From Caulobacter rhizosphaerae (GTDB lineage: Bacteria > Pseudomonadota > Alphaproteobacteria > Caulobacterales > Caulobacteraceae), in NCBI RefSeq assembly GCF_010977555.1, contig NZ_CP048815.1:868001-932000 (forward strand): a stretch of 64,000 nt of DNA, written 5' to 3'. The notes under the pieces were generated by a model. The model saw nothing but the letters and a program-made list of their open reading frames with translations. It was not told the DNA's origin and did not search any database. This document shows, one piece after another, positions 1 to 64,000 of this stretch. Position 1 is the first letter of the stretch. Each line of letters opens with the position of its first letter. The position numbers were made by a program, and so were the translations under genes.

Positions 1-940
1 GGCCGTGCAGCGCCTGCTTCACCGAATAGAAGATGATCACGGCCCGGCGGCGACGCAGGCGGGCCTTCAGGAAGTGGAACAGGGCCGTTGGACCGAACCG
101 GCCCTTGACGGCCTTCTGGAACGGATTGAGGTCCGGAATGCAGATCACCACCCCGGCCGGCCGCCCCTTGTAGTGGACGAGGCTGGCGATGGCCGGATCC
201 ACGATCCACATCATCTCGCCGGCCTGGAAGTCGAATTCGGCCGGGGTCAGGGGCACGAACATCGGATTGTCCGAGAAGCCGTCGTTGAGGCACTGACGCG
301 CTTCTTCGAACCGGACCTTGAAATGGCGGCGGCTGATCGGCGTCCAGGTCCAGTCCGGATCGTCGAGTATGGCCCGCTGGCGAGGCCCCAGCAGCCGGTC
401 GGCCGTCTCCGGACCGACATCGAACTCGAAGGTCGACATGGGGAAGGTCGCGGCGAAACCGCAGGCCTCCAGCAGCCGTGGCAGGTGCGGCGGTCCCCAG
501 ACCATGTCGGTATAGGGGACGCCGTCGAAGCCGTCGGTCAGCACGCCGGCCTGCTGCATGGCCGTCAGGTTGAACGACCCCACCAGTTCGTCGCAGCCCT
601 GGTCGCGGGCGAAGGCCTCGGCTCGCGCGAACAGGGCCCGGGCCGCCTCGATATCATCGTCGCAGTCGAAGAAGCCGAACTGGCAACGCCGCGTCCCGTG
701 ACGGAGGTTGGACGCCGGATGGGTGTGGACCACCAGGCGGCCGACGGGACGGCCGTCGCGCCGGGCCGTGAAATGGGTCAACCGCCCGCCGCCGTCGCGC
801 ATGAGCGGATTGCGCGCCGGATCCAGATAGCGGTCCAGATCCGAGCGCATGGGCGTCACATAGGGACTGTCGGCCGGATAGATCGCGAACGGGACCTCGA
901 AGAAGCCGTCCAGGTCACGCTCGCGCAGTTCGAGGCTCAT
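1..940 (-). CDS. GNAT-fold (YghO-like) acyltransferase, 3' part beyond window
   Basis: The reading frame opens at ATG 940 and stays open to the window edge, giving 313 codons without a stop, so the C-terminus is missing. The N-terminal half reads like the YghO-type GNAT family: a segment with FPFAIYP-like spacing, then DGRPVGRLVVHTHP, then GFFDCDDD, where a beta-alpha acetyl-CoA fold is expected. The second half has a second GNAT-like segment (YKGRPAGVVICIPDLN). The start codon shares one base with the stop of the membrane-protein gene upstream (TGATG), so the two are translationally coupled. The family is known only as putative acyltransferases; the substrate is unknown. The assignment rests on remembered family pattern, not a search. 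Confidence 0.7.
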   Translation of the reverse strand, partial: MSLELRERDLDGFFEVPFAIYPADSPYVTPMRSDLDRYLDPARNPLMRDGGGRLTHFTARRDGRPVGRLVVHTHPASNLRHGTRRCQFGFFDCDDDIEAARALFARAEAFARDQGCDELVGSFNLTAMQQAGVLTDGFDGVPYTDMVWGPPHLPRLLEACGFAATFPMSTFEFDVGPETADRLLGPRQRAILDDPDWTWTPISRRHFKVRFEEARQCLNDGFSDNPMFVPLTPAEFDFQAGEMMWIVDPAIASLVHYKGRPAGVVICIPDLNPFQKAVKGRFGPTALFHFLKARLRRRRAVIIFYSVKQALHG

Positions 941-2124
941 CAGCGTTTCTCCGCGACCAGCCGGGCCATGCGGAAGGCCAGGGCCAGGTCGATCTCGGCC
1001 TCGACGCCGCGCGCCAGGCCGGGCAGCCGCGCCAGGACGACCCGCGCCGGCCCCAGGCTCAGCAAGCCGGCATGGGTCGCGCCATGCCGTTCCAACAGGT
1101 CGATCAAGGGTTCGGCCTCGGAGAGACTGGCGGCGGCTTCACCGGCCCTCAGGCGCTCGAGGCTCCAGACTGGCCGCCGCGCCAGGACGGCGGCCAGGGC
1201 CTGCGCGTCGTGATCGGCCAGCTGGCCCGCCTCCAGGACGGTCATGTCCTTCAGCAGAGGCTCCTCGGCCAGGTCGGCGAGAAAATGGTCGACAGACCCG
1301 GCGTCGGCGCGGACCAGGCGTCGGCGCAGCCCGCCCCGGCGATCGGCCGTTCCCTGGGCGTGCAGGCGGACCAGCAGCGAGGCGACGATCTGGCCCGCCA
1401 GCACGACGGCGAACAGCCGCGCGAGGTCGGCCGGGCCGCTCAGCGCCAAGGCCTGGGCCAGGCCGAGGCTGACGCCCGCCGCGACCGCCAGGAGCAGGCC
1501 GATTTCCACGGCCGTCCCGCGCGGGTCGCCGTTGGCGGACGAGAGGATGACCAGCACGATCAGCAGCGCCGCGATCGGGCTCAGGCCGATCCATGCTGTC
1601 ATCAGGGCGGTGAAATCGGTCAGGATCAGCGGGAGGGCCGCGGCCAGGCAAAGGGCGAGCGCCGCGACGACGCGGTTCTCGGACGCCGAGAGCTGGTCGC
1701 GGTCACGCGTCCCCAGCAGCACCAGGATCGCCATGAGCGAAAGCACGATCGGACCGGCCAGGCCGATCCGGGCGTCGAACGCCATGTCGCGGGCCGTCAG
1801 CAGGGCGAAGCCGAGGGCGACGAGGCTGGCGCCCATCACCGCCAGCTTCAGCAGGCGCGGCGCGTGCCGGCGCAGCACGCCTTCCGCCAGCAGCAGCGCG
1901 GCCGTCGGCGCCAGGGCCACGGCCGCGAAGGCCACGACCTGCAGGCCGTCCAGGCCGGTCAGCGCGTGCAGGGCCCGGCCGGCATAGAAGGCGGCCATCA
2001 GGCCGAACAGCAGGACGAGGCGCGGGATCAACGGTCCCGCTTCGCGCCGCGCGGCCAAGGCGTAGGCCGCCAGTCCCACGGCGGCGAGGCCGTCGAGGCA
2101 GACCTGGGCCAGCGACTGGATCAC
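940..2124 (-). CDS. polytopic membrane protein of unknown function
   Basis: The frame encodes 394 residues if translation starts at GTG 2124, whose GTGA overlaps the stop of the ThiF-like gene. An earlier start is possible but would lie deep inside that gene and gives a low-complexity, charged leader. Residues from about 5 to 270 form eight to ten hydrophobic segments of helix length rich in Leu and Ala, for example a run with LIPRLVLLFGLMAAFYAG and another with PIAALLIVLVILSS. The last 120 residues are soluble and rich in Glu and Arg. I recognise no catalytic motif. The position between an adenylyltransferase-like enzyme and an acyltransferase suggests a membrane anchor, transporter or acceptor for the pathway product, but that is inference. 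Confidence 0.65.
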   Translation of the reverse strand: MIQSLAQVCLDGLAAVGLAAYALAARREAGPLIPRLVLLFGLMAAFYAGRALHALTGLDGLQVVAFAAVALAPTAALLLAEGVLRRHAPRLLKLAVMGASLVALGFALLTARDMAFDARIGLAGPIVLSLMAILVLLGTRDRDQLSASENRVVAALALCLAAALPLILTDFTALMTAWIGLSPIAALLIVLVILSSANGDPRGTAVEIGLLLAVAAGVSLGLAQALALSGPADLARLFAVVLAGQIVASLLVRLHAQGTADRRGGLRRRLVRADAGSVDHFLADLAEEPLLKDMTVLEAGQLADHDAQALAAVLARRPVWSLERLRAGEAAASLSEAEPLIDLLERHGATHAGLLSLGPARVVLARLPGLARGVEAEIDLALAFRMARLVAEKR

Positions 2125-3011
2125 GGGGCGGCCTTCATCATGCGCGCCATGAAGGCCCGGACCAGCGCGCCCTTCACCGTCGCGACCGGCCAGGGGAGCG
2201 GACGCTCGATCCGGCCGGCGAACGGATTGAAGAACCAGCCCCGGCAATCGCTTTTCGAGCGGCGGCCCATCAACAGCCACAGCGCCTCGTAGGCCATCAG
2301 GCAGCCGGTCGCGATGACCATGGGGGCGAACGACATCCGCTTGGCCTTGCCGGCGGCGACGGCGGCGGCGACCTCAAGGTCGACATGGCTGGCCGCCGAC
2401 GAATGGGTGAGGACGTATTCCAGCTCCCGGAGGAAGCTCTCGGCGAGATCGTCCTGGGTCAGGGCGTCCGGCGCCTTGCCGCGCGTGGGGTAGCCCAGCC
2501 GCTCTTCGGGCCTGGGATCGCCCGGCCGGACCACGATCACCGACGGCAGCGGCGCGGCATAGGCGTCGATCACCGTCGCGCCATGGACCTTGGCGGCGCG
2601 GTAGAGCGCCACTCCGGCGGCGATGTCGTCGGCGCCGTTGACGATCACGCTATAGCGCGCGGCCAGGTCGTCGAGCTTGCCGATCCATTCCGCGCCCAGG
2701 CGCTCGATCTGGACGTCGGGATTGATCTTTCGGGCGGCGGCGCAGGCGATCTCGGCCTTGTCCTGACCGACCGTGTCGGTGAAGGCGAAGACCTGGCGGT
2801 TGAGGTTCGACGTCTCGAAGACGTCGATGTCGCAGACCGCGAACCGTCCCACCCCGGCCCGGACCAGGGCCATGAAGCAGGCTCCGCCCATGCCCCCCAC
2901 GCCGGCGACGAACACCGCGCCGTTGCGCAGCCTCTCCTGCTCTTCGCGGCTGACGAAGCCGAAATTTCGGGTGGTGAACTCGGCGTAGTCGAACCCGTTC
3001 AGTGCTTCCAC
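2121..3011 (-). CDS. ThiF/E1-like adenylyltransferase
   Basis: A protein of 296 residues is read from GTG 3011, which overlaps the preceding gene by 13 bases; the next in-frame ATG is inside the nucleotide-binding motif, and upstream frame is shadow-like. The Rossmann glycine motif is AGVGGMGG near residue 38, followed by CDIDVFETSNLNRQ, the Asp and Asn-x-x-Arg-Gln segment that contacts ATP in ThiF, MoeB and E1 enzymes, and GQDKAE with the conserved lysine. No CxxC zinc pairs are visible, unlike most MoeB/ThiF proteins, and no ubiquitin-like or sulfur-carrier partner lies nearby. E1-like enzymes activate a carboxylate as an acyl adenylate. Clustering with two acyltransferase-fold proteins suggests small-molecule or peptide tailoring rather than thiamine or molybdopterin synthesis. 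Confidence 0.8.
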   Translation of the reverse strand: MEALNGFDYAEFTTRNFGFVSREEQERLRNGAVFVAGVGGMGGACFMALVRAGVGRFAVCDIDVFETSNLNRQVFAFTDTVGQDKAEIACAAARKINPDVQIERLGAEWIGKLDDLAARYSVIVNGADDIAAGVALYRAAKVHGATVIDAYAAPLPSVIVVRPGDPRPEERLGYPTRGKAPDALTQDDLAESFLRELEYVLTHSSAASHVDLEVAAAVAAGKAKRMSFAPMVIATGCLMAYEALWLLMGRRSKSDCRGWFFNPFAGRIERPLPWPVATVKGALVRAFMARMMKAAP

Positions 3012-3931
3012 GGTCGCAGGCTCCCCCAGGATTGCGTGTCGTCCAGCCAATGGATCAGCGGCAGCACCGCCCCCTGGGCGAGCATCAACGCCAGGCGACC
3101 GATCAGCCCCGTCACGCTGGCGGGCGGCGCGACCTTGGCCAGGTAGCGAGCGGCGGCCCGCATGTCGATCCGCCCCAACTGCAGCAGGTCGTCGCCCCGG
3201 CCATAGTCGAGCTGCAGCCGGCACAGCTCCCCATAGCGCGGGTCACGGTGCTTGGCGGCCTGGTCGAAGGTTTTCTTCAGATTGTCCGAGCCGCCCGTAT
3301 AGGCGTCGGTGATGACGAACCGTTCCTCGTCGAAACCCGCTTCGGGGCCGACGCCGAAGGCGTGGCGCCAGTGGCGCATGATCTGGCGGGCCACCAGCCG
3401 GTGCTGGAACGAGGCGCGGGTGGCGGGCTGGCCCGGATGGACGTCCGAGAAGGTCTCGGCGACCATGCCGACCACCGCCGGCACCTGGGTGACGCTGGAG
3501 ATCCACAGCGGCCGGCATTGGCGGCGCACGAACAGCAGAACGCAGGTCAGGCCGTACAGGACGGCCGACAGGCCGCCGCCTCGCGCCTTGGGGGCGGTCA
3601 TCACCAGCCCCAGGTGCAGCACCTCGATCTCCCGGCCGCCCAGCGACACGCGCAGCAGGGCCAGGGCGTTGAACGCCACCGGCTCGCCGGAGGCCGTGTC
3701 GTAGACCACGGTCAGCACGGTGCGAGACAGGGTCTCGCGGTCGCCGGAGAACACGCCGTAGGTCAGTTCGTTCTCGCCCAGGGTCGTGCGGGCCACCGCA
3801 CGAATGTCGGCGATCATCTGGGCCAGGTCATCGGGCTCCAGCGCCAGGGCGGGCCGCTCGACGATACGCGAGCGCAGCCCTCGGCCGGCGGGCAGGGTCG
3901 TATCGATGTAACGCGCGGTGGCGGCGTTCAT
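2999..3931 (-). CDS. GNAT-like acyltransferase, first gene of the ThiF operon
   Basis: The 310-residue product begins at ATG 3931. The central part, residues about 75 to 175, has the strand-helix order of a GNAT domain: GEPVAFNALALLRV, then a strand ending in HLGLVM, then APKARGGGLSAVLYGL in the place of the acetyl-CoA loop. The C-terminal third is unlike textbook GNATs and may be family-specific. It is the promoter-proximal gene of a four-gene operon whose next three genes overlap in series. The 175 bases between it and the aldehyde dehydrogenase gene upstream probably carry the promoter. It could instead be an acyl-homoserine-lactone-synthase-like relative; I cannot separate these by eye. 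Confidence 0.6.
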   Translation of the reverse strand: MNAATARYIDTTLPAGRGLRSRIVERPALALEPDDLAQMIADIRAVARTTLGENELTYGVFSGDRETLSRTVLTVVYDTASGEPVAFNALALLRVSLGGREIEVLHLGLVMTAPKARGGGLSAVLYGLTCVLLFVRRQCRPLWISSVTQVPAVVGMVAETFSDVHPGQPATRASFQHRLVARQIMRHWRHAFGVGPEAGFDEERFVITDAYTGGSDNLKKTFDQAAKHRDPRYGELCRLQLDYGRGDDLLQLGRIDMRAAARYLAKVAPPASVTGLIGRLALMLAQGAVLPLIHWLDDTQSWGSLRPWKH

Positions 3932-4106
3932 GAGCCCGCTTCGATCCTGACCATCCGCCCCCTTCCACCACGCCCATGCTTACGAAGCGCTTAATGGGGT
4001 TACTTGGAGTTGAGCGCGCCGTGGGCGGCCCCGGCCGATTTCGGCGGCGCGGCGAGCCCGTCGCCGTCTGGTTCAGGGGACCTAGCCTCGAACGCGGCGT
4101 CCAAGG

Positions 4107-5609
4107 CTAGGTCGCGACGCTGACGCCCACGCCCTTGATCTTGATGAACTCGTCCAGGCCCGCCCGGCCGCCCTCGCGACCGAAGCCGGACAGGCCGACG
4201 CCGCCGAACGGGCTGGCGCCGAGGTTGGAGGGCGTGGCCTTGTTGACATAGACCGTGCCGGCGTCGAGCCGCCGGATCAGGCGGTTGGCGCGGTTGAGGT
4301 CGTTGGTCTGGATGTAGGCCGACAGGCCGTATTCGGTGGCGTTGGCGATCTGCACCGCCTCGTCCTCGGTCCGGAACTTGATGATCGACAGGACGGGGCC
4401 GAAGATCTCCTGCTGGGCGATGGCGCTCATCGGGTCGACGTCGGCGAACACCGTCGGCGCGACGAAGTTGCCCTTCTCCAGTCCATCGGCCAGGCGGCCG
4501 CCGCCCACCACCAGCCGGCCCGAGCCGGCGGCCTTGGCGTTGTCGACGAAGCCCATGACCCGCGCGATGGCGGCGGCGTTGACCATCGGGCCGATGAAGA
4601 CGCTGGGATCCAGCGGATCGCCGGTCGGCAGGTTGTCCAGGGTGGCCGCGACAATCTCGACGAACGGGTCGTAGACGTCCTCGTGGACCAGGATGCGGGT
4701 GGGCAGGGCGCAGCCCTGGCCGCTGTTGGACACCCCGAACACCGCGCAATAGGCCGCGGTGTCCTGCAGGTCGACGTCGGGAAACACCAGGTTGGCCGAC
4801 TTGCCGCCCAGTTCGAAGATCACCGGCTTCAGGCTGTCGGCCGCCGAGCGCATGATGGCCTTGGCGCCGATCGGGCCGCCGGTGAACGAGATCTTGTCGA
4901 CGCCGGGATGACGCACCAGCGCCTCGCCGGCCGCGACCGCGCCGGGCACGACATTGATCACGCCCTCGGGAATGCCGGCCTCCAGCGCCAGCTCGGCGAA
5001 CAGCTGGCTGGTGTAGGGGGTGAACTCCGCGGGCTTGATCACCACCGTGTTGCCGGCCGCCAGCGAGGGCGGGACCTTCATGCACAACGACAGCAGCGGC
5101 GCGTTCCAGGTGATGATGTGGCCGATGACGCCATACGGCTCGGGGACGGTGTATTCGAAGTTCTCGCCGGGATGCAGGCCGGTCACCAGGCCTTCCAGCT
5201 TGTCGGTCCAGCCGGCGTAGTAGCGCAGCCAGCCCACGCAGCGGTGCAGCATGCCGTGCTGGAAGTTCATCGACGGGATGGCGTTCTCCAGCGTCGAGAT
5301 GGCCTGGAAGCGTCCGATGTTCTGCTCGACCAGGTCGCTGAAGCGGTCCATCAGCCGGCGGCGGGCATAGGGCTTCATGTCGCGCCAGACGGGCAGGGCG
5401 CGGCGCGCGGCCTGGACGGCGGCGTCGATGTCGGCCGCGTCGCCCAGGGGGACCTCGCCCTGGATCTCGCCGGTGGCGGCGCTGACATGCTGGAACACCC
5501 CGGCCCCGCCGGTCGCGCGCTGCTGGCCGCCGATCACCAGGCGCGGCGTCGGCAGGACGGATCGCGCGGTCAGGTGCGCCTCGAAGTCCACGGGTACGAT
5601 CACGGTCAC
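4107..5609 (-). CDS. NAD(P)-dependent aldehyde dehydrogenase
   Basis: This 500-residue protein has the usual length of the ALDH superfamily and would oxidise an aldehyde to the acid in the cytoplasm. Visible motifs in order are the cofactor segment WNAPLLSLCMKVPPSLAAGN with KPAEFTP, FTGGPIGAK, the general-base glutamate in FELGGKSAN, the catalytic cysteine in SNSGQGCALPTR, the EIFGPVLSI strand, and the C-terminal ASPFGGVGLSGFGREGG. Translation starts at GTG 5609 with a GGAG box eight bases upstream. It is the last gene of the receptor, P450 and GMC operon, 31 bases after the GMC stop, so it most likely performs the final oxidation of that pathway. Confidence 0.95.
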   Translation of the reverse strand: MTVIVPVDFEAHLTARSVLPTPRLVIGGQQRATGGAGVFQHVSAATGEIQGEVPLGDAADIDAAVQAARRALPVWRDMKPYARRRLMDRFSDLVEQNIGRFQAISTLENAIPSMNFQHGMLHRCVGWLRYYAGWTDKLEGLVTGLHPGENFEYTVPEPYGVIGHIITWNAPLLSLCMKVPPSLAAGNTVVIKPAEFTPYTSQLFAELALEAGIPEGVINVVPGAVAAGEALVRHPGVDKISFTGGPIGAKAIMRSAADSLKPVIFELGGKSANLVFPDVDLQDTAAYCAVFGVSNSGQGCALPTRILVHEDVYDPFVEIVAATLDNLPTGDPLDPSVFIGPMVNAAAIARVMGFVDNAKAAGSGRLVVGGGRLADGLEKGNFVAPTVFADVDPMSAIAQQEIFGPVLSIIKFRTEDEAVQIANATEYGLSAYIQTNDLNRANRLIRRLDAGTVYVNKATPSNLGASPFGGVGLSGFGREGGRAGLDEFIKIKGVGVSVAT

Positions 5610-5640
5610 GACGGGCGCTCCAGGGCTGGACGGGGCCGCA

Positions 5641-7266
5641 TCACGCGGCGTCTTCGAGGATGAGATCGGCGGCCCGCCAGGCCAGGGCCATGACGGGACC
5701 GTTGGTGTTGCCCGACGGGATGGCGGGCATCACCGAGCAGTCGACGATGCGCAGGCCCGCGACGCCGCGCACCCGCAGCCGCGGATCGGTCACGGCCCCG
5801 TCGCCGACGCCCATGCGGCAGGTGCCCACGGCGTGGTAGCCGGGCGAGCCGAACAGGCGGTAGGCGGCCAGGATGTCAGCCTCCGACTGGACGTCACGGC
5901 CCGGGACAGTCTCCTCGACGACCAGCTGGGCCAGCGGTCCCGCGGCGACCAGCCGGCGTACGAAGCGCACGCCGGCGACGGCGGACACCCGGTCCTCGTC
6001 GGTCGACAGGAAGTTGGGCCGGATGGTCAGGGGCGCGTCGGCGCGATCGGCCGAGATCAGCACCTCGCCCTCGCTGGTCGGGCGCAGCGGCAGGGTCAGG
6101 CACTGCAGGCCCGGCAAGGCCTCAGGCAGCGGCCCGCCGGCGGCCGCGTCCTTCAGCGCCAGCGAGAACGGCCCCATCAGCAGCTGGACGTCGGGACGAT
6201 CCAGGCCCGGCCGCGAGCGCAGGAAGGCCCCGACCTCATAGGCCGCCTGGGCCATCACCCCGCGCCGCAGCGCCATGTATTTCAGGACATTGCCGACCAG
6301 GCGCAGGCCGGAGAGCTCGCGGTTCTGGCTCAGCCGCGGGGCGTTCAGCCGATACTGCATGAACAGCACCCGGTGCTCGCGCATATGCCGGCCCACGGCG
6401 GCCCGGTCCAGGTGCGGCTGGACGCCGGCGGCGGCCAGGACGGCGGCGGGGCCGATGCCCGACAGTTGCAGGATCCGGGGCGAGTTCAGCGCGCCGGCCG
6501 CCAGGATCACCTCCCGGCCGCATCGCGCCTCGAACGCGCCGCGCGGGCCCGTGCAGGCGACGCCGACCACGTGGCCGCCGTCGAAGACCAGCCGCTCGAC
6601 CTGGGTGTCGGTCACCACCCGCAGGTTCCGCCGCCGCCGCGCCGGCTTGAGGAAGGCCTCGGCCGCGCTGAACCGCGCGCCGCTCTTGATGGTGCGCATG
6701 GCGTAGCCGACGCCCTCCTGGTCAGAGGGGTCATTGAGGTCCGCCTTCAGCGGCAGCCCCATGGCCTGGGCCGAGGCGATGAAGGCGTCGCCGGCCGCGT
6801 TCGGCTCGTGCATCGGCGAGACGTGCAGGGGACCGCCGACCCCGCGGGTTTCAGCCTCGCCCAGCTCATGGTTCTCGATCGCCTTGAAGGCCTGGACCAT
6901 GCTGGCCCAGTTCCAGCCGGTCAGGCCCAGCGCTTCCCAGGCGTCGTAGTCGCTGGGGTCGCCGCGGGTGTAGACCATGCCATTGACGGCGCTGGAGCCG
7001 CCCAGGGTCTTGCCGCGATGCCAGCGCGCCGGCGTGTTGGGACCGCCGGGGCCGGGCTGGGCGTCGAACCACCAGACGTGCCGGGGATCGCCCAGCAGCT
7101 TGCCGAAGCCTTTCGGCATCCGGATCAGCGGGTTGGAGTCCTCCGGCCCCGCTTCGATCAGCAGGACGCTGTGGCGGCCGTCGCGCGTCAGGCGGTCGGC
7201 CAGCACGCAGCCGGCCGAACCGGCTCCGACGATCACGTAGTCGTAGATGTGCGCGATCTCCGACAT
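5641..7266 (-). CDS. GMC-family FAD alcohol dehydrogenase/oxidase
   Basis: The 541-residue protein belongs to the glucose-methanol-choline oxidoreductases, which oxidise alcohols to aldehydes with FAD. It opens with the dinucleotide motif DYVIVGAGSAGCVLADRL; the first GMC signature GKTLGGSSAVNGMVYTRG is near residue 85; the second signature AGALNSPRILQLSGIGP is near residue 255; the catalytic histidine lies in GYHAVGTCRMG and the C-terminal SGNTNGPVMALAWRAADLI closes the fold. There is no signal peptide, so it acts in the cytoplasm or at the inner membrane, as AlkJ-type alcohol dehydrogenases do. It begins 6 bases after the P450 stop. Its neighbours suggest that its substrate is the alcohol made by the P450. 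Confidence 0.95.
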   Translation of the reverse strand: MSEIAHIYDYVIVGAGSAGCVLADRLTRDGRHSVLLIEAGPEDSNPLIRMPKGFGKLLGDPRHVWWFDAQPGPGGPNTPARWHRGKTLGGSSAVNGMVYTRGDPSDYDAWEALGLTGWNWASMVQAFKAIENHELGEAETRGVGGPLHVSPMHEPNAAGDAFIASAQAMGLPLKADLNDPSDQEGVGYAMRTIKSGARFSAAEAFLKPARRRRNLRVVTDTQVERLVFDGGHVVGVACTGPRGAFEARCGREVILAAGALNSPRILQLSGIGPAAVLAAAGVQPHLDRAAVGRHMREHRVLFMQYRLNAPRLSQNRELSGLRLVGNVLKYMALRRGVMAQAAYEVGAFLRSRPGLDRPDVQLLMGPFSLALKDAAAGGPLPEALPGLQCLTLPLRPTSEGEVLISADRADAPLTIRPNFLSTDEDRVSAVAGVRFVRRLVAAGPLAQLVVEETVPGRDVQSEADILAAYRLFGSPGYHAVGTCRMGVGDGAVTDPRLRVRGVAGLRIVDCSVMPAIPSGNTNGPVMALAWRAADLILEDAA

Positions 7267-7272
7267 GCCGGG

Positions 7273-8490
7273 TCAGGCCGTCTCGAACTGGATGTCCAGC
7301 CGGTCCATGGCGATGACATTGCCGGCCCGGATGTGCTGGGCGGCGCCCGGCGTCAGCCGGATGTTCCGCCACCGCGCCAGCAGCACCTCGAACAGGATGC
7401 GCATCTCGATCCGCCCCAGGTGGCGGCCGGCGCACTTGTGCGGTCCGCCGCCGAAGGTCAGGTGCTGGTCAGCGTTGGCGCGGCGTGGGTCGAAGGCCTG
7501 GGCGTCGGGGCCGAACCGGTCGTCGACGCCCGCCGTGGCGAAGCTGAGGAACAGCATGTCGCCGGCCTTCATCGGCGCGCCGTCCAGCTCGACATCCTGG
7601 GCGACGATCCGCTGGGTGCTGGTGAAGGCGTAGCGGCGCAGGATCTCGTCGACCAGGCCGGGGATCAGCGCCGGATCGGCGGCGACCTCTCGCTGCAGGT
7701 CGGGGTTCTGGGCCAGGTGGCGCACGCCGAACGACAGGGCGTTGGCGACCGTGTCCATGCCGGCGATGAACAGCAGCAGGCTCATGCCCTGGACCTCGTC
7801 CAGGCTCAGCCGGCGCCCGTCGATCTCGGCGGCCAGCAGGCGGCTGACCAGATCGTCCCGCGGCGCCTGGGCCCGCTGGGCGATGACCTCGCTCATGAAG
7901 CCCATGATCCGGCCGTAGACCGCCATGCGATGGTCGGAGTCGCTGGCGGCGAAGCTCTCGTCGACCCAGGCCCGGAACTCTTCCAGCCGGTCCAGCGGCA
8001 GGCCCATCAGCTGCATGAACACCGACACCGGCAGCAGGCCGGACACGCTGGCCACGAAATCGCAGGCGCCCTGGTCAGCGCCCTGGTCGGCGACCGCGTC
8101 GAGCAGCCGCTCGGCCCACGCGCGGATGTGCGGCTCCAGGGCGTGCATCGCCTTGGCCGAGAACTGCTGCATCAGGATCTGGCGGTAAGGCGCGTGTTCG
8201 GGCGGATCCAGGGTCAGCGGCAGCATGACGAAGGTCTGGTCGGACTTGGGGATCTGCATGTTGCGGTTCGAGAAGGTGGCCGGATCCTTGAGGATCCGGC
8301 TGATGGTCTCGTACCGCGTGGCCACCCAGTGGCCGCCGTTCAGCGGCGTGTAGAACAGGTCCGGCGCCTGGCCCAGCAGGGCCGTGTAGCCGGCCTGGGG
8401 ATCGGGCTTCAGCCGCGCGTCGTCGAAGATGTCGAAGGCGAACACCATGTGCGCCGGAACATGCGCGGGCGCGGCCGGAGCGGCGGCCAT
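7273..8490 (-). CDS. cytochrome P450, CYP101 (P450cam)-like
   Basis: From ATG 8490 the product is 405 residues, the normal size for a soluble bacterial P450; a longer frame exists upstream but lies inside the receptor gene. The I-helix is LLLFIAGMDTVANALSF with the Asp-Thr oxygen-activation pair, the K-helix Glu-x-x-Arg is in VDEILRRY, and the haem-thiolate loop is FGGGPHKCAGRHLGR. The I-helix, the IPGLVDEILRR stretch and the C-terminus resemble P450cam and relatives that hydroxylate monoterpenes and ionones, which is a judgement from memory of that family. The gene starts 2 bases after the receptor stop. No ferredoxin or ferredoxin reductase gene is present here, so the redox partner must be encoded elsewhere. 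Confidence 0.93.
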   Translation of the reverse strand: MAAAPAAPAHVPAHMVFAFDIFDDARLKPDPQAGYTALLGQAPDLFYTPLNGGHWVATRYETISRILKDPATFSNRNMQIPKSDQTFVMLPLTLDPPEHAPYRQILMQQFSAKAMHALEPHIRAWAERLLDAVADQGADQGACDFVASVSGLLPVSVFMQLMGLPLDRLEEFRAWVDESFAASDSDHRMAVYGRIMGFMSEVIAQRAQAPRDDLVSRLLAAEIDGRRLSLDEVQGMSLLLFIAGMDTVANALSFGVRHLAQNPDLQREVAADPALIPGLVDEILRRYAFTSTQRIVAQDVELDGAPMKAGDMLFLSFATAGVDDRFGPDAQAFDPRRANADQHLTFGGGPHKCAGRHLGRIEMRILFEVLLARWRNIRLTPGAAQHIRAGNVIAMDRLDIQFETA

Positions 8491-8492
8491 GG

Positions 8493-10850
8493 CTAGCGGC
8501 CGCCGAAGCTGTAGCGCAGGGAGACGCCGAAGGTGCGCGGCGAGCCGGGGATGCGCGAGGCGAAGCCGATGTCGTTGTTCAGCGTCTGGCCAGCCACATA
8601 GTACTTCTCCCCGGTGACGTTGCGGACGAAGACGCCCAGGTCGACGGACTTGCCGGCCACGTGCTCCAGGTCCGCACGCAAGCCCAGCGTGCCCCAGCCG
8701 GCGAGGTGGCCGGCCGGCTCGGTGTTGTCGGTCACGTAGACCGAGCCCTGGTGGTAGTAGGTCGCCGACAACGACAGGTCGCCGAATTGCGACGGCGTGG
8801 GCACCGCCAAGCGGGCGTTGAGGCTGTAGGTCCACTTCGGCGTCTGGGCGAAGCGGGCGGTGTCGGACAGGTCGCGGACGCCCACCCCGCCGGGCCCGGG
8901 GACGACATATTCGTCATAGGCCGCGTCGGCGTAGGAGACGAAGCCGCCGATCGTCAGCGGCGAGACCGGGATGACCGAGAACTCCAGCTCCGCGCCCTGC
9001 ACGTGAGCCGCCGCGGCGTTGACCACATCGGTGGTGACGACGCCGCCGATCAGGTTTGGGGCCAGCCGCTGGGCGTCCTTGAAGTCGCTGTAATAGACGC
9101 TGAGATTGGTGCGGACCGGCGCGCCGGCCACGGTCCAGTCGGCCTTGATCCCCGCTTCGACGTCGCGCACCACTTCGGGCCGGAACGGCGTCAGCTGGTA
9201 GGCCAGCTGGGCGCGGGCGTTGAAGCCGCCCGAGCGGTAGCCCTGGCGCGTGGCCAGGTACAGCAGCACGCCGTCGGCGGGCTTGTATTCGAGGCTGATG
9301 TTGTAGCTGAGCTTGCTGAAGCTGGTGCTGAGCGCGATCGAGCAATCGGGATAGGCGCCGAAGCCGTCGGCCGTGCTGCTGAGGCAGCGCTCGCCCGGCG
9401 AGGGGAAGCCCAGCAGGGTCGGCGTCCCCGGCGCGACGCCCACGGCCTGCAGCGAGCGCAGGTCGGCCTTACGCTCGTCCCAGGTGTAGCGGGCCCCGAC
9501 CGTGAAGGTCAGGCCCGGCTTCAGGGCGGCCAGGTCGAAGGTCCCCTGGCCGTAGACCGACTTGGAGACGTTCTTGACGCTGAACTGCTGCAGGCGCGGG
9601 TTGATGAAATTGTCCAGAACCGGCGACCCGGTATAGCTGGTCGTGTCGTTGGAGCCGGTCTCGCGGAAATAATAGAGCCCGGTGATCCAGTTCAGTATGC
9701 CGGTGTGGTCGGATAGCTGCAGCTCGTCGGAGACCTGGTCGCCCTCGTAGTTGTTCTGGATCTCCAGGATGCGCGCGACCGAGCCGTCGATGTCGTTCAG
9801 GTCGGAGAACGAGGTGTCGCGGTAGCCGACGATGTTGCGCAGGGTGGGGCCGCCGTCGAATTCGTAGGCGGTCGAGTTCTGGACGTCGAAGGTCTTGACC
9901 CGGGTGCGGGGGTCGATGTCCTGGGCGGTCTGGTAGAAGCCGCGTTGCTGCTGCTGGGCCAGCAGGCCGCGCAGCGGGGCTTCCAGGCCCAGCAGGCGCA
10001 CCGGGGCGCTGTTGGACGGGCTGACGTCGCTCAGCACGAACGGCGTGCCGCCGCCGTCGGACTTGAAATAGTTGGCGATGGTCGTTGAGTCGAAGCCGCC
10101 CGCAGGGTCGAACTTCAGCGTGCCGCGCAGGGCCGAATAGTCTTCGTTGTCGATGTCCGTGCCGGTGGCGACGTTGGTGACATAGCCGTCGCGCTTGAAG
10201 GTCATGCCGCCCAGGCGCAGGGCCAGGTCGTCGGCGATCGGGATATTGACCACCGCCTCGAACTGCCGCCGGTCATAGTCGCCGATGGTCGCCGCGGCGT
10301 AGCCTTCGAACTGGTGGGTCGGCGCGGCGGGGCGGATGATGATCGCGCCGCCGGTCGAGTTGCGGCCGAACAGGGTGCCCTGCGGGCCGCGCAGCACGTC
10401 CACCGAGGCGATGTCGAACAAGGCCTGGTCGATGCCGAACTGGCGCGACAGGTAGAGGTCGCCGACATAGACCGCCACCGACTGGTCCACCGTCGGCAGA
10501 TAGTCCTGCTGGCGCTGGCCGCGGATGGCGAAGGCGGGGGTGGCGCGGCTGGTGGTCGGCGCGATGACCAAGGCCGGGGTCTGCTGCCCCAGCAGGGCGA
10601 CCGAGGTCACGCCGGCCTTCTCGATGGTCTTGCCCGAGACGGCGGTGACGGCGACCGGGACGGCCTGGATGTTCTCCTCCCGGCGGCGGGCCACGACGAC
10701 GACCTCTTCCAGCGCCGTGACGGGCTTGGCGGCGGTGTCGGGCGACGCGGCGGGCGCGGCGGACGGGGCCTGGGCCTGGGCGGCGGCGGTGGTCAGGAGC
10801 GCCGTCGCGGCGGTCGTGACGAGCAGAAGGCGCCTGTGGAAACTGGTCAT
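8493..10850 (-). CDS. TonB-dependent outer-membrane receptor (P450 operon)
   Basis: The 785-residue precursor starts at ATG 10850 with a signal peptide ending near AAAQAQA. A TonB box lies in LEEVVVVARRREE, followed by a plug domain (about residues 55 to 165) with AIRGQRQ and VDVLRGPQGTLFGRNSTGGAI, then a 22-strand-type barrel ending in VSLRYSF plus three residues. Such receptors import scarce or bulky ligands across the outer membrane using TonB energy. As first gene of a tight operon with P450, GMC and aldehyde dehydrogenase genes, it most likely imports the hydrophobic compound these enzymes oxidise. A TetR-family gene diverges from it. Confidence 0.93.
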   Translation of the reverse strand: MTSFHRRLLLVTTAATALLTTAAAQAQAPSAAPAASPDTAAKPVTALEEVVVVARRREENIQAVPVAVTAVSGKTIEKAGVTSVALLGQQTPALVIAPTTSRATPAFAIRGQRQQDYLPTVDQSVAVYVGDLYLSRQFGIDQALFDIASVDVLRGPQGTLFGRNSTGGAIIIRPAAPTHQFEGYAAATIGDYDRRQFEAVVNIPIADDLALRLGGMTFKRDGYVTNVATGTDIDNEDYSALRGTLKFDPAGGFDSTTIANYFKSDGGGTPFVLSDVSPSNSAPVRLLGLEAPLRGLLAQQQQRGFYQTAQDIDPRTRVKTFDVQNSTAYEFDGGPTLRNIVGYRDTSFSDLNDIDGSVARILEIQNNYEGDQVSDELQLSDHTGILNWITGLYYFRETGSNDTTSYTGSPVLDNFINPRLQQFSVKNVSKSVYGQGTFDLAALKPGLTFTVGARYTWDERKADLRSLQAVGVAPGTPTLLGFPSPGERCLSSTADGFGAYPDCSIALSTSFSKLSYNISLEYKPADGVLLYLATRQGYRSGGFNARAQLAYQLTPFRPEVVRDVEAGIKADWTVAGAPVRTNLSVYYSDFKDAQRLAPNLIGGVVTTDVVNAAAAHVQGAELEFSVIPVSPLTIGGFVSYADAAYDEYVVPGPGGVGVRDLSDTARFAQTPKWTYSLNARLAVPTPSQFGDLSLSATYYHQGSVYVTDNTEPAGHLAGWGTLGLRADLEHVAGKSVDLGVFVRNVTGEKYYVAGQTLNNDIGFASRIPGSPRTFGVSLRYSFGGR

Positions 10851-10980
10851 CGTTCATCCCCCGCCGCGGGTCGCCGCGGCCCCTGTCGTTTCCTCGGCAT
10901 GGCGTTGATCGCCTGCCATTGCCCACCGTCTGAAGGTGTGGTGGTAGGGTGAGGGTCTTCTTGCGGGCGCTTAATGGCAA

Positions 10981-10988
10981 CACCGGTG
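10981..10988. promoter_or_regulatory. CACCGGTG palindrome near TetR gene start
   Basis: The 148-base gap between the receptor gene and the divergent TetR gene contains the perfect 8-base palindrome CACCGGTG 11 bases upstream of the TetR start codon, in the longer context GGCAACACCGGTGGATA. A TetR dimer could bind here to control both genes. An 8-base palindrome is common by chance in GC-rich DNA, so support is weak. Confidence 0.25.
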
Positions 10989-10998
10989 GATATTTAGA

Positions 10999-11652
10999 AT
11001 GGCGGTCAGCGCGTATGCGATATCGACCTCGGCGGCCAAGCGACGCGGCCGGCCGAACGCCCTGGATGTGGAGGCCAAGAACGCCGTGATCCGCGCGGCG
11101 GCCCTCGAGGTCTTTGCCTCGAAGGGCTTCCAGGGCGCGTCCATCGTCGAGATCGCCAGGCTGGCGGGGGTCACCCGCCGCACGCTCTATGCGCGCTATC
11201 GGGACAAGCGGGCGTTGCTGCTGGACGCCGTGAAGGGCGTGATCGACGAGCGCCTGCAGCACTATGACCTGGACGGCGCGGCCTCGGCGGAGGAGGCGCT
11301 TCTCGAGATCGCGGCGGACATCACCGTGCGGTCGCCGTCGGCTCCGCTTCTGACGCGCATCATCATCGCCGAGGGGGGCAACTTCTCGCATGACGAGGCG
11401 CCGCTGGGGCGCGCCGGCCGAGATCACCTGCTGCAGCAGCTCGAGAACGTCTTCGCGGAGTTGATCCGCAAGGACATGCTGCCGCCCGCGAATACGGCTG
11501 AAGCCGCCGTGCTGTTCACCGACATGGTGCTGGCGTCAGGGATCATGAGCCTCCTGACCTTCGCGCCGGACGGCACGATCGAAGATCTGCTGGCGCCCAG
11601 GGTGGCCTTCTTCTGCGCCGGCTTCGCCGGGTGGGCGCAACGGGGCGGGTAG
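10999..11652 (+). CDS. TetR-family transcriptional regulator
   Basis: A 217-residue protein with an N-terminal TetR helix-turn-helix: IRAAALEVFASKGFQGASIVEIARLAGVTRRTLYARYRDKRALL spans about residues 30 to 75 (key residues F, G, T/S, I, A, G, Y, K). The C-terminal part is an all-helical ligand domain with a VFADLI-like segment (VFAELIRKDML). The leader KRRGRPN is typical of AT-hook-like arms in this family. It diverges from the receptor-P450 operon, so it probably represses that operon until the substrate or a breakdown product binds. The ribosome-binding site is weak (GGTGG 12 bases before ATG). Confidence 0.9.
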   Translation: MAVSAYAISTSAAKRRGRPNALDVEAKNAVIRAAALEVFASKGFQGASIVEIARLAGVTRRTLYARYRDKRALLLDAVKGVIDERLQHYDLDGAASAEEALLEIAADITVRSPSAPLLTRIIIAEGGNFSHDEAPLGRAGRDHLLQQLENVFAELIRKDMLPPANTAEAAVLFTDMVLASGIMSLLTFAPDGTIEDLLAPRVAFFCAGFAGWAQRGG

Positions 11653-11671
11653 TCCCGGCGTGACCGGGACG

Positions 11672-11693
11672 CCGGGCGGGCGGACCCGCCCGG
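11672..11693. terminator. bidirectional hairpin between convergent genes
   Basis: CCGGGCGGG at 11672-11680 pairs with CCCGCCCGG at 11685-11693 over a four-base loop. It lies between the convergent stops of the TetR gene (11652) and the esterase gene (11702). A second, smaller stem (GTCCCGG/CCGGGAC) precedes it. No long T tract is present, so it may act as a weak or Rho-assisted terminator. Confidence 0.5.
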
Positions 11694-11701
11694 AGCCGGA
11701 T

Positions 11702-12661
11702 CTAGTGCGCCCGCTTCAACAGGCCGTGCATGCCCAGCCAGCGGACGTAGGCGTCGAACCAGCCGGTGCTGGTGGTCGTCTTGGGGTACATGCCAAAGCC
11801 GTGGCCGCCCTGTTCGTAGAGGTGGAATTCGACCGGTCGCTTGGCGGCCTTCCAACTGTCGATCAGGCCAAATCCGCTGTTGGCGAAGAAGGGGTCGTCG
11901 GCGGCCAGGGCCACGAACATCGGCGGGGCGTCGGCCGGGACGGTGACCGGCGCCAGCGGCCCGTAGATCAGGCCGATGAAGGCGGGTTTGGCGTCTTCCC
12001 CGGCCAGGGTGGTCGCCAGGGTCAGCATGGCGCCCGCCGAGAAGCCCACCATGCCGATGCGGTCGGGGTCGACATGCCACTCGGCCGCGCGCTTGCGCAC
12101 GAGGGCGAAGGCGGCGCGGGAATCGGCAAGCTGAGGCGCCAGGCCGGCGATCGCCGCTTGCGGAGACGGTCGCGGAGGCCGGGCGGCGGTGGCCGAGAAC
12201 ATCTCGGCCATCGAGCGTTCGAAACCGGCCATGTCCGCCGGCGTCTGGTTCAGCCGATACTTGATCACGAAAGCGGCCACGCCCTTGTCGGCGAGCGCGC
12301 GCGCGACGTCGTAGCCCTCGTTGTCCATCGACAGGGTGCGGAACCCGCCGCCGGGCGTCACGATCACGGCCGCGCCCGTCGCCTTGGCCGGGTCCGGAAG
12401 GAACGGGGTCAGGGTGGCGACGGTGACGTTGCGGGCGAACAGGCTGCCGTACTGGCGGTGCCAGGACTCCGGCGCGGTGGCTCCCGGCAACGGGCCGGTG
12501 CCGAGGTCGATGGCGTTCGGCTGGGCCGGGATCGGCACGGGCTGCATCTTGTCGTCCTGGGCGTGGGCCGGCGCGGCCATGACGCAGGCGGCGGCCAGGC
12601 CGACGGCGGCCAGACGCGTCCAGGCGGGGCGCGCCCATTGCGGCAGGTTGAGGCTTCTCAT
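11702..12661 (-). CDS. secreted alpha/beta-hydrolase, acetyl-xylan-esterase-like
   Basis: The 319-residue precursor carries a signal peptide ending near AAPAHAQ. The fold is an alpha/beta hydrolase of the BD-FAE/acetylesterase sort: oxyanion region VTPGGGFRTLSMDNEGY, nucleophile serine in VGFSAGAML, acid Asp in ALAADDPFF, and catalytic His in EQGGHGFGM. Members remove acetyl or feruloyl groups from hemicellulose in the periplasm. It is the last gene of a four-gene operon after GH3, 50 bases downstream of it, which fits deacetylation before or during GH3 action. The exact ester is not determined by sequence. Confidence 0.85.
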   Translation of the reverse strand: MRSLNLPQWARPAWTRLAAVGLAAACVMAAPAHAQDDKMQPVPIPAQPNAIDLGTGPLPGATAPESWHRQYGSLFARNVTVATLTPFLPDPAKATGAAVIVTPGGGFRTLSMDNEGYDVARALADKGVAAFVIKYRLNQTPADMAGFERSMAEMFSATAARPPRPSPQAAIAGLAPQLADSRAAFALVRKRAAEWHVDPDRIGMVGFSAGAMLTLATTLAGEDAKPAFIGLIYGPLAPVTVPADAPPMFVALAADDPFFANSGFGLIDSWKAAKRPVEFHLYEQGGHGFGMYPKTTTSTGWFDAYVRWLGMHGLLKRAH

Positions 12662-12711
12662 TGTCGTGCTCCCTTGTTGTCGTTGACCTTCACGTCTTCT
12701 GATCGACGCGA

Positions 12712-15417
12712 TTAGCGAGGCAGGCCGACATCGGCGTCGACCGAGACGTCGGCCGATCGTCCGGGCGCGTCGGCGGTCGGCTGGCCGGGGCCGACGCTCA
12801 CCCGATAGCGTCCCGCCGCGACCCGGCGCCGGCCGTCGAGATCCACCGAGCTGAGGTCGCGCGGGGTCAGGGCGAACGTCACGGTCCGCGCCTCGCCCGG
12901 CTTGAGCGAGAGCCGCTGGAAGCCGCGGAGGGCCAGGCGGGGCGCGCCGGGCGTGTCCGGGAAGTCGAGATAGAGCTGGGCCACCTCGTCGCCGGCCCTT
13001 TCGCCGACGTTCCGCACGCGGGTCGTCACCCGCAGTCCCTTGCCCGCGCCGCCCGCCGCCGGTTCGACCTTCAACGGGTCATAGGCGAACCGCGTGTAGC
13101 TGAGCCCGTAACCGAACGGGTAGACGGGGGTCCCCTCGAAATAGCGATAGGTCCGCCCGGCCATGGCGTAGTCGCCGAACGGCGGCAGGTCGTCGACGGA
13201 ACGATAGAAGGTCAGCGGCAGGCGCCCGGACGGATTGGTCTTGCCCGACAGCACGTTGGCGACCGCCAGTCCGCCGGACTGGCCGGGGTACCAGGCCTCG
13301 AGGATGGCCGAGGCGTTGTCCTTGGCCCACGACAGGTTGAGGGGGCTGCCGTTCATGGTCACCACGACCAGCGGCTTGCCCAGGGCCTTGGCCTGCTCCA
13401 GCAGGGCCTGCTGGTCGGGCGGGATGTCCAGCGTGGTCTTGTCGCCGCCCTTGAAGCCCGGGACGTCGACCGGCGCCTCCTCGGCCTCCAGGTCCGAGGT
13501 CAGGCCCACGACCGCGACCAGGACGTCCGCCTGGGCGGCGGCCGCCTTCAGGTCGCCCGCGGGATCGTTGGAGATCCGCTTCCAGACAAGATCGACGCCC
13601 GACAGGGCGTGGGATTCCGAGACGATCTCGACAGCGTACTGGCGGCCCTTTTCCAGCTTGATCGTCTTCAGGGTCGGCAGGCTGCCCCAGCCGGATTTGC
13701 GAAGGTCGGCGAAAGGCTTGCCGTCCAGCTTGAGCGCGCCGTTGAAGCCGGTCAGCCCCAGCCTGTAGGTCCCGCTCTCCGGCGGGACCAGGAAGCCGGT
13801 CCAGACGACGCGGTGGTGATCGGAAACGGCGGCCAGGTCCAGGCTGCGGGCGGCGACGTCCGGTTCCAGGCGCGTCACCACGGGCTGGTCGGCGAAGCGC
13901 ATCTTCGCCACGATCTCGCCGAACGTTCCCGGCGCGAAGCGCTTGGGCGGGGGCTCGGCCGGATTGTAGTAGCGGGCCAGGAGCCCCGGCGCGCCGTCGG
14001 GCGAACGCAGCGCCGAGGTCGGCACGCGGTCGCCGTCGGTGAACGCCGCGCCGAACGGCGCCTGCACGATCTGGGCGCCGGGCATCGCCCGCCGCAGCCC
14101 TTCCAGCACCGAGACGGGCGGCGCCGACAAGGCCGAGGAATAGTTGCCGCGCAACACCCGGGTGGCGTCGCCCAGCGGTCCGATCACCGCGATCCGCGTG
14201 TCGGCCTTGAGCGGCAGGACGCCGTCGTTCTTCAGCAGGACGAGGCTCTTCTCGCTGGCCGCCAGCGCCAGGGCGGCATGTTCGGGCGTCATGACCTCGG
14301 CGGGCGAGGCCAAGGCGCTTTCCGGTTTGCGGACACCGGGAAGATCGCCGGCCCGGAAACGGGCCGAAAACAGCCGCACCAGCGCCTGATCGACGTCAGC
14401 GACGCTGATCAGGCCGCGGCTCAGGGCTTCGCGGTAGCGGTCGGCGAGCCCGTCCGTGTCGGTCAGCGTCGCGCCGTTGCATTCGTTGTCGACGCCGGCC
14501 CGCATCGCGGCGGCCACGGCGGTGGCCGCGTCCGGGGCGTATTTGTGATGGTCGCTGATGTCCTTGACCGCGTCGCAATCGGAGACGACGTAGCCCTTGA
14601 AGCCCCACGCCTGGCGCAGGTGATCCTTCAGCAGCAGGTCGCTGGCGCAGGCGGGCTGACCATCGATACGGTTGTAGGCGCACATGACCGAGCCGGCCCG
14701 ACCCTCCACGATCGCGGCGCGGAACGCGGGCAGGTAGGTGTCCTCCAGGTCATGGCGCGAGACGAAGACATTGGCGCTGTGGCGGGTCGATTCCGGGCCG
14801 CTGTGGACGGCGAAGTGCTTGGGCGTGGCCACCACCTGGGGCAGGTCCGGATCGGGCCCCTGGACGCCCTGCACGAACGCGACCCCCATGCGGGCGGTCA
14901 GGAACGGGTCCTCGCCATAGGTCTCCTGGCCCCGGCCCCAGCGCGGGTCGCGGAAGATGTTGATGTTGGGCGACCAGGTGTCCAGGCCCGTGCCGATCCG
15001 CCCCATCCGGCCCGTGCGTCGCGCCAGCGTGTGCAGCCCCCGGACTTCCGACCCGATCGCGCCGGCGACATCGTGGACCAGCGCAGGGTCGAAGGTCGCG
15101 GCCAGGCCGATCGGTTCCGGAAAGTTGGTGGTGGGCAGGGCGCCGAGCGCGCCATGCAGCGACTCCGTCCACCAGTTGTAGGCGGGGACGCCCAGCCTCG
15201 GAATGGCCGGGGCGGTGTTGAGCAGTTGCTCCACCTTCTCGTCCACCGTCATTTTGCCGACCAGTTGGGCCGCCAGGCGATCGGCCTCGGCGCGCTCGTT
15301 GGAGAGCGTCGGCGCGAGCGGCGCGGCGGTCGCCGGCTGGGGGAGGGCGGCGCATAGCCAAAGCGCGCCCGAGACGGTCGCGAGCAAGACGGGCCGACGC
15401 CCTTTCGATCCAAGCAT
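12712..15417 (-). CDS. GH3 beta-xylosidase/beta-glucosidase with PA14 insert
   Basis: Starting at ATG 15417 the precursor is 901 residues; longer frames upstream belong to other genes. A signal peptide ends near QPATAAP. The GH3 N-terminal domain includes NWWTESLHGALG, the catalytic nucleophile aspartate in YVVSDCDAVKDI, and AMRAGVDNECN. The GH3 C-terminal domain starts near LALAASEKSLVLLKN. Inserted at about residues 440 to 590 is a PA14-type module (LLARYYNPAEPPP to GVDLVWKRI), and the end is an Fn3-like domain (LRVTTRVRNVGERAGDEVAQLYL). The overall layout is that of secreted xylan-1,4-beta-xylosidases. It lies downstream of a receptor and a halogenase and upstream of an esterase in one operon. 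Confidence 0.92.
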   Translation of the reverse strand: MLGSKGRRPVLLATVSGALWLCAALPQPATAAPLAPTLSNERAEADRLAAQLVGKMTVDEKVEQLLNTAPAIPRLGVPAYNWWTESLHGALGALPTTNFPEPIGLAATFDPALVHDVAGAIGSEVRGLHTLARRTGRMGRIGTGLDTWSPNINIFRDPRWGRGQETYGEDPFLTARMGVAFVQGVQGPDPDLPQVVATPKHFAVHSGPESTRHSANVFVSRHDLEDTYLPAFRAAIVEGRAGSVMCAYNRIDGQPACASDLLLKDHLRQAWGFKGYVVSDCDAVKDISDHHKYAPDAATAVAAAMRAGVDNECNGATLTDTDGLADRYREALSRGLISVADVDQALVRLFSARFRAGDLPGVRKPESALASPAEVMTPEHAALALAASEKSLVLLKNDGVLPLKADTRIAVIGPLGDATRVLRGNYSSALSAPPVSVLEGLRRAMPGAQIVQAPFGAAFTDGDRVPTSALRSPDGAPGLLARYYNPAEPPPKRFAPGTFGEIVAKMRFADQPVVTRLEPDVAARSLDLAAVSDHHRVVWTGFLVPPESGTYRLGLTGFNGALKLDGKPFADLRKSGWGSLPTLKTIKLEKGRQYAVEIVSESHALSGVDLVWKRISNDPAGDLKAAAAQADVLVAVVGLTSDLEAEEAPVDVPGFKGGDKTTLDIPPDQQALLEQAKALGKPLVVVTMNGSPLNLSWAKDNASAILEAWYPGQSGGLAVANVLSGKTNPSGRLPLTFYRSVDDLPPFGDYAMAGRTYRYFEGTPVYPFGYGLSYTRFAYDPLKVEPAAGGAGKGLRVTTRVRNVGERAGDEVAQLYLDFPDTPGAPRLALRGFQRLSLKPGEARTVTFALTPRDLSSVDLDGRRRVAAGRYRVSVGPGQPTADAPGRSADVSVDADVGLPR

Positions 15418-15491
15418 TGTTCGACCCTGGTGATGGTTCCTGAGGTTTCGCGGCGCGGGGCCTTCGGGCCGCGGTCCGAGGCGGCGCGGCG

Positions 15492-17036
15492 TCATACCGG
15501 CTGCAGGCCGTGCTCGACGATCTTCCGGATCAGGTCGCGGTGGCGCGGCAGGCTGGCGCTCAGCCGTTCGGTCTGGACGGCGTTTTCGCGCATCGCCCGC
15601 TCGGCCAACACGCGCTCGTCCGCCAGGGCTTCCGGTTCGATCTCCGTCCGAAAGCCCATGCCGTAGAGGACGTACTGGTAGCTGGCGGTCGGGAACACCT
15701 CTTCCACCCGGTCGAACTCGTCGTGCAGCCATGGGGGTTGGTGGCGCCAGAGCCTCAGGAGGTCGGCCAGGCGCTCGGGCACGGTGGCCGGGTCCCGGTT
15801 GTCGCGCCAGAAGGCGGTGTCGGACCGTTTGCTGAGCACGTAGTGGAGCTTGAGGAAGTCGATGATCCGGCCCCAGCGATAGTGGGTCGTAGCGTTGAAG
15901 CGGGCGGCGACGACGTCCATCACTTCGCGGCAGGCCGGCATCTGCGAGGCGATGATCTTGGCCGACAGCTCGATCAGCACGATGGCCGAGGCTTCCAGCG
16001 GCTCCAGGAAGCCGGCGGCCAGGCCCACGGCCACGCAGTTTCGCTTCCAGAACGTCTCGCGATGGCCCGAGCGGATCGGGATCTTGCGCGCCGTCAGGTC
16101 GTGCGCGGCCGGCCCGATATAGGCGCGCAGCTCGCGTTCGGCGTCCTCGTCGGAGATGTGGCGGCTGGAATAGACGTGCCCGGTCCCCCGGCGCGTGGGC
16201 AGGCCGATGTCCCAGATCCAACCGGCCGACTGGGCCGTGGAGATCGTGTGGCTGGCGATCGGCGCGTTCTCGTGCTCATGGGGAACCTGGATCGCCAGGG
16301 CCGTGTCGCAGAACAGGACGTCGCCGCAATCCTTGAACGGCACGCCGAGCGCCTCGCCCAGCAGCAGCGCGCGGAAGCCGGTGCAGTCGATGAAGAGATC
16401 GCCCTGGATCTCGCCGGCCTGCTCGGTGACCACGCCGCGGATGTCGCCGTCGTCGGTCATGGCGACGCCTCGAACGTCGGCCAGGATGTGACGGACGCCG
16501 AGCTTGCCGCAGCAGTGGCGCTGCAGGAACGGCGCGAACTTGCCGGCGTCGAGATGGTAGGCGTAGTTGGCCGCGCCCTGATAGGGCGCCGCGGTGATCG
16601 TCTTGGGCCCCAGGCCGGCGTCGCAGATCCGTCCTTGGGGCGTGACCGCGTCGCAGAAGCTCTGCTCGCCGGGATTGGCCAGCCAGTGGGCGGCGAGGTT
16701 CACCTGCGAGAAGCCTTGGGGCAGCATCAGGGGGTGATAGTAGGCGTCGTCGGCGGCGCCGGTGGTCCACCGCGCGAACTTGGCCCCTTGCTTGAAGGCC
16801 GCGTCGCATTCGCGGAAGAAGTCGGTCTCGGAGACGCCGATTGTCGCCAGCGTCGTGCGCAAGGTCGGCCAGGTGCCTTCGCCGACGCCGATGATCGGCG
16901 TGTTGGGCGACTCCACCAGGGTGACGGTGAAGCCCGTTCCGGCGCGCGCCTTGTGCTTGGCGGCGATGACGCCGGCGGTAAGCCAGCCCGCGGTTCCGCC
17001 GCCGACGATGACGATGTTCTTGATGGGACGCACCAT
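15492..17036 (-). CDS. tryptophan-halogenase-family flavoprotein (variant motif)
   Basis: The 514-residue protein has the flavin-dependent halogenase layout: N-terminal FAD motif IVIVGGGTAGWLTAG, GVGEGTWP, the FKQGAKFARW segment where the family's conserved lysine sits, DCTGFRALL, and FLEPLEASAI near residue 330. The halogenase signature WxWxIP appears as WIWDIG, so the proline is replaced by glycine. Family members bound to receptor operons, such as the Brevundimonas BrvH type, can halogenate indole in vitro but their natural role is unsettled. It lies 68 bases after the receptor gene and 74 bases before GH3. Free tryptophan is an unlikely substrate, and a role tied to the transported ligand or the receptor is inference. 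Confidence 0.88.
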   Translation of the reverse strand: MVRPIKNIVIVGGGTAGWLTAGVIAAKHKARAGTGFTVTLVESPNTPIIGVGEGTWPTLRTTLATIGVSETDFFRECDAAFKQGAKFARWTTGAADDAYYHPLMLPQGFSQVNLAAHWLANPGEQSFCDAVTPQGRICDAGLGPKTITAAPYQGAANYAYHLDAGKFAPFLQRHCCGKLGVRHILADVRGVAMTDDGDIRGVVTEQAGEIQGDLFIDCTGFRALLLGEALGVPFKDCGDVLFCDTALAIQVPHEHENAPIASHTISTAQSAGWIWDIGLPTRRGTGHVYSSRHISDEDAERELRAYIGPAAHDLTARKIPIRSGHRETFWKRNCVAVGLAAGFLEPLEASAIVLIELSAKIIASQMPACREVMDVVAARFNATTHYRWGRIIDFLKLHYVLSKRSDTAFWRDNRDPATVPERLADLLRLWRHQPPWLHDEFDRVEEVFPTASYQYVLYGMGFRTEIEPEALADERVLAERAMRENAVQTERLSASLPRHRDLIRKIVEHGLQPV

Positions 17037-17059
17037 GGCCGCGAAACCCGGGAAAAAGC

Positions 17060-17093
17060 GACTGGGAAGACCGAACGATCGATCTTCCCAGTC
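17060..17093 (-). terminator. attenuator-like hairpin between receptor and halogenase genes
   Basis: GACTGGGAAGA (17060-17070) pairs perfectly with TCTTCCCAGTC (17083-17093), loop 12 nt. Read on the minus strand it begins 11 bases after the receptor stop and is followed by a short T run (CGCTTTTTCCC). This has the form of an intrinsic terminator inside an operon, which would lower transcription of the halogenase, GH3 and esterase relative to the receptor. Confidence 0.7.
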
Positions 17094-17104
17094 AGGGGAG
17101 GGAC

Positions 17105-20068
17105 CTAGAAGCGGAAGCGGGCGCCGGCCGTGTAGCGTCGGCCATAGGCGAAGACGTCGAGCAGCTGGGTGTCGAACCGTCCGTGGGTGCTCTGGGTCTC
17201 GTTGGTGAGATTCAGGGCTTCGAAGAACAGGTTGACCTGCTTGGTCAGCGCATAGCTGGTGCTGAAGTCGATCTGCAGGCTCGGGTTCTCGAAGGTCGGC
17301 TCCGAACCGAAGGCGCCGGTGTTCTGGTTCTGGCCGAAGGCGCGCAGATACTCCTTGCGGTAGTTGACCGCGAACCGCGCTTCGAAGCCGTTCTTGTCAT
17401 AGAAGGCCACGAGGTTGGCGGAGTCGGCCAGGCCGGTGATCGCAAAGCCGCTCTGGGAGATGTCGGTGCGGTCATAGGGCTTGTTGGTGTCGACCAGGGT
17501 GACGTTGCCGTTGAAGCCGAAGCCGCTGTCGCCGAACACGTGCTGCCAGGCCAGTTCGACGCCGCGCACCGTCGCTTCGGGGCCGTTCACCTGCTGGGTG
17601 ACGCTGAACAGCGCCGCCTGGCCGGTGGACGGATCGATCACGCCGTTGATCGTCTGGCGCTGGGTGCCCCCCACGATGAAGTTGCTGACATCCTTGATGA
17701 AGAAGTTGATCGAGGCGTAGGAGTTGGGCTGGTAGTACCACTCCACGGCCGCATCGAAGTTGTCGGCCAGGTAGGGCTTGAGCGCCGGACTGCCCCCGCT
17801 GCCGGTCAAGGCGCCGACCCGCTGGCCGGTCCCGACGCTGAGCACGGGCGTCAGCAGGTTGAGGCCCGGACGGGTCAGGGTCCGCGAGGCGTCCAGACGC
17901 AGGTGGATGCTGTCGGTCAGTTCCAGCTTCATGTCGATGCTGGGCAACAGGTAGGAATAGTTGCTCTTGGTCGAGACGGCCTGGGGATCGCTCAGGACCA
18001 CCGTCAGCAGGGTCGGATCGCCCGTGTTGCGCCTGATCTCCGTGGGCAGCTGACCAAAGCCGTTGGCGGTGACGTGGGTGTTTTCCTCACGCACGCCGGC
18101 GTTGAAGTGGAACGGCATGCCGGCCACGTCGACGTCGAAATTGGCCCTCACGAACAGCGACCAGGTCTTTTCGGTGATGTCGCGGATGCTGCCGTTGTCG
18201 AGCGCCAGGTCGAACGCGCCGGTGAACTGGGTTCCGACCGTCCCGCCGCCGTAGTTGAAGCCGGGGATGTTCTGGGTCTGGGGATTGCCCAGGCTGGTCA
18301 GGTACTGCTGGTAGGCGTGGGCGTCGAACTTCAGCAGGTACGGCGGCAGGGCGCCGTCGAAGCCGGGGATGAAGTTTTTGGTGCTGACGCGGCCGGTGAA
18401 CAGGCTGGCCGGGATCATGACCCCGCCATTGGCGCCCGAGGCGGGGCCATAGCCGGGATAGGCCTGCCAGTAGTTGTTGACGAAGGTGTTGCTCTGCTGG
18501 ATCTGGTAGTGGTCTTCCATGTAGCTGCCGCCGGCCTTGATGCGGAAGCCTTCCTGCTCCCAGGAACCGGCGAACCGCAGTTGCTTGACGACGTCGGTGT
18601 TCTCCTGGGCCTGGCGCACGGTGACGTGAGAGCCGATCACCGAGGTGTCGGCCCAGCGCGCGGCGTCGCCGTTGGGGCCGTAGCTGTGCAGCACCGGCAG
18701 GGTGTTCTTGCTGTCGCCGCCGATGCTGATGCCCAGGGACGGGCCGATGCCGAAGCCGTAGCCCACGTCGGCGTTGTCGCTGCTGACGCCGCCGTCGGGG
18801 TTGAGCCAGCTCTTGGCGTAGCTGGCGTCGGCCTCGAACTTCAGGTTCTCCGACACGTCCCACTTGAGGTTCAGGCCGGTCTGGTTGGTCTGCAGGATGT
18901 TGTGATCGGTCCCGGCCGTGAAGTCGGTCTGCGATCCGGCCTGGGTGAAGTCGACCGTCGTCCCGTTCTGGTCCAGCTTGACGTTGCGCAAGTTGTCCTG
19001 GTTGAACCAGATCCCGTAGCCGAAGTTGTCGGCGCGGACGTTCTGGCGCGAATAGTTGTCGTCCAGGGTGACCGTCACGCCTTCGGTCGGGCTCCATTGC
19101 AGGGCGATGCGACCGTCGACGCGTTCATCCTTGGTGTAGACCTGGGTGGCGCCGGACTGCTGCTCGAACCAGCCGAGGACGGTCTTGCCGGCCGGGTCGT
19201 TCAGCTGGGCGTCCGTACAGGAGGGCGTCAGCTGGCATGGCCGGTAGTATCCGCCCGGCCAGCCGCTGACGAAGACGCGGTTGGTCTGGGTGTCGTGGCG
19301 CGTGTACATCGCGTCGACCAGCACCCCGAACTTGTCGTCCGCGAAGGTGTCGCTGAACAGGGCGCCGACGGTCGGCACGACCTTGCCGGCGTCGTCCTGC
19401 ACCGAACCGGATGCGGTGAACGCCATGCGGCGGCCGGGGCGGTCGAACGGCTTGGGGAACTGGACATTGATCGTCGCGCCGATCGAGCTGCTGGACAGCG
19501 AGACGTCGGGCGTCTTGAGCACGGACAGGCCGCCGACGAAGTCGGCGCCGACCGTGCTGAAGTCCACCGCGCGTCCGCCCGTCGCCGTCGAGATCCGGCG
19601 TCCGTCATAGAGGGTTTCGTTGAAGTCGCCGCTGAAGCCGCGAACGGTGATGCCTTGCGGCTCGCCGCGGGGCCCGGCGCGCTGGATCGAGACGCCCGGC
19701 AGGCGCTGCAGCGAGGCGGCGACGTTGGAATCGGGGAACTTGCCGATGTCCTCCGCGGAAATGGCGTCGACGACGCCCTCGGCGTTGCGCTTGATGTCGA
19801 GGTTGCGCTGCAGCGAGCCGCGCAGGCCGGTGACCAGGACCTCGTCGACGACCGTCGCGCCTTCCTGACGGGGCTCTTGGGCCTGCTCCGCCGCCGGAGC
19901 GGCGATCGCCGCGGCCGTTACGATGGTTTCCCCGCCCCCACGCTCGGCGGCGCTGGCCGCGCCGCAGAGCGCCAGGGTCACGAGGCTGGAGGCCCCCACC
20001 AAGGCGGCCTTCGAAACGCCTCGCCGTGAGGTTTCATTGGTCTGATTATTAAGCTGGGCTTCCTTCAT
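17105..20068 (-). CDS. TonB-dependent receptor (halogenase/GH3 operon)
   Basis: The chosen ATG at 20068 has an AGGAGGGG box four bases upstream, which decides between it and a longer frame; the precursor is 987 residues. The signal peptide ends near CGAASAAE. The TonB box region is VDEVLVTGLRGSLQRNLDIKRNAEGVVDAISAEDIGKFPDSNVAASLQRLPGVSI (key residues VDEVLVTG, IGKFPD, LQRLPGV), the hallmark of the large sugar-type receptors of Caulobacter, Xanthomonas and sphingomonads. The barrel ends in RRYTAGARFRF with the terminal Phe required for insertion. The operon partner GH3 and the xylose-type operator upstream suggest a xylan- or glucan-derived oligosaccharide as ligand. Confidence 0.94.
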   Translation of the reverse strand: MKEAQLNNQTNETSRRGVSKAALVGASSLVTLALCGAASAAERGGGETIVTAAAIAAPAAEQAQEPRQEGATVVDEVLVTGLRGSLQRNLDIKRNAEGVVDAISAEDIGKFPDSNVAASLQRLPGVSIQRAGPRGEPQGITVRGFSGDFNETLYDGRRISTATGGRAVDFSTVGADFVGGLSVLKTPDVSLSSSSIGATINVQFPKPFDRPGRRMAFTASGSVQDDAGKVVPTVGALFSDTFADDKFGVLVDAMYTRHDTQTNRVFVSGWPGGYYRPCQLTPSCTDAQLNDPAGKTVLGWFEQQSGATQVYTKDERVDGRIALQWSPTEGVTVTLDDNYSRQNVRADNFGYGIWFNQDNLRNVKLDQNGTTVDFTQAGSQTDFTAGTDHNILQTNQTGLNLKWDVSENLKFEADASYAKSWLNPDGGVSSDNADVGYGFGIGPSLGISIGGDSKNTLPVLHSYGPNGDAARWADTSVIGSHVTVRQAQENTDVVKQLRFAGSWEQEGFRIKAGGSYMEDHYQIQQSNTFVNNYWQAYPGYGPASGANGGVMIPASLFTGRVSTKNFIPGFDGALPPYLLKFDAHAYQQYLTSLGNPQTQNIPGFNYGGGTVGTQFTGAFDLALDNGSIRDITEKTWSLFVRANFDVDVAGMPFHFNAGVREENTHVTANGFGQLPTEIRRNTGDPTLLTVVLSDPQAVSTKSNYSYLLPSIDMKLELTDSIHLRLDASRTLTRPGLNLLTPVLSVGTGQRVGALTGSGGSPALKPYLADNFDAAVEWYYQPNSYASINFFIKDVSNFIVGGTQRQTINGVIDPSTGQAALFSVTQQVNGPEATVRGVELAWQHVFGDSGFGFNGNVTLVDTNKPYDRTDISQSGFAITGLADSANLVAFYDKNGFEARFAVNYRKEYLRAFGQNQNTGAFGSEPTFENPSLQIDFSTSYALTKQVNLFFEALNLTNETQSTHGRFDTQLLDVFAYGRRYTAGARFRF

Positions 20069-20382
20069 GTTTCCCCTCCTGTTTTCTCTGGGATGAACGC
20101 GTGCGCTATCGCTCGGCCGGACGCATAGATCCTGGCCGTTACGTCTCAAATTTGGGAAAAAGGAGCCCTAGTCGTCGTCCTTACGGCACGATCGCATTGC
20201 AACCTCCCTGCGCTGATTTTATTTTGTTGCCTTGAAGGTAGCGCTAACAGGTAGCGGTATCAAGATCAATTTGTAGGTGTAATTGTCGTGCCGGCGTACA
20301 CCGATGGACCGGCCCGCCGATCACGGTTATCGATCGCTAGCGCACGCGGGCTCGACCTCGCGACGTCCAACGAGGAAACGAC
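20069..20382. promoter_or_regulatory. divergent promoter region, receptor operon versus sapC-cupin
   Basis: This 314-base gap separates the minus-strand receptor operon from the plus-strand SapC gene. It is AT-richer around 20210-20285 (ATTTTATTTTGTTGCC and TCAAGATCAATTTG), where promoter elements are expected, and contains the palindromic operator listed at 20237. I see no small gene in it. Confidence 0.6.
20237..20260. promoter_or_regulatory. XylR/LacI-type operator GGTAGCGCTAACA plus half-matched second copy
   Basis: GGTAGCGCTAACA at 20237-20249 is a near-perfect palindrome centred on GC/CG and agrees with the xylose-regulated motif I recall for Caulobacter crescentus. It is followed directly by GGTAGCGGTAT (20250-20260), a second copy with a mismatch in the centre. 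The location between the divergent halogenase/GH3 operon and the sapC-cupin pair would let one LacI-family repressor control both. No LacI-family gene is in this window. Confidence 0.6.
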
Positions 20383-21060
20383 ATGGACCTGGAACTGCTG
20401 AACGCCGAGCGCCATCTTGGCCTGCATCAGGCGGACGCTTCCCTGGAGCGAACGCACTTCGTTCAGATCGTGGCGAGCGAGTTCGTAACGGCCGCGGCGA
20501 CATGCCCGATTTTTCTGACCAAGAACTCGGAGACCGGGCGGTTCTACGCCGGCGCCATGTTCGGCTTCGAGCCGGGCGAAAACCTTCTCGAGCGGGCCGG
20601 CGCAGGCCGGCGCGGCTTCCTCCCGCTCGACGTCGAACGGCAGGGCTACTTCCTGGCGCCCGGCGGCGTCGCCATCGATCCAGGCCATCCGCGGTTCTCC
20701 GCCGGGCGGGGCGCGGCGCTCTTCGGCGCGGACGGGCAGCCCGCCCCGGCGTTGCGACGCATTCAGCTCGTGCTCGGACAATTGAGCGCCGGCGTGCCGG
20801 AGACGGACGCCTTCATCCAGTCGCTGGTCGCCCTGAAGCTGGTCGAGCCGATCGATGTCGACCTGTCGTTCGACGACGGCCGGTCTCTGAGCCTGGCCGG
20901 GCTCTACACCGTCAGTCTCGACGCGCTGGGCGAACTGGACGACGCCGCCGCGCTCGACCTGTTTCGACGCGGCGGCCTGCAGCTCATCTACGCCATGGCC
21001 GGATCGCTCAGGCAGGTGCCGAGGCTGGCGAACCTGAAGAACGAACGACTGGCGGCATGA
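20383..21060 (+). CDS. SapC family protein
   Basis: The 225-residue product matches the SapC family in length and pattern: an N-terminal THFVQIVASEFVTAAATCPIFLTKN segment (key residues V, E, F, A, P, I, F), then RRGFLPLDVERQGYF, then VDLSFDDGRSLSLAGLYTVS. No signal peptide or membrane segment is visible. SapC was named for an S-layer operon in Campylobacter, but in Alphaproteobacteria and Xanthomonads it recurs beside receptor, halogenase and cupin genes, and its activity is unknown. Its stop overlaps the start of the cupin-like gene (ATGA), so the two are co-translated. Confidence 0.88.
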   Translation: MDLELLNAERHLGLHQADASLERTHFVQIVASEFVTAAATCPIFLTKNSETGRFYAGAMFGFEPGENLLERAGAGRRGFLPLDVERQGYFLAPGGVAIDPGHPRFSAGRGAALFGADGQPAPALRRIQLVLGQLSAGVPETDAFIQSLVALKLVEPIDVDLSFDDGRSLSLAGLYTVSLDALGELDDAAALDLFRRGGLQLIYAMAGSLRQVPRLANLKNERLAA

Positions 21061-22091
21061 GCCGGGAGCGGCCCCCCGAGCCGAGGGGCGTCGAAATCGA
21101 CGCGACGGGCGGCCTGGATAGCGCGACGTTCCGGCAAGGCGTGGCGCTAGCCTGCCGGCCGGTGGTGTTGCGGAAGCTGGGCCGCGACTGGCCCTCCACA
21201 CGCGCCGCTGGTCGGTCGTGGCGGGACCTTGCGGACTATCTCCTCGCCTTCGACGTCGGACACAAGGGCCAGGCCTTCATCGGGGCGCCGGCCATCGCCG
21301 GACGCTACGACTACGGCGACGGCGCGGACGGATTCAATTTCGACCGAGAGACCCTGACCCTCCGCCAGACCCTCGATCGGATCGACCAGGCGGCCGCCGA
21401 TCCCGCCCTGGCCAGCGTCTATATGGGCTCGCTGCCGACGGACGACTATCTGCCCGGCTTCGACAGGGACCATCACCTCGCCTTCCTGCCGCCGGCGGCC
21501 CGGCCGCGCGTCTGGCTCGGCAACGCCAGCCAGGTCGCCTGCCACTACGACACCTATGACAACCTGGCCTGCGTGGTGGCCGGCCGGCGGCGTTTCACGC
21601 TCTATCCTCCGGACGCGATCGGGGACCTCTATGTGGGCCCGATCGACCACACCATGGCGGGCCAACCCATAGGTCTCGCGGCCGGCGCGCAGCCGGGCGA
21701 CCCGCGCTTCCCGCGGTTTGCGGCGGCGCGCGACCGCGCCCTGGTGGTGGCGCTGGAACCTGGCGACGCCCTCTACCTGCCCAAGCTGTGGTGGCATCAG
21801 GTGGAGGCGCTCGATCCTCGAAACCTGCTGGTCAACTACTGGTGGGACGGGTTCGCCGCGGGGCCCGACGCGCCGTTCGCCACCCTGATGCTGGCGATGA
21901 TCGCCATCGCCGAGCGACCGCCGGCCGAGCGCCAGGCCTGGCGGGCCTTCTTCGACCACTATGTCTTCCGGCCCGACGGCCATCCGCTCGCGCACCTGCC
22001 GCCCGAGCGCCACGGGATTCTCGGGCCCCTGGCGCAGGGCAACTACGGAAGGATCCGCGCCAGCGTCATGCGGCTGTTGCGAGGCGGATAG
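21057..22091 (+). CDS. cupin_8/JmjC-like oxygenase
   Basis: The 344-residue protein begins at ATG 21057 inside the SapC stop. It has the cupin_8 pattern of Fe(II)/2-oxoglutarate dioxygenases: metal ligands His and Asp in VACHYDTYDNLACV at about residue 163, and a distal His in LPKLWWHQVEAL at about residue 248, followed by NLLVNYWWDG. JmjC-like enzymes of this class hydroxylate protein side chains or small molecules. Together with the adjacent SapC and a halogenase it forms a recurring set around receptor operons, and a role in modifying the receptor or its ligand is plausible but unproven. Confidence 0.88.
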   Translation: MSRERPPEPRGVEIDATGGLDSATFRQGVALACRPVVLRKLGRDWPSTRAAGRSWRDLADYLLAFDVGHKGQAFIGAPAIAGRYDYGDGADGFNFDRETLTLRQTLDRIDQAAADPALASVYMGSLPTDDYLPGFDRDHHLAFLPPAARPRVWLGNASQVACHYDTYDNLACVVAGRRRFTLYPPDAIGDLYVGPIDHTMAGQPIGLAAGAQPGDPRFPRFAAARDRALVVALEPGDALYLPKLWWHQVEALDPRNLLVNYWWDGFAAGPDAPFATLMLAMIAIAERPPAERQAWRAFFDHYVFRPDGHPLAHLPPERHGILGPLAQGNYGRIRASVMRLLRGG

Positions 22092-22116
22092 CGGCGCCAG
22101 GGCCTGGTCGTCGCCG

Positions 22117-23880
22117 TCACGCCCCGCAGCACCCCGACGATTCGGCCGGCGCGGTCGCCAGGGCGTCGGCGATGGCGGCGAAGAGCACGGCCAGGTCGAT
22201 CGGCTTGCTCACATGGGCGTCCAGGCCCGCGGCCAGATAGTCGTGCCTCTGATGGTCCATGGCGTTGGCGGTCAGGGCGATGATCGGGGTTCGGACACGC
22301 GCGCTGGCGCGTTCCTCGGTCCGGATGGCGCGCGCGGCGCTGACCCCGTCCATGACCGGCATGTTGATGTCCATCAGGATCAGGTCGAAAGCCCGCCGCC
22401 GCCAGGCCTCCAGGGCCAGGCTGCCGTCCTCGACCACCTCCAGGTCGACCCCCGCGCTGGCGAGCAGGCTGCGCAGCACCAGCTGATTGGTCGGATTGTC
22501 CTCGGCGACCAGGATGGTCAGGCGCCCGCCCGGCGCGGTGGCCAGGCGTTCGGCGGCCGGCGCCGTCGGCGGAGCGGCGCCCGCCTGGTCCGCGCGCGCC
22601 AGGGGCAGGGCGACGCGGAAGACGGATCCCGAGCCCAGGCGGCTTTCGACCGTGATGTCGCCGCCCATCAATCGGGCCAGGTCGCGCGAGATCGGCAAGC
22701 CCAGCCCCGTGCCGCCGAAGCGCCGGGTCGTGGTGGCGTCGCCCTGGCTGAACTTCTCGAACAGGTCGGCCCGGGCCGCATCGGAGAAGCCGACCCCGGT
22801 GTCTTCGACGACGAAGGTGAACCCCGTCGCCTGGATCACCAGTCGCACGTCGACGCGGCCCTGGTCGGTGAACTTCACCGCGTTGCCGATCAGGTTGTAG
22901 AGGATCTGACGCACCCGCGTGGGATCGCCCCGATAGAGGCCGCGCGGCCCGTCCGCCTCGAAGGACAGGGCGAGGCCCTTTTCCGCCGCGATGGCGCCGA
23001 ACGCGCCGCACGCGTCCTGGCCCAAGGCCTCGGGATCGAAAGCGACGGTTTCGAGCTGGATCTTGCCGGCTTCGATCTTGGCCATGTCCAGCATGTCGTT
23101 GAGCAAGGTCAGCAGGGTGGCGCCCGACTGCTGCAACACCCGCAAGCGCTCCTGCTGGTGACCGCTCATCGGCTCGCGCGACATGGCCTGGGCCATGCCC
23201 AGTATGCCGTTCAGCGGCGTGCGGATCTCGTGGGAGATCGTGGCCAGGAAAGCGCTCTTGGCGGCGTTGGCCTTCTCGGCGTCGAGCTGGTCCTGGATCA
23301 CCTCGTCATAGGAGGCGGCGTTGGCGATCTGCAGGTCGCGGGCGTTGATCACGAAGCAGACCCCCAGCACCGTCAGGAGCCAGGCCTCTCCTCCCGACTG
23401 CAGGCGGGTTACGCTGTAGAGAAGGGCGATCGCCGGGACCGGCGCGGTCCACAGGAACATGCTGCGCGTCAGGGTGTGCTGGGCGGCGCAGGTCATCAGG
23501 ATCCCGGCGCTGACGATCACCAGGGTCACGACGGCCGTGCTGGTCGTCGGATGGGCCAGAAGCAGCGGTCCGGCGGAGGTCGAGGTCAGCAGGATCGTGA
23601 TGGCGATCAGCTGGTTCTGGAAGGCCCCGAACTGCTCCTGGGACGCAACGGCCAGGCGCGGCACGACCCGGCGCCACCAGGCTATGGTCGCGCCTTCGGA
23701 CGATACGTATGCGGCGACCCAGCCTGCCGCCACCCACGGGGACATCGCCTTGAGAAAGAGCAGGACCATCGCCACCAGGGCGATGCTGCCGATCCGCATG
23801 GACACGTGACCGGAATAGGTTCGAGCGTAGTACTTCTCGAACGCCTGCTGCGAATAGGGTCTGTAGGCGCGCAACGTCAT
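22117..23880 (-). CDS. hybrid sensor histidine kinase with C-terminal receiver
   Basis: The 587-residue protein has about six hydrophobic segments in residues 28 to 180 and no large periplasmic domain, so it probably senses a membrane or cytoplasmic cue. The dimerisation/phosphoacceptor box SHEIRTPLNGILGMAQ carries His217. The ATPase domain shows NLIGNAVKFT (N box), DTGVGF (G1) and FGGTGLGL (G2). After a Pro/Ala-rich linker the receiver domain starts at LTILVAEDNPTNQLV with the phospho-acceptor Asp in LILMDINMPVMDG and the conserved Lys in HVSKPID. No response regulator or phosphotransferase gene is adjacent, so it probably feeds a phosphorelay encoded elsewhere. Confidence 0.93.
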   Translation of the reverse strand: MTLRAYRPYSQQAFEKYYARTYSGHVSMRIGSIALVAMVLLFLKAMSPWVAAGWVAAYVSSEGATIAWWRRVVPRLAVASQEQFGAFQNQLIAITILLTSTSAGPLLLAHPTTSTAVVTLVIVSAGILMTCAAQHTLTRSMFLWTAPVPAIALLYSVTRLQSGGEAWLLTVLGVCFVINARDLQIANAASYDEVIQDQLDAEKANAAKSAFLATISHEIRTPLNGILGMAQAMSREPMSGHQQERLRVLQQSGATLLTLLNDMLDMAKIEAGKIQLETVAFDPEALGQDACGAFGAIAAEKGLALSFEADGPRGLYRGDPTRVRQILYNLIGNAVKFTDQGRVDVRLVIQATGFTFVVEDTGVGFSDAARADLFEKFSQGDATTTRRFGGTGLGLPISRDLARLMGGDITVESRLGSGSVFRVALPLARADQAGAAPPTAPAAERLATAPGGRLTILVAEDNPTNQLVLRSLLASAGVDLEVVEDGSLALEAWRRRAFDLILMDINMPVMDGVSAARAIRTEERASARVRTPIIALTANAMDHQRHDYLAAGLDAHVSKPIDLAVLFAAIADALATAPAESSGCCGA

Positions 23881-24033
23881 CCCGCCAGCTTGGAGGCGCT
23901 ACGCTTTACAGGCCATTGGTCGATCGCTTCGGGCGTTGCGACATGGCGCCACACGCACCGCCCGAAGGACTTGAGGCAGGTCGGCAAGGCTCTGAAATCT
24001 TTAAGCTGCCTCGGCGGTCTTCTTCGGAAACCG

Positions 24034-24786
24034 TCAGTGCGCGCCGTTCAGCCGGCCAAACAGGTCTTCGTAGCCGCCGGCCTCGGCGAACCGCAGCGGC
24101 TTGACCCGCTCGACCAGGATCTCGCCGCGCGGCGTCTCGCCCCTCTCGATCAGGTCGACGACCTCGGCCGTATAGTCGGCCAGGGGCATGGCGTTGGGGT
24201 TTTCCGCATGGCCGGGCATCAGGTCGGTCGCCACGGCGGGCGGCGCCAGTTCCAGCACCTCGACGGCGGTGTCGCGGAGTTGGTGACGCAGCGACTGGGT
24301 CCAGGAATGCAGCGCCGCCTTGGTCGCGTTATAGGTCGGCGTGGCGGTCAGCGGAATGAAGGCCAGGCCGGAGGTCACGGTGACGACGGTCGCGTTGGGC
24401 CGAGCCCGCAGATGCGGCAGCAGGGCGGCCGTCAGCCGGATCGGTCCCAGCAGGTTGGTCGCGATCGTGGCTTCCACGGTCGCCAGGTCGAACGGTTCGG
24501 CCTTGAGGTCCTCGGCCTTCATGATCCCGGCGTTCAGGATCAAGACGTTCAGCGCCGGATGGTCCTTCACGACCTGCGCGCCGAAGGCGGCGAGGGCGGC
24601 GGGGTCCTCCATGTCAACGGTCGCCCAGGCCATGCCCGGATTGGCGGCCGCGGTCTCCCTGAGCACGTCCGCGCGACGGCCCGCGACGATCACCTGATTG
24701 CCGCGCGCGTGCAGGGCTTCGGCCAGGGCGCGGCCGATGCCCGAGCCGCCGCCGGTGATCAGTATGGTGTTTCCGGTGATGTTCAT
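24034..24786 (-). CDS. short-chain dehydrogenase, DltE-like
   Basis: From ATG 24786, with GGAGAGG five bases upstream, the product is 250 residues, normal for classical SDRs. The cofactor motif is ITGGGSGIGRALAEAL, the NAG strand is LILNAGIM, the catalytic serine is in VTVTSGLAFIP, and the Tyr-Lys pair is in PTYNATKAAL. The combination with IMKAEDL and the C-terminal PRGEILVERVKPLRFAE pattern fits the DltE-like branch (COG3967) of oxidoreductases. It diverges from an HxlR regulator over a 110-base gap, a frequent pairing in which the reductase answers a reactive aldehyde or quinone. Substrate unknown. Confidence 0.92.
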   Translation of the reverse strand: MNITGNTILITGGGSGIGRALAEALHARGNQVIVAGRRADVLRETAAANPGMAWATVDMEDPAALAAFGAQVVKDHPALNVLILNAGIMKAEDLKAEPFDLATVEATIATNLLGPIRLTAALLPHLRARPNATVVTVTSGLAFIPLTATPTYNATKAALHSWTQSLRHQLRDTAVEVLELAPPAVATDLMPGHAENPNAMPLADYTAEVVDLIERGETPRGEILVERVKPLRFAEAGGYEDLFGRLNGAH

Positions 24787-24848
24787 GGTCCTCTCCAGGG
24801 GGATGGCGCAGCGATGAAGATCAGCTATGACAGTCGCTCTCCATTGGA

Positions 24849-24875
24849 AAGTAGGCACCTGAAGTCGCCATACTT
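24849..24875. promoter_or_regulatory. inverted repeat, candidate HxlR operator
   Basis: AAGTAGGC at 24849-24856 and GCC-A-TACTT at 24867-24875 form an interrupted inverted repeat in the 110-base gap between the SDR and HxlR genes. HxlR-family dimers bind such repeats, often with GTA/TAC-containing half-sites. It lies 22 bases before the HxlR start, so autorepression is likely if it is real. Confidence 0.5.
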
Positions 24876-24896
24876 ACCTGACAGAAAGAAATTGAA

Positions 24897-25301
24897 ATGA
24901 CGGCTCTCCCGCCGGCCAGAATTTCACATCCGGATACCGGGGCTTACGCCGATCCCCGCGTCGAGGCCTTGGTCAACGAGGTGATCGGCCGTGTCGCCGA
25001 CAAGTGGACCATGCTGATTCTCGAGGTTCTGGCCGAGCATGGCGAGACGCGCTTTACCCGCCTGGGCCAGCTGGTCGGGAACATCAGCCAGAAGATGCTG
25101 ACCCAGACCTTGCGCCAGATGGAGCGCGACGGGCTGGTCATAAGAACCGTCCACCCGGTGATCCCGCCCAAGGTCGAATACCGGCTTACCGACCTGGGCC
25201 TGACCCTGGCCGAGGCCTTCTGCGGCGTCTGGACTTGGGCGGAGAAGAGCATCGAACGCATCGAGGCCGCGCGAGCGGCGTTCGATGCGAGGAAGGGGTA
25301 G
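24897..25301 (+). CDS. HxlR-family winged-helix regulator
   Basis: The 134-residue protein has the HxlR core: VADKWTMLILEVLAEHGETRFTRL, NISQKMLTQTLRQMERDGLVIR and VEYRLTDLGLTLAE, making a single winged helix from about residue 35 to 115 (key residues K, W, L, F, L, L, L, D, G, Y, L, T). The N-terminal cysteine used by aldehyde or quinone sensors of this family is absent here, so any signal must be sensed differently. It is transcribed away from the SDR gene and probably represses it. Confidence 0.92.
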   Translation: MTALPPARISHPDTGAYADPRVEALVNEVIGRVADKWTMLILEVLAEHGETRFTRLGQLVGNISQKMLTQTLRQMERDGLVIRTVHPVIPPKVEYRLTDLGLTLAEAFCGVWTWAEKSIERIEAARAAFDARKG

Positions 25302-25776
25302 GGGCTCTCCGCCCTCTCCAAGCCGACGCGGTTGTCGCTCTGCTTTTCGACTTCGACGGCCGCCGCAGCGGGGCGCCCGGGCGTGAACGCGTGCGTTCGC
25401 CGCCGCCGACGCCGGCCAGGCCGGTGTCCGAGCGATCGTGGCGCTGCACACGGACAGTTTCTCATAGGGTTCAAAACGGCGGCGTCGAGCGTGGCGGCCG
25501 ACCTTGGAAGACGTGACTACGCCCGCTATCCTTTTGTATGTAAAAGCATTTCTGCGAATGAAACGCCGATGCCGCCCTGTTTGTCCGGGGCAATCTTCAG
25601 CGAATTGTCTGATTAATTGGCCGCTGAGTTACCGGGAGAAAATCTTAACGCCGGGCGCTGCCCGCCAGGATTGTCGCGAGCCTCATTAAACAATTTTATT
25701 GCATTAATTCAGTACTCTAGAGAGGCGCCTCCCTCTTCAACCGGCCGTTGGGGTATTGAACCTGGAGCTGTTGAAT

Positions 25777-25790
25777 TGTCACCGGTGTCA
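25777..25790. promoter_or_regulatory. palindrome TGTCACCGGTGTCA (operator A)
   Basis: A 14-base near-palindrome centred on CCGG, 182 bases before the receptor start. Its reverse complement context CGCTGACACCGGTGAC matches 46529-46543 (CGCTGACACCGGTGGC) upstream of the GH35 operon except for one base. This shared extended match makes it a better candidate operator than the 8-base core alone would. Confidence 0.55.
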
Positions 25791-25869
25791 GCGCCCCTGC
25801 GTCAATTTTATCCAATTTGTATGAGGATTTGGCTTGCAAAAACCCGTCGATGAGTGAATTCGTAGGGCG

Positions 25870-25885
25870 ATGACAACGCTGCCAT
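25870..25885. promoter_or_regulatory. palindrome ATGACAACGCTGCCAT (operator B)
   Basis: A LacI-type palindrome with a central CG, 87 bases before the receptor start. The context GCGATGACAACGCTGCCATT equals the reverse complement of 46423-46442 upstream of the GH35 operon except at the two bases flanking the centre. Operator A lies 94 bases upstream, centre to centre. Confidence 0.6.
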
Positions 25886-25971
25886 TCGGTGGCGGGCGGT
25901 GCGATCAGTCGAAGCCCCGGAGGGGGTGGATTGAGCGACGCCGGTAAAAAAGCCCTGGGGAGGGATTCAAG

Positions 25972-28900
25972 GTGAAAAGTTCGATCCGCGCGCGTCACTT
26001 GCTTGTTGCTGGCGCTTCGCTTGGTGTTCTTTGCGCGCTGGCCGGGCCGGTCGCGGCGCAGGATGCGCCCTCCGCGGCCAAGGACGACCAGGTCGTCGAC
26101 ACCGTGAAGGAAGTGGTCGTCACCGCGCGCCGCAGGGCGCTGCAAAGCGCCATCGAGATCAAGAAGAACTCCGACACGCTCGTCGACTCGGTCGTCGCCG
26201 ACGAGGCCGGCAAGCTGCCCGACAATTCGATCACCGAAGTTCTCCAGCGCGTGTCGGGCGTGTCGATCTCGCGCTTTGGCGGGACCAACGGCGGAAGCAC
26301 CGCGTTCCAGATCGAAGGTTCGGGCATTACCGTGCGCGGCCTTCCCTTCAATTCGAGCATGCTCAACGGCCAGCAGGTGTTCAGCGCCAACGGCGCAAGC
26401 GCCATCAGCTGGAACGAAGTCACGCCCGAGCTGATGGCCGGGGTCGATGTCTACAAAGGCACGCGCGCCGACCTCATCGAAGGGGGCGCGTCCGCGGTCA
26501 ATCTTCGCACCCATCTGCCCTTCGATTTCAAGGACACCCAGGTCAACCTCACCGTGGGCGGCAGCTACGGCACCCAGGCGAAAAAGGCTTCGCCCCGGGC
26601 TTCGGCCATGTTCTCGAAGCGTTTCGACACCAACATCGGCGAATTTGGCGTGTTGTGGGATCTGGCCTACAGCCGCCTGCACCAGCAAAGCAGCGACCTG
26701 CAGGTGGGCGCCATGTTCGCCCAGTATGCGCCGACCTCCACGCGCGACGATGATCTTGCCTTTGTTCCCAGTTCGTTCAACTGGAACACCAACAAGAGCA
26801 AGCGCGACCGGTACGGCTTCTATCAGGCTCTTCAGTGGAAGCCGGCTTCCAACCTGACGCTGACCAACACCGTGTTCTACTCGCAATATGTCGAGGATAG
26901 CCACGGAAACAGCGGTTCCTTGGGAACGAACCCATCCTCGACATCCGCAGTCATGCCCGTCGTCGGCAAGCCCGTCGAGTATGACGCCAACGGCGCCTTC
27001 CGTAAGGGAAGTCTCACCGTCGGGTCCACCGGCAATGCGGTGGAGTTCCAGAACATCACCCCCAGCTGGGTGCCTAGCTGGTACCAGCTCAATTGCGGCG
27101 CCACCTATGGCACTCCCGCATCGTCGATCCAGTGGGACTGGTCGGTTGATGGGGGTATCGAACCGGTTCCGTCGAATCCGAACTGGGATGGTAGGCGCCT
27201 GGCCCAGTGCGCGCCCGCCGCAACACTGAACCCCACCGGCGGCGCGACAGCGTCGCACAGCAAGAATTCCACGCTGGATATTTCGCAGAGCTTCGTCTGG
27301 ACCCCTGGGGACCGGGTGGCGGTGCGTGGCGGTGCGCAATATGTCCGTTCCCGCTCGACCGGGCAAAGCATGTATGTCGGCCTTAATCAGTCCAGCCCGC
27401 TGGTGACTTCGATGGACGTCGATCTAACGGGCTCGCTGCCGATCGTGTCTGGCCTGTCCCCTGCCGGCGTGCTCGACAAGAGTACGGCGTACTTGGCCAA
27501 TATGGGCTATCACAAACCCAAGAATGAAGGGGCGATGGTGGCCGCCCATATCGACCTTGAATACCGGGTCAGCGACGATGGATTCCTGCGCAGCATCACT
27601 GTTGGCGCTCGTACCTCCAACCGCAGCGAAAACGACAACTTCGCGGGAACCTATTTCGCGCCGCTAGGCCAGTCATGGATGGGAAGAAATTTCGGGACCC
27701 ATCTCGGGGACCCGACATTTGGGCCGGGGAATATTCAATATCTCAACAACCCAAATGTCCTGCCGTCGGATTATCAAGTCGCCACCTTCTCGAATTTCTT
27801 CGGCGGCAAAATGCCTCTTCCGTCGCAGGTTTTCGTCGCCAGCGACTCGGTCATGCAGAGCTATGACTGGTACCATTTGCTCACGACGTATAATGGCGAG
27901 GTCCCCGGCGGGACCGCGGATCAGTATTGGACGGCAAAGATTGATCAGGGCCTGAACAAGACCGATAGCCGCATCGTCAACCAGGCTGCCTATGTCCAGG
28001 CCAAGTTCGCGCATGATGGTATCGGATTCATTCCGGCGTTCTCGGGCAATATCGGCGTTCGTGTATTCCACGATTCCCTGCGGGCGAGCGGTTTGCTGCA
28101 AACGCCGGACGCCGACAGGCTTGTTCTGAGCGTCGCGGACAGCACGGCATACTTCAATGCGCAGCAGTTCCCGGGTGCGGGGAACCCGTACCCGACGACC
28201 TATTATTTTGACAAAACCTATGCCATGCAGACTCGCAGCTATGATTACACGCGCGTTCTGCCTGCGTTCAACATCAAGTTCGACCTATCCGACAAGTTCA
28301 TCATTCGGGGTGCGGCGTCGAAGTCGTCTGCTCCGCCGAATCTCAATGATATTCGCGCGGGCGGCGTCGTCGACGCGAGGACACTTGCCAACCCTACCAA
28401 TTCGCAGGCGCCGCCCATTCTCACGGGTTTTACCGCCCGTGACGCGGGCGCAAGTCTGAAGCCGACCATGATCACCAGCGAAGATCTGGCGTTCGAATTC
28501 TATCCGTCGTCGTCCAGCTTCTTGTACGCCAGCGTGTTCGCCAAGCAGATCGAGGATCATCCGCAGTTCTATTCGTTCATCGCCAGCAATCTTCCGGTTC
28601 CTGGGAAGGCCTACGCCAATGGTCAGACCCCCCCCACCGTGGGGTCGACGGATCCGGACGCGGGGACGCCGGCAAGCCTGGATCTTCCGTGGCTCTACAT
28701 GCAGAACAGGTCGGCGACGGAGAAGGCTACTATCAAGGGCTTTGAGATCGGTGGCCGCAAGTTCTTCGACCAGCTGCCGGGATTGTTTCGCGGGTTCGGC
28801 GTCGAAGGCAACGTGACCTACATCGACAGTAAAAACCCTGCCCAGCAGGCCAACAATATGTTGAGCCCGGGTCTCAATCCGGACGGCACTGTGCCGCAGA

Positions 28901-29337
28901 CCTACCCCAACCTGCCCTACGCCGGGTTGTCGAAGTGGGCCTACAACATCCAGCTGCTCTACAGCCGCGACAGGGTCAATTTCCGTCTGGCGTACAATTG
29001 GCGCAGCAAGGCGTTGCTGTCGACCAATGTCAATCCGCTGTCCTATTTGACGAGCGGCGGCAATCCCTACTCGCTCAACACCAGCCCGACCAACTTTGAC
29101 TCGGACCATTCCTATCCCGTGTACAACATGGTTCCGGCCTACATGTCGGCGGCCGGTTACCTGGATTTGGGTTTCGACTACAAGCTAAGCGAAAAGGTCT
29201 CGGTCTCGTTCAACGCCAACAACCTTCTCAACACCAAGTCGAAAACCGTTCAGGAACCTGTGCCTGGCGTGTACGTGCCCTATGATTACAACGTCAGCGA
29301 CCGGCGTTATGAGGTCACTATGCGGGCGCGCTTCTAA
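25972..29337 (+). CDS. large TonB-dependent receptor (1121 aa)
   Basis: Translation starts at GTG 25972 behind GGGGAGGG. The signal peptide MKSSIRARHLLVAGASLGVL ends near GPVAAQD. The TonB box is VKEVVVTARRRALQSA; the plug includes KLPDNSITEVLQRVSGVSI, GSGITVRGLPFNSSMLNGQ and VYKGTRADLIEGGASAVNL. The very long barrel ends at YEVTMRARF with a terminal Phe. At 1121 residues it belongs to the oversized receptors used for oligosaccharides. The third-position base use and several AT-rich stretches (about 27650-28550) differ from neighbouring genes, which may mean acquisition from a sphingomonad-like donor. The next gene is a halogenase and both operators in front are shared with the GH35 operon, so a plant-glycan ligand is likely. 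Confidence 0.94.
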   Translation: MKSSIRARHLLVAGASLGVLCALAGPVAAQDAPSAAKDDQVVDTVKEVVVTARRRALQSAIEIKKNSDTLVDSVVADEAGKLPDNSITEVLQRVSGVSISRFGGTNGGSTAFQIEGSGITVRGLPFNSSMLNGQQVFSANGASAISWNEVTPELMAGVDVYKGTRADLIEGGASAVNLRTHLPFDFKDTQVNLTVGGSYGTQAKKASPRASAMFSKRFDTNIGEFGVLWDLAYSRLHQQSSDLQVGAMFAQYAPTSTRDDDLAFVPSSFNWNTNKSKRDRYGFYQALQWKPASNLTLTNTVFYSQYVEDSHGNSGSLGTNPSSTSAVMPVVGKPVEYDANGAFRKGSLTVGSTGNAVEFQNITPSWVPSWYQLNCGATYGTPASSIQWDWSVDGGIEPVPSNPNWDGRRLAQCAPAATLNPTGGATASHSKNSTLDISQSFVWTPGDRVAVRGGAQYVRSRSTGQSMYVGLNQSSPLVTSMDVDLTGSLPIVSGLSPAGVLDKSTAYLANMGYHKPKNEGAMVAAHIDLEYRVSDDGFLRSITVGARTSNRSENDNFAGTYFAPLGQSWMGRNFGTHLGDPTFGPGNIQYLNNPNVLPSDYQVATFSNFFGGKMPLPSQVFVASDSVMQSYDWYHLLTTYNGEVPGGTADQYWTAKIDQGLNKTDSRIVNQAAYVQAKFAHDGIGFIPAFSGNIGVRVFHDSLRASGLLQTPDADRLVLSVADSTAYFNAQQFPGAGNPYPTTYYFDKTYAMQTRSYDYTRVLPAFNIKFDLSDKFIIRGAASKSSAPPNLNDIRAGGVVDARTLANPTNSQAPPILTGFTARDAGASLKPTMITSEDLAFEFYPSSSSFLYASVFAKQIEDHPQFYSFIASNLPVPGKAYANGQTPPTVGSTDPDAGTPASLDLPWLYMQNRSATEKATIKGFEIGGRKFFDQLPGLFRGFGVEGNVTYIDSKNPAQQANNMLSPGLNPDGTVPQTYPNLPYAGLSKWAYNIQLLYSRDRVNFRLAYNWRSKALLSTNVNPLSYLTSGGNPYSLNTSPTNFDSDHSYPVYNMVPAYMSAAGYLDLGFDYKLSEKVSVSFNANNLLNTKSKTVQEPVPGVYVPYDYNVSDRRYEVTMRARF

Positions 29338-29349
29338 CGATCTGAACGG

Positions 29350-29380
29350 GGAAGGGCGCTTCATCCAGAAGCGCCCTTCC
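29350..29380 (+). terminator. strong hairpin after the large receptor gene
   Basis: GGAAGGGCGCTTC (29350-29362) and GAAGCGCCCTTCC (29368-29380) form a perfect 13-bp stem with loop ATCCA, starting 13 bases after the receptor stop and followed by TCCTTGG. It would end or reduce transcription before the halogenase gene, mirroring the hairpin after the receptor at 17105. Confidence 0.75.
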
Positions 29381-29534
29381 TCCTTGGAATACAGTCTTGC
29401 GGCCGGGCCATGCCCGGTCGCCTGTCGCCGGCGCGGCGAGTTGGCGCGCCTTGACCGACATCCAACCCCCGCATAGGCCTGAAACCCATCCCCGGCGGGC
29501 ACGGCGCCGGCTAGGTTCATGGCGAGGCATGTTT

Positions 29535-31025
29535 ATGAACAGCGGCCATCAACAGGATATCGTCATTCTGGGCGGCGGCGCGGCGGGCTGGATCGCGGCC
29601 GCGCTGCTGGCCAAGAAGACGGGTCGCCATCAAACGCGCATCACTCTGGTCGAATCCGAGGAGATCGGCATCATCGGCGTCGGCGAGGCGACGGTCCCGG
29701 TGCTGGCGCAATGCAACGCCCTGCTCGGCATCGATGAATCCGACTTTGTTCGCCGCACCCAGGGCACGTTCAAGCTGGGCATTGAATTCTGCGACTGGGG
29801 CGTTGCCGGAAACCGGCATTTCCACGCGTTCAGCGACTATGGTCACCAGGTTGAAGGCGTGGCGCCCCACCATTATTGGCTGAGGTTGCGGCAATCAGGC
29901 GACGACCATCCGATTGATGACTATTCGTTCGCCTACGCCGTCGCGAAAAACAACAAATTCGCCCCCACCGATCCGCAGAATCCGCGCTACCACCACGCCT
30001 ATCATTTCGATGCGGCGCTGTACGCCCGCTACCTGCGGGACGTGGCGACCGAGCTGGGCGTGCAGCGCATCGAAGGCAAGATGACGCACGTCGATCTGGA
30101 TGGCGAGACGGGCGATATCGCCGCCATCCATCTTGCCAACGGCGTCACGGTCGCTGGCGACCTGTTCCTGGATTGCACCGGCTTCGCCTCCGAATTGCTG
30201 GGAAAGGCGTTGAACACGCCGTTCGTCGATTGGTCGCGCTGGTTGCTTTGCGACAGGGCCATGGCGGCGCCGTCGAAACGCCCCGACGAGCCTACGCCGT
30301 TTACGCGATCCACCGCGCACGCCGGGGGCTGGCGCTGGACCATTCCGCTGCAACACCGCAGCGGCAACGGCATGGTCTATAGTTCGGAATTCTGGAGCGA
30401 CGACGCGGCGCGCGACGCCTTGCTGGGCAATCTCGACGGCGAACCGCTGGCCGAGCCGCGGCTGTTCCGCTTCACCTCCGGCCATCGCAAGCAGTTCTGG
30501 AACCGCAATTGCGTGGGCATCGGTTTCGCCTCCAGCTTTCTCGAACCTCTGGAATCCACCGGACTGCAGTTGATCGTCATGGGGGTCTTGAAGTTGCTTC
30601 GGTACTTCCCCGAACGGACGATCGATCCGGTTCTGCGCGACGAATATAACCAACTCTCCACCCGCGAGATCGAGCGGATCCGCGACTTCATCATTGCGCA
30701 CTACTACCTCTCGCGCCGGCCCGAACCCCTGTGGGCGGCGTGCCGCGACATCGAGATACCCGACAGTCTTCGGCACAAGCTCGATGTCTGGAACGCCACC
30801 GGACAAATCGCGCTGGGCGATTCGGAATCCTATATGGAGCCGAGCTGGCTCGCGATCCTGCTGGGCAACGGCGTCATTCCGGCGCGCTACAACATATCGG
30901 CGGACCTCTATCCGCTGGACCAGATCCGCAAGGGCATGGACCTGCGCCGCGAAGAGATCATCCGTTCGGCCCAGTCGGTCCCGTCGCATCAGGATTTCAT
31001 CGACCGCCACTGCAAGGCGTCCTAG
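29535..31025 (+). CDS. tryptophan-halogenase-family flavoprotein (canonical motifs)
   Basis: ATG 29535 is preferred to ATG 29529 because the CGAGG box is then seven bases upstream; the product is 496 residues. It has the FAD motif IVILGGGAAGWIAAALL, GVGEATVP, the FKLGIEFCDW segment with the family lysine, DCTGFASELLGK, the intact WxWxIP signature in GGWRWTIPLQHR, and FLEPLESTGLQLI. This is the PrnA/RebH superfamily, in the branch found next to outer-membrane receptors. Its signature is complete, unlike the copy at 15492. It follows the large receptor after a hairpin and converges on an esterase gene. Substrate unknown. Confidence 0.92.
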   Translation: MNSGHQQDIVILGGGAAGWIAAALLAKKTGRHQTRITLVESEEIGIIGVGEATVPVLAQCNALLGIDESDFVRRTQGTFKLGIEFCDWGVAGNRHFHAFSDYGHQVEGVAPHHYWLRLRQSGDDHPIDDYSFAYAVAKNNKFAPTDPQNPRYHHAYHFDAALYARYLRDVATELGVQRIEGKMTHVDLDGETGDIAAIHLANGVTVAGDLFLDCTGFASELLGKALNTPFVDWSRWLLCDRAMAAPSKRPDEPTPFTRSTAHAGGWRWTIPLQHRSGNGMVYSSEFWSDDAARDALLGNLDGEPLAEPRLFRFTSGHRKQFWNRNCVGIGFASSFLEPLESTGLQLIVMGVLKLLRYFPERTIDPVLRDEYNQLSTREIERIRDFIIAHYYLSRRPEPLWAACRDIEIPDSLRHKLDVWNATGQIALGDSESYMEPSWLAILLGNGVIPARYNISADLYPLDQIRKGMDLRREEIIRSAQSVPSHQDFIDRHCKAS

Positions 31026-31091
31026 CGGCGCCGGCCCGCTGGAGCATTTGCTGGCCGGTCCGCGTCAGGGTCGGGTCGCGGGCGATGAGCC

Positions 31092-32087
31092 CTAAGCGAA
31101 CAGCTTTTCCTGGCGTGCGAAGTTGATGAACAGCGGCAACCACGGGCCGTCCGGACTGCCCGGCTGGGGGCGTGCGCCGAAGCCATGACCGCCGTGGGCG
31201 AACAGGTGGGTCTCAACCGGGATCTTGGCCGCTACCATGGCGTCGCGAAGCCGCACCGTATTGGCCACGGGCACCAGGTCGTCGTCCTCGGCGTGCACCA
31301 GGAAGGTCGGCGCGGCCGCCGAGGTGACGTTGAGATCGGGCGACCACTCGCGGATCTGGGCCGCCGTGGGCGGGCCGCCGAACAGGGACGGCGCCACGCC
31401 GCCGTAGGCATAGGCCGGGTCGACGCTTTGCACCGGATAGATCGGCGCCGCCAGCAGAGGCCGGGCGCTGAGCTGGTCCGCGGCGTCGACAGGCTTGTAG
31501 AACGGCGTCGAATGCCGCGTCGCGAGCGTCGTCGTCAGGAAACCGCCCGCGCTGAAGCCCATGACGCCGACCCGCTCGGGGTCAAGCTGGAAGCGCGCGG
31601 CGTTGGCGCGAATGAGGCGCATCGCCCGCTGGGCGTCGGCCGGCCCGACAGCGGCTGGATCCGCCCAGCCGTCCCTCGCCAGGCGATAGATCAGCACGAA
31701 ACAGCTGATGCCCGCCCGATTGAGGACGTCGGCGATGTGGTAGCCCTCGTGATCGAAATAGTTCCACTCGAAGCCCCCGCCCGGAATGATCAGCATGGCC
31801 GAACCATTGGGCTGGGCCGCCGGCAAAGCGATCATGTGCGGCTTGGAGACGCCCTTCATGCGCCGGCTGCTATAGCCGGGGCTGGACGAGGTCTGCTCGA
31901 CGACCTCGGCCATGTCGGGATGCAGGGCGCCGGCCGGCGGACGGGGCCACAGTCCGATGATCTCGCCCGCGCCCGCGGAAGCGGACTGGGCCAGCGCCGG
32001 GGCGGCCGCGCCCACGCCCAAGCCGATCGCCGACGCGCCGGCCAGGACCAGGGGCGATTTCACAAGATCGCGTCGTGAGAGGCTCAT
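31092..32087 (-). CDS. Tat-exported alpha/beta-hydrolase, acetylesterase-like
   Basis: The 331-residue precursor starts MSLSRRDLVKSPLVLAGASA, a twin-arginine signal, cleaved near APALAQS. The hydrolase core shows IIPGGGFEWNYFDHEGYHIA, the serine elbow VMGFSAGGFL, Asp in VHAEDDDLVP and His in AHGGHGFGARP. It is of the same BD-FAE/acetyl-esterase type as the product at 11702 but only distantly similar. It follows the GH27 gene by 51 bases in the same operon, and would deacetylate the sugar chains that GH27 then trims. Which ester it cleaves is not visible. Confidence 0.87.
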   Translation of the reverse strand: MSLSRRDLVKSPLVLAGASAIGLGVGAAAPALAQSASAGAGEIIGLWPRPPAGALHPDMAEVVEQTSSSPGYSSRRMKGVSKPHMIALPAAQPNGSAMLIIPGGGFEWNYFDHEGYHIADVLNRAGISCFVLIYRLARDGWADPAAVGPADAQRAMRLIRANAARFQLDPERVGVMGFSAGGFLTTTLATRHSTPFYKPVDAADQLSARPLLAAPIYPVQSVDPAYAYGGVAPSLFGGPPTAAQIREWSPDLNVTSAAAPTFLVHAEDDDLVPVANTVRLRDAMVAAKIPVETHLFAHGGHGFGARPQPGSPDGPWLPLFINFARQEKLFA

Positions 32088-32138
32088 ACAAACTCCTGTA
32101 CTGCGTCCGGACCTGCGGCTCTTTGGAGGGGCGCGGCC

Positions 32139-34052
32139 CTAGTCGCTGAGCAGCGCCGCGTCGCCCCAGGTGACGACCGTGGGCGCCTTGTTCCTGGCGG
32201 ATTTGCCGCGCGCCACCAGCTCGACGATCTTCACGCCGACGATGTCGGCGCTCAGGGTCTGCGCCGTCTGGCCAAAGCGGGTCGGCTTGGACGTCGCCAG
32301 GAGCTTGCCGTCGCCATAGACGGAGAAGGTCACGGCGTCATCCGTGTCGAACGTCGAGTCATCGACTCCGACCTCGGCGGTGAAGCGACGGAATTGGCCG
32401 TCGGCCCGAACCTCGAGCCGCGAGTTGGCGAGCACGCCCAGGCCCGTCCCATACGCCTTGCCGTCGACGCGCAAGGTCTGCCGGTAGGGCGTGGCGTCGG
32501 CCTGCGCGCCGCCCCATCCGGTATAGGCTGGTGGTTCGCCGTCGTCGGCCGTGCCGCCCCAGGGACTGCGCATCCGATGGATCGTGGGATCGGGCTGGGG
32601 AATGGCCACGCCGTCGACGGCCGGATTCACGCGTCCGGGCATTTCCGACAGATAAAGGCCCTTGGAGAGCGTACGCGCGCCAGCGGCGTCGAAGACAAGC
32701 GTCTGGCGCGGGTCGAGATGCAGCTTGGTCTCGCCGGAGAACGCGGGCAGCGTCGCGCCGGTCCACAGGTCCTTGAGCGTCACCGGCGCCGTCGCGGCGA
32801 ACTTCATGTGGCCCGCCGTCAGCGTCACCTCGGTCGGCGCAAGTCCGCGGTTGAAGATCGCCACCGCCTTGTGGCCGTTGCTCAGCGTCTTGACCAGGAT
32901 CTGGACGTCGTCGCTGTCGTAGGCCAGGACCGCCTGGTTGCCCGCCGGGTCCTGATCGACGGCGATGATGTCGGCGTTGCCCAGGATGTCCATCAGCGGT
33001 TGCGGCGCGTTCCTCAGGTCATAGCCGATCAGAAGCGGCGCCGACAGCATCGACCACAGCGCAAAGTGCGACTTGGCCTCCGTCAGATGATGTTCGTCGA
33101 AGTCTCCGTGACCGACGAACAGCATGTCCGGATCGTTCCAGGAGCCGGGGTGCGCGTAGAGCGCGCGGTTGGCCGCGCTGTCGAAATTGGCCAGCATCCG
33201 CGTCCAGCTGGGCGTGATGTCGTCGCTGGTCCGCGACAGGTTGCCGACGTCCTTGGCCCAGGCGCGAACATCGGCCGCGCCCCAAGCGCAGATCGAAAAG
33301 ACGTAATCCCCATCGGGATTTGTGCGGGCCAGGGCGTCGGCGACCTGCTGGTAGAGCGCGCGGACGGCCGCGATGTCGGTGCGGCGGATTTCCTTGAAGT
33401 CGATCAATGGGCCGAGCGCGCGGTACTGGCCGGACTTGACGCCGCCGCTGTCCGGACCGAAGGCGCGGATGCCGCAGGCGTCGACCTTGATGTAGTCGAA
33501 CGCCCAGTCCTTGAAATAGAGCGCGATGTCCTGCTCGACATGGCCGTGCAGCCCGACCTCGCGCTCGGCGACCGTGCCCTCGGGGAGGTTGGGGGCGTTC
33601 GGCGCGAAGGCCTGCGAACAGTTGTTGGCGCCGATGTCCGAATAGATGCCGGCCTTCAGGCCCATGGCGTGGATGCGGTCGGTGAACGGCTTGAAGCTGG
33701 TCTGTTCGGCGCCGCCGACCGCGGCGGACGGAAAGATCGAGGTGCGCACGATCATGCGGCCGTCCGTGGCCCGTCGCTTCAGCCACCAGCCGTCGTCGAT
33801 GTTGATGTAGCGGTAGCCCTTGGCGGCCAGGCCGCTGTCAACGATGGCCTTGGCGGAATCCAGAACCTTGGCTTCGGTGAGGTCGGTGTGGAAGGCGTTC
33901 CACGAGTTCCACCCCATGGGGGGCTTGGCCGCCTGTCCAGTCGTCACCGCGGTCCAGTGACCGGTCGGCGCCAGCGAGTCGGTCGCGGCATATGCCGCGC
34001 CGCCATAACATAGCGCCAATGCAAGACAGCCGATTACGCCAGAACGCTTCAT
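32139..34052 (-). CDS. GH27 alpha-galactosidase with C-terminal NPCBM domain
   Basis: The start at ATG 34052 has GGGGAAA five bases upstream and gives 637 residues with a signal peptide ending near AAYAATD. GH27 motifs are PPMGWNSWNAF, GYRYINIDDGWW, the nucleophile Asp in FDYIKVDACG, and the acid/base Asp in SRTSDDITPSW. The catalytic barrel ends about residue 360, followed by a beta-sandwich and, from about residue 480, a novel putative carbohydrate-binding module (NPCBM: TPYRQTLRVDGKAYGTGLG, EVGVDDS, VTFSVYGDGKLL). Family members release terminal alpha-galactose or beta-arabinopyranose. It is divergent from an IclR regulator. Confidence 0.93.
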   Translation of the reverse strand: MKRSGVIGCLALALCYGGAAYAATDSLAPTGHWTAVTTGQAAKPPMGWNSWNAFHTDLTEAKVLDSAKAIVDSGLAAKGYRYINIDDGWWLKRRATDGRMIVRTSIFPSAAVGGAEQTSFKPFTDRIHAMGLKAGIYSDIGANNCSQAFAPNAPNLPEGTVAEREVGLHGHVEQDIALYFKDWAFDYIKVDACGIRAFGPDSGGVKSGQYRALGPLIDFKEIRRTDIAAVRALYQQVADALARTNPDGDYVFSICAWGAADVRAWAKDVGNLSRTSDDITPSWTRMLANFDSAANRALYAHPGSWNDPDMLFVGHGDFDEHHLTEAKSHFALWSMLSAPLLIGYDLRNAPQPLMDILGNADIIAVDQDPAGNQAVLAYDSDDVQILVKTLSNGHKAVAIFNRGLAPTEVTLTAGHMKFAATAPVTLKDLWTGATLPAFSGETKLHLDPRQTLVFDAAGARTLSKGLYLSEMPGRVNPAVDGVAIPQPDPTIHRMRSPWGGTADDGEPPAYTGWGGAQADATPYRQTLRVDGKAYGTGLGVLANSRLEVRADGQFRRFTAEVGVDDSTFDTDDAVTFSVYGDGKLLATSKPTRFGQTAQTLSADIVGVKIVELVARGKSARNKAPTVVTWGDAALLSD

Positions 34053-34478
34053 GATTTCCCCACTAATTCCCAACCCGGATTCTTTTTAGACAGGGGCCGT
34101 TGCTCTGAAAGCAGAACCTTGCATTGAATTTCAGGCAACGCCCGATTTCCACGGACCGATTGAGTTCCAACCGAACGGCTTTCCCGCATTGAGAAAAAGC
34201 GCCCCAGACCATTCCGCCCAGCCCGCCGCTGAAGGAGGGCTCTCGCGGCGGTCCGCCGTGCTTTTGATTTATCCTACAATAGTTGGCCGGTCACCGTTTT
34301 CTTATCAAAACATTTTCATACGCGAAGGCGGCGCTTCCGGCGCTGTGCAGTCGTTGGCGCGCCCAGCGCGGACAGGGCAGGGCGCAGCCGGACCCGACCC
34401 GTTAGCGGGACCCGTCCGGCTTGCCGGGGCGCGAGCCGGAAGCTAGAGGCTGGAAGGTCAGGTTTCGAAGGTCCCGCC
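34053..34478. promoter_or_regulatory. divergent promoter region, GH27 versus IclR
   Basis: This 426-base gap is AT-rich around 34265-34325 (TTTTGATTTATCCTACAATAG and a T-rich run with ATCAAAACATTTTCATA), where the IclR promoter probably lies. An interrupted inverted repeat, GTTGCTCTGAAA (34099-34110) with TTTCAGGCAAC (34129-34139), sits 47 bases before the GH27 start. It may be the IclR operator or a leader hairpin. No small gene is evident. Confidence 0.5.
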
Positions 34479-35231
34479 ATGTCGGATCGCAAGTACACCG
34501 CGCCGGCCCTGGAGAAGGGGCTGGACATCCTCGATCTGCTGGCGGCCCACGGCCAGGCCATGACGCTTTCCCAGATCTCGGTGGCGCTGGAACGGTCGGT
34601 CGGCGAGATCTTCCGGATGATCCACGTGCTGGAGTTCAAGGGCTTCATCGAGACGGCCCCGGGCGCGGAAGGCTATGAGCTGACCAACCGGCTGTTTCGC
34701 CTGGGCATGGCGCGCGCGCCGGTCAAGACCCTGCTGGAGGCGGCGCTGCCGCCGATGCGCGAGCTGGCCGCGCGGGTCGAGCAGTCCTGCCACCTGGCCC
34801 AGGCCTCGCGCGAACAGATCGTCGTCGTGGCCCGGATCGAGAACCCCGGCTACTACGGCTATTCGGTGCGCACCGGCCATCGGCGCGACATCGTGGAGGC
34901 GACCTCGGGGATGGTGCTCTACGCCTTCCAGCCGCCGCCCGTGCAGGCCCGGTGGCGCGAGGTGATCTTCGCCGGGGTTTCGCCGGCCGACCAGACCGCG
35001 TTCCTGGCCCATGCCGAGCGCGTGGTCCGGCAAGGCTATTGGCGCGCCGAAAGCGACCTGGCGCCGAACATCACCGACGTCTCCGCGCCCATCATGGCCG
35101 ACGGCGCGGCCATCGCGGCCCTGACCATGCCCTACATCTGCAAGCGTGGCGTGCGGCCGGTGGAAGAGACCATCGCCGAGGTCCAGGCCACCGCCGCGGC
35201 CATCTCGCGCGAGATCCAGGGCGTCGCCTGA
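34479..35231 (+). CDS. IclR-family transcriptional regulator
   Basis: The 250-residue protein has an N-terminal winged helix (ALEKGLDILDLLAAHGQAMTL to LSQISVALERSVGEIFRMIHVLEFKGFI, key residues G, I, L, S, A, R, L, G) and the C-terminal IclR effector domain (LAQASREQIVVVARIE, SGMVLYAFQP, SDVSAPI-like TDVSAPIMADG, AALTMPYI). IclR proteins bind small acids or sugars. It stands between the divergent GH27-esterase operon and the convergent end of the seven-gene glycosidase operon, so it is the likely local regulator of the region. Confidence 0.92.
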   Translation: MSDRKYTAPALEKGLDILDLLAAHGQAMTLSQISVALERSVGEIFRMIHVLEFKGFIETAPGAEGYELTNRLFRLGMARAPVKTLLEAALPPMRELAARVEQSCHLAQASREQIVVVARIENPGYYGYSVRTGHRRDIVEATSGMVLYAFQPPPVQARWREVIFAGVSPADQTAFLAHAERVVRQGYWRAESDLAPNITDVSAPIMADGAAIAALTMPYICKRGVRPVEETIAEVQATAAAISREIQGVA

Positions 35232-35274
35232 AAACACCCCGACCGGCCGGACGTGGCCCAGCCGGTCCAGATCA

Positions 35275-35314
35275 GATCCGCTGAGCCGACCGCCGCCGAC
35301 CGGCTCAGCGGATC
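35275..35314. terminator. 14-bp perfect hairpin, bidirectional terminator
   Basis: GATCCGCTGAGCCG (35275-35288) and CGGCTCAGCGGATC (35301-35314) form a perfect 14-bp stem with a 12-base loop between the convergent IclR and GH62 genes, four bases after the GH62 stop. A second stem (GACCGGC 35241-35247 with GCCGGTC 35261-35267) lies nearer the IclR stop. Lack of a T tract suggests strength from the stem alone. Confidence 0.7.
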
Positions 35315-35318
35315 CAGG

Positions 35319-36401
35319 TCATTTCACCGGCGTCCGGCACAGCCGGCTGATGGGATTGGGTCCCGTCGCCGTCAGGAGGGCCAGATTGTAGGGCAGGTTG
35401 ATGTAGTCCGTGCCCGGCGGGTGGGACGCCAGGCCTTGATAGAGAAACCGCAGAGGCTTGCACGGATCGATGGTCAGGGTCTGGTCATGGCCGCTGCGCA
35501 CGAGCTCGCCGTGGGAAACGCCTTCGGACCAGGCCGGTCCATCGAAGGTGACATTGTCCGAGCCCGCGAACGAATTCGAAGCGCTGTCGGCGAGCGGGCG
35601 CCATTCGCCGTCGAGCCGGTCGCTGATCCACGAGCGGAAGTAGCGCCCCCGCGGGCTGATGGCCTCGATGGCGGTGAGATAGGTGTTCGTGCCCGCGATC
35701 TTGTAGTGCATGCTGGCTTCGAAGATGTCGTCGCGAGCGCCGGTCAGGACCATCTTGGTGTCCGCGAAGCCCTCGGGAAAGCGGCCGATGGGCGTCTGCG
35801 ACCGGTACAGGTGGCCGTTGTCGTCCGTGTTGAACAGATGGCAGTTGACGTCGTCGCAGATGACCCAGAAATCGAGCCACGACGCCTCGCCCGCGGCGTT
35901 TTTGACGGCCGCCGGCGTTTCCGCGAAGAAGGGTTTCGGCGCGCTCCAGGACATCGGGTCTTCGATGTTCGCCGTCGTCGAATAGAGGGGCGGCCCGCCC
36001 TGATAGACCAGGTACCAAAGCTTTTGCGGCGCGAAGTAGAAGACCTGCGGGGCCGCGCGATAGCCCGGGCCAATGCCGGATGGCTTCAAGCTGACGACCT
36101 CGGCCTTGGGCGCCTCGGACCAGTCCTTGAAGCGGGCGTACGCCATGTTCCACCCGTCCGAAGCGGCCGTGGTCATGAAGACGTGATAGGCCCCGTTGAA
36201 ATAGACGACCGAAGAGTCCTTGAGGCCGGAATAGGCCTGAGCGCCCGCGTTCGAGGGGGTGATCAAGGGCGCGGACGAGCGCCATTCGAACCGCCCCTTC
36301 GTACCCGCGCCGGCCTGAGCCTGTGTCGCACCGGCCGCGGAGACAGCGCCGAGAAAGGCGGCCGCGACGCATGCCCAGGTCCGGTATTTGGTGATCGCCA
36401 C
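35319..36401 (-). CDS. GH62 alpha-L-arabinofuranosidase
   Basis: Read from GTG 36401 with an AGGA box at good spacing, the precursor is 360 residues with a signal peptide ending near ATQAQAG. GH62 features are FEWRSSAPLITP, the catalytic Asp in GLKDSSVVYFNGAYHVF, FAPQKLWYLVYQGG, the Asp in DFWVICDDVNCHLF, and the acid Glu in DIFEASMHYK. GH62 enzymes remove single arabinofuranose branches from arabinoxylan or arabinan. It is the last gene of the seven-gene operon, ending at a strong hairpin. Two longer in-frame leaders exist but would overlap the acyltransferase gene. Confidence 0.93.
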   Translation of the reverse strand: MAITKYRTWACVAAAFLGAVSAAGATQAQAGAGTKGRFEWRSSAPLITPSNAGAQAYSGLKDSSVVYFNGAYHVFMTTAASDGWNMAYARFKDWSEAPKAEVVSLKPSGIGPGYRAAPQVFYFAPQKLWYLVYQGGPPLYSTTANIEDPMSWSAPKPFFAETPAAVKNAAGEASWLDFWVICDDVNCHLFNTDDNGHLYRSQTPIGRFPEGFADTKMVLTGARDDIFEASMHYKIAGTNTYLTAIEAISPRGRYFRSWISDRLDGEWRPLADSASNSFAGSDNVTFDGPAWSEGVSHGELVRSGHDQTLTIDPCKPLRFLYQGLASHPPGTDYINLPYNLALLTATGPNPISRLCRTPVK

Positions 36402-36450
36402 GATGTCAGTCCTGTTTGAAATTGAAAGTAAGTTGGATGTGAGGGGAGGA

Positions 36451-37644
36451 TCAGTTCGGCGTCCGCAAGCGAGGCCCGGCCAGCAGCTTGCCGCCCAGCC
36501 AGCGCCGCGCCGGTTCGTCGTAGAATTTGAGGCAGGCATAGGCGATCGTGACCGCGGCCACGAACACCCCCGCCCCGACCAGGGCTCCCTGGGCCGGGGG
36601 GACCTTCTTGTCCACCACCCAGCCGGTGTAGATGTAAATCAGCGGGTAGTGGGTGATGTAGAGCGGATAGGACAGGTCGCCGAAGAAGCGGGCGATCCGC
36701 ACCGACGGGCCGTCCGCGTCCTTTTCGCCTGCGCCGATGAGGACGATCAGCGGAAACAGCACGATCACGCACAGCGCTTCGTAGAGGCCGTTGACCCACA
36801 GTCGCTCGGTCCCGCCGAACCGCGGCAGCGCCAGCGCCGCGACCAGCAGCAGGCTGCAGACGGCGAAGGCGCCGCCGACCTTGATCCGCCGGCCCAGCCG
36901 CATCAGCAGTACGCCGGCCAGGAACGGGAACAGCACGCGCGTGAGACCGATGCGGACGCCGCTGGCGTCCAGGGCCCAGCCGCCGATGACGTCGCCGCGC
37001 GGACCAAGCACTAGCAGGTGGACGAGCGCCAGGGCCGCGAGCCCCACCAGGACCCCGAGCACGCGATTGGACAGCTTCCACAGCCCCGCCGCGTAGAGAA
37101 TGTTGGCGACATATTCGTAGAACAGCGACCAGGCCGGGCCGTTCAGCGGATAGATCTCGGTCCATCCGCGGATCTCGGCCGACGGCGTCAGCGGGATCAT
37201 CAGGCAGCCCAGCAGCATGACCGCCACGATCTGCAGGGCCGAGGCCGCCTCCAGCTTGGGAAAGATGGAGAAGTGCTGGAAGGCGACCAGGGCCGCGCCG
37301 ATCAGGCTGCCCATGACGATCATCGGCTGCAGCCGGACCAGGCGGCGCTTGTAGAACCCCCATGGGCTCATGCCCGCCGCCCAGCGGTCGTCATAGGCGT
37401 AGGCGACCACGAAGCCCGACAGCAGGAAGAAGAAATCCACCGCCAGATAGCCGTGGTTGATGATCTGCCTCTGCGGACTGCCCCCCGCATAGGCTTCGAA
37501 CAGATGGAAGACGACCACCATCAGGGACGCGACGCCGCGCAGGCCGTCCAGCACGGCGTAGTGGCTCTTGGCGGGCGTGGCCGCGTCGGTCGAGGTCGCC
37601 GCGTCCGACGAAGGTTTGGCGAGCAACGAGGTTTGCTGAGTCAT
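36451..37644 (-). CDS. membrane acyltransferase, family 3 (OafA-like)
   Basis: From ATG 37644 (GGGGAAGG upstream) the product is 397 residues with about ten membrane segments. The motif AVLDGLRGVASLMVVVFHLFEAY near residue 30, containing the family His, DFFFLLSGFVVAYAYDDR, and PLYITHYPLIYI near the C-terminus identify acyltransferase family 3, which moves acetyl or other acyl groups from cytoplasmic donors to sugars across the inner membrane. Finding an acyl-adding enzyme inside an operon of secreted sugar-removing enzymes is unusual. It may modify a periplasmic glycan or surface polymer. It is preceded by a hairpin after GH97. Confidence 0.92.
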   Translation of the reverse strand: MTQQTSLLAKPSSDAATSTDAATPAKSHYAVLDGLRGVASLMVVVFHLFEAYAGGSPQRQIINHGYLAVDFFFLLSGFVVAYAYDDRWAAGMSPWGFYKRRLVRLQPMIVMGSLIGAALVAFQHFSIFPKLEAASALQIVAVMLLGCLMIPLTPSAEIRGWTEIYPLNGPAWSLFYEYVANILYAAGLWKLSNRVLGVLVGLAALALVHLLVLGPRGDVIGGWALDASGVRIGLTRVLFPFLAGVLLMRLGRRIKVGGAFAVCSLLLVAALALPRFGGTERLWVNGLYEALCVIVLFPLIVLIGAGEKDADGPSVRIARFFGDLSYPLYITHYPLIYIYTGWVVDKKVPPAQGALVGAGVFVAAVTIAYACLKFYDEPARRWLGGKLLAGPRLRTPN

Positions 37645-37719
37645 GGCCTTCCCCAAGGCGGCGCGCCGGTGGCGCTGAACGGCGGTTGTCGATCTCGCCG
37701 ACGCTGTCGGCGGCGGCGT

Positions 37720-37749
37720 CCCCCTTCGATCTGAACCAGACGAAGGGGG
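37720..37749 (-). terminator. hairpin between GH97 and acyltransferase genes
   Basis: CCCCCTTCG (37720-37728) pairs with CGAAGGGGG (37741-37749) over a 12-base loop, ten bases after the GH97 stop. Its position inside the operon suggests partial termination or mRNA end protection, making the acyltransferase and GH62 less abundant than the upstream enzymes. Confidence 0.55.
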
Positions 37750-37758
37750 AGCCAAGCT

Positions 37759-39639
37759 CTAGTGAACCGGCTTGATGGCGATGGCGGCGCCGCCCCCCGC
37801 GCTCAGGGGAATATCGAGGACGTCGCGGCTGGAAACCGATTTGACGACATGCTCGACGTCATTGGGCCCAGCGCCGTCCCGCCAGATCTCGGCCTTGAAC
37901 GTTCCCGCCCCCAGGAAGGCCAGCGGTATGGCGACGGCCCGGGCCTGTTCGTTGGTCATGGCCCCGACGTACCAGGTCTCGCCCTTGCGCCGCGCCAGCA
38001 CGACGTGGCTTTCCGGCGTTCCGTCGACGAACCGCGTCTCGTCCCAGGCGGTCGGAACCGCCTTGAGGAAGTCGAAGCCCGGCGCGTTCTCATAGGCGGC
38101 GGGGTCGTCGGAGACCATCTGCAGCGGGCTGTCGAACACCACGTACTGGGCCAGGGCCTGGCCGCGCGTCGTGCGGGTCATCGGCATGACCTCCCGGGCG
38201 ACATAGGTCTGCGGCGTGGTGTTGCGGAAGCCGCCCGGCGTATAGTCCATGGGCCCCAGCAGCATGCGGGTATAGGCCAGCTTGACGTTGTGCCCGGGCG
38301 TGACCGGTCCCCACGGGAACTTGTTGTATTCCAGGCCCAGCACCCCTTCCTGGGTGATGTAGTTGGGATAGGTGCGCGCCAGGCCGGCCGGCGGAAAGGC
38401 GCCGTGCATGTCCAGCAACAGATGGCGCTTGGCGGTCTCCTGGGCCAGGCGGACGTAGAACTGGACCATCTCCTGGTCGTCCCGCTCCATGAAGTCGACC
38501 TTCACGCCCTTGATCCCCCAGCGCTGGTAGGTGTCGAGGACCTCCGCCATCCTGGGTTCGACATGCTTCCAGTGCGCCCACAGAATGAGCCCCACGCCCT
38601 TTGAGTCCGCATATTTCACGAGGGCCGGCATATCGACCGCCGGGTTGCTCTGGGTGATGTCGGTCTTCGGGTCCGCGTCGCAGCAGGGCGTGGCGTTGAG
38701 GGGCCATCCCGCGTCGATCAGAAAATAGGGAAAGCCGGACTCGGCCGCGAAATCAATGAAGCGGCGGAACCGCTCCGTGGTCGGCTTCTCGCCCGCGGTC
38801 GGTCCGGACCACCAGTCCCAGGCCGCCTTTCCGGGCTTCACCCACGAAAAATCGCCGCTCGCCTGGGTCGCCAGATTTCCGATCAGGGGCGACTCGATCA
38901 GGTCGCCCGCACGGTCGCCCATCATGATCACCCGCCAGGCGCTCGTCAGGCCGGCGGCGGACTTGATCGCCACATCCTTTTCGCCGGGAAGCGGCGTCAC
39001 CCGGACCTTCAGCCCGCCATCGACCGGGACCAGGCCTGAGCTCGCATAGGCCTCTATGCCCGACTGCGCGATCGCATAATGCGTGCGGCCGGAGGCGGAC
39101 GAACAGACCACGGGAACGTCATAGAGCTTGGCGCGGTCCAGTTCCGAGATCTTCTTCAGGGCCCATGTGTTCTCATGGGAGCCCCCATATTCGCTGACTT
39201 CGCAGGCCGGGTCGTTCGGAAGACGGTACGCCGTCTTTTCCGCCTTGAGCACGACCGGCGCGTCCTTCGGCAACAGGTAGCGGAACGCGACCCCTTCATT
39301 GGCGGCGCGCGCTTCCACCGACAGCGTGCGACGCGCGCCGGTCTTTTCGCGGAAGGTGACGACGACGCCGTTGTACACGTCGCGCGCCGTCTTGGACTTC
39401 GTCGCCGTCAGTGGAATCTCGCGCCGCTGGCTCTGCTTTCTGACATCGACGACCTCCAGGTCCGAGAAGTCGGCCGCGTTCGCCAGTTCCAGGCCCATCG
39501 GGGACGCCGCAACGATCGGCTCGCCCTTGCGCTGGACCGAATAGCTGGCCCCGTCGGCGGCGATCCTGATCTCGGCGCTCTTGTCCGGCGACGCCACGAT
39601 GATTTGCGAGGCAGCAAGCGCCATCACGATATTGAACAC
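37759..39639 (-). CDS. GH97 glycoside hydrolase (alpha-galactosidase/alpha-glucosidase)
   Basis: The 626-residue product starts at GTG 39639 with GGGAG seven bases upstream; an ATG five codons later is possible. The N-terminal GH97 beta-super-sandwich (to about residue 270) is followed by the barrel with WWSGPTAGEKP, FPYFLIDAGW, the Asp of GIKGVKVDFMERDDQEMV, DMHGAFPPAG, and PNYITQEGVLGLEYNK. The KVDFM aspartate is the nucleophile in the retaining alpha-galactosidase branch as I recall, so alpha-galactose release is favoured over alpha-glucose. The leader is short and weakly hydrophobic. It lies between GH42 and the acyltransferase in the operon. Confidence 0.9.
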   Translation of the reverse strand: MFNIVMALAASQIIVASPDKSAEIRIAADGASYSVQRKGEPIVAASPMGLELANAADFSDLEVVDVRKQSQRREIPLTATKSKTARDVYNGVVVTFREKTGARRTLSVEARAANEGVAFRYLLPKDAPVVLKAEKTAYRLPNDPACEVSEYGGSHENTWALKKISELDRAKLYDVPVVCSSASGRTHYAIAQSGIEAYASSGLVPVDGGLKVRVTPLPGEKDVAIKSAAGLTSAWRVIMMGDRAGDLIESPLIGNLATQASGDFSWVKPGKAAWDWWSGPTAGEKPTTERFRRFIDFAAESGFPYFLIDAGWPLNATPCCDADPKTDITQSNPAVDMPALVKYADSKGVGLILWAHWKHVEPRMAEVLDTYQRWGIKGVKVDFMERDDQEMVQFYVRLAQETAKRHLLLDMHGAFPPAGLARTYPNYITQEGVLGLEYNKFPWGPVTPGHNVKLAYTRMLLGPMDYTPGGFRNTTPQTYVAREVMPMTRTTRGQALAQYVVFDSPLQMVSDDPAAYENAPGFDFLKAVPTAWDETRFVDGTPESHVVLARRKGETWYVGAMTNEQARAVAIPLAFLGAGTFKAEIWRDGAGPNDVEHVVKSVSSRDVLDIPLSAGGGAAIAIKPVH

Positions 39640-39702
39640 TGGAGGACTCCCTTGGAGTGCGAATTCGGAAGCTGAGACGGCGATGGGGCGCCGACGACGC
39701 CG

Positions 39703-41781
39703 CTACTGCAGCAACTCGACGCCGTAGGGTTTGAGGTCGATCTTTCCCGCATAGGTCTGGTGCGTGAGCGCGCTCGATCTGGAGCCTGAGAAGGTCACGG
39801 TCGCGGGGGCGTTGTTGGTGTTGACGTACATCGTCCGCCCCTCGACCACGCGCGCGACGACGCCCTTCGGCGTCTGCGGGCCGCGCTCGATTCCGAGCTT
39901 GGGATAGAGCGACCGCAGCAAGGGACCGATCAGGCCGGGCTGGGCCGCGGTGGCGAGATAGATGGCCTGGCCCTTGCCGAAGTGGTTGATCGAAACGGCG
40001 GCGCTCTTCTCCGGCGTGTTTTCGAATACCGCCAGGGGCTTGGCGGCGCCAAGCTCGAGCACTTCATAGTAGCTGTCGCCGCCGGTCAGGGTTTCGCCGT
40101 TGAACCGGACCTTCAGCGGCTCCCAATGCCGATAGAAGGCGTTGGTGCGCAGGCCGAACACGTCGGCCAGGCGTCCCGGCAACGGCGTCTCGAACCATTT
40201 GCCCGTTTCGTCGACCTTCGCCGAATAGCCCGTCATGACGACCGTGCCGCCATCGGCGACGTATTTGCGGACCGCCGCGGCGGTCTGGGCGTCCATCACA
40301 TAGGCGCTCGACAGGACGATCAGCTTGTACTTGTCGAGCCGGTCGTGTCCGAAGTCGATCACCGCCGCGTCGATATTGTCCTCGAACAGCGGCTGGTAGG
40401 CGGCCTTCACCTGCTCGGTGTAGTTGCCCTTGAAGTACTCCTGAATCGTGTTGGGACCTGGCGGCGGATTGGTCAGCCACATCGTGTCGAACGAATAGTT
40501 CACCGCGACCTGGGGCTGGCGGTCGCGCGGGAAGCCGAGGGTCTTGAGGGTCTGGAACTCGCTGGCGATCCGCCCGAACTCGTCGACCTTCCAGGACGGG
40601 CGGCCGTCATGATCGACCAGGCCGAACAGCGCCTGCTCCTCGCCGCCGATATGGGAATTGAACGTCCAGGCCAGGAAGGTCTGGCCATAGTAGAGCAGCC
40701 CGAAATAGGCCCACATGCGCGATCGTCCAGGATCGCCATAGAAGCCGCCGCCGCCGGCCGTGAATTCGTTGAACCAGACCGGCGTCTCGTGCGCGGCCCT
40801 GTTCATCATGACCTCGAAGCCCGCGCCCAGCGCGTCGCCGGGATAGAAGCCCTGGGCGCCATAGGTCGAGACCTGGTCCCATGACCGCAGATAGTCGAAG
40901 CCCTTGGTCCCGGCGGTCGGCCAGAAATTCGACGCCACGGGAAGGTTGGGGGCGTACTGCTTGCGCGCGGACTCCAGGTCCTTGAGCGCGCCGATCGCGT
41001 CGTCGGACCAGTACCGGCGCAGGTCCAGATAGCGCTCGTTGGGCCCAGGGCCGCGGATATAGGGCAGGTCGACCTGGTCCCAGCTGGCGATCCGGCGCGA
41101 CCAGCGCTGCGTCGCCCAGGCCTTGTTGAGGGCTTCGATCGTCCCGTATTTCTTCTGCAGCCAGGCCACGAAGCGCTCGCGATCCGCGGCGGAATAGGAG
41201 ACCTGGCCGTTGCCGATCTCGTTGTCGTATCCGACGGCGATCACCGCGGGATTGTGGGCGTAGCGCTCCATCATCTTCTGCCCGAGCCGCTTGGCCAGGC
41301 GGCGGTAATCGGGGTCGCTGATGTTGTCCCAGTAGCGCGTCGCCGCGTTCAGCCTAACGCCGTCCTGGTTGATCAGGTCGACGCCGGGATAGCGCTTGTG
41401 CAGCCAGATCGGGGCCGGCTGGCCCGGAATGTCGACGATCACCCTGATCCCGGCCGCGTGCATCTGGGCGATCACCTGGTCGAACCATTCGAAGGTGAAG
41501 CGGCCTTCCTCCGGCTCGAAGGAGTCCCACGATAGGTCGCCCATGCGGACCAGGTTGAACCCGGCCGCCTTCATGATCGCGATGTCCTGGCGGATCTGCT
41601 CGGGCGACCGGTCGATGGGCTGGTAGCAGGCGCCGACGAACAGTTGGCCCTTGCCCGGCCAGTCGGGATGGCCCGCCGCGCTTTGCGCCCGGGCGGGCGA
41701 CGGCTGGACGACCGGCGAGAGGCCGGTCGCCAGCATCAGCGCCAGGGTGACGCCGGCCAAGCGGGCGGAGCGATGTCCCAT
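39703..41781 (-). CDS. GH42 beta-galactosidase
   Basis: The precursor from ATG 41781 is 692 residues with a signal peptide ending near SPARAQS. GH42 motifs are QPIDRSPEQIRQDIAIMKAAGFNLVRMG (key residues R, D, M, G, N, R), the acid/base Glu in VGYDNEIGNGQ, and the nucleophile Glu in VWFNEFTAGGGG. The trimerisation domain follows (YKLIVLSSAYVMDAQTAAAVRKYVADGGTVVMTGYS, key residues P/S, A, G, G, T), and a small C-terminal beta domain. Most GH42 enzymes are cytoplasmic; the secretion signal here fits periplasmic processing. It precedes GH97 in the operon. Confidence 0.93.
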   Translation of the reverse strand: MGHRSARLAGVTLALMLATGLSPVVQPSPARAQSAAGHPDWPGKGQLFVGACYQPIDRSPEQIRQDIAIMKAAGFNLVRMGDLSWDSFEPEEGRFTFEWFDQVIAQMHAAGIRVIVDIPGQPAPIWLHKRYPGVDLINQDGVRLNAATRYWDNISDPDYRRLAKRLGQKMMERYAHNPAVIAVGYDNEIGNGQVSYSAADRERFVAWLQKKYGTIEALNKAWATQRWSRRIASWDQVDLPYIRGPGPNERYLDLRRYWSDDAIGALKDLESARKQYAPNLPVASNFWPTAGTKGFDYLRSWDQVSTYGAQGFYPGDALGAGFEVMMNRAAHETPVWFNEFTAGGGGFYGDPGRSRMWAYFGLLYYGQTFLAWTFNSHIGGEEQALFGLVDHDGRPSWKVDEFGRIASEFQTLKTLGFPRDRQPQVAVNYSFDTMWLTNPPPGPNTIQEYFKGNYTEQVKAAYQPLFEDNIDAAVIDFGHDRLDKYKLIVLSSAYVMDAQTAAAVRKYVADGGTVVMTGYSAKVDETGKWFETPLPGRLADVFGLRTNAFYRHWEPLKVRFNGETLTGGDSYYEVLELGAAKPLAVFENTPEKSAAVSINHFGKGQAIYLATAAQPGLIGPLLRSLYPKLGIERGPQTPKGVVARVVEGRTMYVNTNNAPATVTFSGSRSSALTHQTYAGKIDLKPYGVELLQ

Positions 41782-41835
41782 GAATCTCAAGTCCTGGTCG
41801 GGTTGTGGAATGGCCGTGACGCGCCGTTCGGCGCC

Positions 41836-43410
41836 TCAGGCGAAGCTGATCTTGAAGACGCTGGCATGCCGCGTCGCCGCGCGCGCCGGGACGTCGATCG
41901 ACAGCGCGGCGGGGCCCTGGCGGAACTTGAGCGGCCCGCGGACACCCAGCATCTCCACCCGCCGGACGCGCCGACGCTCATGGGGATTGTTCGCGGCCAG
42001 CGCCGTGATCTCGGTGGACCCCGACGGCTCTCCCAGCGTGATCGCGTAGAGCGTATCGCCCTTGGTCGTGAACCTGATGTCCCGCGCGGTGTAGGCCGCA
42101 CCCTCCTGGAACGCGCCGCTCGCGGCTTCGGTCGGCCCCTCGCCGAACAGCTTCCACGGTCGCGTCCCGTGGATGGCTTCGGCGTTCACCGCCATCCACG
42201 GCGCCAGCTCTTCCAGCAGAAGCTGCGACTCCGGCGGCAGGCTGCCGTCCGGATACAGCACGACGTTCAGCAGCAGGTTGCCGTTCTTGCTGACGATGTC
42301 GGCCAGCATGGCGATCACTTCCGACGTGGTCTTGTATTTGAAGCCGTCGCTGTAGAACCAGTCGCCGTTGGAGGTGTCGGTCTGCCACGGCAGCGGATTG
42401 ATGCCGTTCAGGACCCCGCGCTCGACGTCCTGGACCGCCCATTCCTTGTGGAATTCGCCCGAACCCAGGTCCTTGCAATTGTACACGGCCTCGAGCTTGC
42501 CGCCGCGGGCGATGCTGCTGTTGTACATGTGCGCGACCAGGCTTCGCCCGACCACGCCGAACGGCAGCCCGCCGTCCGAGTACAGCAAGTCCGGCTCGTA
42601 GGTGTCGAGCAGGTCACGGATGCGGTCGAACCAGATCTGATGGAAGCTCGGATCCTTGGTGTACCAGGTGTCGCCGCTGCCCCGGTAAGGCTCGTTGTGC
42701 GGCGGGTGGTAGAGGTCGGCGTACCGCGGGTCGGCGCCGTCGTAGGCCACGCCGTTCTCGGGCCAGGTCTGGTTGTAGAGATGGCTGGGGTGATACCAGT
42801 TATGGCTGGCCCCCAGGTGCTCCGACACCCCGAACCGCAGCTTGCGCTTGCGCGCGGCCGCCTTCCACGCGCCGACGATGTCGCGCTTGGGCCCCATGGC
42901 CGCGGCGTTCCAGCGGTGGTGCTTGGAGTTCCAGAGGTCGAAGTTGTCGTGGTGCACGCCCATGCTGACGAAGTACTTGGCGCCGGCGGCGGCGTACTTG
43001 TCCATCAGCGCTTCGGGATCGAACTTCTCCGCCGTCCACAGCGGAATGATGTCCTTGTAGCCGACCTTGGAAGGCTGGCCGTAGGTCTTCAGGTGGTGGT
43101 CGTAGTGTGGATGGCCGGGAACGTACATGTACCGTGCGTACCAGTCGCCCTGGCGCGGCACGGCCTGTGGCCCCCAGTGCGCCCAGATCCCGAACTTGGC
43201 GTCACGGAACCAGTCCGGCGCTTGATAGGTCTTCAGGGAGCCGGGTTCCGGACCGAACGGGCCCTTGGTGATCGGCAGCCGATAGTCGGGCGCCGGCAGC
43301 TTGGCGCAGGCGTCCGCGGACGGCGCGTCCTTGGCCTGCGCGGCTCCGGCCAGGCCCAGCGCCGCCAGCGCCGGGACGCCCAGGAAGGTTCGCTTGTTCA
43401 AGGTCACCAT
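41836..43410 (-). CDS. GH29 alpha-L-fucosidase
   Basis: ATG 43410 follows a GGGGAG box by five bases and gives 524 residues; the leader MVTLNKRTFLGVPALAALGL is a signal with a Lys-Arg pair, cleaved near GAAQAKD. The GH29 barrel shows DAKFGIWAHWGPQAVP, AKYFVSMGVHHDNFDLWNS, and the nucleophile Asp in DLLYSDGGLPFG, and a C-terminal beta-sandwich starts near residue 420. GH29 enzymes retain configuration and release alpha-1,2/3/4/6-fucose. With GH95 at 54091 the locus encodes two mechanistically different fucosidases. It lies 39 bases after the esterase gene. Confidence 0.94.
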   Translation of the reverse strand: MVTLNKRTFLGVPALAALGLAGAAQAKDAPSADACAKLPAPDYRLPITKGPFGPEPGSLKTYQAPDWFRDAKFGIWAHWGPQAVPRQGDWYARYMYVPGHPHYDHHLKTYGQPSKVGYKDIIPLWTAEKFDPEALMDKYAAAGAKYFVSMGVHHDNFDLWNSKHHRWNAAAMGPKRDIVGAWKAAARKRKLRFGVSEHLGASHNWYHPSHLYNQTWPENGVAYDGADPRYADLYHPPHNEPYRGSGDTWYTKDPSFHQIWFDRIRDLLDTYEPDLLYSDGGLPFGVVGRSLVAHMYNSSIARGGKLEAVYNCKDLGSGEFHKEWAVQDVERGVLNGINPLPWQTDTSNGDWFYSDGFKYKTTSEVIAMLADIVSKNGNLLLNVVLYPDGSLPPESQLLLEELAPWMAVNAEAIHGTRPWKLFGEGPTEAASGAFQEGAAYTARDIRFTTKGDTLYAITLGEPSGSTEITALAANNPHERRRVRRVEMLGVRGPLKFRQGPAALSIDVPARAATRHASVFKISFA

Positions 43411-43449
43411 GTTCACTCCCCAACGTTCTCAACTGTTCGCAAAGCGGTT

Positions 43450-44475
43450 CTATTGGCCGTCCGAATGAAGCACGCGCCCGAAGAACGGGAGCACGTTGCT
43501 CTGGAAGCGGCTGGCGACGGCGCTGCCGTGATCGCCGCTGTAGATCTCGAAGGTGTTCCTGACGCCGAACGCCTCCATGCGCTCGTGCAGGGCCGCGGCG
43601 TCGACGCGCAGCCCGTCCCGATCGCCCACGTCGATGGCGATCGCCTGGTAGCGCCTGAGGTTGAAGACGTACTGGTCCAGCATGCTCAGGGGCGCGTTGG
43701 CGGCCCAGCGGGCCAGCACCGACCGGTCTTCGACGCCGTTCGATGTCGGCAGATCGACATAGAAGGGCGGCTTCTTCGGGTTCGGCGACCAGGCGGCGGC
43801 GACCGCGAAGGTGGCGCGCGGGAGGAAGTCGAGCCTGGCCGCCGCCTCCCGGGTCGTGACGCCCTCGACCACCGCGGCGGTCTCCGCGGGCGGCGCCTCT
43901 CGGGCCGAAAGGCAGCACGGGCTCATGATGTACAGGGCGCCGAAGGTCTCGGGATATTTCATGCCGATCCGCGCGACGCCGTAGCCGCCCATCGAGTGGC
44001 CGGCCAGGCCGCGGCTCCGGCGATCCGGAAGGGTGCGGTAGTGAGCGTCGACATAGGCGATCAGGTCGCGGGTCAGGAACCCTTCCCAGTCGCCCGTCGT
44101 CACCGAGCTCGAATACATCGAGCCATTGTGCAGGGTCTGGGTGTCGGGCAGGACGACGATCATGCCGGGCGCGCCCGCGGCGAAGGCGCTCTCGGCGGTC
44201 CGCGGGGTCTGGAGCAATCCCGCGAACCCGTCGGCGGTCAGGCCGTAGCCATGCAGCGCATAGACGACCGGATAGCGGCGCGCCTTGTCGGCGGCGTAGC
44301 CGGGCGGGAGATAGACCACGACGTCCCGGTCGGTCGCCTCGCCTTCGAGATTGCCCTCCAGGGCCGCGCCGTGGACCTTGATGCGCTCGACGATCACGGC
44401 CTTGGCGCTCGCCGCTACCGGCGCCGCGGCCGCCAACAGAATGGCCATCGCCTTGGAAGCCCAAACCGTCTTCAT
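43450..44475 (-). CDS. secreted esterase, esterase-D/FrmB-like
   Basis: Starting at ATG 44475 with GGGGAG four bases upstream, the precursor is 341 residues with a signal peptide ending near PVAASAKA. It has the esterase-D layout: DVVVYLPPGYAADKARRYPVVYALHGYG (key residues Y, P, Y, H, G), the nucleophile elbow GLAGHSMGGYGVAR, Asp in DVGDRDGL and His in YSGDHGSAVA. Related enzymes cleave acetyl, feruloyl or mycolyl esters. Between GH35 and GH29 it probably deacetylates or deferuloylates the glycan side chains. Confidence 0.88.
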   Translation of the reverse strand: MKTVWASKAMAILLAAAAPVAASAKAVIVERIKVHGAALEGNLEGEATDRDVVVYLPPGYAADKARRYPVVYALHGYGLTADGFAGLLQTPRTAESAFAAGAPGMIVVLPDTQTLHNGSMYSSSVTTGDWEGFLTRDLIAYVDAHYRTLPDRRSRGLAGHSMGGYGVARIGMKYPETFGALYIMSPCCLSAREAPPAETAAVVEGVTTREAAARLDFLPRATFAVAAAWSPNPKKPPFYVDLPTSNGVEDRSVLARWAANAPLSMLDQYVFNLRRYQAIAIDVGDRDGLRVDAAALHERMEAFGVRNTFEIYSGDHGSAVASRFQSNVLPFFGRVLHSDGQ

Positions 44476-44562
44476 CTGTCTCCCCGCCTCCTTCATGGGT
44501 GGAAGCCCAAACCGCTTCACCGCTTGTGCTTCTCACGCCCCTGTTCAGGGCTTCGCCGAGGG

Positions 44563-46245
44563 TCAGTTCGGATTGCCGACCGGAATGATCGCCGCGCCCT
44601 GGGCGGCCCCGAACTTGATCCGCAGGACCTGCTGGCGATCGACGAGGTTGAGGCCATTGTCGGTCTGGTCGCCGTTCCAGACCCGCCGGAAGATCCATTT
44701 CCCGTTCTCGAACCGACCCTCCTCGACGCGGAGCATCTGGCCGCTTTCGGGCTTGGACGGCTCGAACTTCACGCGGGTGTTGAAACCGGTCAGCAGGTAG
44801 TCGCCCGGTCCCAGCTCGGCGATCGCGGCGCCGCCCACGGGCTGGGGATTGCCGGTCGGCTTGTCCCCGCCGAACTGCCATTGGCCGAAGGTGGCGATGG
44901 CGCGATAGGGGCCGAGCTCCATCACCTGGGTGTGGTTGGCCTTGGGGTCAGTCGGCTCGGAGACGCCCCAGGTCTTGCCCGCGAACGCCAGGGCCGCCCA
45001 CTCGCGCGCCATCGGCTCGAACAGGGTGTAGTTGCGGGCGAACAGCTTGGCCTTGGACTCGTCGAAGTCCTTGGCCCCGAGCGGGTAGTTGTAATAGCCG
45101 GTGTCGTCCATGCCGAACGGCGAGAACCCGATCGCGCCCTTGCCGATGGTCGCGAAGAAATAGCGCGCGAACTCGGTGTCGTTGCCGGTTTCAGGCACGA
45201 AGAGCGCGTTGTCGGGCCTGGCGTAAAAGTCCAGATAGGCCAGGTACGCCGCATGGTCGCGGACATAGATGTCGGGCGCGACCAGGTCGATCGACGGCGC
45301 GGCGGCCTTGTAGACATCGATCACGTGATGCACGGGGCCGCCGCTGGCGTAGGTCGTGGCCGGCTGCCGGCCGAACGCCGAGGCCAGGGCGGCGTTCATG
45401 TACATCGGCAGCGGCTTGACCGCCTTGCCGGCCTTGGCGATCTCCTCGACATAGGCGGCGATCGACCAGGCGTTGAAATATTCGTCGGCGTCGGTCCCGA
45501 ACACGGCCTTCCAGCTTCCCGGCGACTTGCCCAGGCGCTTGAGCAGGGCGGCCGGAACGGGGCCGTCGAACAGCTTCTGGGCCGCGGGCGAGAAGTCCCG
45601 GACGCTGCCGTAGGAACCGACCTCGTTTTCCGGCTGGATCATGATGATCGTGTTCTGCGGGTCGATCTGGCGGATGTGCTCCATCAGCTTGACGAAGGCG
45701 CGCTTGTCGGCCTCCAGGGTGGTGCGGCTATGCGGCGACAGCACATAGTGGGGCTGGCCGCTGGCGGTGATCATCCGCGGGAAGCGCTTGCCGTCCAGCT
45801 TGACCCATTCCGGGGTGTAGCTGGGCCCGGTGTTCTTCCAGGTGCCGAACCACAGCAGCACCAGCCGCACCTTGTTGGCGCGGGCCTGCTCCACCAGCGT
45901 GTCGACGAACGAGAAGTCGAACTGACCCTCGACGGGCTCGATCTGCTCCCAGGCGACCGGGACCTCGACGGTGTTGGCGTGGATGCGCTTGATCGTCGGC
46001 CAGACCTCCGGAAGCATGTCTGGATAGTTGCTGCTGTTGTTGACCTGGGCGCCCAGCATCAGGAACGGCGCGCCGTCGACGAACAGGGCGTGACGGCCGT
46101 CACGCGTCACGATGCGCGGAACGGGATTGGCTTGCGGCGTTTCGGCGGCCGTCGCCGCCCCGCCGGCGAGGGCCAGGACCAGCGCCGCCAAGCCGGCTGT
46201 GACACGCGGCGTCCGGCGCCGGCAGGACGAATTCCAAAGGGTCAT
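44563..46245 (-). CDS. GH35 beta-galactosidase (DUF5597 C-terminus)
   Basis: The start at ATG 46245 has GGAG five bases upstream and yields 560 residues; longer frames cover the leader region. The signal peptide ends near GGAATAAE. The GH35 barrel begins with RDGRHALFVDGAPFLMLGAQVNNSS, has the acid/base Glu in IMIQPENEVGSYG and the nucleophile Glu in LFVPETGNDTEFARY. The C-terminal 130 residues match the DUF5597 beta domain found in this subgroup. It is the first gene of the seven-gene operon, and its upstream region carries both operators shared with the large receptor. Confidence 0.91.
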   Translation of the reverse strand: MTLWNSSCRRRTPRVTAGLAALVLALAGGAATAAETPQANPVPRIVTRDGRHALFVDGAPFLMLGAQVNNSSNYPDMLPEVWPTIKRIHANTVEVPVAWEQIEPVEGQFDFSFVDTLVEQARANKVRLVLLWFGTWKNTGPSYTPEWVKLDGKRFPRMITASGQPHYVLSPHSRTTLEADKRAFVKLMEHIRQIDPQNTIIMIQPENEVGSYGSVRDFSPAAQKLFDGPVPAALLKRLGKSPGSWKAVFGTDADEYFNAWSIAAYVEEIAKAGKAVKPLPMYMNAALASAFGRQPATTYASGGPVHHVIDVYKAAAPSIDLVAPDIYVRDHAAYLAYLDFYARPDNALFVPETGNDTEFARYFFATIGKGAIGFSPFGMDDTGYYNYPLGAKDFDESKAKLFARNYTLFEPMAREWAALAFAGKTWGVSEPTDPKANHTQVMELGPYRAIATFGQWQFGGDKPTGNPQPVGGAAIAELGPGDYLLTGFNTRVKFEPSKPESGQMLRVEEGRFENGKWIFRRVWNGDQTDNGLNLVDRQQVLRIKFGAAQGAAIIPVGNPN

Positions 46246-46423
46246 AACAACTCCATGCCGCTGGGGCGGCGAGATCGACGCTAGGGGGCAGGGCGGCGTC
46301 GTCGGGCGGTGTTCAGTCACGTTCATCGACGACCGCTGCGGCAAAGCATTTTCCATCCCTCCCATCGCCCGCCAGGGGTTCGCCGCTCTCTGGGCGGCGC
46401 TTAGCGCACAGACCGGCCATGGA

Positions 46424-46439
46424 ATGGCAACGCTGTCAT
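46424..46439. promoter_or_regulatory. palindrome ATGGCAACGCTGTCAT (operator B copy)
   Basis: This 16-base LacI-type palindrome lies 179 bases upstream of the GH35 start. Extended by four bases it is the reverse complement of the element at 25870 before the large receptor, differing only next to the centre. Operator A copy lies 106 bases further upstream, centre to centre. Confidence 0.6.
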
Positions 46440-46530
46440 CGCATTTATCGACGTACCTCATCGCCGTAAATTAGCAAGTTAATTCCTCAGACAAATATGC
46501 TCAGGATTCCGGGGTGGGACCCAATGTCGC

Positions 46531-46544
46531 TGACACCGGTGGCG
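46531..46544. promoter_or_regulatory. palindrome TGACACCGGTGGCG (operator A copy)
   Basis: This element shares the extended sequence CGCTGACACCGGTG with the reverse complement of the element at 25777. It is upstream of operator B relative to the GH35 gene, the same order as before the receptor gene. Confidence 0.5.
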
Positions 46545-47133
46545 CCCTGCGGGCGCTGCAGTTCTGACCGGAGCAGGTTTGGAAAGACGCGCTCGCCAAA
46601 TAGATATTTGAAACTGTTCTATTTAATCGGCGGCGCCGAAAAGTTGTCTAGGTGGTCAGCGGCAGGTCAGTCCGAGTTCAAAAGAAAAGGATAAATCAGA
46701 CAATTAACGCGACAAGCGCGCTCACGCCGCAGCCCTTGACGTTCCGCGCCGGCGTTCGATGGACTGTCCCAGCTTTCAGGCGACGCTCTTGCGGCCTGTC
46801 GTCGACGGAAGCCACCAAGTCGACTTGGCTCCAGATTATTCAGGAATTTTACTGATGCAACTATTTTTATATCTGGCGCCTCCGCTCGGCGACGTCCCCC
46901 GCCGCCACGCTGCACAGGCGCCTGTTCGCGCCGATCGGCAGGCGTGACGGCGCCCAACCTTATCTCCGCGGCAGGCGACGGCCCGATCACTAGCGCGGAG
47001 GTCCTGCCGAAACCGTCGGTCGCGACCTCCTGCTCCCGAGACGCGGCGGCGCTGCCGCGGTGAGCGCCTGCGGTCCCGTCGGGCCTCCGGATTGAGCGCC
47101 GCCAGATCAACCACGTTTCTTCTGACCTGAGAA

Positions 47134-47159
47134 ACACCCCCGGCGCAGGCTGGGGGTGT
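47134..47159 (-). terminator. hairpin ACACCCCC/GGGGGTGT
   Basis: ACACCCCC (47134-47141) pairs with GGGGGTGT (47152-47159), loop 10 bases. On the minus strand, downstream of the autotransporter, it is followed by TTCTCAGG. It is one of four closely spaced stems and may be the final transcription stop. Confidence 0.45.
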
Positions 47160-47178
47160 CCTGACCGCGTCGGGACAC

Positions 47179-47219
47179 GGCCGGCTCCTACATCGTCCCC
47201 CAATGTCGGGGAGCCGGCC
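47179..47219. terminator. 10-bp perfect hairpin with inner stem
   Basis: GGCCGGCTCC (47179-47188) pairs with GGAGCCGGCC (47210-47219). The loop holds a further ACAT/ATGT pair (47190-47193 and 47203-47206) around a C-rich tip. It could be a terminator for the autotransporter or a structured small RNA. No T tract follows. Confidence 0.45.
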
Positions 47220-47272
47220 ACCTTCCGCCCACGAAGAGCATGGCAAGGCGGCCGCGCGCGATGCGGGCGCCT

Positions 47273-47297
47273 TGTTCCCCAGCAAGCCGGGGGAACA
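47273..47297 (-). terminator. hairpin TGTTCCCC/GGGGAACA
   Basis: TGTTCCCC (47273-47280) pairs with GGGGAACA (47290-47297) over nine bases, 47 bases beyond the autotransporter stop. It is the most stop-proximal stem of the cluster. Confidence 0.45.
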
Positions 47298-47344
47298 TCC
47301 CGGAACATCGGATCGTCGCCAACGCGGAGGCGCGGTAAGCCGCG

Positions 47345-50300
47345 TCAGAACCGGAGGCTCACGCCGCCGCGCAGCGACTGGTCGGTGGACTTGTCGGCGA
47401 ACTGGCCGTCGTAGGACAGGCTCAGGCGCACGCGCGCGGAAACTTCCGCCGAGAGGCCGACCTCGACCACCAGGGCGTCCTTCTCGATGGGGAGGCCGGT
47501 GACCGTGAAGGCCGGGCCGCCCGCGGTGAAGGCCGCCGTCGCGGTCGGGTCTACGTCGCCCGAGGCATGGCGCCAGGCCAGGGTTCCCCGCCCGGTCAGG
47601 GCCCGGCCCGGCCCGAGGTCGAAGTCGGACGCCAGATGCGCGCCGAGCGTGGCGAAGGTGACGTTGGTCTTGTCGTCCAGGCTGGTCAAAGCCGCCCCTC
47701 CGCCCGTCTCCGCCGCGCCGTCGGCGTCGAGGGACACATAGGCCAGGGCGGCGAACGGCTCGAGGGTGGCCGCGCCCTTGCCGAAGGTCCCGGCGGGGAT
47801 GCGGTAGCCGACCTCGCCGAACGCCTGGGCCGTGCGGGCGTCGCCCTCGCTGACCAGGGTGTCGGAAAAGCCGCTGAAGGCCACGGCTCGCCTGGCGCTC
47901 AGGTCGTGCCAGGCCAGGGCCGCGCCGGCCCGGAAGGCCAGCGGCCCAGTCGCGCGGCCGCCATAGACGCCCAGGTGGTAGTCGTCGCTCTCGGTCGCAT
48001 AGGAGCGATCGCGGGCCTTGGCGTCGGATCGCCCGTAGCCGGCCAGGACGCCCAGGCGCCAGCCGCCGATCGGGGCGTCGATCCCGAACAGCACGCCGCC
48101 CAGGTCGCGCTTCAGCGTCGTCGCCTCGTCGCCGCCGTCGAACGCGCCCCGAGTCCCGAACACGTCGCCCCAGACGGCCGCCCCCTCGCCGCCGTCGCGC
48201 AGGCGAGCGAGCGCCGCCTGGCGCGGGAAGCGGCTGTCGGCGACCAGCACGGCCTTGGCCGAGGCGCGACCGGTCCCGGCCAGTTGGTCCAGTGCGACCT
48301 GGGCCGAGGTCTCGTCCGGCAGCATCAGCGCGGCCGCGGCCAGCGCGCTGCTCGCGGGCAGGCCGTCCAGCGCCGCACCCACGGCGCTCTGGTTCGCCGT
48401 CGCGCCCACCGAGGCGAAGCTGCGCGACTGCACCACGTCCAGATAGACATTGTTGGCGTCGTAGGCGGCCCGCAAGCCGAGGAAATAGCTGGGATTGGCC
48501 ACGTCGCCGGTCAGGGTGTAGGTCCCGGTCACGCCGTCGGCGGCCGACAGCACCGTGTAGCGCGTGCCCGGGCGGTATGGGCCGGGATCGGTCCTGGTCA
48601 CCTGGAGGATCGAGCCGGGCGCGATGGTCGCCGCGCCGCCGACGAGGATGCGGTCGCTGGCCCCGGCCGAGGTCAGTTCCAGCTCGTAGATCGAGCCGGA
48701 CAATTGGGCGTAGGCGCCGCTGACGGTCAGCGTGCCGATCGAGGCGCCGGGCGCCACCACGCCGGCGACGGAGAGCGTGCCGACGGAGCCGGAGCCCCGC
48801 AGGCGCCCGTCGCCGAGCACCGACAGCGTGCCGCCCAGCGCGCCGTCGACCTGCAGCGTCCCGCCGTTCAGCAAGGTCACGCCGCCGAACAACCGGCTGT
48901 CGCCCGTGAAGATCGTTTCACCGGCCTGGTGGCGGATCGTGGCCACGCCGCTCATGGCGGCGGAGAATACGTAGTTCGCGCCGGAGTGATTGAAGTCGAG
49001 TCGGTTGTCGACCGACCCGGCCGTTGCGCCGAAGATCAGGCGCGCAGCCTTCAACGCTCCGGGCGCCCTTGCTTCGCTACCCGACAGCCATCCGACGGTG
49101 ACGCCGCCAGATCCTCCGCCGTCACCCACATAAACGTCGCCCTGACCCGCCCCGACGGTCACCTCGCCGCCCTCGCCAACGATCAAATCGCCTCGACCCG
49201 ATTGGCCGATGGTGAGCGCGCCGGCGACGTCGAAGGATGCTCCAGGACCGATGACGGCTATCCGGCCCACCCCGCCGACATCCCTGCCGAGAATCGCGCT
49301 CTCAGCGACGGTAGAGGTATGGGCTTCGAGGCTCATGCTGCCGTGTCCCGCTGCGCCGAGGACGAGGTCGCCCATGGTCAGGCGGGCGCCGACACCCGAA
49401 ACGCTGATGTTCGGCTGCCCGTCGCCGGTCGAGGTGCCGGGCTGAAGACCGTTCGCGCCGCTGTTCAGGCCAACGATGGTGTCGCCGGTTTCGACCATGC
49501 CGCCGCCGTTGATCCTCAGATAGCCCCTGCCGTCCTGGCCCAGAACCAAGGCTCCGCGGTTGATCCAACTGGAGTCAGGGCCCGAAACCGTCAGGGTACC
49601 CAGAGCGCGAGCCTGCAGGCCCGCGACCGTATCGCCTTGGGTCACCACGTGGCCGCCGTCCAGGACCTCCAGTCCGCCTTCGCCTCCGAGACCGACGCCC
49701 ACACCCTCGACGCCGACCTGGAGACCTCCGGTGTTCTCCCACGTGGATCCGGTCCCAATCACCCTCACCACGCCTCGGCCGCGTTGCATCACGCCGAGGA
49801 GGGTTCGACCGCTGGTGAGGGAAGCCCCCTGATCGATCACCACCTCGCCCGAGGCTTCGCGGCCGACGATGAGATCGCCGGTATTGGCCCAGTGCGAGCC
49901 GGCGCCCGACACCGCCATCACCGCCGAACCCTGGCCGAAGGCGCCCACGCCGACCGTGCTCTGGGCGGTGAGCAAGCCGCCGCCGTTGCGCACCACGCCG
50001 ACGCCGTCGCCAATGAGGCCCACCGTCAGCTGGTTCGTGGTGAGCGACGACCCGGCTCCGTCGACCAGCAACCTGGCTCCGTCCTGCAGCCGATAGCCCA
50101 CCAGGACCGAGTCGCTCGCGACCGCCCCGCCCTGGCTGACGGTCAGCGCGCCGGGTGTAATCATGCCGACGGTCAGACCGTTCGAAACGTCCCAGCGTGA
50201 GCCGGCTCCGTCGACGACGACCGTGGCCGTGGCCTCGCCGCCTCCGCCCTGACCGATCACCCCGGCGCCGCTCGTGACGACGCCGCCCTCCGTGACGGTC

Positions 50301-50521
50301 ATCGACCCGGAGCCGGTATCGCCGACGGTGAGCGTGCCCGGCACGGTCCAGGTCGGCGACGTCGCCGGCGAAGGCGTGACGCTGCCCGCGATCTCCACGC
50401 CGGCTCGGGCGTCGAGCGCGGCCAGCAGCAACGGCGCGGTCAGGGCCGTGGTCAGAAGAAACCGGCGCCGGCGCGGGGCGGGCGGAACGGCGGGATCGGT
50501 ACGTGAAATCGCGTTGGGCAT
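47345..50521 (-). CDS. type Va autotransporter with beta-solenoid passenger
   Basis: The 1058-residue precursor has an extended N-terminus with Arg-rich stretch and hydrophobic core ending near LDARAGV. The passenger (to about residue 700) is built of repeats near 48 residues long of the pattern GAGS-x-W-x-N-x-G-x-L-x-VG then G-x-x-G-x-V, for example GAGSHWANTGDLIVG, GTGSTWENTGGLQVG and GPDSSWINRGALVLG, a parallel beta-helix of the PEP/T5SS kind. The autotransporter barrel covers roughly the last 280 residues (VWGDVFGTRGAF, LGVLAGYGRSDAK, EVGYRIP) and ends GGVSLRF with terminal Phe. Such proteins usually act as adhesins or surface enzymes. No catalytic motif is seen in the passenger, so adhesion is favoured. 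Confidence 0.92.
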   Translation of the reverse strand: MPNAISRTDPAVPPAPRRRRFLLTTALTAPLLLAALDARAGVEIAGSVTPSPATSPTWTVPGTLTVGDTGSGSMTVTEGGVVTSGAGVIGQGGGGEATATVVVDGAGSRWDVSNGLTVGMITPGALTVSQGGAVASDSVLVGYRLQDGARLLVDGAGSSLTTNQLTVGLIGDGVGVVRNGGGLLTAQSTVGVGAFGQGSAVMAVSGAGSHWANTGDLIVGREASGEVVIDQGASLTSGRTLLGVMQRGRGVVRVIGTGSTWENTGGLQVGVEGVGVGLGGEGGLEVLDGGHVVTQGDTVAGLQARALGTLTVSGPDSSWINRGALVLGQDGRGYLRINGGGMVETGDTIVGLNSGANGLQPGTSTGDGQPNISVSGVGARLTMGDLVLGAAGHGSMSLEAHTSTVAESAILGRDVGGVGRIAVIGPGASFDVAGALTIGQSGRGDLIVGEGGEVTVGAGQGDVYVGDGGGSGGVTVGWLSGSEARAPGALKAARLIFGATAGSVDNRLDFNHSGANYVFSAAMSGVATIRHQAGETIFTGDSRLFGGVTLLNGGTLQVDGALGGTLSVLGDGRLRGSGSVGTLSVAGVVAPGASIGTLTVSGAYAQLSGSIYELELTSAGASDRILVGGAATIAPGSILQVTRTDPGPYRPGTRYTVLSAADGVTGTYTLTGDVANPSYFLGLRAAYDANNVYLDVVQSRSFASVGATANQSAVGAALDGLPASSALAAAALMLPDETSAQVALDQLAGTGRASAKAVLVADSRFPRQAALARLRDGGEGAAVWGDVFGTRGAFDGGDEATTLKRDLGGVLFGIDAPIGGWRLGVLAGYGRSDAKARDRSYATESDDYHLGVYGGRATGPLAFRAGAALAWHDLSARRAVAFSGFSDTLVSEGDARTAQAFGEVGYRIPAGTFGKGAATLEPFAALAYVSLDADGAAETGGGAALTSLDDKTNVTFATLGAHLASDFDLGPGRALTGRGTLAWRHASGDVDPTATAAFTAGGPAFTVTGLPIEKDALVVEVGLSAEVSARVRLSLSYDGQFADKSTDQSLRGGVSLRF

Positions 50522-50796
50522 CGACGCACTCTCGATCTGGCCGAGAGCGACCGCTCCGGCCGTTATTGGACGAACAGCGCCACGTCACGCCGTCGAGCAT
50601 GAACCATACTTAAGATGGTGCTTGCACAAACATTACCTTGACGCGAGTTTGTGGGGTCGTCCAGCCCTCCGGCCGACGTGGCGCCTGGGGGAGCCTCCGT
50701 CTCGATCCGGCCGCGCCCGAACCTATGGCGCGCAGATCGGCGACCTACCCGGTCAGGATAGTGATCGCGAACCCAGGGATCTCTCGGCGCGCCTGT

Positions 50797-53043
50797 TCAG
50801 TAGAACATGAACAGCGAAGCCGACAGGTCGGCGACGTGCAGACCCGCCACGACCACGGTGTTGCCGCCGCCCAGGTCGACGACGACGCCGTCGGCGGTAC
50901 TGGTCGCGTGCGCGACCAGCGTGGCGTAGTCCACGATGCCCGAGCCGTTGACGTTCGTCTGGACGGCGAACAGATCATGGCCGGCCCCGCCGATCTCGAA
51001 GTCGAAGATCACGTCGGCGCCCGAACGGGAGTCGAAAGCGAAAACGTCGGCTCCCGAGCCTCCGTACAGGCGATCGGCGCCGCCTCCGCCGACGATGCGG
51101 TCGGCGCCGCCCAGGGCGTAGATCACGTTGTCGCCATCGTCGCCGTACAGGATGTCGCCAGCGTCGCCGGCCACCAGACCTTCGATGGACACCAGTCGAT
51201 CGCCCTCGGCGGTCAGGCCGTTCTTGAGATCGACGATCACGGCGCCGTCGTCCCCGCCATCGAAGCGGGCGAAGTCGAAGCCCTGGCCGCCATCGATCAG
51301 GTCCGCGCCGGCGCCGCCGTAGAGATGATCGTTGCCAAGGCCGCCGTCCAGGAGATCGGCGCCGGCCTTGCCGCGCAGCACGTCGTCGCCGGCCTGACCG
51401 TACAGCGTGTTGTCGCCTCCGTCGCCGGTCAGCGCGTCGCCGAACGCCGAACCCACCAGGCCTTCGATCGTCGAAAGCTGATCGCCGAAAGCCTCGCCCG
51501 AGAAACCTCCGCGGGCTAGATCGACGGTGATCGCGCTCGACGCGTAGTCATATCGCGCCAGATCATAGCCGGCCCCGCCGATCAGAACGTCGGCGCCGGC
51601 GCCGCCGTAAAGATGGTCGCCGCCGTCCCCGCCGTCCAGCGTGTCGGAGCCCTGCTCGCCGCTCAGGATGTCGTCCCCGGATTGTCCGTAGAGAAGATCC
51701 TTTCCCGCGTTGCCGAAAAGAAGGTCGTTGAACGCGCTTCCGACGACGCCCTCGGTCGCGGTGTAGGTATCGCCTTCGGCATAACCCCCCGCGCCCTTGT
51801 TCGCGGTGAGATCGACCACCACGCGCTGGGCGGAGCCGTCGTACCGGACCAGATCGAACCCGTCGCCGCCGTCGAAGACGTCGGCGGCCGCGGCGCCGTA
51901 GAGATGATCGTTGCCGAAGCCGCCCGACAGGCGACTGGCGCCAGACCCGGCATAGAGGATGTCGTCGCCAGCCCCGCCGTCCAGAACGGCGCCTGCGGAC
52001 GCCCCGGCCGTGAGCACGTCGTTGTAGGAGGATCCCTTGAGGGCCTCGACATTGACGAGCGTATCAGCGCCGGCGCCCGTGTCCTGCTGGCCGCTGCGAG
52101 CAAGGCTGACCGTGACGCCCCCCTGTGACGTTTCGTAGCTCGCCGTGTCGAAACCGGCCCCACCGTCCAGAAGATCAGCGCCTTTCCCGCCTTTCAGCAG
52201 GTCGTCGCCGCCGCGGCCGTAAAAGGCGGCTCCGCCGCCTTGGTCTGTATACGCATTGACGTTGAAGGTGTTGTTGCTGTCATTCCCAATGACCGAGATT
52301 GTCGTCCATAGGCTCACGCCGGCCGACACATTTTCAATATTAGATAGATGGGTCGAGAAATTATTGTCCGACAGTGTGCCTGCGGAAAGATCTACGTTTA
52401 GGGGAGAATATAGCTGCAAAAGATCCTGGCCAGGTCCGCCGTCAAAGGCGCCATCGGTAGATCCGTATGTGCCGGACCAGACATTTATGCTGTCGTCTCC
52501 AGCTCCGCCAAAAACCTTGCCCTCTGGACCGATGAAAATGTAATCGTTGCCGTCGTCGCCATAGACGATGGCGTTCGTGTATGACGCTTCAATAAAGTCG
52601 TCCCCGCCACCGGCGTGAACTTCCAAAAGAATATGAGTCTCTCTCAGATTAAACGAATCCCAGCCGCTAGTTCCGACGAAAACTTCGAAACCCTTGGCGG
52701 AAATGGATTTGTAGTCATTGAAGTTTCTTGTATCTTCGACGGTGACATCGGTCGACGACGTCCACGTCCATCGCAGATAGCCATCGGGGCCTGTCGCGCT
52801 GAGGTCGAGCGTATCGATTCCCGCGCCGCCGTCGTATTGGGAACCGTGACTGTTGGTGACGGAACTCAGGTGAACAACGTCTTCACCAGCGCCGCCGTCC
52901 ACGTGGTCAGCGCCGGCCCCCGGGTCGATGTCGTCGGCCCCGCCAGTCCCTGAAATCCAGTCGTCGCCGGCCATGCCACGGATGATGTCGTTGCCGTCCG
53001 AGCCGACCAGTACATCGTCGCCATTGGTTCCGTCGATCTGCAT
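50797..53043 (-). CDS. RTX-repeat calcium-binding secreted protein
   Basis: The 748-residue protein lacks a signal peptide and is made almost wholly of blocks of hemolysin-type nonapeptides GGxGxDxLx, for example NGDDVLVGSDGNDIIRG, GGAGDDILYAG, GGFGNDHLYG and GGGGADRLYGGSGADVFAF. Between blocks lie beta-rich spacers of about 40 residues (such as AVIVDLKNGLTAEGD and SIEGLVAG). The C-terminal 60 residues, with DVIFDFEIGGAGHD and the terminal ADLSASLFMFY, fit an uncleaved type I secretion signal. The N-terminal 200 residues are less repetitive and AT-richer. No type I ABC transporter is encoded here. Likely roles are adhesion or S-layer-like surface structure. Confidence 0.9.
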   Translation of the reverse strand: MQIDGTNGDDVLVGSDGNDIIRGMAGDDWISGTGGADDIDPGAGADHVDGGAGEDVVHLSSVTNSHGSQYDGGAGIDTLDLSATGPDGYLRWTWTSSTDVTVEDTRNFNDYKSISAKGFEVFVGTSGWDSFNLRETHILLEVHAGGGDDFIEASYTNAIVYGDDGNDYIFIGPEGKVFGGAGDDSINVWSGTYGSTDGAFDGGPGQDLLQLYSPLNVDLSAGTLSDNNFSTHLSNIENVSAGVSLWTTISVIGNDSNNTFNVNAYTDQGGGAAFYGRGGDDLLKGGKGADLLDGGAGFDTASYETSQGGVTVSLARSGQQDTGAGADTLVNVEALKGSSYNDVLTAGASAGAVLDGGAGDDILYAGSGASRLSGGFGNDHLYGAAAADVFDGGDGFDLVRYDGSAQRVVVDLTANKGAGGYAEGDTYTATEGVVGSAFNDLLFGNAGKDLLYGQSGDDILSGEQGSDTLDGGDGGDHLYGGAGADVLIGGAGYDLARYDYASSAITVDLARGGFSGEAFGDQLSTIEGLVGSAFGDALTGDGGDNTLYGQAGDDVLRGKAGADLLDGGLGNDHLYGGAGADLIDGGQGFDFARFDGGDDGAVIVDLKNGLTAEGDRLVSIEGLVAGDAGDILYGDDGDNVIYALGGADRIVGGGGADRLYGGSGADVFAFDSRSGADVIFDFEIGGAGHDLFAVQTNVNGSGIVDYATLVAHATSTADGVVVDLGGGNTVVVAGLHVADLSASLFMFY

Positions 53044-53346
53044 GTTCCCCCTCCACTCAAGCTCCCTACTCGCCTTAAGAGAGAAACCGCAGATTTACAA
53101 TAGCAACGATTTTGCTCTGGCGCGCGCCTGCCGGCCAGCGTTCAAGAGGCAAGAGCGGCCAGCGATGCTGACCGACATCGCCCGTGAACCTGGGCGGGCT
53201 GCCGTAACTGCTCGGGCCGAGCGCCTGGCGCTCCTCGCGCGAGAGCCTCTTTTGCCTGGAAGGGGTCGCCCGGGCTGTCGCGGAGCATCTTGCGCACGAT
53301 AGCTAGCCGCGCGGTGGTCCCAGCCAAAACACGACGCCCCCGACGC
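53044..53346. other. 303-base gap between RTX gene and its duplicated tail
   Basis: The first 60 bases before the RTX start are AT-rich and carry its promoter region and a CCCCCTCC-complement ribosome site (GGAGGGGG six bases before ATG 53043). The remainder shows no recognisable gene. It differs from the sequence downstream of the intact RTX gene, so the duplication described at 53347 stops exactly at the stop codon. Confidence 0.4.
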
Positions 53347-53603
53347 TCAGTAGAACATGAACAGCGAAGCCGACAGGTCGGCGACGTGCAGCCCCGCCAG
53401 GACCACGGTGTTGCCGCCGCCCAGGTCGATGACGACGCCGTCGGCGGTATTGGTCGCGTGCGTGACCAAGGTGGCGTAGTCCACGATGCCCGAACCGTTG
53501 ACGTTTTTCTGGACGGCGAACAGATCATGGCCGACCCCGCCGATCTCGAAGTCGAAGATCACGTCGGCGCCCGAACGGGAGTCGAAGGCGAAAACGTCGG
53601 CTC
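53347..53603 (-). pseudogene. duplicated RTX 3' end, truncated
   Basis: These 257 bases match 50797-51053, the last 85 codons of the RTX gene, with about 12 substitutions (roughly 95 percent identical) and no indel; the frame stays open and ends at the same TGA. The match begins abruptly at GTCGGCTC (53603) and ends at the stop codon. Conserved parts include the type I secretion-signal region (FDFEIGG, ADLSASLFMFY). It is the tail of a lost tandem paralogue lying upstream of the intact gene on the same strand. Most differences are silent or conservative, suggesting it was functional for some time after duplication. Confidence 0.85.
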
Positions 53604-53719
53604 AGGTTTTGCGGTGCTGCATCTTCAGATTGTGCGTTTATCGGCCGCCTGAGGACGGCGCACGGATCCGTTGAATTCAAAGGGGCGGCTCAATTCGCCA
53701 AGTTAACGCCCCGACCTAA

Positions 53720-53902
53720 GAGCGTTCGCGGATCGAGCGCTTCGCGACCGACGTCCAGCGGCGCGTCCCGGCCGGCAACGGCTATGCCAACCGCTCGATG
53801 ACCCGCGCCGTGGTCGACGTCCAGCCGTTCGGCGGCCGAGCGGTCGAGCGGGCGCTCAGCATCAGCACCCACCACCCCGGGGCGGGGATCCGGCGCTGCT
53901 GA
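53720..53902 (+). pseudogene. fossil of PutA/P5C-dehydrogenase C-terminus
   Basis: A 60-codon open stretch between stops reads RFATDVQRRVPAGNGYANRS then MTRAVVDVQPFGGRAVERAL. This resembles the C-terminal aldehyde-dehydrogenase end of PutA, where the family pattern is AGNxYxNRNxxGAVVGVQPFGGEGLSGTGPKAGGP; after the QPFGG the reading degenerates. A stop (TAA 53717-53719) directly precedes it, and the rest of the gene is missing. The call rests on remembered PutA pattern only. Confidence 0.55.
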
Positions 53903-53991
53903 ACCCGTAGGCGTGACGTGCTCGCCGGCTTGCCCACGCGGACAAGCCAGCGAAACGCCCCGCTGAAAGAGGCCCGGCGGCGCAATCATGG

Positions 53992-54007
53992 GTGAAACAA
54001 ATTTCAC
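53992..54007. promoter_or_regulatory. inverted repeat GTGAAA-CAAA-TTTCAC before GH95
   Basis: A perfect 6-base inverted repeat with a 4-base spacer lies 84 bases before the GH95 start codon, in a locally AT-rich stretch that ends in CTTGCAAACAATA. It is a plausible operator for the GH95 gene. No regulator gene is adjacent. Confidence 0.4.
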
Positions 54008-54090
54008 TCTTGCAAACAATACCGCTCCCATGGATAGACATTTCCGGCTCAGTCCGTCCAAACGAGGCGGACGACCGGGGAGTGACAGCC

Positions 54091-56436
54091 ATGACCAACC
54101 CGACCCGCCGCGCCGTTTTCCTGGCGGGCTCGGCCATGGCCGCCTTGCCCGGCATGGCCCAAACGACTCCATTGGAAGCCGCCACGGACCTGCGCCTCTG
54201 GTACCGGCAACCGGCCAGGGAATGGGTCCAGGCCCTGCCCGTCGGCTCGGGCCGGCTGGGCGCGATGGTGTTTGGCGGGACCGCCGTCGAGCAACTGCAG
54301 CTCAACGAGAGCACCCTGTGGGGCGGCGGCCCCTATGACCCGGTCAATCTCCAGGCGGCGGGCGCCTTGCCGGAAATCCGCCGGCTGATCGACGCGGGCC
54401 AGTACGCCGACGCCTCGGCCCTGGCCGCCGCCAAGTTCATGGCCACGCCGCTCTGGCAGATGCCCTACCAGACCCTGGGCGCGCTGAAACTGTCGTTCCC
54501 GGGCCTGCCGGACGCCGGCGAAGGCTATGTCCGCGACCTCGACCTCGACGCGGCCACAGCTCGGACGCGCTTTTCGCACGGCGGCGTGGCCTTCGCGCGG
54601 GAGGTCATCGCCAGCGCGCCCGACCAGGTGATCGCCGTGCGGCTGTCGGCCGACAAGATGGGCGCGATCTCGGTGGACCTGGCCTTCGACAGCCCCCTGA
54701 AGCCGACGGTCGCGGCGGAGGGCGGCGACACCCTGGTGCTCAGCGGCCGCAACGCCGGCCAGCACGGGATCGCCAGCGCCCTGACGGTGGACTGCCGGGT
54801 CAAGGTCGTCGCCAAGGGCGGCAAGGTTCTGGCCCAGGACCAGGGCCTGTCCGTGCGCGGCGCGGACGAGGTGCTGCTGCTGATCGTCGCCGGCACCAGC
54901 TATCGCCGCTTCGATGACGTCTCGGGCGACCCCGCCGCCGACAACCGTGCGCGGCTGGCCCGCGTCGCGCGCAAGCCGTGGCCTGTCCTGCTGGCCGACC
55001 ATCAGGCCGACCATCGCCGCCTGTTTCGCAAGGTGGCCGTGGATTTCGGGACGACGGGCGCGGCCTTGCGGCCGACCGACGAGCGCATCCGCCTGTCGCC
55101 GACCACCGACGACCCGGCGCTCGCGGCCCTCTATTTCCAGTACGGCCGCTATCTGCTGATCGCCTGCTCGCGCCGCGGCGGCCAGCCGGCCAACCTGCAG
55201 GGCCTGTGGAACGACAGCATGAACCCGCCCTGGGGCAGCAAGTTCACGATCAACATCAATACCGAGATGAACTACTGGCCCGCCGAGCCCACCGGCCTGG
55301 CCGAATGCGTCAAGCCCCTGGTCGAGATGGTCCGCGACCTTTCGGTCACCGGCGCGCGAACGGCCAAGGCGATGTACGGCGCGCGCGGCTGGGTCGCCCA
55401 CCACAACACCGACCTTTGGCGGGCGACGGCGCCGATCGACGGCGCGGAATACGGCGTCTGGCCGACCGGCGGCGCGTGGCTGTGCAAGCACCTGTGGGAC
55501 CACTACGACTACGGCCGCGACACGGCCTATCTGGCCGACGTCTATCCGCTGATGAAGGGCGCGGCGCTGTTCTTCCTCGACGCCCTGGTGGTCGATCCCA
55601 AGTCCGGCCGGCTGGTGACCAATCCGTCGATCTCGCCGGAGAACAACCACGGCCGCGGGTCGGCCCTGGTCGCGGGTCCGACCATGGACGAGGCCATCCT
55701 TCGCGACCTGTTCGACAACTGCATCGCCGCCGCGCGGGTCCTCGGGCGCGATGCGCCGCTGGCGGCGGAATTCGCGGCGACGCGCGACAGGCTGGCCCCC
55801 TACAAGATCGGCAAGGAGGGCCAGCTTCAGGAATGGCAGGAGGACTGGGACGCCGGCGCCATGGACATCCATCACCGCCACGTCTCGCACCTCTACGGCC
55901 TGTTCCCGTCCGACCAGATCGCCTTGGACCTGACGCCCGATCTCGCGGCGGCGGCCCGCAAGACGCTGGAGACCCGCGGCGACCTTTCCACCGGCTGGGC
56001 CATCGCCTGGCGGCTGAACCTGTGGGCCAGGCTGGGCCAGGGCGACCACGCCCATGGCATCCTCAAGCTGCTGCTGAGTCCCGAGCGCACCTATCCCAAC
56101 ATGTTCGACGCCCATCCGCCGTTCCAGATCGACGGCAATTTCGGCGGGACCAGCGGCATGACCGAGATGGTGCTGCAAAGCCGCAACGGCGCCGTGCACC
56201 TGTTGCCGGCCCTGCCCTCGGCCTGGCCGAACGGCAAGCTGACGGGCCTGCGGGCGCGCGGCGGGCTGGGCGTCGACGTATGGTGGAAGGACGGGAAGCT
56301 GCTGCGGGCCCGGCTGACGGCGGACAAGCCCGGCCGCCACATGGTGCGCGTCGCGGGGCGATCGTTCGTCGCGGACATGCGACAGGGCGAGAGGATCGAG
56401 CTGGTGATGCGGGACGATCAATTGCGACGCGGCTAA
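54091..56436 (+). CDS. GH95 alpha-L-fucosidase (or alpha-L-galactosidase)
   Basis: ATG 54091 with GGGGAG eight bases upstream gives a 781-residue precursor; the leader MTNPTRRAVFLAGSAMAALP carries a twin-arginine pair and is cleaved near GMAQTT. GH95 features are LPVGSGRLGAMVFGG, LNESTLWGGGPYDP, GRYLLIACSRRGGQPANLQGLWN, NINTEMNYWPAEP with the asparagines that activate water, and the acid Glu in GQLQEWQEDWD, then HRHVSHLYGLFP and the C-terminal QIDGNFGGTSGMTEML-like segment. GH95 inverts configuration and typically cleaves alpha-1,2-fucose. It stands alone as a single-gene unit downstream of gene debris. Confidence 0.94.
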   Translation: MTNPTRRAVFLAGSAMAALPGMAQTTPLEAATDLRLWYRQPAREWVQALPVGSGRLGAMVFGGTAVEQLQLNESTLWGGGPYDPVNLQAAGALPEIRRLIDAGQYADASALAAAKFMATPLWQMPYQTLGALKLSFPGLPDAGEGYVRDLDLDAATARTRFSHGGVAFAREVIASAPDQVIAVRLSADKMGAISVDLAFDSPLKPTVAAEGGDTLVLSGRNAGQHGIASALTVDCRVKVVAKGGKVLAQDQGLSVRGADEVLLLIVAGTSYRRFDDVSGDPAADNRARLARVARKPWPVLLADHQADHRRLFRKVAVDFGTTGAALRPTDERIRLSPTTDDPALAALYFQYGRYLLIACSRRGGQPANLQGLWNDSMNPPWGSKFTININTEMNYWPAEPTGLAECVKPLVEMVRDLSVTGARTAKAMYGARGWVAHHNTDLWRATAPIDGAEYGVWPTGGAWLCKHLWDHYDYGRDTAYLADVYPLMKGAALFFLDALVVDPKSGRLVTNPSISPENNHGRGSALVAGPTMDEAILRDLFDNCIAAARVLGRDAPLAAEFAATRDRLAPYKIGKEGQLQEWQEDWDAGAMDIHHRHVSHLYGLFPSDQIALDLTPDLAAAARKTLETRGDLSTGWAIAWRLNLWARLGQGDHAHGILKLLLSPERTYPNMFDAHPPFQIDGNFGGTSGMTEMVLQSRNGAVHLLPALPSAWPNGKLTGLRARGGLGVDVWWKDGKLLRARLTADKPGRHMVRVAGRSFVADMRQGERIELVMRDDQLRRG

Positions 56437-56475
56437 AGCCCCAGCGGTGAAGGTTCTTTCTGAAATCGACCCTGA

Positions 56476-56631
56476 TGGGCCGGTCGCCGTGGACAGATCG
56501 CCCATCTTCCCTCGAAGGCGCGTGTTCTCTGTTACGCGGTCTTCGAGAAGTTTCAGGCGCTCGTGGCCGAGCAGATCGAGGCGATCGCGAATTTCGACGC
56601 CTCGGCGTCCGACGGACCGCCTGGCCTCTGA
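56476..56631 (+). other. possible gene fragment (51 codons)
   Basis: Downstream of GH95 one frame reads with good codon use as ARVLCYAVFEKFQALVAEQ then IEAIANFDASASDGPPGL before TGA. It has no start codon and an upstream stop at 56473. It may be the tail of a lost gene; the family is not recognised. The 300-base gap around it otherwise holds only a GGCGGC/GCCGCC stem near 56659-56682. Confidence 0.25.
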
Positions 56632-56734
56632 GTGTCTCGTTTCTGGAGAGGAGGTAACGGCGGCTTATGGCGCAATGCCGCCAGCATAGGTGATGCATGC
56701 CGCCAGCAGCATTCAAGTGGAGCGCCGCGTCGGA

Positions 56735-57502
56735 TCAATGCGAAGCCGCTTCGATCAGCCTGGCGACCTCATGGGGGTGAGAGATCATCACGACGTGCGA
56801 GGCTCCAGGCACGATGACGATCTGTTTGGCGCGGGCCCGCTCGGCCATCCATTTCATGGCGGCCGGCGGGATGTTGCGATCGGCTTCGCCATAGGTCCAC
56901 CACGACGGGATGGCCTTCCAGCCGTTGGCGACGGCCTTTTCGGCTCCAGCCGCGTCGGTCAGCGGCCGCTGGGCCACAGCCATCAGCTTGGCTTGGGCCA
57001 GGGGGACATCGGCGGCGAATTGGACCGGGAATTTGTCCTGCTGGATGTATAGGTCGTGAGCGCCGCCGGGTAGATCGACGGGCCTTTCCAGCGCACTAGG
57101 CAGGGTGCTGCCCGGGAACTTCCCGGAGAGCTCGAAGATGCTCTCGCCGACCTCGGGGGCGAAGGCCGCGACATAGACCAGCGCCTTGACGTTGGCCGCA
57201 CCGTCGCTGGCGGCCGAGATCACCGCGCCGCCATAGGAATGGCCGACCAGGATCACGGGGCCGGGGATTGCGTCGAGCACCGTCCGCACGGCGGCCGCGT
57301 CGCTGGCAAGACCGCGCAGGGGATTGGCGGCGGCCACGACGGGATAGCCGTCGCGGGTCAAGTCGGCGACGACGCCGTTCCAACTGCTGCTGTCGGCGAA
57401 GGCGCCATGGACCAGGACCACCGTCGGCTTGGTCTGGGCATGAGCGGTGGCCAGGTTCGCCAGGCCAAGGGCCAGGGCGAAGGCGAACACTTTCTGGGTC
57501 AT
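56735..57502 (-). CDS. periplasmic alpha/beta-hydrolase in the ECF regulon
   Basis: The 255-residue precursor has a signal peptide ending near ATAHAQT. The fold is a small alpha/beta hydrolase: VVLVHGAFADSSSW, nucleophile serine in LVGHSYGGAVI, and His in GASHVVMISHP. This group includes esterases and hydrolases acting on small aromatic or hydrophobic esters. It is transcribed away from the sigma-factor gene. Upstream is a copy of the ECF-type promoter element, its distal half at 57583-57587, 81 bases before the start, so it is probably a direct target of the adjacent sigma factor. Confidence 0.9.
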   Translation of the reverse strand: MTQKVFAFALALGLANLATAHAQTKPTVVLVHGAFADSSSWNGVVADLTRDGYPVVAAANPLRGLASDAAAVRTVLDAIPGPVILVGHSYGGAVISAASDGAANVKALVYVAAFAPEVGESIFELSGKFPGSTLPSALERPVDLPGGAHDLYIQQDKFPVQFAADVPLAQAKLMAVAQRPLTDAAGAEKAVANGWKAIPSWWTYGEADRNIPPAAMKWMAERARAKQIVIVPGASHVVMISHPHEVARLIEAASH

Positions 57503-57582
57503 GGGCTATGTCCTTGGAAGAGCGGTCAGGGGCGGCTGGGGCTCCAGCGGAACGGCCGTGTCGGCGTCGTCCTGTCTGGGTC

Positions 57583-57609
57583 GAACGCAGGTCGCCGCAA
57601 AATCCTCAC
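57583..57609 (-). promoter_or_regulatory. ECF-type promoter copy 1 (hydrolase)
   Basis: On the minus strand GTGAGGATTT (57609-57600), 12 bases, then CGTTC (57587-57583). The spacing equals that of three other copies in this neighbourhood. It faces the alpha/beta-hydrolase gene. The two blocks look like minus-35 and minus-10 elements of an ECF sigma factor, which often have a GGAxTT-like upstream block and CGTT downstream. Confidence 0.75.
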
Positions 57610-57628
57610 CCCACCGCCGCCCGCGAAG

Positions 57629-57655
57629 GTGAGGACTTCCACCGGGACTGCGTTC
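57629..57655 (+). promoter_or_regulatory. ECF-type promoter copy 2 (sigma/fecR)
   Basis: GTGAGGACTT (57629-57638), 12 bases, CGTTC (57651-57655), 79 bases before the chosen sigma start. It is back-to-back with copy 1, 20 bases apart. It implies autoregulation of the sigma factor. Confidence 0.75.
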
Positions 57656-57733
57656 TGCCTTTCCGACACCTGACGCCCGTTGGTCGTTGGACAGATGGCG
57701 GAGTCTCTGATGGGAATGGCGCGAGAGGGGCCC

Positions 57734-58261
57734 ATGAGCGACGCTTCCGACGCCGCCGCGCGCGCGGACGCCTTCGCCCGGCAGGCCGCGGCGATGCGGA
57801 GTCCCTTGGGCGCCTATTTTCGCCGCCGGATCCGCAACGCCGGCGAGGTGGAGGATCTGGTGCAGGAGGTCTTTCTTCGCCTGACGGTGCGCGGCACGCC
57901 CGACCATGCTGACCACGCCAGCGCCTACATCTTCCAGATCGCCGCCAGCGTGCTGGCCGACCGCCATCGCCGCCGCACGGTCAGACGCGCCGACGAGCAC
58001 GTCCCGCTGGACCCGGACCTTCGCGGCGAGCAGGATTTCGACCCGGCCCGCATCTATGCCGGCAAGCAGGCCCTGAACGCGGCGGCCGCGGCCCTGATGA
58101 CCATGCCCGAACGCACGCGGACGATCTTCCTGCTTCGGCGGATCGACGGCCTTCGCCATCAGGCCATCGCCAAGCAGCTTGGTCTCTCGGTCAGCGCCGT
58201 CGAAAAGCACATGGTTCGCGCCATCGAGCATCTGATGGCGCATGCGGGAGGCGCCCGATGA
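57734..58261 (+). CDS. ECF RNA polymerase sigma factor, FecI-like
   Basis: ATG 57734, with GAGAGGGG upstream, is preferred over a TTG at 57680 and two earlier ATGs, because the promoter element at 57629 leaves a normal leader; the product is 175 residues. Region 2 is PLGAYFRRRIRNAGEVEDLVQEVFLRL (key residues F, D, Q, F, R), and region 4 is MPERTRTIFLLRRIDGLRHQ followed by AIAKQLGLSVSAVEKHMVRAI. The FecI-like sigma factors answer a signal passed from an outer-membrane receptor through a FecR anti-sigma. Its stop overlaps the fecR-like start (ATGA). Confidence 0.93.
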   Translation: MSDASDAAARADAFARQAAAMRSPLGAYFRRRIRNAGEVEDLVQEVFLRLTVRGTPDHADHASAYIFQIAASVLADRHRRRTVRRADEHVPLDPDLRGEQDFDPARIYAGKQALNAAAAALMTMPERTRTIFLLRRIDGLRHQAIAKQLGLSVSAVEKHMVRAIEHLMAHAGGAR

Positions 58262-59295
58262 CCCGCGACGTCCTGACCCCAGCCCAGGCCGCAGCTCGAT
58301 GGCTGGCCCGCGACGATCTCGATCAGTCGCCCCAGCGCGAACAGTTCGCGGCTTGGCTGGAGGAGAGCGAGGAGAACCGCGACGCCTGGACCCAGGCGCA
58401 ACGGATGTGGAATATCTTCGACGACGCAGATGACAGCGACCTGATCGCCGCCATGGCGCGGGGGGCCAGGAAGGCTGGGCCCGAGCCCGCCGCCAAGCCG
58501 TTCTGGCCTCAGCTCGTCGCAGCCTCGATCGCTGTCGCAGCGGTGTCGGTGACACTGTTCTTTGGCGCCCAGCAAGGCTGGTTCGACCACGCCGCCAAGC
58601 CGACCCAGGTCGCCCTCAACGAGGCCGCCTCTCTGACGGCCGTCGGGCGCGCCGACTACGTCACCGGTGCGGGACAGAGATCCATCGTCGACCTGCCGGA
58701 TGGCACGCGCGTCACCCTGGACGCCGACAGCGCGGTCGACGTCGCCTTCGCGGGAGGCCGGCGTGACGTGCGCCTGCTGAACGGCCATGCCTTCTTCGAC
58801 GTCGCTCATGATCGCGCCCGTCCCTTCGCCGTGCAGGCGGCCGGGCGAGTGGTCACCGCCCTAGGCACCCAATTCGACGTGCGGCTGACGTCGGGCGCCT
58901 TGCGGGTCGTGCTGGCCGAGGGAAGCGTGTTGGTGAGCTCGCCCTCGGAAGGCGGCTCCGCGCCGCCAATCAGGCTTTCGCCCGGTCAAGCCTTCTCCGC
59001 CCAGCCGGGGGGCGTGGGCAAGGTGACGCCCGCGAATCTCGATGACGCCTTGGCCTGGAAGCAGGGCGTGGTGGAGTTTCGCGACCAGCCGCTGTCCGAG
59101 GCGGTCGGCGTGCTGAATCGCTACACGCGGGCCCAGATCGTCATCAAGGATTCCAAGGTCGCGGCCTTGCACATCACCGGCGTCTTCAAGACCGGCGACG
59201 TCAAGCGGTTCGGGCGCTCGGTGTCGGAGGTCCTGCCCGTGAGGATGGTCGCCCGCGACGCCGACACCTATGAGCTGGTTTCGACGCGGCGCTAG
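58258..59295 (+). CDS. FecR-type anti-sigma/sigma regulator
   Basis: The 345-residue protein has an N-terminal DUF4880-like cytoplasmic segment (AAARWLARDDLDQ to WTQAQRMWNIF), one membrane helix at about residues 84 to 105 (LVAASIAVAAVSVTLFF), and a periplasmic FecR domain (SIVDLPDGTRVTLDADSAVDVAF, RDVRLLNGHAFFDV, FAVQAAGRVVTALGTQFDVR; key residues L, G, L, A, F, V). The end contains a STN-like segment (LNRYTRAQIVIKDSKVAALHITGVF) that contacts receptor N-termini in this family. It overlaps the sigma gene by four bases. The receptor partner is probably the one partly seen at 61576. Confidence 0.93.
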   Translation: MTRDVLTPAQAAARWLARDDLDQSPQREQFAAWLEESEENRDAWTQAQRMWNIFDDADDSDLIAAMARGARKAGPEPAAKPFWPQLVAASIAVAAVSVTLFFGAQQGWFDHAAKPTQVALNEAASLTAVGRADYVTGAGQRSIVDLPDGTRVTLDADSAVDVAFAGGRRDVRLLNGHAFFDVAHDRARPFAVQAAGRVVTALGTQFDVRLTSGALRVVLAEGSVLVSSPSEGGSAPPIRLSPGQAFSAQPGGVGKVTPANLDDALAWKQGVVEFRDQPLSEAVGVLNRYTRAQIVIKDSKVAALHITGVFKTGDVKRFGRSVSEVLPVRMVARDADTYELVSTRR

Positions 59296-59307
59296 GCGCT
59301 GTTTCCC

Positions 59308-59334
59308 GTGAGGACTTTTGCAAACGCCACGTTC
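59308..59334 (+). promoter_or_regulatory. ECF-type promoter copy 3 (YcaC-like gene)
   Basis: GTGAGGACTT (59308-59317), 12 bases, CGTTC (59330-59334), 83 bases before the isochorismatase-family start and 13 bases after the FecR stop. The upstream block is identical to copy 2. Confidence 0.75.
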
Positions 59335-59416
59335 TCCCTAGTAGAGCGCCGCGGGCCTGGGGTCTCCTCTCGCCAAATAGCTGTCGTCGCTCGAAACCCC
59401 TGAGCGAGGACCCGAC

Positions 59417-60028
59417 ATGACATCGCCCCAGACCATCCGCGATCCGCTGGCCGACCCCCTGCTGACGCCCCAGAACGCCGCCTTGCTGATCATCGATTTC
59501 CAGCCCGTGCAGGTTTCGTCCATCGTCACGATGGAAAAGCGCCTGCTGATCGCCAACGTCGTCAATCTGGCCAGGACCGCTCGGCTCTACGACCTGCCCG
59601 TGGTGCTCACCACGGTGAACGTCGCCACCGGGCTCAACACCCCGACCATCACGCCGATCACCGACGTACTGCCGGACGTTCGGCCGCTGGACCGCACCGC
59701 CATCAACGCCTGGGAGGACGAGGACTTCGTCGCCGCGGTGAAGGCGACGGGGCGCAACAAGCTGATCATGGTCGCCCTGTGGACCGAGGTCTGCCTGGCG
59801 TTCCCGGCCCTGGACGCCCTCGCCGAGGGCTTCGAGGTCTTCGCGGTGGTGGACGCGGTGGGCGGCACCTCGGAGCTGGCCCACCGCGCCGGCATCGACC
59901 GCGTCGTCCAGGCCGGTGGCAAGCCGGTCAGTTGGATCCAGATCGCCTGCGAGCTGCAGCGCGACTGGAACCGGACGGCGACCGCCGAGGGTTTCGCCGA
60001 CATCGTTCTGCGCGCGGTCGGCCACTAA
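59417..60028 (+). CDS. YcaC-like isochorismatase-family hydrolase
   Basis: The 203-residue protein matches YcaC-type cysteine hydrolases: the Asp in LLIIDFQPVQV near residue 27, INAWEDEDFVAAVKATGRNKL, and the catalytic Cys in WTEVCLAFPALDALAEGF near residue 123, then GIDRVVQAGG and ACELQRDWNR, the YcaC end. There is no signal peptide, so it is cytoplasmic. YcaC homologues form octamers and their physiological substrate is unknown. The ECF-type promoter copy at 59308 makes it a target of the adjacent sigma factor. Confidence 0.93.
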   Translation: MTSPQTIRDPLADPLLTPQNAALLIIDFQPVQVSSIVTMEKRLLIANVVNLARTARLYDLPVVLTTVNVATGLNTPTITPITDVLPDVRPLDRTAINAWEDEDFVAAVKATGRNKLIMVALWTEVCLAFPALDALAEGFEVFAVVDAVGGTSELAHRAGIDRVVQAGGKPVSWIQIACELQRDWNRTATAEGFADIVLRAVGH

Positions 60029-60041
60029 GCGACCGAAAAAA

Positions 60042-60068
60042 GGGAGCAAGGCCAGCCGCCTTGCTCCC
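60042..60068. terminator. bidirectional intrinsic terminator
   Basis: GGGAGCAAGG (60042-60051) pairs with CCTTGCTCCC (60059-60068), loop 7. It is flanked by A6 at 60036-60041, which is a T tract on the minus strand, so it is a textbook terminator for the minus-strand cupin gene and also lies just after the plus-strand YcaC-like gene. Confidence 0.85.
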
Positions 60069-60096
60069 GCTCTGTTGCCGTCGGGTCGGGTACGGA

Positions 60097-60567
60097 TCAG
60101 GGCTTGGGCGCGTTGGCCGCCTCGACATAATCCGTGCTGGTGGGGCCAAAGCCTGAGATGTAGACGCTGGCACCTTCAGGGCCGGTCATGGCGAAGTGAT
60201 CGACTCCTGCCGGCTCGCTGTAGAAGCTGCCCGGCGGCAGGATCTTGACCAGCGCCCCGTCGGCCTTGCGGCCATAGCCGAAGCGCCAGACGCCCGAGAC
60301 GACCACGGCGGTGCGGTTGTCCCGGTGGCTGTGGGCGGCGATCCGCATGTTGGGCGGCGCCCACAGCGCGATCGTATAGGGGCCGGCCTTGGTCGGGTCG
60401 CCGTAGAGGACGGTCGTGCGGATGCCGGTGACGCCCGAGGTGCCGGCGGTCGCGCCGCCCTGCGTTAAGGCGGCGATCTCCGGCGGGGTCAGGCGCAGCT
60501 GGCGATCCGAGGCGGCGCCGGAAAGGACCAGCAGGACGGCTGCGGCGAGAGCAAGGCGGCGGCTCAC
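60097..60567 (-). CDS. secreted small cupin protein
   Basis: GTG 60567 overlaps the stop of the hydrolase gene (GTGA) and starts a 156-residue precursor with leader VSRRLALAAAVLLVLSGAAS; a longer frame runs through the hydrolase gene and is shadow. The cupin barrel has metal-ligand candidates in MRIAAHSHRDNRTAVVVSG and the second motif PPGSFYSEPAGVDHFAMT. It is probably periplasmic. Cupins of this size are often isomerases, dioxygenases or sensors. Co-translation with the hydrolase suggests they act on the same compound. Confidence 0.88.
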   Translation of the reverse strand: MSRRLALAAAVLLVLSGAASDRQLRLTPPEIAALTQGGATAGTSGVTGIRTTVLYGDPTKAGPYTIALWAPPNMRIAAHSHRDNRTAVVVSGVWRFGYGRKADGALVKILPPGSFYSEPAGVDHFAMTGPEGASVYISGFGPTSTDYVEAANAPKP

Positions 60568-61499
60568 GGCTTGGCCTCCAGGAAGTCGCGGACCATCGCC
60601 ACCGTGGCCTTGGGGTTTTCTTCCATGATCCAGTGGCCGGAGTCGGGGACCACGCCTTCGGTGACGTTGGTGGCGGCGAAGCGCATCACCGTGGCCATCA
60701 TCGGCCCGAACGACTTTTCGCCGCCCATGGCCAGCACCGGCATGGTCAGCTTGCCCTCGGCGATGAAGGCCTTGTTGTCGATCGCGTCCTGGTCGAAGGC
60801 GGCGAACTGCGAGAAGCCGCCATGCATGGCGCCGGGCAGGGCGTAGAGCTTGGCGTAGTGCTCGCGCGAGGCCTCGGTGAAGCGGGCGGGCGTGGCCGAG
60901 AACTCGTTCCAGAAACGGTCCAGATAGATGCGCTCGCGGCCGGCGACCAGGCGCTCCATGTCCGGTCCGCCGAAGCGGAAGTGCCACAGCAGAGGGTTCT
61001 TGAGGATCTCCTCCCAGGGACCGACGCCGGGCAGCGGCGCGTCGATCAGCACGAAGCGGCGGACGCGGTCGCGGTGTTCGGCGGCGAAGGCGTAGCCGAC
61101 CATGTTGCCGATATCGTGGGTGACGAGGTCGACCTGGCCGACCTTCAGCGCGTCAAGAACGCCGGCGACGTCCTGGCCCTGGTTCTTCTTGTCGTAGCCG
61201 CCGGAGGCCGGCTTCGACGACAGGCCCAGGCCCCGGAGATCGGGCACGATCACGGTGTGAGTCTTGGCGAGCTCGACCGCCATCGGCTCCCACATGTCGC
61301 CGGTCTCGCCATAGCCGTGCAGAAGCACGACGGCCGGACCCTTGCCGCCGACGCGGACGTGGATCTTCGCGCCATTGGTGGCGATGTCCTGGACCTTGAA
61401 GTCGGCAGGGAAGGGTTTGACCTGCGCCTGGGCCGGGGAGGCCAGGGCCGAGGCCGATAGGATTAGGGCCGCCAGGGCGACCGGAGCGAGCTTGAACAC
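60564..61499 (-). CDS. alpha/beta-hydrolase, haloacetate-dehalogenase/epoxide-hydrolase type
   Basis: GTG 61499 has GGAGGACAGCAG directly upstream and gives a 311-residue precursor with a signal peptide ending near SPAQAQV. The core shows VVLLHGYGETGDMWEP, the nucleophile Asp in LVTHDIGNMVGYAFA (Asp rather than Ser), WHFRFGGPDMERLVAGRERIYLDRF in the cap, and the His in VPDSGHWIMEE. Asp-nucleophile members open epoxides or remove halide from haloacids. An export signal is uncommon for that group. It lies downstream of the receptor at 61576 and has its own ECF-type promoter copy. Confidence 0.9.
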   Translation of the reverse strand: MFKLAPVALAALILSASALASPAQAQVKPFPADFKVQDIATNGAKIHVRVGGKGPAVVLLHGYGETGDMWEPMAVELAKTHTVIVPDLRGLGLSSKPASGGYDKKNQGQDVAGVLDALKVGQVDLVTHDIGNMVGYAFAAEHRDRVRRFVLIDAPLPGVGPWEEILKNPLLWHFRFGGPDMERLVAGRERIYLDRFWNEFSATPARFTEASREHYAKLYALPGAMHGGFSQFAAFDQDAIDNKAFIAEGKLTMPVLAMGGEKSFGPMMATVMRFAATNVTEGVVPDSGHWIMEENPKATVAMVRDFLEAKP

Positions 61500-61544
61500 C
61501 TGCTGTCCTCCAGGATCGCGCGGAACCACCGCGCCTAGGAGGGG

Positions 61545-61571
61545 GAACGCAGGCTATCGGCGAACCCTCAC
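61545..61571 (-). promoter_or_regulatory. ECF-type promoter copy 4 (hydrolase-cupin operon)
   Basis: On the minus strand GTGAGGGTTC (61571-61562), 12 bases, CGTTC (61549-61545), 46 bases before the hydrolase GTG and just after the receptor stop. It lets the hydrolase-cupin pair be expressed separately from the receptor. Confidence 0.7.
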
Positions 61572-61575
61572 GCGC

Positions 61576-64000
61576 CTAGAAGCGGCTGAGCAGGGTCAGG
61601 TCGAAGCGGCGACCGCGAGGATCGGCGAAGGGGCTGTAGCCCATGCCGTATTCGTTGGCGACCACCGGGGCGTCGCGGTCCAGCACGTTGCGGACGCCGA
61701 AGCGGACCTCCATCGAGCGGGCCAGCGCCATCGGCGGCCGGTCGAAGCGATAGGCGCCGACCAGGTCGAAATAGATCTGGCTGGCGATCCGGTCCGAGCC
61801 CTGGAAGCGTATCCACTGATCGGCGCGGAACTTTGCTTCTCCCAACCGCGCCACGCGGTAGTGATCGTAGAAATCGGCGGCGAGGCCCAGCAGCCATGGG
61901 CCGCGGGACCATTCCGCACTCGCCGTCCCGCGCCACGCCAAGGGCTCCAGATCGTCTCCCACCGCGTTGAGCGTCTCGTTGTAAGGCTCCACATGGCGTC
62001 TCAGGAGGGGCTGCCATGTCACCGAACTCGAGAACCGCAGATCGCCGGCCTTTCGGGTGGCGATGCGATAGTCGAACTGGAAATCCACCGCTTCGCTGAT
62101 CGTCTCGCCGATGCTGAAGGCGCTCGTGTCGAGGCTGGTGACCACCCCTGCGGTGTAGCCTCTGGCCCGGTCGGCGTCGGTCAGGGGCGCGCGGATCACG
62201 CGCTCGGGATAGAGAGCCTCATGGTCCAAGAAATATTGGGCGCCGCCGCCGGAGATGATGACGGGTTCGCGGGTTTTTACGATCCGCGTATAGTCGATCG
62301 AGAACCGCAGGCCCGGCGCGGCCCGGGGCGTCGCCACCAGACCGACCGAGACGCTACGCGCCCGTTCGGCGGTCGGTGATCCGCCGAAGGTGGCGAGCAG
62401 CGGCTGCTCGGAACCGATCAAGGCGCCGCGCCGCTTGGGGTCGCTGGAATGAACGCCGAACTGGTAGTTCCACGCCACGCCCCCCGTACCTTCGCTCGCA
62501 GAGTATCGCATGGTGGCGCGGGCCAGCTGAGCGATCGCCGGCGGAACGACGCCCGTCGCCAGGCTGGCGCGCAGCATCACGTCAGGCATCGGGAACACCC
62601 GAAGGCCCAGGGTGTAGACCGGCGCTGTCTGGTGGTCGTCGACCGGATCGTCGTTGGCGAACAGCAGGTCGTCGCGATTGGCGGGCAGGACCGCCCGCAT
62701 CGCCTCGTGGCGCACCGCCAACTGCAGTTCCAGGCCAGACAATAGTCGCGGCCCATCGTCTCGCGGGATCAGCGGCGCGCGCGCCTCGGCGTAGTAGGAC
62801 CGGAGGGTCTGGGTCACGCCGTACGGCATGCCGTCCCAGAAGAACAGGTTGTAGTCCTTGACCGTGGCGGCTGGAACGTGCTCGCGGCGATCCTCGGCCA
62901 GCAGCGACAGGGTCAGCGGACCACCGGGCAGGTCCGCCACCGATCCCGCGAGCCTGGCGGAGATGACGCGGAAGCTGTTGGATTGGACGTACGAGCCAAA
63001 GCTGCCGGGTTGATCGTGGTAGTTCGCTGAACCGCGGACTTCGGCCTCGCCCGCCGTATAGTCGGCGTTGAGTTTCCAGGCGGCCGGCAGGTCGATGATC
63101 AGGCCGGCGGTGGTCCGTGTCGTCGCCGTCCGGCTTCGCTGCTCCACCGCTTGGTCCAGCGTCGAGTAGCCGTTGGCCAGGGCGCTCACAGGGACGCCGA
63201 TATAGCGCCCCGCGGGGGTGTATGAGCGACCCTCGCTACGCAACGCCAGCCCGTCGAGATAGGCCTCCACCGACGGGCCGAACCGGTGGCGGACGCTGAG
63301 CAGGGCGGATGAGGAGCTTTCGCGTGTGACGAGGTTGGCCCATGGGGTGATCAGGCCGGGCGCGAATTGCAGATCGATCTTCGCCACATCGGCCGCCGAG
63401 AGCCCTGGGCTGTCGGCCAGAAAGGACTTGCGGTCGTTCGCATAGCGCCGGGCCCGGGCCTTGGCGGGATAGTCACGTTCGCCGACCCGCAGATCGGCGC
63501 CGCGGAAATCGCTGAAGGCGACCATGACGTCGGTCCGCCCGCCGTCCGGCGTGAAGCCGATCCGTCCGTCCACCCGCTTGGTCGCAGCATCGAAGCGGGA
63601 TGTGTCGCCATAGGTGACCGCCAGGTCCGCGCCCCGGTAGTCTCGCTTCAGGACGATATTGACGGCGCCCGCCACCGCGCCCGCGCCGTACACGCCGCCG
63701 GACGTTGCGGTCAGCACCTCGATACGGTCGATCGCCGACAGCGGCACGCCGCTGATATCGGACTGCAGGAAGGCGTTGTCGATGGAAGGCAGGCTCGGCA
63801 AGCGCCGACCGTCGATCAGCACCAGGGTCTGGCTGGACCCCATGCCACGCATGTCGATCTCTGATCGGCTGCTGCCGTTCTGGTTGACGGGATCCTGGAT
63901 CGCCGCGCGGGGCTGAGCGTTGCTGGACAGGCGTTCTCGAAAGAAGTCGTCCAGGGTGTCGACGTGCGATGTGGCCAGGTCGCGGGACGTCCAGACCTTG
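61576..64000 (-). CDS. TonB-dependent receptor, N-terminus beyond window
   Basis: The minus-strand frame is open from the window edge to the stop at 61576, 808 codons, so the signal peptide and any N-terminal signalling domain are outside. The visible part starts in the plug region with VDTLDDFFRERLSSNAQ and SSRSEIDMRGMGSSQTLVLIDGRRLP, then the IDRIEVLTATSGGVYGAGAVAGAVNIVLKRDY plug end (key residues R, E, V, Y, G, G, A, N). The barrel ends FDLTLLSRF with terminal Phe. The MRGMGSSQ/DGRRLP plug is characteristic of receptors with an N-terminal STN domain that signal to FecR, so this is the likely partner of the FecI/FecR pair 2.3 kb away. Confidence 0.92.
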   Translation of the reverse strand, partial: KVWTSRDLATSHVDTLDDFFRERLSSNAQPRAAIQDPVNQNGSSRSEIDMRGMGSSQTLVLIDGRRLPSLPSIDNAFLQSDISGVPLSAIDRIEVLTATSGGVYGAGAVAGAVNIVLKRDYRGADLAVTYGDTSRFDAATKRVDGRIGFTPDGGRTDVMVAFSDFRGADLRVGERDYPAKARARRYANDRKSFLADSPGLSAADVAKIDLQFAPGLITPWANLVTRESSSSALLSVRHRFGPSVEAYLDGLALRSEGRSYTPAGRYIGVPVSALANGYSTLDQAVEQRSRTATTRTTAGLIIDLPAAWKLNADYTAGEAEVRGSANYHDQPGSFGSYVQSNSFRVISARLAGSVADLPGGPLTLSLLAEDRREHVPAATVKDYNLFFWDGMPYGVTQTLRSYYAEARAPLIPRDDGPRLLSGLELQLAVRHEAMRAVLPANRDDLLFANDDPVDDHQTAPVYTLGLRVFPMPDVMLRASLATGVVPPAIAQLARATMRYSASEGTGGVAWNYQFGVHSSDPKRRGALIGSEQPLLATFGGSPTAERARSVSVGLVATPRAAPGLRFSIDYTRIVKTREPVIISGGGAQYFLDHEALYPERVIRAPLTDADRARGYTAGVVTSLDTSAFSIGETISEAVDFQFDYRIATRKAGDLRFSSSVTWQPLLRRHVEPYNETLNAVGDDLEPLAWRGTASAEWSRGPWLLGLAADFYDHYRVARLGEAKFRADQWIRFQGSDRIASQIYFDLVGAYRFDRPPMALARSMEVRFGVRNVLDRDAPVVANEYGMGYSPFADPRGRRFDLTLLSRF

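Follow-up and report, generated by a model that had tools for sequence, protein, structure and literature searches.

The window, a stretch of 64,000 nucleotides of Caulobacter rhizosphaerae DNA, contains genes for a FecI-like ECF sigma factor (57710..58261, + strand), a FecR-type anti-sigma factor (58258..59295, +) and a TonB-dependent transducer with an STN domain (61576..64000, -, the gene continuing to 64422; L005:1577-4423), encoded side by side. The sigma factor contains regions 2 and 4 (PF04542, PF04545 and PF08281, all above cut-off); its reading frame can also be read from TTG 57680, and a GGAG precedes ATG 57710. The FecR protein matches PF04773 with 81.7 bits, its nearest solved chain is 6ovk_R (E 1.5e-17), its N-terminal match to PF16220 (22.3 bits) falls below the cut-off of 25, and its membrane helix was judged by eye. 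Both proteins stay well below NCBIfam cut-offs: the sigma factor scores 61 bits against NF041727, the FecI of ferric citrate uptake (curated cut-off 260), and FecR scores 107.6 bits (cut-off 385). The transducer, a 948-residue reading frame, carries STN (PF07660, 36.2 bits, cut-off 28.4), Plug (60.3 bits) and barrel (46.5 bits) domains, all above cut-off. Neither the run of its gene past the window edge nor its STN domain was visible to the first-pass annotation.

Profile and structure matches bear out the early proposal that the nearby genes encode hydrolases and a cupin. The product of abh1 (56735..57502, -) is an alpha/beta hydrolase (PF12697, 99.8 bits); among solved chains it comes closest to hydroxynitrile lyases, esterases and further alpha/beta hydrolases (best E 3e-10). 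YcaC (59417..60028, +) is a YcaC-like isochorismatase-fold hydrolase (PF00857, 82.9 bits; YcaC 1yac, E 8.7e-39) that scores 156.8 bits against the NCBIfam YcaC profile, under the cut-off of 310. The cupin gene (60097..60567, -), whose start codon overlaps the abh2 stop codon, encodes a protein that matches PF12973 at 25.6 bits, under the cut-off of 27, and has 1247 relatives, the best matches including members named cupin. Abh2 (60564..61499, -; PF00561, 96.6 bits) is a Cif-related alpha/beta hydrolase, with Cif-like 1 (7jqx, E 1.6e-46) and Cif (3kd2, E 4.7e-40) as its nearest solved relatives. By eye, Abh1, Abh2 and the cupin each have an apparent signal peptide.

The HDIG, WHF and a tyrosine of Abh2 align with Cfl1 and may hold the aspartate nucleophile and His-Tyr ring-opening pair of Cif-like epoxide hydrolases. 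Canonical epoxide hydrolases are described as having an H-G-X-P motif (PMC8244358). Abh2 reads H-G-Y-G instead (residues 61-64, counted from GTG 61499), and Cfl2 is likewise off the motif (A-G-F-P). Because the motif is not kept, the name epoxide hydrolase was not applied to Abh2.

The first-pass annotation had claimed four copies of a bipartite element, GTGAGG-N16-CGTTC, and all four are found at the positions and on the strands given, with zero mismatches: before abh1 (57583..57609, -), before sigma-fecR (57629..57655, +), before ycaC (59308..59334, +) and before abh2-cupin (61545..61571, -). In each copy the two boxes are exactly 16 bases apart, and the copy is oriented toward its gene. From CGTTC to the likely start codon the gap is 80 nt for abh1, 54 for the sigma gene (ATG 57710), 82 for ycaC and 45 for abh2 (GTG 61499), near the 46 to 83 bases originally proposed. 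A neighbouring GH95 gene was considered as a further target and rejected: it has no element in the window scan, and near one related module there is merely a distant homologue (35%).

A scan of the complete genome, as that annotation had advised, finds only these 4 exact matches in 5,963,910 bases, all within one 4 kb, versus 1 exact match for the reversed-pattern control over the same 5.96 Mb. Loose matching is uninformative: one mismatch yields 83 matches in the genome, of which 16 belong to a single repeat, versus 41 in the control, and with two mismatches, counted in the window only, there are 17 versus 14.6 expected. A looser pattern gives 78 matches in the genome versus 29 in its control; when these are scored with a 43-site matrix, which itself includes the four module sites, those four reach 26.7-33.8 bits and the best other match 17.1. 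Six of the other matches score 14.8-17.1 bits, close to the 17.4 of the weakest site accepted, so the genome may hold targets outside the module. Eight off-module matches inspected in context reveal no second coherent target set. Several of those inspected lie inside genes, and four-member families with inverted repeats were set aside as dispersed hairpins, not promoters; one match, at C1:1540314, is in an inverted repeat upstream of what appears by eye to be a putative glutathione S-transferase gene.

Within a sample of 75 genomes of the genus Caulobacter, 12 encode a sigma orthologue (84-99%) and 63 do not. Exact matches to a relaxed pattern turn up in 11 of the 12 (23 matches, every one at the module; G011 has none) versus 3 of the 63 (3 matches; Fisher p 8.5e-10), and the reversed control of this pattern gives 8 matches over the 75 genomes. 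Most sites were found with a matrix trained on 15 sites from four genomes, a set that includes 4 of the 11 positive abh2 copies. The abh2 genes adjoining this sigma gene carry the element in 11 of 11 cases (28-37 bits), as opposed to 0 of the 19 copies tested elsewhere (at most 1.1 bits; p 1.8e-8). The other promoters behave similarly: a site is present before sigma-fecR and at the divergent abh1 promoter in 12/12 modules (weak at the latter in G080) and before ycaC in all 8 modules that hold this gene. In G022, ycaC is deleted, yet the element at its position is still there. At orthologous positions both boxes are better conserved than their flanks in all four promoter groups. In related species, where the first-pass annotation had advised looking, elements occur at the equivalent promoters in 11 genomes besides that of the window. 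Of 12 loci whose sigma factors are more distant (42-56%), 7 have a diverged element before the sigma gene and/or after fecR; in the other 5 it is absent or doubtful. No element precedes the receptor gene in any of the 12 modules (best -5.0 bits, with gene starts approximate), and the line of descent of this gene is at odds with the rest of the module.

The element is almost certainly the promoter of this ECF factor, judging from its conservation over the flanks, its near-confinement to genomes with this sigma gene and its persistence where an AraC-type gene is missing, which support the original reading of it as a cognate ECF promoter. Such a gene does face the divergent element in 7 of the 12 modules, and the element could then be the operator of another cluster regulator, such as this AraC-type protein. 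This is improbable, since the elements are kept in the window's genome and in G049, neither of which has an AraC gene at the module and the latter of which has no match to the AraC-type protein at E 1e-20; moreover, two boxes spaced always by 16 and pointing always toward the gene are promoter-like, and element presence tracks the sigma gene. A chance cluster of four matches can draw on the wide matching of loosened patterns (83 versus 41; 17 versus 14.6), but is refuted by the element's distribution, with exact matches confined to the module in the genome and elements at the corresponding promoters of 11 other genomes.

An iron-related unit is a more serious competitor, though still an unlikely one. 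Here the receptor would import a ferric siderophore and the hydrolases would open an ester siderophore to release its iron. Siderophore esterases exist, the receptor has weak family matches to siderophore, B12 and FecA-type receptors, and a Fur-like 19-mer lies upstream of the receptor gene (12/19 to the consensus, equalled by 7/200 shuffles). Among the systems of this type that have been studied, most deal with iron (PMC2729926). However, the element precedes no iron-transport gene, Fur-like matches before sigma, ycaC and abh2 are no better than shuffles, and among solved structures a named siderophore esterase is nearest to none of the hydrolases.

We regard the locus, with considerable confidence, as a surface-signalling unit of the FecA/FecI/FecR type that is complete and has its own four local promoters. 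Through these, sensor, relay and sigma factor very probably turn on a small group of hydrolase genes nearby. In the proposed pathway, a ligand would bind the TonB-dependent transducer, whose STN domain would act on FecR; proteolysis of FecR would free the sigma factor, which would recruit RNA polymerase at promoters reading TGAGGAYTT-N9-CCTGCGTTC. Their targets would be sigma-fecR itself, a positive feedback or autoregulation, as well as abh1, ycaC and abh2-cupin. With all four promoters driven by the sigma factor, two hydrolases bound for export, a cupin that appears to be exported as well and a hydrolase of the cytoplasm would be made when the ligand is present, perhaps for a catabolic or detoxifying purpose. 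A tentative extension, which we consider possible but somewhat less than even in likelihood, is an exchangeable sensor: the sigma/anti-sigma/hydrolase output would be conserved and the TonB transducer swapped between species, such that different extracellular, probably non-iron compounds (e.g. plant or microbial products that carry esters or epoxides) trigger one shared set of hydrolases and the receptor gene stays outside the feedback loop.

The module points to surface signalling that serves hydrolases, not iron transport, and its sharply defined ECF promoter and small local target set make it directly testable. A sensor replaced while the output is kept would be a natural experiment on the matching of STN domain and FecR, and one common reporter could reveal the ligands of several receptors. 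A literature search, with subscription papers mostly outside its scope, found no description of this regulon.

The module shares with Fec/Fox-type signalling an STN-bearing TonB transducer, a FecR-domain protein and an ECF sigma factor, encoded together, and differs in having hydrolases as predicted targets. The receptor gene is usually a target in surface-signalling systems (PMC11637429), whereas here it has no element. In contrast to E. coli fecIR and hasI, which are not autoregulated (PMC9249621), the Caulobacter sigma gene carries its own element. The first-pass annotation had not recognised a catabolic or detoxifying use of FecI-like signalling as described. Surface signalling beyond iron uptake is already on record for PUMA3 (VreA/VreI/VreR) of Pseudomonas aeruginosa (PMC2729926) and PrhA/PrhI/PrhR of Ralstonia (PMC1790865); the hydrolase and cupin genes stand as predicted targets. 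Compared by description, those systems govern virulence functions or respond to contact with plants, whereas the apparent output here is a local hydrolase set. Among the Cif-like hydrolases, the nearest solved relatives of Abh2, Cif has a signal peptide, as Abh2 apparently does; expression of cif is governed by CifR, a TetR-type repressor (PMC8244358), whereas abh2 sits behind an ECF element. Finally, the alphaproteobacterial FecI of Sinorhizobium meliloti is likewise accompanied by FecR and a TonB receptor gene; for it, only two putative targets are reported and a promoter motif was not found (PMC6180224), whereas the Caulobacter module has a clear element common to four promoters.

The cluster has the complete three-part set for a surface-signalling relay, namely a sigma factor of the ECF type, a FecR protein and a TonB-dependent receptor whose STN signalling domain scores 36.2 bits (cut-off 28.4). 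Pfam matches bear out the FecI/FecR pair and the hydrolases that the first-pass annotation had read from the sequence, identifying the ECF sigma factor, the FecR protein, an isochorismatase-fold hydrolase (ycaC) and two alpha/beta hydrolases (abh1 and abh2). For the cupin (frame 60097-60567), the Cupin_7 match falls slightly below the cut-off. The receptor, at the window edge, has 948 residues and extends 422 bases beyond the window. The nearest solved relative of FecR is 6ovk_R, which we take to be PupR complexed with the PupB signalling domain; that of the isochorismatase-fold protein is YcaC, and those of abh1 are hydroxynitrile lyases and other alpha/beta hydrolases. The nearest solved relatives of abh2 are Cif-like enzymes; it is not assigned as an epoxide hydrolase because H-G-Y-G stands where the H-G-X-P motif would be expected. 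Judged by eye, abh1, abh2 and the cupin carry putative signal peptides. A GH95 family glycoside hydrolase gene without the element (53992-56436) adjoins the cluster.

The proposed promoter element, GTGAGG followed by four bases, a further 12 bases and CGTTC, is present with no mismatch at all four places claimed for it: 57583-57609 (-), 57629-57655 (+), 59308-59334 (+) and 61545-61571 (-). From the CGTTC block to the likely start codon there are 80 nt for abh1 (ATG 57502, -), 54 nt for the sigma gene (ATG 57710, +), 82 nt for ycaC (ATG 59417, +) and 45 nt for abh2 (GTG 61499, -). In a scan of the whole genome (5,963,910 bases, the window being C1:868001-932000), these are the only exact matches, and the reversed pattern occurs once. 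Allowing one mismatch yields 83 matches in the genome versus 41 in the control, and allowing two yields 17 in the window versus 14.6 expected; such mismatch-tolerant matches are mostly noise. With a 43-site matrix, the window sites score 26.7-33.8 bits and the best of 74 other genomic matches, a list preselected by a looser pattern, scores 17.1; thus, the four are clearly set apart. Six of the other matches lie at 14.8-17.1 bits, the weakest accepted site being at 17.4, and weak targets of the sigma factor may exist elsewhere in the genome.

Repeated sequences were also seen on this contig (C1). Dispersed intergenic GTGAGGG...CCCTC inverted repeats, which resemble a repeat family, were read in context near 651478 and 1242964; sequences at 2746623 and 4808560 are grouped with them by pattern match only. 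One 27-mer occurs in sixteen identical copies within C1:2046602-2115606, mostly spaced 3-5 kb apart, a pattern that would suit a large gene or cluster built of modular repeats.

Among 75 genomes of the genus Caulobacter, 12 (including this one) hold a sigma orthologue of 84-99% identity, and near orthologues are found in the named records Caulobacter sp. Root343, D5, UNC279MFTsu5.1 and RHG1, among others. Further relatives, among the matches listed at E 1e-36 or better, are 42-56% identical. The element precedes the orthologous genes here as well: sigma in 12/12 modules, abh2 in all 11 that hold it and ycaC in all eight that hold it, and the promoter divergent from sigma-fecR carries it in 12/12. 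In G022, it is also present 5' of a ycaC remnant, where the gene has been deleted and the promoter element and first codons remain (L053:4430-4560). The modules contain 44 sites, of which 43 were pooled (all but the divergent site of G011); per-base counts are 43, 43, 41, 43, 43 for TGAGG and 43, 43, 42, 37, 33 for CGTTC, figures biased upward since the training set of the weight matrix behind most site finds comprised 15 sites from four genomes. For every one of the four promoter groups, the flanking 20 bases on each side are less conserved than both boxes. All matches of at least 14 bits in eight module loci (L248-L255) sit at module promoters, and the six control loci that lack the sigma gene (L256-L261) contain no such match. 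In G056 (L248), the module consists of sigma, fecR, the receptor and an AraC-type gene, with neither abh2 nor ycaC nor cupin next to them. In G046 (L250:6454-7490), fecR lies in two pieces in different frames that share 4 bases at about FecR residue 167, through either natural splitting or an error in the sequence.

The element follows the sigma gene. The pattern TGAGGNNTN11YGCGTTC, with no mismatch, gives 26 matches in 14/75 genomes (reversed control, 8); the sigma-positive genomes account for 23 of these, all at the module and spread over 11 of the 12, and three are in 3 of the 63 others (Fisher p 8.5e-10, treating genomes as independent and ignoring relatedness). The sigma-positive genome with no exact match is G011. 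Of 31 abh2 copies in 28 genomes, the 30 with loci were tested. The element, at 28-37 bits, precedes all 11 that stand beside an orthologous sigma gene (four belonged to the matrix training set), versus none of 19 elsewhere, which score at most 1.1 bits and include a copy from a 76% complete genome (G015) and a fragment (G081) (p 1.8e-8, again with relatedness ignored). Among the element-free copies are that of G015, 89% identical, the 71% identical paralogue in the window's own genome (C1:5375497-5376414, L256), and one on G011 contig 79, some 3 kb from a sigma gene of 43-44% identity.

Loci of the distant sigma relatives (L072-L083, 42-56%), some of which stem from close relatives or a single genome, carry a diverged element of at least 16.9 bits in 7/12 cases, 5' of sigma and/or 3' of fecR, with a second block that is often TGCGTGT; the other five have no element or a doubtful one. 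Of three adjoining genes tested, two encode AraC-type regulators and one a LysR-type regulator; an alpha/beta hydrolase follows in L081, and L073 holds a YcaC relative (50%) at a greater distance. A small AraC-type gene also faces the divergent promoter in 7/12 modules (six are 55-61% identical to that of G079). The element was considered as an AraC operator and rejected, because elements persist in modules without such a gene; in the window, G049 and G066, abh1 directly follows the divergent promoter.

The receptor gene (L005:1577-4423, in the locus over this end of the window) stands apart. None of the 12 modules has an element 5' of it (best score, -5.0 bits; gene starts approximate). The window's sigma factor and abh2 are 84-96% and 88-96% identical to those of other modules, the receptor only 35-45%. 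Aligned at the DNA level with five related loci, the window matches four of them through the module up to a point between 61570 and 61712, the receptor stop codon being at 61576, and the fifth (G004) up to 61514; beyond these ends, weaker 65-80% pieces occur within the receptor gene. Under a simple LG+G4 model (G056, without abh2 and cupin, left out), core proteins of 11 modules place the window's genome near G057, G079 and G049 (100/98), with G057 alone at 87/91, and the receptor tree joins it with G004 and G046 (100/100). Core proteins reject the latter grouping (p 3e-6) and receptors reject that with G057 (p 1.7e-60), groupings chosen after identities had been seen. The window's STN domain shares 62-67% identity with its counterparts in G004, G046 and G056, and its barrel 43-45%. 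These sequences are most simply read as an exchange of the receptor gene, whose barrel has diverged more than its signalling domain. To its right lie genes resembling, by eye, those of transposases, recombinases and ParB (L005:5716-11496), and G+C there is 62.9% (window numbering 64423-68000) versus 67-70% in the cluster genes. The 13 bases CGCCGATAGCCTG of the abh2 promoter spacer (61545-61571) recur at L005:4488-4500, about 70 bases 5' of the receptor start codon.

If the unit works as studied systems do, binding of a ligand would act through STN and FecR to release the sigma factor, which would then read its own promoter and the hydrolase promoters. With sigma feedback and the receptor outside the loop, output could turn switch-like and ligand uptake would not be raised; we infer this whole course, from ligand to feedback. 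The enzymes suit a catabolic or detoxifying role. The main rival, iron release from an ester siderophore, keeps some probability through a marginal Fur-like match 5' of the receptor gene (12/19 to the consensus; 7/200 shuffles equally good).

The first-pass annotation did not recognise as described a catabolic or detoxifying use of surface signalling under a FecI-like factor. In the literature searched, no account of this regulon was found; surface signalling outside iron uptake is, however, already known, from PUMA3 (PMC2729926, in part) and PrhA/I/R (PMC1790865, in part). For S. meliloti FecI, passages of PMC6180224 name two putative targets but give no motif. In the usual scheme, as outlined in an excerpt of PMC11637429, the receptor gene is counted among the targets; passages of PMC9249621 describe hasI and the fecIR genes of E. 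coli as not autoregulated. The reverse is predicted here: the sigma gene is autoregulated, and the receptor gene lies outside the regulon.
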